Source: Aquificaceae bacterium (lineage in GTDB: Bacteria > Aquificota > Aquificia > Aquificales > Aquificaceae). From it: DNA of 13,955 bases. The stretch's first letter is position 1. The number at the start of each line of letters is the position of its first letter. Shown one piece after another: positions 1-13,955 of this stretch. Below the pieces are notes generated by a model. That model was not told where the DNA came from. It worked only from the letters and a program-made list of their open reading frames with translations, and did no database searches. The position numbers were made by a program, and so were the translations under genes. The stretch lies in contig JALWEK010000059.1 of assembly GCA_027014185.1 (NCBI GenBank), forward strand, positions 1-13,955, written 5' to 3'.

Positions 1-1
1 C

Positions 2-2410
2 TTTGGGGGAGCGATGAACCAGAACAACAACCTCGACTCTGTTCAGATGAACAACAACGCCCAGCAGAACGCCAAAGCCGCCGATCTTATAGCAGCGGCT
101 ACGAGCGCAGTGAACGCGGCCATAAACCTCATGTGGAGCGATTCATCTCCCACTGAGCCGAGTAGTGCTGTAGAAGATGAATGGCTGGGTTTGCCCAAAC
201 CCGTCGAACCTAACTCTCCTAACGACTTTAACAACGAGTACACTCAGAAGAACATTCAAACGGCTAAAAATCACGTGAACACCGCAAACCACGAGGACGC
301 CGAAGAAGATTATGCTGTAGCAAAGAACGAAGACAAACAGTCACAGGATATATATAACAACGTAGGGTACAGTGCACAACCAGATAGGGCGGGAAGCGTA
401 TCGGGCCAGGACAACAACAACAACTCCGTCCAGCTAAACAACAACGCCCAGCAGAATGCTAACGGTATAATGGTCGAGAATATAGCACAATCTGCATCCA
501 ACACAGGTCTGAACATATTCGCATCAGCAACGATAAGCGATACCGAAGGACTTCAGAAGAACAACCAAACCGCTAAGAACTTCGATAACTTCGCGGAAGG
601 TGAAGATGAAATATCCTCCTTCAATAGGGAGAGCGGCGATACGCAGTCTGTAATGAACGTAAGTGGAGAAAATGTAGATTATGTGGTGATCTCTGACCAG
701 GACAACAACAACAACTCTGTCCAGCTCAACAACAACGCCCAGCAGAACGCCACCGGCATAACCGTTGCTAACGTTGCCAACAGCGCCAGGAACGCCGGGG
801 TGAACATCCAGTATTCCGACGATATAGTTGACAGCTCGGTAACTCAGAGGAACAGACAGACTGCTAAGAATCACAACAACGAAGCTGAAGCTGACGATGG
901 GTACGCTTACGCCTACAACAAGAACAAGGAGAAGCAGAGAATCGTTAACGATGAGAATCCCAATGAAGACTCCGTTAGTGGATCAATAACTGACCAGGAC
1001 AACAACAACAACTCTGTCCAGCTCAACAACAACGCCCAGGAGAACGTTAAGGGTATAGAAGTCAAAAACAGCGCACAGTCGGCTTCCAACACTGGTGTGA
1101 ATATTCTCGCATTCACAAGGTCACTTGTGGAAGATAACGATTATAACTCCCTAACCCAGAAGAACAACCAAACCGCTAAGAACATGAACAACACTGCTGA
1201 GGGAGAAGAAGAAGCAAGGACAATGAACTCAGAAGCTGGAGACAAGGTAACCCAGTACGTTAATAACAATGTGAACATAGACAACCAGAACAACAACAAC
1301 AACTCTGTCCAGCTCAACAACAACGCCCAAAGGAACGCTAGGGCCCTCACCATGGTTAACATGGCAAACTCCTCTCACAACGTAGGTCTCAACATACTAG
1401 TTGATGAAGCTCCCGGCGGAGGAAGCTCCACGCCACCTCCTGATCCTACTAAAGGGATCTACAACACTGAAGTGGAGCAGCTCAACGATCAGACCTCCGA
1501 AAACCATGTGAACAGGGCTGAGTCGGACGAGATGGCGGTTGCGAAGAACGACAGCAAACAGACCCAGAACATAATTAATGCGGATTACGATCCAACGCTT
1601 AATCAAATAAGCATCTCAGGTCAGGACAACAACAACAACTCTGTCCAGCTCAACGGCAACGCTCAGCAGAACGCGAAGGCCCTCGAGATGACCAATATGG
1701 CGGTCTCGGCGGTGAATATGGGCCTTAACCTGGCAGTGTTCACAGGTATCACATCGAGTGATCTGGAACAGACGAACGAGCAGACTGCGGAGAACTTCAA
1801 CAACTACGCGGACTCATACCCCGGAGGTAATGCTACCGCTAAGAACGTTGAGAACGCGGAAAACCCCGGTCAGTACATTCACAACGTACACGCTGTGACC
1901 TCCGATCAGGACAACAACAACAACTCCGTCCAGCTCAACAACAACGCCCAGCAGAACGCGGAAGGTCTTTCCATAGCCAACGTAGCTAAGGTAGCTTTCA
2001 ACTCTGGATTCAACGTACTGTGGCTCGATGGCAGTGCTTCCGACAGTTCAATAAGCCAAGAGAATGAACAGACAGCGGGTAACCACAACAACTATGCGAC
2101 GGCAAGCGAAGTCTCCCTCGCTATGAACGTCAACAAACAGACTCAATTCATAGAGAACTGCTACTGCGCTACAGTAACAGGTCAGGACAACAATCAGAAC
2201 TCCGTCCAGCTAAACAACAACGCCCAGCAGAACGTAAGGGGATGGCATGTCCTCAACGGAGCTACTTCAGCCGTGAACATGGGAACCAATGCGATGATCG
2301 TAACCGGAACGGTAACAGGAACTACCCTTACCCAGGTTAACATTCAGGAGGCTGTAAACTTCTCCAACACAGCTTCTGGCAGCAACGCTACTGCCGGTAA
2401 CGTGAGGTAA
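2..2410 (+). CDS. Asn/Gln-rich repeat protein, FapC-like amyloid subunit candidate (5' partial)
   Basis: The frame is open to the left edge, and the first ATG (14) lies inside a repeat unit with no signal peptide after it and GGGGGAG only 2 nt away, so the true start is probably upstream of the window. The visible ~800 residues are eight units of about 92-129 residues. Each has three conserved blocks: A, QDNNNNSVQLNNNAQQNA followed by N-x-A-x-S-A-x-N-x-G-x-N-I; B, xQxNxQTAxNxxNxA; C, AxAxNx(4-7)QxIxN. Between blocks lie acidic, variable linkers. The only cysteines form a CYC near residue 714. Known of the family: Pseudomonas FapC has repeats of the type N-x-G-x-N-[IV]...Q-x-N-x-A joined by variable linkers and forms extracellular amyloid. 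The similar motif and the downstream C39 peptidase and coiled-coil barrel genes support a FapC-like role. Alternatives are an Asn-rich adhesin or other surface beta-solenoid. Amyloid formation is inference. Confidence 0.7.
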   Translation, partial: FGGAMNQNNNLDSVQMNNNAQQNAKAADLIAAATSAVNAAINLMWSDSSPTEPSSAVEDEWLGLPKPVEPNSPNDFNNEYTQKNIQTAKNHVNTANHEDAEEDYAVAKNEDKQSQDIYNNVGYSAQPDRAGSVSGQDNNNNSVQLNNNAQQNANGIMVENIAQSASNTGLNIFASATISDTEGLQKNNQTAKNFDNFAEGEDEISSFNRESGDTQSVMNVSGENVDYVVISDQDNNNNSVQLNNNAQQNATGITVANVANSARNAGVNIQYSDDIVDSSVTQRNRQTAKNHNNEAEADDGYAYAYNKNKEKQRIVNDENPNEDSVSGSITDQDNNNNSVQLNNNAQENVKGIEVKNSAQSASNTGVNILAFTRSLVEDNDYNSLTQKNNQTAKNMNNTAEGEEEARTMNSEAGDKVTQYVNNNVNIDNQNNNNNSVQLNNNAQRNARALTMVNMANSSHNVGLNILVDEAPGGGSSTPPPDPTKGIYNTEVEQLNDQTSENHVNRAESDEMAVAKNDSKQTQNIINADYDPTLNQISISGQDNNNNSVQLNGNAQQNAKALEMTNMAVSAVNMGLNLAVFTGITSSDLEQTNEQTAENFNNYADSYPGGNATAKNVENAENPGQYIHNVHAVTSDQDNNNNSVQLNNNAQQNAEGLSIANVAKVAFNSGFNVLWLDGSASDSSISQENEQTAGNHNNYATASEVSLAMNVNKQTQFIENCYCATVTGQDNNQNSVQLNNNAQQNVRGWHVLNGATSAVNMGTNAMIVTGTVTGTTLTQVNIQEAVNFSNTASGSNATAGNVR
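17..2236 (+). repeat. Eight imperfect direct repeats (conserved 57-bp core, ~276-387 bp period)
   Basis: The conserved DNA core encodes block A of the repeat protein. Copies begin at 17, 404, 695, 992, 1283, 1619, 1904 and 2180, giving periods of 387, 291, 297, 291, 336, 285 and 276 bp. The cores are nearly identical at the nucleotide level (runs of AAC codons, then CTCAACAACAACGCCCAGCA), while the linkers between them have diverged far more. This suggests strong selection on block A or repeated homogenisation by recombination. Copy 1 and copy 5 are the most diverged at their left ends. These are coding repeats, not a CRISPR array, as the spacing is too long and the frame is kept throughout. 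Confidence 0.93.
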
Positions 2411-2417
2411 GTTCGCC

Positions 2418-2446
2418 GGGGGGGGTGCCCCTTCCCCCCCTTTTTT
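2418..2446 (+). terminator. Rho-independent terminator/attenuator after the repeat protein gene
   Basis: Eight bases after the repeat protein's stop codon there are eight G's, a short loop, seven C's (2434-2440) and then six T's (2441-2446). The stem is at least 7 G-C pairs with a U tract, the classic intrinsic terminator form. The next gene in the same direction begins at 2461 with its own ribosome binding site, so partial read-through would give much more of the repeat protein than of the downstream accessory proteins. Partial read-through is inference. Confidence 0.85.
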
Positions 2447-2460
2447 AAAGGAGAAGAGAA

Positions 2461-2793
2461 ATGGTAAGACTCATAGCCCTGCTGCTTCTTATAACGGGAA
2501 GCCTGATGGCACAGAAGAAGGAAGATACCTTCATGGTCTCCTTCGGGACTGGAGGCGTTAAGTACAAGCTCATAGACAGCACCTGTTACTCTTACGTTCG
2601 CAGGTATCCGAAGGACGAGAAGAGGATTCCAAACATGCTCAACAACACCATAATCTCAAGCGTCTATCAGGCCGGCAGGGACTACAGGAAGAAAAAGGCC
2701 AACGGATTCTTCAACGTAAAGTTCTTCTGGCAGGTGGTCGGAAAGGAAAGGATCATAGTCCAGGTCTGTGGAGACGTCGTAAGGAGGGAATGA
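2461..2793 (+). CDS. Small exported protein of unknown function in the Fap-like cluster
   Basis: 110 residues. Residues 1-17 form a Sec signal peptide (positive start, Leu/Ile-rich core, cleavage probably after LMA), so the mature protein is about 93 residues in the periplasm or outside the cell. It has two cysteines, C42 and C103, which could form a disulfide. The C-terminal part (about 65-107) alternates a charged helix (SSVYQAGRDYRKKKA) with two predicted beta strands (NVKFFWQVV, RIIVQVCGDVV); this loosely recalls YbjQ/RcsF-like small domains but the resemblance is weak. I do not recognise the family. It lacks the Asn/Gln repeat motif, so it is not itself a fibre subunit by sequence; a chaperone or assembly role like FapA's would fit its position but is a guess. 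It starts after a good ribosome binding site (AAAGGAG, 2447-2453) and overlaps the next gene's reading frame. Confidence 0.85.
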   Translation: MVRLIALLLLITGSLMAQKKEDTFMVSFGTGGVKYKLIDSTCYSYVRRYPKDEKRIPNMLNNTIISSVYQAGRDYRKKKANGFFNVKFFWQVVGKERIIVQVCGDVVRRE

Positions 2794-2795
2794 AC

Positions 2796-3194
2796 ATGAG
2801 AACTATTCTAAGTGTACTCGGTTTTATGGTTATAACAAGTATCGCGGGAGCGGGAGAGATGGTCCTTGTCTCAGACGAGGAACTCGACTCCGTTTACGCT
2901 CAGGGACTTAGCGATGACGCGATAATATACACTACGGACTCGATAGATCCTTCACTGCTCGGTGACAACCCTACAATTATCCAGTTTCCTGAGCAGATGG
3001 GGTTGAGCGGAGAGGTACTTATAAGTGACAACGCCCAGCAGAACGCCTTTAACCCTGTGAACGCGGCCAACTCGGCTATAAGCAACGTATATAACATATT
3101 CGTGATAATCGAGTCGAACTGGGAGAACGTGAACGTAAACATCAACAACAACGTCGATGCGATAAACAGCTCTAACATACTGGGGGCCTACTGA
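2796..3194 (+). CDS. Small exported protein with one repeat motif; FapB/nucleator-like candidate
   Basis: 132 residues from the preferred start. Two ATGs are available, 2790 and 2796. GGAGG at 2783-2787 is 2 nt from the first and 8 nt from the second, so 2796 is preferred. A signal peptide spans about residues 1-20 (RTILSVLGFMVITSIAGA). A conserved-looking acidic segment follows (VSDEELDSVYAQG). Near residues 77-103 there is one copy of the motif found eight times in the large repeat protein: SDNAQQNA, then NxANSAxxNxxNI. The tail is Asn/Val-rich (ENVNVNINNNVDAINSSN). Sharing the core motif at much smaller size is how FapB, the minor subunit and proposed nucleator, relates to FapC, so a minor subunit or nucleator is the likely role (inference). 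Its stop codon overlaps the next gene's ATG by one base, indicating translational coupling. Confidence 0.8.
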   Translation: MRTILSVLGFMVITSIAGAGEMVLVSDEELDSVYAQGLSDDAIIYTTDSIDPSLLGDNPTIIQFPEQMGLSGEVLISDNAQQNAFNPVNAANSAISNVYNIFVIIESNWENVNVNINNNVDAINSSNILGAY

Positions 3195-3895
3195 TGAAGG
3201 TCCTTCTCCCGCTCCTCTTCGTCTTACTGTTAGGTTGCAGTTCCAAGTGGGAGGTAGGAAAGTCTGGCACGAGGGTTTACATGGGCTCCGGGATATTCGG
3301 CACAGTTTCCCTCAGCCCACAGGTAAAACCCCTCGAAGAGGTCAAGTTCAGCAAGGTTGTTAGACAGCAGTACGATTACAGCTGCGGATCGGCCGCGGTA
3401 GCGACCATACTCCACTACTACCTGAACAAGCCCTTGGATGAGATGTCCGTCATAAACCTGCTCTTTAGGGTCGGTAACGTTGAGAAGATAAAGAAGAGGA
3501 AGGGTTTCTCCCTCCTCGACATAAAGAGGTTCTTTGAAGCCCTGGGCTACAAAGCCAAGGGAGTCAGGACCAACGTGGAAACTCTTGCCCAGGTGAGGAA
3601 ACCGGCAATAGTTACGATAGTCATAGGCAACTACAAGCACTATGTGGTCTTCAGAGGAGTCCACGAAGGGAAGGTGGTGGTCTCAGATCCCGCTTTCGGC
3701 GTTGCCCTTCTACCAGTGAACGAGTTCAACAAGATGTGGTACAAGAACATAGCCCTCATAGTGGATCACTACGATATAGATATGACGCCCCTCGCGGTCA
3801 GCGAGGATGAGCTGCTGATTGTAAAAAAGGACCATCTTAGAAAAAATCTGATAGACTATGTACTGCCGAGTTACAGGATGAATAAGGATTTTTGA
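3194..3895 (+). CDS. C39-type cysteine peptidase lipoprotein, FapD-like
   Basis: 233 residues. The N-terminus is a lipoprotein signal with lipobox LLGC (C15), so it is probably membrane-anchored facing the periplasm. The domain at about 53-190 has the papain-like C39 (bacteriocin-processing) pattern: Q58 for the oxyanion hole and C64 in QQYDYSCGSAA, H149 in NYKHYVVFRG, and D165 in SDPAFG. All expected catalytic residues are present, so it should be active. A stand-alone C39 protease without an ABC transporter is what FapD is in Pseudomonas fap operons, where it is needed for fibre secretion. Here it lies between a repeat-motif protein and a beta-barrel, the FapD position relative to FapF. Substrate here is unknown; the repeat proteins or the barrel are the obvious candidates. 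The start overlaps the upstream stop by one base. A generic peptidase unrelated to amyloid remains possible. Confidence 0.85.
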   Translation: MKVLLPLLFVLLLGCSSKWEVGKSGTRVYMGSGIFGTVSLSPQVKPLEEVKFSKVVRQQYDYSCGSAAVATILHYYLNKPLDEMSVINLLFRVGNVEKIKKRKGFSLLDIKRFFEALGYKAKGVRTNVETLAQVRKPAIVTIVIGNYKHYVVFRGVHEGKVVVSDPAFGVALLPVNEFNKMWYKNIALIVDHYDIDMTPLAVSEDELLIVKKDHLRKNLIDYVLPSYRMNKDF

Positions 3896-4891
3896 ATGGG
3901 AAAGAAGCTGCTGGCTTTGCTGACGGCCTTGGGGATAGCCTACTCCCAGACAGGCCAGGACAGGGAAGCCCAGGAGGAAGCTAAGAAGGCCCTTACCCGC
4001 CTTGAGAAGGATTACGTGCTCTTGAAGAAAAAACAGTTCGAAGTAGAGTACACATTCTCCTTCACCTACTACTCGGCCAATCAGATATACCTCGAGAGCT
4101 TCGCTATACTGGACCCCGTGTTCCTTACACTTGGTAAGTTTGGCATCGAGAGGGCCAGAAGGCACATATTCGTGAACAGTCTAGCCTTCAGGTACGGTGT
4201 GCTGGACAACCTACAGTTCGATGTAAACGTACCCTACGTTTACAGGTACGACAGATTGTCGAGCACTAACGATCCTACCCAAGAATATACTTTAGAAAGA
4301 GCAGGTCTGGGAGACATATCGGTAAACGTGAGCTTTCAGCCTATCAGAGAGACAAAATCGAGGCCGGCGATAATCCTCAACTTTGGATACAAGTTCAAGA
4401 CCGGTAAGAGCCCTTACGAGATCGATCCCCGGAAGGACGTTCCCACCGGGACAGGATACAACTCGGCCAAGTTCAGCGTGAGCTGGGTAAAGAGCGTGGA
4501 CCCCGTGGTGGTCTTCGGATCCCTTGGATATACCTATAATTTCACCGAAGACGTGGATCAGACAGTGGACGATGAAGGCCAACCCCGTACCTTGGACAAG
4601 GTCTATCCCGGTGACAACATCAACCTGGCTGTGGGTTTCGCCTACGCTTTGGCTTACAACTTCTCTATGAACGTTCAGTACATAAACACATACGTCCTCC
4701 CAACTTACATAAAAGAGCAGGGGAAACCCAAATCGAGGGTTGCGAACTCAACCTTCAACCTCGCCATGCTTAAGCTAGGAACGGGCTGGGCACTCACGCC
4801 CAAGGTACCACTCAGCTTCTCTCTGTATGTGGGTCTCACCCAGGACTCTCCCGACTATACGGTTGAGCTCAGGATACCCTTCAAGTTTTGA
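3896..4891 (+). CDS. Outer-membrane beta-barrel with N-terminal coiled coil, FapF-like secretion pore
   Basis: 331 residues. A signal peptide spans residues 1-17 (cleavage near AYS). Residues about 20-47 form a heptad-like charged helix (DREAQEEAKKALTRLEKDYVL). From about 48 to the end the chain alternates aromatic and polar residues in long strands typical of an outer-membrane barrel, ending in the aromatic C-terminus PFKF. The barrel resembles the PF13557 family (named for phenol meta-pathway transporters), to which FapF-type barrels are similar in character. Known of FapF: a 12-stranded barrel with a plug and an N-terminal trimeric coiled coil that exports Fap subunits. The same coil-plus-barrel layout right after the C39 peptidase supports this call. 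The ATG directly follows the upstream stop; AGGA 7 nt upstream serves as ribosome binding site. Confidence 0.78.
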   Translation: MGKKLLALLTALGIAYSQTGQDREAQEEAKKALTRLEKDYVLLKKKQFEVEYTFSFTYYSANQIYLESFAILDPVFLTLGKFGIERARRHIFVNSLAFRYGVLDNLQFDVNVPYVYRYDRLSSTNDPTQEYTLERAGLGDISVNVSFQPIRETKSRPAIILNFGYKFKTGKSPYEIDPRKDVPTGTGYNSAKFSVSWVKSVDPVVVFGSLGYTYNFTEDVDQTVDDEGQPRTLDKVYPGDNINLAVGFAYALAYNFSMNVQYINTYVLPTYIKEQGKPKSRVANSTFNLAMLKLGTGWALTPKVPLSFSLYVGLTQDSPDYTVELRIPFKF

Positions 4892-4909
4892 TGTAAACCC
4901 TTTTTACGC
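4891..4909. promoter_or_regulatory. Upstream activator dyad 1
   Basis: ATGTAAA (4891-4897), 5 bp, TTTACGC (4903-4909). It starts on the last base of the barrel gene's stop codon and matches the consensus formed with dyads 2 and 3 except at the last two bases. It is centred about 164 bp upstream of the predicted sigma-54 start site. Confidence 0.65.
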
Positions 4910-4928
4910 CTGTAAACTTCTCTTACAT
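4910..4928. promoter_or_regulatory. Upstream activator dyad 2
   Basis: CTGTAAA (4910-4916), 5 bp, CTTACAT (4922-4928). It directly abuts dyad 1, so the two 19-bp sites are in tandem with centres 19 bp apart, as expected for side-by-side binding of two activator dimers. Confidence 0.65.
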
Positions 4929-4967
4929 ATCTCTAAATCGGCGTAAGCTAAAAGTTTCAAAAGCATT

Positions 4968-4986
4968 ATGTAAACGACCTTTACAT
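4968..4986. promoter_or_regulatory. Upstream activator dyad 3 (perfect palindrome)
   Basis: ATGTAAA (4968-4974), CGACC, TTTACAT (4980-4986): perfect 7-bp arms with a 5-bp spacer, centred about 87 bp upstream of the predicted start site. A further right half-site, GTTACAT, lies at 4996-5002. The length and symmetry fit the dyads bound by Fis-type HTH domains of NtrC-family activators. Confidence 0.75.
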
Positions 4987-5037
4987 CCCTGCACGGTTAC
5001 ATCCACTCAAGTTCCTGTGGGAGAAGGGCTCCGGTGC

Positions 5038-5053
5038 TGGCATAAAAATTGCA
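5038..5053 (+). promoter_or_regulatory. Sigma-54 (-24/-12) promoter of the polysaccharide synthase operon
   Basis: TGGCATAAAAATTGCA carries the invariant GG and GC separated by exactly 10 bp (GG at 5039-5040, GC at 5051-5052) and is close to the TGGCAC-N5-TTGCA consensus. The predicted start of transcription is near 5064, giving a leader of about 19 nt that still includes the GGAGGTG ribosome binding site (5071-5077) before the GTG start at 5083. Three dyads upstream provide activator sites. Confidence 0.85.
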
Positions 5054-5082
5054 CCTAACCATTAACAAAAGGAGGTGCGGCC

Positions 5083-7236
5083 GTGAACGTAAATATAGAG
5101 CGCCTGAGAAGAGCCCTGGTCCTTGTTTCCGTGGGGGTATCCCTGTACTACCTAATCTGGAGGCTTGGCACACTGAATGAAGATGCCATGTTCTTTTCCT
5201 CCCTAGTCTACGGGGCTGAGCTGTACGGCTTCATAGCAAGCCTCATGTTCTTCTACATGGTGTGGAAGTTGCCCAAAAGACAACCAAAGGATCCCCCTGA
5301 AGGCCTCAAGGTGGACGTCTTCATACCCACGTACAACGAGAGCCCGGACATTCTAAGGAAGACAATCCAGGGAGCCCTCGGCATAGAGTACCCGCACAGA
5401 ACCTACGTCCTAGACGATGGAAACAGGCCGGAGATAAGAAAGCTCTGTGAGGAGCTCGGCTGTGAGTACATAGCCAGGTTGAAGAACACGAACGGGAAGG
5501 CTGGGAACCTCAACAACGCCCTCGAGAGAACTGACGGGGACTTCATAGTTATATTCGACGCCGACCACGTCCCAGAGCCCGACTTTCTCCACAAAACCTT
5601 GGGTTACTTTGAAGACGAGAAGGTCGCCTTCGTACAAACGCCCCAGGATTTTTACAATATAGACTCTTATGAGCACAGGATATCTAAGGGAAAGCTCTGG
5701 CACGAGGAGTCCCTCTTCTACAAGATCATACTCCGCGGAAAAGACAGGATAAACTCAACCTTCTTCTGTGGTAGCTGTGCGGTTATCAGGAGAAAGGCTC
5801 TTGAGGATGTTGGGGGCTTTGCTACGGGGACTGTTACTGAAGACATCCACACCTCTATAAGGCTCCACGCCAAGGGCTGGAAGTCGGTTTACCATCCCGA
5901 ACCGCTCGCCTACGGAGTTGCACCTTCTACATACGACCCGTATAGAACCCAGAGGGAGAGATGGGGAAAAGGGGCGATGCAGATACTCTTCAGCAAGGAC
6001 AGCCCGCTTATAATCAGGGGCCTCACACTATCTCAACGTATTAGCTACCTAGCTTCGATGGCCACATATCTCGACGGCTTTCAGAAGGCGATCTTCTACA
6101 CAGCCCCAGCCGTGGTTCTTTTCACGGGTGTTTTCCCAATAAGTGTGAGCCTGAGAGAGTTCTTACCGGTGTTCCTGCCCCACATACTACTCTCTCTCTG
6201 GGCCTTCGACGAGATGTCGAGGGGGCACGGAAGGTTTATCCTCCTTGAGCAGTATAACGTGGCCAGGTTCTTCACCTTTATGAAGTCTATCCTAGGGGTG
6301 CTCGGAAAGAGGGCGGCCAGGTTCAAGGTAACGAGCAAGGAAAACGGAAGGAATGTGTCTATCAAGGGACTTGTGCCCCAGATGATAGTTTTTGGCGCCA
6401 GCCTGCTCGGAATACTCTACGCCCTCGCTAACCTAGGGAACCTTCCCAATAAAAATCTTTACGTTGCAAATATGTTCTGGGCCTCGATTAACACAGCCTT
6501 TGCCGGGCTTTCACTTTTTTGGACCCTGCGCAAGAAACACCAGAGAGAAAAGTTCCGCTTTCCGGCTAACTTCCCCGCTATGGCAGAGGTGGGTGGTGTA
6601 AACACAGCCGTTACAGTAGAGGACCTCCATGAGGGCGGAGCCGCCATACTCTCCCAGACACCTTTCGAGCAGGGGAAGGATATAAGGATCAACTTAAGTT
6701 TCCAGGACGAAAAACTGGAGCTAAAGGGCAGGATACTTTATGTTAAGGAGATCGAGGATCTTGGCATATACCGGCTCGGCGTGAAGTTCGAGGGAATAAC
6801 CATGGAGGAGGTGAGGATGATAGATCTGTTCAACTTCCGCTTCCTCCTGAAGAAGTACATGGAAGAGCACGATAGACCAGAAGCCACTCCTATCTCACTA
6901 ATAGTATCTCTCTTCGAGAAGGGTCTTTCCCGCAAAAGATCCAAAAGGTTCGAGGTGCACATGCCCGGCTTTATCTTCATGGAAGGAAAGTTCGTCCCAT
7001 ACACAACCGAGGATGTGAGCGATAGGGGAGCCAAAATCCTCACCTACGAACCTATAAACAGCAAGTACCTCGCCCTCAACCTGGGGAGGGGTGACGAGGA
7101 TTACATACTAAACGGCAGGGTTGTTTGGTCCAAAGAGATCAGCTTTTATGGTATAAAAGCTTACAGGTACGGGGTGAGTTTGAGTGGTAGCTCCCATCAC
7201 GAACCGGATCTTCACGATATGTCGCTTACAACGTAA
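5083..7236 (+). CDS. BcsA-like processive glycosyltransferase with two PilZ domains
   Basis: 717 residues starting at GTG, with GGAGG 7 nt upstream. Two TM segments lie at about 10-60. The family-2 catalytic domain (about 75-300) shows all hallmarks of cellulose synthase-type enzymes: D111-D112-G113, DAD at 159-161, FFCG (227-230), TED (252-254) and QRERW (290-294). More TM segments follow at about 335-350, 360-375, 430-450 and 462-480. PilZ 1 (about 488-590) has RxxxR at 488-492 but DLHEGG (514-519) where DxSxxG is expected. PilZ 2 (about 618-702) has KxxxR and an intact DVSDRG (644-649). Inner-membrane BcsA makes beta-1,4-glucan from UDP-glucose, activated by c-di-GMP on its PilZ domain; a second PilZ is unusual. 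No BcsB or BcsC is present in the window, so the polymer may be cellulose or another beta-glycan. It forms an operon with the next gene (5 to 11 nt gap). Confidence 0.88.
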   Translation: MNVNIERLRRALVLVSVGVSLYYLIWRLGTLNEDAMFFSSLVYGAELYGFIASLMFFYMVWKLPKRQPKDPPEGLKVDVFIPTYNESPDILRKTIQGALGIEYPHRTYVLDDGNRPEIRKLCEELGCEYIARLKNTNGKAGNLNNALERTDGDFIVIFDADHVPEPDFLHKTLGYFEDEKVAFVQTPQDFYNIDSYEHRISKGKLWHEESLFYKIILRGKDRINSTFFCGSCAVIRRKALEDVGGFATGTVTEDIHTSIRLHAKGWKSVYHPEPLAYGVAPSTYDPYRTQRERWGKGAMQILFSKDSPLIIRGLTLSQRISYLASMATYLDGFQKAIFYTAPAVVLFTGVFPISVSLREFLPVFLPHILLSLWAFDEMSRGHGRFILLEQYNVARFFTFMKSILGVLGKRAARFKVTSKENGRNVSIKGLVPQMIVFGASLLGILYALANLGNLPNKNLYVANMFWASINTAFAGLSLFWTLRKKHQREKFRFPANFPAMAEVGGVNTAVTVEDLHEGGAAILSQTPFEQGKDIRINLSFQDEKLELKGRILYVKEIEDLGIYRLGVKFEGITMEEVRMIDLFNFRFLLKKYMEEHDRPEATPISLIVSLFEKGLSRKRSKRFEVHMPGFIFMEGKFVPYTTEDVSDRGAKILTYEPINSKYLALNLGRGDEDYILNGRVVWSKEISFYGIKAYRYGVSLSGSSHHEPDLHDMSLTT

Positions 7237-7247
7237 AGGATATGGTA

Positions 7248-7922
7248 ATGAATAAACTTATATTGGCTCTTTTAATGCTGAGTTTCTCCGCCTTTTCACA
7301 GCCCTTCAGCTTCTTGTCGGGTTCCGAGGCAGACACAAAAGGTCAGTCCTACTCCTACATAGGATTTATAGCCGAGAAGCCTGTAAGCTCTAACATTTCA
7401 ATACTTGGGAAAGTCTGGGGAGATTACCTTATATACAAGTTCGAGCAGGGAAACGTGAACGTTAGGGCTGAGGCTCCAGCGTTTCAAATCTCGGGAGGTG
7501 TAAAGAGGAGATACGACGCCTGGAGTATATCCCTTTGGGCTGGCTGGGAGAGAAGGGATACAAAGGTTAGCCCGGAGGTCCCAGGGATAGAGGGTAAGGG
7601 GATTAAAGACTCCCTGGTACTCCAGCTGGAGTTGTTCGGGAAGCTCGGAAGAAATTTTTCCACCAGCTTCATAACCAGTTTCAGCTCGGCCACATCGTAC
7701 CTCTGGTCTAGGGCTAGGCTGAAGAGGTCCGTGCTGGGAGGGAAGTTCCATCTCGGGGCGGAGTTGATAGGGCAGGGGAATAAAGACTACAGGGCCGTCC
7801 AGAGCGGGGTCCTGCTAGAGACCTCTTTAGGGAAAGCAACACTTGGCGTCAGGGGTGGGTACAAGAACAGCTCGAAGGGGGATTCTCCCTACGCCGGAGT
7901 TGAGCTTTATATAGGCTTTTAA
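7248..7922 (+). CDS. BcsS-like outer-membrane beta-barrel protein
   Basis: 224 residues from ATG 7248. An ATG at 7242 is in frame but only 1 nt after the AAAGGA ribosome binding site, while 7248 is 7 nt away, so 7248 is preferred. A signal peptide spans residues about 1-17 (KLILALLMLSFSAFSQ). The mature part alternates polar and hydrophobic residues in strands (SYSYIGFIAEK, GKVWGDYLIYKF, WSISLWAGWERR) and ends in an aromatic residue (YIGF), as outer-membrane barrels do. The size, the WGDY motif and the position after a bcsA-like gene resemble the cellulose-synthesis protein BcsS family. The role of BcsS is poorly known; export or secretion of the polymer across the outer membrane is inference. 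Its stop codon overlaps the convergent activator gene by 4 bp. Confidence 0.7.
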   Translation: MNKLILALLMLSFSAFSQPFSFLSGSEADTKGQSYSYIGFIAEKPVSSNISILGKVWGDYLIYKFEQGNVNVRAEAPAFQISGGVKRRYDAWSISLWAGWERRDTKVSPEVPGIEGKGIKDSLVLQLELFGKLGRNFSTSFITSFSSATSYLWSRARLKRSVLGGKFHLGAELIGQGNKDYRAVQSGVLLETSLGKATLGVRGGYKNSSKGDSPYAGVELYIGF

Positions 7923-9340
7923 GATAGGCCGTACTTCTCCATCAACTTGTAAACGGTGGGCCTGCTCACCCCGAGCATCGAGGCCATCTTGCTAACGTTA
8001 CCCCCGGTTATCCTGTAGGCTTTCTCGATGAGCTCCTGCTCGAGCTTCTCTATATGCTCCTTCAGGTTGAATATACCCTTGCCTGCTATCTCCTTTGACA
8101 CCTTGTCGGCGTCTATGTCCAGGTCTCCAGCGTCTATGTACTTCTTGTCGGTAAGCACAACAGCCTTCCTCAGAACGTTTATCAGCTCCCTGACGTTCCC
8201 TGGCCAGCTGTAATTCCTTATAAGTTCGGATGCATCGTCGGTGAAGCCCAGGATCTCCTTACCCTGTTCTTTAGAGAACTTCTCCAGAAAGTATTTGGCC
8301 ATTATGATAACGTCATCCTCTCTATCGCGCAGCGGGGGAAGGCTTATAGTTAGAACCTTGAGCCTGTAGTAGAGATCCTCCCTAAATAGACCCTGTTCAA
8401 CGAGTTCCTTGAGGTTCTTGTTCGTGGCGGCTATAACCCTGACGTCCGCCTTGATCCCCTTGGTCCCTCCTACCCTTTCAAAGCTCAGATCTTCCAGAAA
8501 TCTGAGCAGCTTAGCCTGTAGCTCTATCGGTAGCTCACCCACCTCGTCCAGGAACAGGGTCCCTCCATCGGCAAGCTCAACTTTCCCTACCTTCCTCCTC
8601 TCCGCTCCTGTAAAGGCTCCCTTCTCGTATCCGAAGAGCTCCGCCTCCAGAAGTTCCTTCGGTATGGCCGCGCAGTTTATAGCTACAAAAGGTCCTTTCT
8701 TCCTATGGCTCCTCTCGTGGATAGCCCTCGCTGTCAGCTCTTTACCTGTGCCCGTCTCTCCCAGTATAAGGACAGGATAGTCCGTGGGGGCGTACTTTCT
8801 TATCAGATCGAAGACTTTCTTCATAGAATCGCACGACCCGATGAACTCTACCTTCTCCTCCTGGCAGACCTTCCCCTTTATCTCTTCGGGGAGCTTGCCC
8901 GTTATTAGATCACCCACCTTTATCCTGCGCAGTGCGCTTACCAGATCGACCCTTGTGAAGTCCAGGGGCATGTGACAGCTGGGACACTCTTGGATATCGC
9001 TAGCCACACTACTTTTACAGTAAGGGCATCTACCGTTACTTCTCACCTGGGAGGTAAGAAAGGAGCCTATAGTCTGGGATATGATCATATCCTCTTCGTT
9101 GAAGAGGACAACAGCCCTGTTAGAACCTTCCTTCCGGTAAATCCTTCCGTTAAGCACGTTCTCTCTGTTGTTTATCCTGAGCTTGAGCTTGACCCAGTCC
9201 TTGTCCTTGCAGCTCTCCCAGTTCTCCAGCCTGAACTTTACGCCGAACAGGGATATATCTTCTCCCAGGGCTTTAAGCCATCCGTTCCTGCACTTAACAT
9301 GTATCTCTTCCTTAAAAGGTACCCTGGGTGCTAGTCTCAT
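7919..9340 (-). CDS. Sigma-54-dependent activator with N-terminal PilZ domain and zinc ribbon
   Basis: 473 residues from ATG 9340, which has GGGAGGG 7 nt upstream; a longer frame starting at TTG 9388 has no ribosome binding site. Order of domains: PilZ (1 to about 95) with RLAPR (RxxxR, 2-6) and DISLFG (DxSxxG, 28-33), the c-di-GMP binding signature; zinc ribbon CPYC...CPSC (C105, C108, C119, C122); AAA+ domain (about 165-400) with Walker A GETGTGKE (194-201), the sigma-54 contact loop GAFTGA (241-246), Walker B DE (265-266) and arginine-finger region REDLYYRL; Fis-type HTH (about 429-473). It should hydrolyse ATP to open sigma-54 promoters. The PilZ domain replaces the usual receiver or GAF domain, so c-di-GMP is the likely signal (inference). 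The convergent bcsA-like operon has a sigma-54 promoter, making it the natural target. Confidence 0.9.
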   Translation of the reverse strand: MRLAPRVPFKEEIHVKCRNGWLKALGEDISLFGVKFRLENWESCKDKDWVKLKLRINNRENVLNGRIYRKEGSNRAVVLFNEEDMIISQTIGSFLTSQVRSNGRCPYCKSSVASDIQECPSCHMPLDFTRVDLVSALRRIKVGDLITGKLPEEIKGKVCQEEKVEFIGSCDSMKKVFDLIRKYAPTDYPVLILGETGTGKELTARAIHERSHRKKGPFVAINCAAIPKELLEAELFGYEKGAFTGAERRKVGKVELADGGTLFLDEVGELPIELQAKLLRFLEDLSFERVGGTKGIKADVRVIAATNKNLKELVEQGLFREDLYYRLKVLTISLPPLRDREDDVIIMAKYFLEKFSKEQGKEILGFTDDASELIRNYSWPGNVRELINVLRKAVVLTDKKYIDAGDLDIDADKVSKEIAGKGIFNLKEHIEKLEQELIEKAYRITGGNVSKMASMLGVSRPTVYKLMEKYGLS

Positions 9341-9346
9341 AAAGTA

Positions 9347-9354
9347 CCCTCCCT
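9347..9354 (-). promoter_or_regulatory. Ribosome binding site deciding the activator start
   Basis: On the minus strand AGGGAGGG lies 6-7 nt before ATG 9340. The alternative TTG start at 9388 has no Shine-Dalgarno sequence. The shorter start also places the PilZ RxxxR motif right at the N-terminus. Confidence 0.8.
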
Positions 9355-9392
9355 GACTATAATCTAATCTAGCTACTATTTTATTCAAAGGC

Positions 9393-9411
9393 TTGTAAGT
9401 TATTTAAACAT
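9393..9411. promoter_or_regulatory. Degenerate copy of the activator dyad upstream of the activator gene
   Basis: TTGTAAG, 5 bp, TAAACAT matches the ATGTAAA-N5-TTTACAT consensus at 10 of 14 arm positions with the same spacer. It lies 53-71 bp upstream of the activator's ATG, so autoregulation is possible. With an AT-rich motif of this length, chance occurrence is a real alternative. Confidence 0.35.
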
Positions 9412-9440
9412 GTGAAAATTACCCACCCCACCCTAAGCCG

Positions 9441-9469
9441 TTGTCTCTATTGCAAAAATAAATTATAAT
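9441..9469 (+). promoter_or_regulatory. Sigma-70-type promoter for tRNA-Val
   Basis: TTGTCT (9441-9446), 17 bp spacer, TATAAT (9464-9469). The predicted start of transcription is around 9476, about 9 nt before the tRNA 5' end, which is normal for a stand-alone tRNA gene. Confidence 0.75.
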
Positions 9470-9484
9470 GTATCCTCTGCGGGA

Positions 9485-9557
9485 AGGCGGGTAGCTCAGT
9501 TGGGAGAGCGCCGCCCTTACAAGGCGGAGGTCGCAGGTTCGAGTCCTGTCCCGCCTA
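9485..9557 (+). tRNA. tRNA-Val (anticodon UAC)
   Basis: 73 nt with a full cloverleaf. The acceptor AGGCGGG (9485-9491) pairs with CCCGCCT (9550-9556), discriminator A. The D arm is GCTC/GAGC with loop AGTTGGGA. The anticodon stem is CCGCC/GGCGG with loop CTTACAA, giving anticodon TAC (reads GUA, valine). The T arm is GCAGG-TTCGAGT-CCTGT with one G-U pair. CCA is not encoded. The last three bases are also the stop codon (on the other strand) of the convergent epimerase gene. Confidence 0.97.
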
Positions 9558-10520
9558 TACCTTTATATCCTTAACCCAGTCCCAGTTTTCCCTGAACCAC
9601 TTTACCGTCTTCTCTATCCCCTCCTCGAGGGTAGTCTTGGGGGACCACCCGAGGAGCTCTTTCGCCTTCGTTATGTCAGCCCAGGTTTCCTTCATGTCCG
9701 CCCTGTGGAACTCCTTGAAGTCTATCTTGGCCTTCTTGCCGGTGAACCTTTCTATCAGCTCTATCATGTAAGAAAGCCTGTGGGGTCTGTTGTTGCCGAG
9801 GTTTATAATCTCGTAGCCCTCGACGTTCAGGGCCTTAATAGTTCCCTCCGCTATGTCGTCCACGTAAGTGAAGTCCCTCTTCTGAGAGCCGTCCCCGTAG
9901 AGCTGGATAGGTTCTCCCTTCATTATCCAGTAGGTGAACCTGAAGGGACTCATGTCGGGTCTCCCCGCAGGACCGTAAACGGTGAAGTATCTGAGAATTG
10001 CGACATCTATCCCGTAAAGGTAGTGGTAAGTGTAGCAGAGAGCTTCCGCCCCCTTTTTGGAAGCAGCGTATGGAGAGATGGGGGTGTTCACGGGAAGATC
10101 CTCCTTAAAGGGCATCCGCTGACCAGCGTAAAGAGATGAAGTGGAGGCCTGAACGAGCTTTTTCACACCGTGCTTTCTCATCATCTCCAGAAGGTTCAGC
10201 GTTCCCATCACGTTGGTGCTCACGTAAACGTGAGGGTTCTCTATCGAGTATCTGACTCCCGCTCTCGCCGCCTCGTTTATTACAGCCTCGAACCTGTATT
10301 GGGAGAAGAGATCCTCGAAAGATTTAAGATCCTCTATATCTATCTGATGAAAGGTAAAGCCTTTCCTTTTCTTGAGCCTTTCGAACCTCCAGAGCTTTAT
10401 TCTCAGATCGTAGTAATCGTTGATGTTGTCTATCCCCACGACCTCGTGGCCGTCCTCGAGAAGCCTTTCGCATACCTTCCAGCCTATGAAGCCTGCAGCG
10501 CCCGTAACGAGTACCTTCAT
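9555..10520 (-). CDS. NAD-dependent nucleotide-sugar epimerase, UDP-glucuronate 4-epimerase type
   Basis: 321 residues, normal length for the extended SDR family. The Rossmann motif GAAGFIG is at 7-13 with D31 ending beta-2 for NAD binding. Catalytic residues are S126-T127-S128 region, Y151 and K155 (YAASK). The segments AGVRYSIENPHVYVSTNVMG and YGPAGRPDMSPFRF are typical of UDP-glucuronate 4-epimerases, which make UDP-galacturonate for capsule and LPS; UDP-glucose 4-epimerase or dehydratase activity cannot be excluded. The usual HLAAQAGVR is NEAARAGVR here. It could feed surface polysaccharide synthesis but is not in the same operon as the bcsA-like gene. A TATAAT box lies only 8 bp before the ATG, with no Shine-Dalgarno sequence, so its mRNA is probably near-leaderless. 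Its TAG stop overlaps the 3' end of the convergent tRNA gene. Confidence 0.88.
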   Translation of the reverse strand: MKVLVTGAAGFIGWKVCERLLEDGHEVVGIDNINDYYDLRIKLWRFERLKKRKGFTFHQIDIEDLKSFEDLFSQYRFEAVINEAARAGVRYSIENPHVYVSTNVMGTLNLLEMMRKHGVKKLVQASTSSLYAGQRMPFKEDLPVNTPISPYAASKKGAEALCYTYHYLYGIDVAILRYFTVYGPAGRPDMSPFRFTYWIMKGEPIQLYGDGSQKRDFTYVDDIAEGTIKALNVEGYEIINLGNNRPHRLSYMIELIERFTGKKAKIDFKEFHRADMKETWADITKAKELLGWSPKTTLEEGIEKTVKWFRENWDWVKDIKV

Positions 10521-10558
10521 GGAAAGGGATTATAGCGTATAATCTTAAGAGCCATGAA
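10516..10558. promoter_or_regulatory. Divergent, nearly symmetric promoter pair
   Basis: TATAAT faces right at 10538-10543 and left at 10529-10534, separated by GCG. Outer arms TTCATGG (10516-10522) and CCATGAA (10552-10558) contain both start codons and sit at -35 distance (16 and 18 bp). Predicted transcription starts fall within a few bases of the ATGs at 10520 (minus) and 10554 (plus), implying near-leaderless mRNAs. The -35 matches are weak. Confidence 0.6.
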
Positions 10559-10796
10559 CATGGTCAGGCTCCAGCTCATATATCCTGAAGAGCTTGTCAA
10601 AGAACCTATCCTCTGCATGGTCTGCAAGAACTTTGACGTGATCCTCAACATCAGGACCGCCAAGGTAACCAAGGACACGGGGATCCTCACGGTGGAGATA
10701 GACGGGGAGGCGGAAGAAATAGAAAGTGCCATAAAGTTCATAGAGGAGAAGGGTGTGAGCGTCCAGCCCATAGAGGGCCAGATATTTACCGAGTGA
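10554..10796 (+). CDS. Stand-alone NIL-domain protein
   Basis: 80 residues, essentially one NIL domain (PF09383, ferredoxin-like fold), otherwise found at the C-terminus of the MetN methionine ABC ATPase and alone or next to ferredoxin domains. Family features visible: VRLQLIYPEELVKEPIL at the start, FDVILNIRTAKV, GILTVEIDGEAEEIESAIKFIEEKGV. Unusual: CMVC (C21, C24) in the first helix where hydrophobic residues are typical, suggesting a redox or metal function. An alternative start is the second ATG at 10560; neither has a Shine-Dalgarno sequence, and a TATAAT box 10 nt upstream suggests a leaderless message. The role of stand-alone NIL proteins is unclear; sulfur-amino-acid sensing is possible. 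It ends directly against the convergent uvrB stop codon. Confidence 0.85.
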   Translation: MNMVRLQLIYPEELVKEPILCMVCKNFDVILNIRTAKVTKDTGILTVEIDGEAEEIESAIKFIEEKGVSVQPIEGQIFTE

Positions 10797-12791
10797 TCAG
10801 CTGAGGTTCAGGTAACTTCTGAGTTTCTTTATCTCGTCCCTAAGTTTCGCGGCACGCTCGAACTCCCAGTTCTTGGCTGCCTCCCACATCTCCTTCTCCA
10901 GCTTCTCTACCCTCTTTATGAGATCTTCCTCGGTCTTTATCCCCTTCGGGAGCCTGGTGGGAAGCTGAACGTAGTCGAGCTCTTCAAGGGCAAGGAGCTC
11001 TTTCACGGGCTTTACTATGCTCTTGGGAGTTATCCCGTGCTCCTTGTTGTATCTCTTCTGCTTCTCCCTCCTTCTGTTCGTCTCCTCTATCGCCTTCCGC
11101 ATGGATCTGGTTATCCTGTCCGCGTAGAGGATCGCTTTACCGTTCACGTTCCTCGCAGCCCTGCCTATGGTCTGTATCAGAGAGGTGTAGCTCCTCAAAA
11201 ATCCTTCCTTGTCCGCCTCCAAGATCGCCACTAAAGAAACTTCGGGAAGGTCGAGTCCCTCCCTCAAGAGGTTCACGCCCACGACCACGTCAAGAGAGCC
11301 TTCTCTGAGCTCCCTCACGATCCTTGCCCTCTCTATGGCGTCCAGCTCCGAGTGCATGTAGGTGGCCTTTACCTTCCTCTCGCTCAGGTAGTCCGCCACC
11401 TCCTCCGCGAGCCTTTTGGTGGTGGTCAAAACTAAGGCCCTCTCTCCCCTCTTCTTCCTCTCCTGTATCTCCCTCAGAAGGTCCTCGAGCTGGTTTCTGG
11501 TGGGTCTCACCTCCACCTCTGGATCTAACAAGCCCGTTGGCCTCACTATCTGCTCCACCACGATCCCGTTGCTCCTCTCTATCTCCCATTCCCCTGGAGT
11601 TGCGGAGACGTAGATGACCTGGTTTATCCTCTCCAGGAACTCCTCGAACTTGAGGGGCCTGTTATCCAAAGCGGAGGGGAGCCTCCAGCCGTATTTTACA
11701 AGCTTCTCTTTCCTCGACCTGTCCCCGTTATACATGGCCCTTATCTGGGGGATGGTCATGTGGGACTCGTCCACGATCAGTAAAAAGTCCTCGGGGAAGT
11801 AGTCAAGGAGTGTGAAGGGAGGCTCCCCAGGCTCCCTTCCGTCGAAGTATCTGGAGTAGTTCTCTATCCCTTTGCAGTGGCCCAGCTCTCTTATCATCTC
11901 GATGTCGTACATGGTCCTCTGGTAGAGCCTCTGGGCCTCTACCTCCCTTCCCTGCTTCTTGAACCACTCCACTCTCCCTCTGAGGTCCCTCTCTATCTCT
12001 TCCAGGGCCTTCTCCACAGTGGGCCTCGGGGCTATGTAGTGAGAGGCGGGGAAGAGGGAGACCTCTTCCAGCTCCTCTATAACGTGCCTGTTGAGAACGT
12101 CCATGAGGACTATTCTCTCCACCTCCTCGTCCCAGAGCTCTATCCTGACCAGGTAGTCCTCCGCGTTGGAGGGAATTATCTCCAAAGCATCCCCCTTCAC
12201 CGAGAAGGTTGCCCTCTTGTAGGCGTAGTCGTTCCTCTCGTAGCCCATCTCCACCAGCTTCCTGATGGTCTTGGAAAGGCTCAGATAACCTCCCTTCCTG
12301 ATCTTTATCCTCAGGCTCTCGTAGTGCTCGGGGGATCCCAGGCCGTATATGCAGGAGACGGAGGCCACCACTATCACGTCCCTTCTCTCCAGGACAGAAA
12401 TGGTCGCGGAGTGCCTGTATCTCTCGAGGACCTCGTTTATGCTCGCGTCCTTCTCTATGTAGAGGTCCTTCTCAGGGATGTAGGCCTCTGGCTGGTAGTA
12501 GTCGTAGTAGGAGATGAAGTACTCGACCGCGTTGTCGGGGAAGAGCTCCTTGAACTCCCTGTAGAGCTGGGCGGCGAGGATCTTGTTGTGGACCACCACG
12601 AGCGTGGGCCTGTTGTAATGGGCAATCACGTTGGCTAAAGTGAAGGTCTTGCCCGTACCCGTCGCTCCCAGGAGGACCTGCTCCCTCACTCCCCTCTCGA
12701 GGTTGTCCAGAAGCTCCTCTATGGCTCTGGGCTGATCCCCCGCTGGCTTTAGGTCGGTCTTTAGTTTGAACCTCTGCTGTGCGGTCTTCAT
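10797..12791 (-). CDS. uvrB: Excinuclease ABC subunit B
   Basis: 664 residues, full length. UvrB is the DNA-damage verification helicase of nucleotide excision repair, loaded by UvrA and recruiting UvrC. Visible: N-terminal [20 protein letters not shown]; Walker A GATGTGKT at 42-49; the damage-probing beta-hairpin segment [12 protein letters not shown] at 95-106; KDASIN following; DESH box at 341-344; helicase motifs V and VI ([28 protein letters not shown], split here by GLD, and QTIGRAARN); and a C-terminal UVR domain at about 620-660 ([14 protein letters not shown]) that binds UvrC. No clear Shine-Dalgarno sequence precedes ATG 12791; it lies 11 nt after the hydantoinase-type gene's stop on the same strand, so the two are probably co-transcribed. 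Confidence 0.97.
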
Positions 12792-12802
12792 AGGAAGTTA
12801 AA

Positions 12803-13955
12803 TTAGACCGAGATTATCAGGTTTCCAAGCCTGTCCACCCGGGCTACCGCTCCTGGAGGGATTAGTGTCGTTGAGGAGTACTCCACCACTATCGCAGGCC
12901 CCTCCACTCTGTTCTCCCACCTGAGCCTTTCCCTCTGGTAGACCTTAGTCTCCAAAAACTCACCGCCGAAGGCGGTCCTTACAGAACCTAAGAAAGCTCT
13001 GGAGGGATCTTCCGAGGCCTTCTCTTCAAAGGCAGGAAGCTCTGGCTTCTCCGTTGCCCCAACAGCCCTTACCCTGAGGTTAACTATCTCCACCTCCCTT
13101 CTGTGTCTGTAACCGTAGTGCCTCTCGTGGGCACTGTGGAAGACCTCCACATAGTCTTCCGAGAAGGGGACGCTGATCTCGTAGGACTGGCCCTCGTATC
13201 TCATGTCGAGGGAGAGCTCGAGTGTTATTTCCTCCTCCCTGAATCCCTCCGATCCCATTTCCTCCAGGGCTCTCTCTACCAGAGGGGAGAAGAGTTCCCT
13301 TAACTGTTCGTATCCTGTCTCCCTCTCCTTGAGCATAACCGTTATCGAGTAGTCCTTGACAACATCCGCCAGGATCATCCCTACCGCGGAGAATATACCT
13401 GGATTGGGAGGAACTATCACGGTAGGTATTCCGAGGGACCTCGCCAGGGCGACCGCGTGAAGTCCTCCCGCCCCTCCGTAGGTTATGAGGGAAAATTCCC
13501 TCGGATCGTGCCCCCTCTGGACCGAGACTCTTCTCAGGGCCCTCTCCATGTTGGACTCGGCCACCTCGATCACAGCGCCCGCCACCTCGAAGGGTGAGGC
13601 CCCGAGCTTATCCGCCAGCCTCCTCATGGGCTCCTCCACCTTCTCGGAATAGAGCCTCATCCTCCCTCCGAGGAAGTGCTCTGGAACGAGCCTCCCGAGG
13701 TAGAGATTGGCGTCTGTGACCGTGATCTCCCTTCCTCCCTTCCCGTAGCAGACTGGTCCGGGATCGGCGCCAGCGCTCTGGGGACCGACTCTGAGGATCC
13801 CACCCTCGTCCACGTATGCTATCGAACCTCCCCCCGCACCTATGGTGTGTATGTCCACCATGGGAACCTTTATGGGCATGCCGCCTATCTCGGACTCGGT
13901 GGTTAAGGTAGGCTTTCCGTCTATCAGGGAAACGTCCGTGGAGGTTCCCCCATAT
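12803..13955 (-). CDS. Hydantoinase/oxoprolinase A-family protein, C-terminal part (5' partial)
   Basis: The frame is open to the right edge; about 383 C-terminal residues are visible of a family usually near 650-700. An internal ATG at 13879 is not the start, because upstream codons continue the family sequence (GGTSTDVSLIDG, LTTESEIGG). Family signatures: VPMVDIHTIGAGGGSIA, ADPGPVCYGKGG, TVTDANLYLGRL, RRVSVQRGHDPREFSLITYGGAGGLHA, VPPNPGIFSAVGM. This is an ATP-using enzyme of the HyuA / 5-oxoprolinase / acetone carboxylase subunit group, which normally works with a HyuB-type partner not seen here (it would be upstream). Which substrate (hydantoin, oxoproline or ketone) cannot be told from this part. 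uvrB follows 11 nt downstream. Confidence 0.92.
   Translation of the reverse strand, partial: YGGTSTDVSLIDGKPTLTTESEIGGMPIKVPMVDIHTIGAGGGSIAYVDEGGILRVGPQSAGADPGPVCYGKGGREITVTDANLYLGRLVPEHFLGGRMRLYSEKVEEPMRRLADKLGASPFEVAGAVIEVAESNMERALRRVSVQRGHDPREFSLITYGGAGGLHAVALARSLGIPTVIVPPNPGIFSAVGMILADVVKDYSITVMLKERETGYEQLRELFSPLVERALEEMGSEGFREEEITLELSLDMRYEGQSYEISVPFSEDYVEVFHSAHERHYGYRHRREVEIVNLRVRAVGATEKPELPAFEEKASEDPSRAFLGSVRTAFGGEFLETKVYQRERLRWENRVEGPAIVVEYSSTTLIPPGAVARVDRLGNLIISV

What the first reader, a model, noticed from the sequence alone, without database searches (positions are those of the whole stretch)
1..4891. Divergent Fap-like functional amyloid locus in a probable thermophile
The genes read in order: large repeat protein, small exported protein, single-motif exported protein, C39 peptidase lipoprotein with Q58/C64/H149/D165, and coiled-coil plus beta-barrel. 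This is the component list of the Pseudomonas fap system (FapC, possibly FapA, FapB, FapD, FapF), although the subunits are far more Asn-rich and the repeats longer. The Fap system is best known from Proteobacteria; I cannot tell from memory whether this lineage's version has been described. A heat-stable amyloid matrix would be of wide interest.
Basis: partly seen in the sequence, partly recalled or inferred. Interest (0 to 1): 0.85.

Follow-up and report, generated by a model that had tools for sequence, protein, structure and literature searches.

The report
Fap-like fibre locus in Aquificota
A bacterium of the heat-loving Aquificaceae carries a distant cousin of the Pseudomonas amyloid-fibre export system, and its fibre proteins share a bacteriocin-style tag that may show what the system's essential protease cuts.

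Summary
Window 1-4891 encodes an Asn/Gln-rich repeat protein (cut by the contig edge), a 110-aa exported protein, a one-repeat exported protein, a C39 peptidase and a FapF-type barrel (PDB FapF E 7e-32; its model's top 18 PDB rows are FapF). Barrel and peptidase occur together in 23 of 136 Aquificota genomes. It is Fap/Fil-type but not canonical fap: FapD/FapF models hit far below cut-off, the barrel falls outside the Fap and Fil clades, and repeats and the FapF N-terminus differ. New: behind their signal peptides FapC, FapB and a small peptide share an ELxxVx(G/A)(G/Q) motif resembling double-glycine leaders, the classical C39 target. A profile of these N-termini hits all 23 barrel-plus-peptidase genomes and 2 of the other 113. 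The operon's missing start (sigma-54 site, small peptide, FapC N-terminus) lies on contig C80. Sigma-54-like sites precede fap (18 of 18 assessable genomes) and the neighbouring cellulose synthase (10 of 10); a PilZ-sigma-54 activator is alongside in 14 of 23 loci. This makes the open question of FapD's substrate testable. Amyloid and cleavage are inferred, not shown.

The parts
2..2410 (+). FapC-like major subunit, 8 repeats with anchors 92-129 aa apart, NCYC pair near the C-terminus; 5' end cut by the contig edge (an N-terminus with leader lies on contig C80 of the same genome)
2461..2793 (+). 110-aa exported protein, found in 18 of 23 Aquificota loci; function unknown (possible periplasmic helper)
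   Evidence: (no family)
2790..3194 (+). FapB-like minor subunit: signal peptide, leader motif, one FapC-type repeat
2871..2906 (+). double-glycine-like leader SDEELDSVYAQG (residues 28-39 of the FapB-like protein)
3194..3895 (+). FapD/FilB-type C39 peptidase with lipoprotein-like signal, Q58/C64/H149/D165
3896..4891 (+). FapF/FilC-type outer-membrane barrel with short N-terminal region
5038..5053 (+). sigma-54 (-24/-12) promoter-like site TGGCAT-N5-TTGCA, 45 bp before the cellulose synthase start; the only site with one mismatch or fewer in the window
5083..7236 (+). BcsA-type cellulose synthase catalytic subunit with PilZ stretches
   Evidence: next to FapF in 10 of 23 loci
7242..7922 (+). 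BcsS-like cellulose biosynthesis protein
   Evidence: PF17036, 1.7e-15; 8 of 23 loci
7919..9388 (-). PilZ - sigma-54 AAA+ activator - Fis-type HTH regulator, convergent with the fap/bcs genes
   Evidence: 14 of 23 loci

Best explanation
A Fap/Fil-type fibre export locus of the Aquificota, coupled to cellulose. Shown by sequence: a FapF/FilC-type barrel, a FapD/FilB-type C39 peptidase, a FapC-like repeat protein and a FapB-like one-repeat protein, with a shared motif [E]-L-x-x-[VI]-x-[GA]-[GQ] behind their signal peptides. Inferred: the Sec pathway brings the subunits into the periplasm; the peptidase recognises the shared leader; it most likely cuts the small peptide (A, G or S then G in 12 of 13 listed forms) and either cuts or only docks the FapB/FapC leaders (mostly A-Q or G-Q, G-G in one genus); the barrel then releases the subunits, which assemble into Asn/Gln-rich beta fibres. 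A PilZ (c-di-GMP-type) input on a sigma-54 activator probably switches on both the fibre operon and the neighbouring cellulose synthase.
For: Barrel: NCBIfam FapF 1.3e-47, PDB FapF about 7e-32; the first 18 PDB rows of its model (pLDDT 84) are all FapF, best E 5e-24, TM 0.75/0.83, next COG4313 at 1.5e-11. The second PTG motif, E51 (E111 position) and a basic R326 (K401 position) are kept (positions mapped by hand). Peptidase: FapD 3.7e-34, FilB 2.3e-44. Leader: a regex drawn from these proteins hits 54 of 1417 ORFs in 23 loci: 21 FapB, 21 FapC-type (7 of them assigned by eye), 11 small peptides, 1 unrelated. Independent models of GG-leader peptides hit the 58 leaders at E <= 1 (Pfam: L_biotic_typeA 8, Lactococcin 5 with best 2.6e-5, Mersacidin 2, Bacteriocin_IIc 1; NCBIfam: VP1 4, cerein 3, ComC 3, lacticin 481 2, bacteriocin_sig 2); none of these is among the families shown for 90 control N-termini (25 of 40 and 25 of 63 shown). 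The N-terminus profile hits 25 of 136 genomes: all 23 with barrel and peptidase, G096, and G044 (marginal, unrelated protein). Sigma-54-like sites with at most 1 mismatch precede the first fap gene or a subunit gene in 18 of 18 assessable genomes (my tally) and bcsA in 10 of 10, while none of the 13 loci without bcsA has one in the 600 bases after FapF; 36 such sites in 342 kb against 5-9 in five shuffles. Regulator in 14 of 23 loci.
Confidence: 0.72

Rival explanations
1. The repeat protein is a non-amyloid beta-solenoid surface adhesin or fibre that uses the same barrel and peptidase.
Against: FapC and FapB share a repeat, as in Fap; conserved Asn/Gln spacing resembles published Fap repeat motifs (by eye). 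The published Pseudomonas FapC fibre is itself called a beta-solenoid. AlphaFold readily stacks repeats (general knowledge).
Confidence: 0.25
2. It belongs with the Fil system (Acinetobacter filABC) rather than with Fap.
For: The peptidase scores higher on FilB (151.8 bits) than on FapD (117.9); 13 of 58 leader N-termini hit DUF6160 and one hits FilA; in the midpoint-rooted tree the Aquificota barrels and FilC lie on the same side of a 97/91 branch.
Against: The barrel scores slightly higher on FapF than on FilC (162.5 against 155.7). FapB/FapC-type repeat proteins are present. The root is for drawing only; FilD-F were not sought.
Confidence: 0.3
3. The shared leader is not a cleavage site: it is a docking helix for a chaperone, the peptidase or the barrel.
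For: Q at -1 in 65 of 79 proteins of the FapB set; published MS indicates no processing of Pseudomonas FapA-D.
Against: Small peptides have G at -1 in 12 of 13 listed forms, G-R in one (one search list); independent GG-leader models match some leaders; presence tracks barrel and peptidase genome by genome, which docking would also give.
Confidence: 0.35
4. Chance similarity of low-complexity Asn-rich proteins.
For: Asn-rich repeats inflate weak similarity.
Against: Barrel and peptidase are not low-complexity and give E down to 1e-47; the gene set recurs in 23 loci.
Confidence: 0.02

Closest known systems
Pseudomonas fapABCDEF functional amyloid system
   Same: FapF-type barrel, C39 peptidase with conserved active-site residues, FapB/FapC as internal homologues, Asn/Gln-rich repeats.
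   Different: No FapE or FapA identified (FapE model: 0 of 136 genomes, but the tool notes that nothing rang in its controls either; no FapA model was run); FapC with longer repeats, 2-12 anchor matches in 19 ORFs, partial ones included, FapB with one; short FapF N-terminus (also short in Vibrionaceae); scores far below cut-offs; leader motif on FapB and FapC; small leader peptide; sigma-54-like sites and PilZ regulator.
Acinetobacter fil putative pilus system
   Same: FilB and FilC models hit at 2.3e-44 and 2.2e-45; a FilA protein starts with a similar ALSAATGQ motif.
   Different: FilC and its relatives form a separate starred clade; the Aquificota have FapB/FapC-type repeats.
Double-glycine leaders of class II bacteriocins and type A lantibiotics, cut by C39 domains of PCAT transporters
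   Same: E-L-x-x-V/I-x-G-G pattern; some Pfam/NCBIfam models of such peptides hit; the peptidase hits PCAT C39 domains in the PDB (2.8e-8).
   Different: Here the leader follows a Sec signal peptide and the peptidase is stand-alone and exported.
Curli plus cellulose of enterobacteria (recalled, not searched)
   Same: An amyloid fibre and cellulose made together under c-di-GMP control.
   Different: Unrelated fibre system; here the genes are adjacent and similar sigma-54-like sites precede both.

Membership tests
Canonical Fap (fapABCDEF) | FapF barrel at equivalog level | tested here: not met
   NF058560 162.5 bits against cut-off 700; outside the Fap clade in the tree. Homology itself is met.
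Canonical Fap (fapABCDEF) | FapD peptidase at equivalog level | tested here: not met
   NF058616 117.9 bits against 330; 0 of 136 Aquificota genomes over the cut-off. Catalytic residues present.
Canonical Fap (fapABCDEF) | FapB and FapC share a repeat | tested here: met
   FapB-relative HMM hits 14 of 19 FapC-like ORFs above the inclusion threshold.
Canonical Fap (fapABCDEF) | Three imperfect repeats of 38-39 aa in FapB and FapC (94% of published FapC and FapB) | tested here: not met
   8 units 92-129 aa apart in the window FapC, one in FapB; norm from PMC12392863 section 6. Other repeat numbers are known in Vibrio and Acidithiobacillus (PMC3792158).
Canonical Fap (fapABCDEF) | FapE present | tested here: inconclusive
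   NF058559: 0 of 136 genomes, but no control rang; no gene between fapD and fapF in the window.
Canonical Fap (fapABCDEF) | Long periplasmic coiled coil of FapF | tested here: not met
   Short N-terminus in 22 of 22 Aquificota rows against Aeromonas, Polymorphobacter and Croceicoccus; Vibrionaceae barrels are also short, 342-344 aa.
Canonical Fap (fapABCDEF) | Amyloid fibrils | not testable with these tools
   Needs ThT, Congo red, diffraction.
Fil (filABC) | FilB and FilC at equivalog level | tested here: not met
   151.8 of 475 and 155.7 of 630 bits.
Double-glycine leader | Conserved E/L/V positions and G-G or G-A at -2/-1 | tested here: inconclusive
   G-G in some small peptides and in the long FapC of genus g3; A-G or S-G in other small peptides; FapB/FapC elsewhere mostly A-Q or G-Q.
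Double-glycine leader | Cleavage by a C39 peptidase | not testable with these tools
   Needs in vitro digestion.

The most novel reading that the evidence does not exclude
In the Fap/Fil class the exported fibre proteins carry a two-part export tag: a Sec signal peptide, then a double-glycine leader read by the periplasmic C39 peptidase. FapD would thus be a leader peptidase for the fibre proteins themselves, and the small GG peptide, the most canonical substrate and an early gene of the operon, a dedicated secreted or gating peptide. The same logic would explain the RGG motifs of some proteobacterial FapE-position and FapB-position proteins, and the separate C39 clusters of Hydrogenothermaceae.
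Probability: 0.45. Interest if true: 0.85.

Novelty: new variant of a known kind. Interest (0 to 1): 0.68.

Why it matters
The substrate of FapD, which is essential for Fap fibre secretion, is called unclear (PMC5557850, section 8) or is only thought to be FapE and FapF (PMC12822426, passage of section 9). A shared leader gives exact candidate substrates and cut sites. The locus adds a lineage from a thermophilic phylum to Fap-like systems, with repeat numbers and gene content unlike the 'fixed' three-repeat system described in PMC12822426 (section 10), and links fibre and cellulose genes by promoter type and a likely c-di-GMP regulator. Heat-adapted fibres would interest materials work.

Tried and rejected
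FapA for the 110-aa protein: no Pfam or NCBIfam hit at E <= 0.1; left open. Pfam PF13557 (phenol degradation) on the barrel is a broad barrel family and not taken as function. The fold search with the FapC model gave no PDB match at E <= 0.001; the VIA second look lists beta-helices and not 9u4u, which excludes nothing. A back-translated pattern for the repeat found nothing: I had written its first codon wrongly. A direct profile link from the FapB set to proteobacterial FapB is weak: best E 0.0005 (L055), next 0.053 (L058), of 723 ORFs. The sigma-54 pattern at up to 3 mismatches in the window is not above chance (43 against 41.7); only sites with at most 1 mismatch are used. The FapE model rang in none of 136 genomes nor in the tool's controls, so it says nothing.

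Rows moved: the leader regex misses five members that I added by hand to make the 58 leaders (FapB of G002, G106, G010; small peptides of G016 and G007). Four of them had fallen among the 94 control candidates and were moved out, leaving 90.

Sigma-54 tally (mine): assessable are G000 (contig C80), G001, G002, G007, G012, G016, G018, G027, G034, G046, G054 (FapC copies 2 and 3; no site seen before copy 1), G055 (before a small-peptide remnant and before the unlinked subunits), G058, G087 (on a separate contig, about 300 bp before the small peptide), G098, G102, G104, G106; in G018, G027 and G034 the site precedes a 93-95-aa gene ahead of the small peptide. Not assessable: G005, G006, G010, G015, G103, whose contigs start inside or about 100 bases before fapC or even later. 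Many of these genomes are related, so sites are not independent.

The small peptide stretch in G102 has an in-frame TAG; it was not mended.
Full report
What is there. The window is the whole 13,955-base contig C59 of a 1.65-Mb, 92% complete genome. Named relatives are Aquificaceae, Aquifex and Persephonella MAG records; proteins of Hydrogenivirga caldilitoris and Persephonella marina EX-H1 were among the protein hits. I take G007 and G054 to be these two because contig lengths agree (1,753,429 and 1,930,284 bases); that is an inference. The five genes of the finding are present; after them come a BcsA-type cellulose synthase, BcsS and, on the other strand, a PilZ-sigma-54 activator-HTH protein.

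Barrel and peptidase. The barrel hits NCBIfam FapF (1.3e-47) and FilC (2.2e-45), the peptidase FilB (2.3e-44) and FapD (3.7e-34), all far below the curated cut-offs. The barrel hits the FapF crystal sequences at about 7e-32. Its AlphaFold model (mean pLDDT 84) has FapF chains as its first 18 PDB rows, then the COG4313 channel. By hand on the alignments, E51, R326 and the second PTG stand where FapF has E111, K401 and PTG; the first PTG is K-T-G and the plug's FF pair is not kept. Q58, C64, H149 and D165 of the peptidase are invariant in 11 sequences, the window included. A tree of 36 barrels separates a Fap clade (Aeromonas, Vibrionaceae, Cupriavidus, Alphaproteobacteria, one unnamed row) from the rest; the rest holds a Fil clade, Syntrophorhabdaceae rows, and the Aquificota mixed with Campylobacterota; the Aquificota are not one clade, several inner forks are weak, the root is at the midpoint.

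Subunits. FapC in the window has 8 units. A FapB-relative HMM, whose first part is the signal peptide and leader, finds 14 of 19 FapC-like ORFs above threshold; in the window's FapC, which lacks that part, the match (5.8e-8) rests on the repeats. An NC[YFN]C pair near the C-terminus is seen in 14 of 19 ORFs; G001, G012, G103, G104 and G106 lack it. The FapC model is all-beta but gives no significant PDB match. Amyloid formation is an inference from family.

The operon in other Aquificota. FapF occurs in 24 of 136 genomes, one of them a 44-residue contig-edge piece; strong FapD hits (E <= 1.1e-31) occur in the other 23. In these 23 loci FapB was found in 22 and the 110-aa protein in 18. In G055 the FapC and FapB genes lie about 120 kb from the barrel. 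G054 has three FapC genes, each followed by a FapB. The cellulose synthase follows FapF in 10 of 23 loci by tblastn (8 by ORF search, which missed two genes open at a contig end).

The leader. FapC, FapB and a small peptide of about 70-100 aa, upstream of FapC, share a motif behind the signal peptide: for example DELDEITGGG (small peptide, genus g3), ELEEVYGGF (Persephonella small peptide), DELDDISGG (FapC of g3), EELEDVSAQG (FapC), EELDSVYAQG (FapB). A strict regex drawn from these hits 54 of 1417 ORFs in the 23 loci: 21 FapB, 14 FapC with the repeat anchor, 7 FapC-like proteins of g3 assigned by eye, 11 small peptides and 1 unrelated ORF; five known members are missed. Independent models of double-glycine peptides hit single leaders: TIGR01847 exactly over the leader of a small peptide, but weakly (0.28, below cut-off), and Lactococcin PF04369 on a FapC N-terminus at 3.3e-5, above its cut-off. 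Over 58 leaders L_biotic_typeA hits 8, Lactococcin 5 and DUF6160 13; single unrelated families also hit, one at 3.8e-4; the window's own FapB leader hits no leader model. Over 90 control N-termini no such leader family is in the displayed part of the truncated tables. The N-terminus profile, searched in 136 genomes, hits 25: the 23 barrel-plus-peptidase genomes, G096 (one FapC-like protein; a weaker C39 paralogue) and G044 (E 0.008, a 648-aa protein unrelated by eye). The training rows come from those 23 loci, so the weight lies on the near-absence elsewhere and on new finds in G055, G000 contig C80, G054, G027, G034 and G087. In a set of 79 FapB proteins a looser motif is found in 79, with L at -7 in 77, V or I at -4 in 79, A at -2 in 78 and Q at -1 in 65. 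One FapB-like hit is named Candidatus Gorgyraea (leader SDEELDMVSAKG).

Proteobacterial comparison. In ten regions from the plasmid collection the gene after the C39 peptidase has a GG motif behind its signal peptide in five (L055 ELATMRGG, L057 DEMSSLRGG, L058 EVLARQRGG, L059 SSLEEYRGG, L062 SEMSAIRGG); L054 has ELAHLRGR, L060 and L063 weaker forms, and I saw none in L056 and L061. One of these (L057) hits NCBIfam FapE weakly (0.0053) over its N-terminus. Rouse et al. [quoted passage not shown]

The missing 5' end. On contig C80 of the same genome (4,024 bases, L076) lie, on the minus strand, a sigma-54 site without mismatch, a small peptide (leader PVLDSIFAG, then KIILWDE) and a FapC N-terminus with LNEEELEEVSAQG that runs off the contig. 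Against the close relative G005 about eight residues appear to be missing between the two contigs (by eye). The contigs were not joined.

Regulation. Sites with at most one mismatch to TGGCAC-N5-TTGCW precede the first fap gene or a subunit gene in 18 of 18 assessable genomes (my tally, listed under Tried and rejected) and bcsA in 10 of 10; the 13 loci without bcsA have none in the 600 bases after FapF. Over 342 kb, 36 such sites were seen against 5-9 in five mononucleotide shuffles. A homologue of the window's PilZ-sigma-54 activator lies convergent in 14 of 23 loci, in Persephonella loci directly after FapF without bcsA; its PilZ hit is below the Pfam cut-off in the two relatives checked. 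In G054 a second small peptide lies opposite such a regulator. That PilZ binds c-di-GMP here is inferred.

Literature. Dueholm 2013 found Fap only in three proteobacterial classes (PMC3792158, parts 1-2 of 5 read). Rouse 2018 reported co-located fapD and fapF homologues in five more phyla, not named in what I read (PMC6173800, section 6 and passages), so the pair outside Proteobacteria is not new. The 2025 survey names Pseudomonadota, Desulfobacterota, Nitrospirota and Bacillota among the phyla with Fap or curli operons, and three repeats as nearly universal (PMC12822426, section 10 and passages). Of PMC12392863 I read section 6 and passages; of PMC7764130 passages. No listed paper (25 of 209; 20 of 466; 20 of 54; 10 of 104; 12 of 128; 12 of 19) is by its title or abstract start about an Aquificota Fap system or this leader; these searches cover open-licence PMC papers only.

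Verdict. A new variant of the Fap/Fil kind. System type well supported; leader as peptidase target likely but unproven; amyloid state untested.

Noticed in passing
L064-L069 (Hydrogenothermaceae genomes): A second stand-alone C39 peptidase; in four of the six loci (L065, L067, L068, L069) beside a 275-303-aa exported protein (possibly a barrel, not tested) and a 136-186-aa exported protein with a leader-like motif such as LSDRELKKTKG; in L064 and L066 it sits among other genes.
   Followed up: partly
L033 (G054, probably Persephonella marina): Three tandem FapC genes of about 1,090-1,112 aa, each followed by a FapB.
   Followed up: partly
L063, 6.5-kb Acidithiobacillus plasmid p5: A split C39 peptidase, an exported protein in FapE position and a glycosyltransferase side by side on a small plasmid.
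   Followed up: no
L078:3753-3974: Small leader peptide gene opposite a PilZ-sigma-54 activator, far from the fap locus, which hints that peptide and regulator belong together.
   Followed up: partly
window 9485-9557: tRNA-Val (TAC), between the regulator and a sugar-nucleotide epimerase gene.
   Followed up: no
small peptides in 12 of 23 loci by the regex, G001 (DIILWDE), contig C80 (L076), L081: Conserved IILWDE motif after the leader; in G055 a 46-aa remnant keeps it without the leader. The regex also hit one unrelated protein on the other strand in G001.
   Followed up: partly
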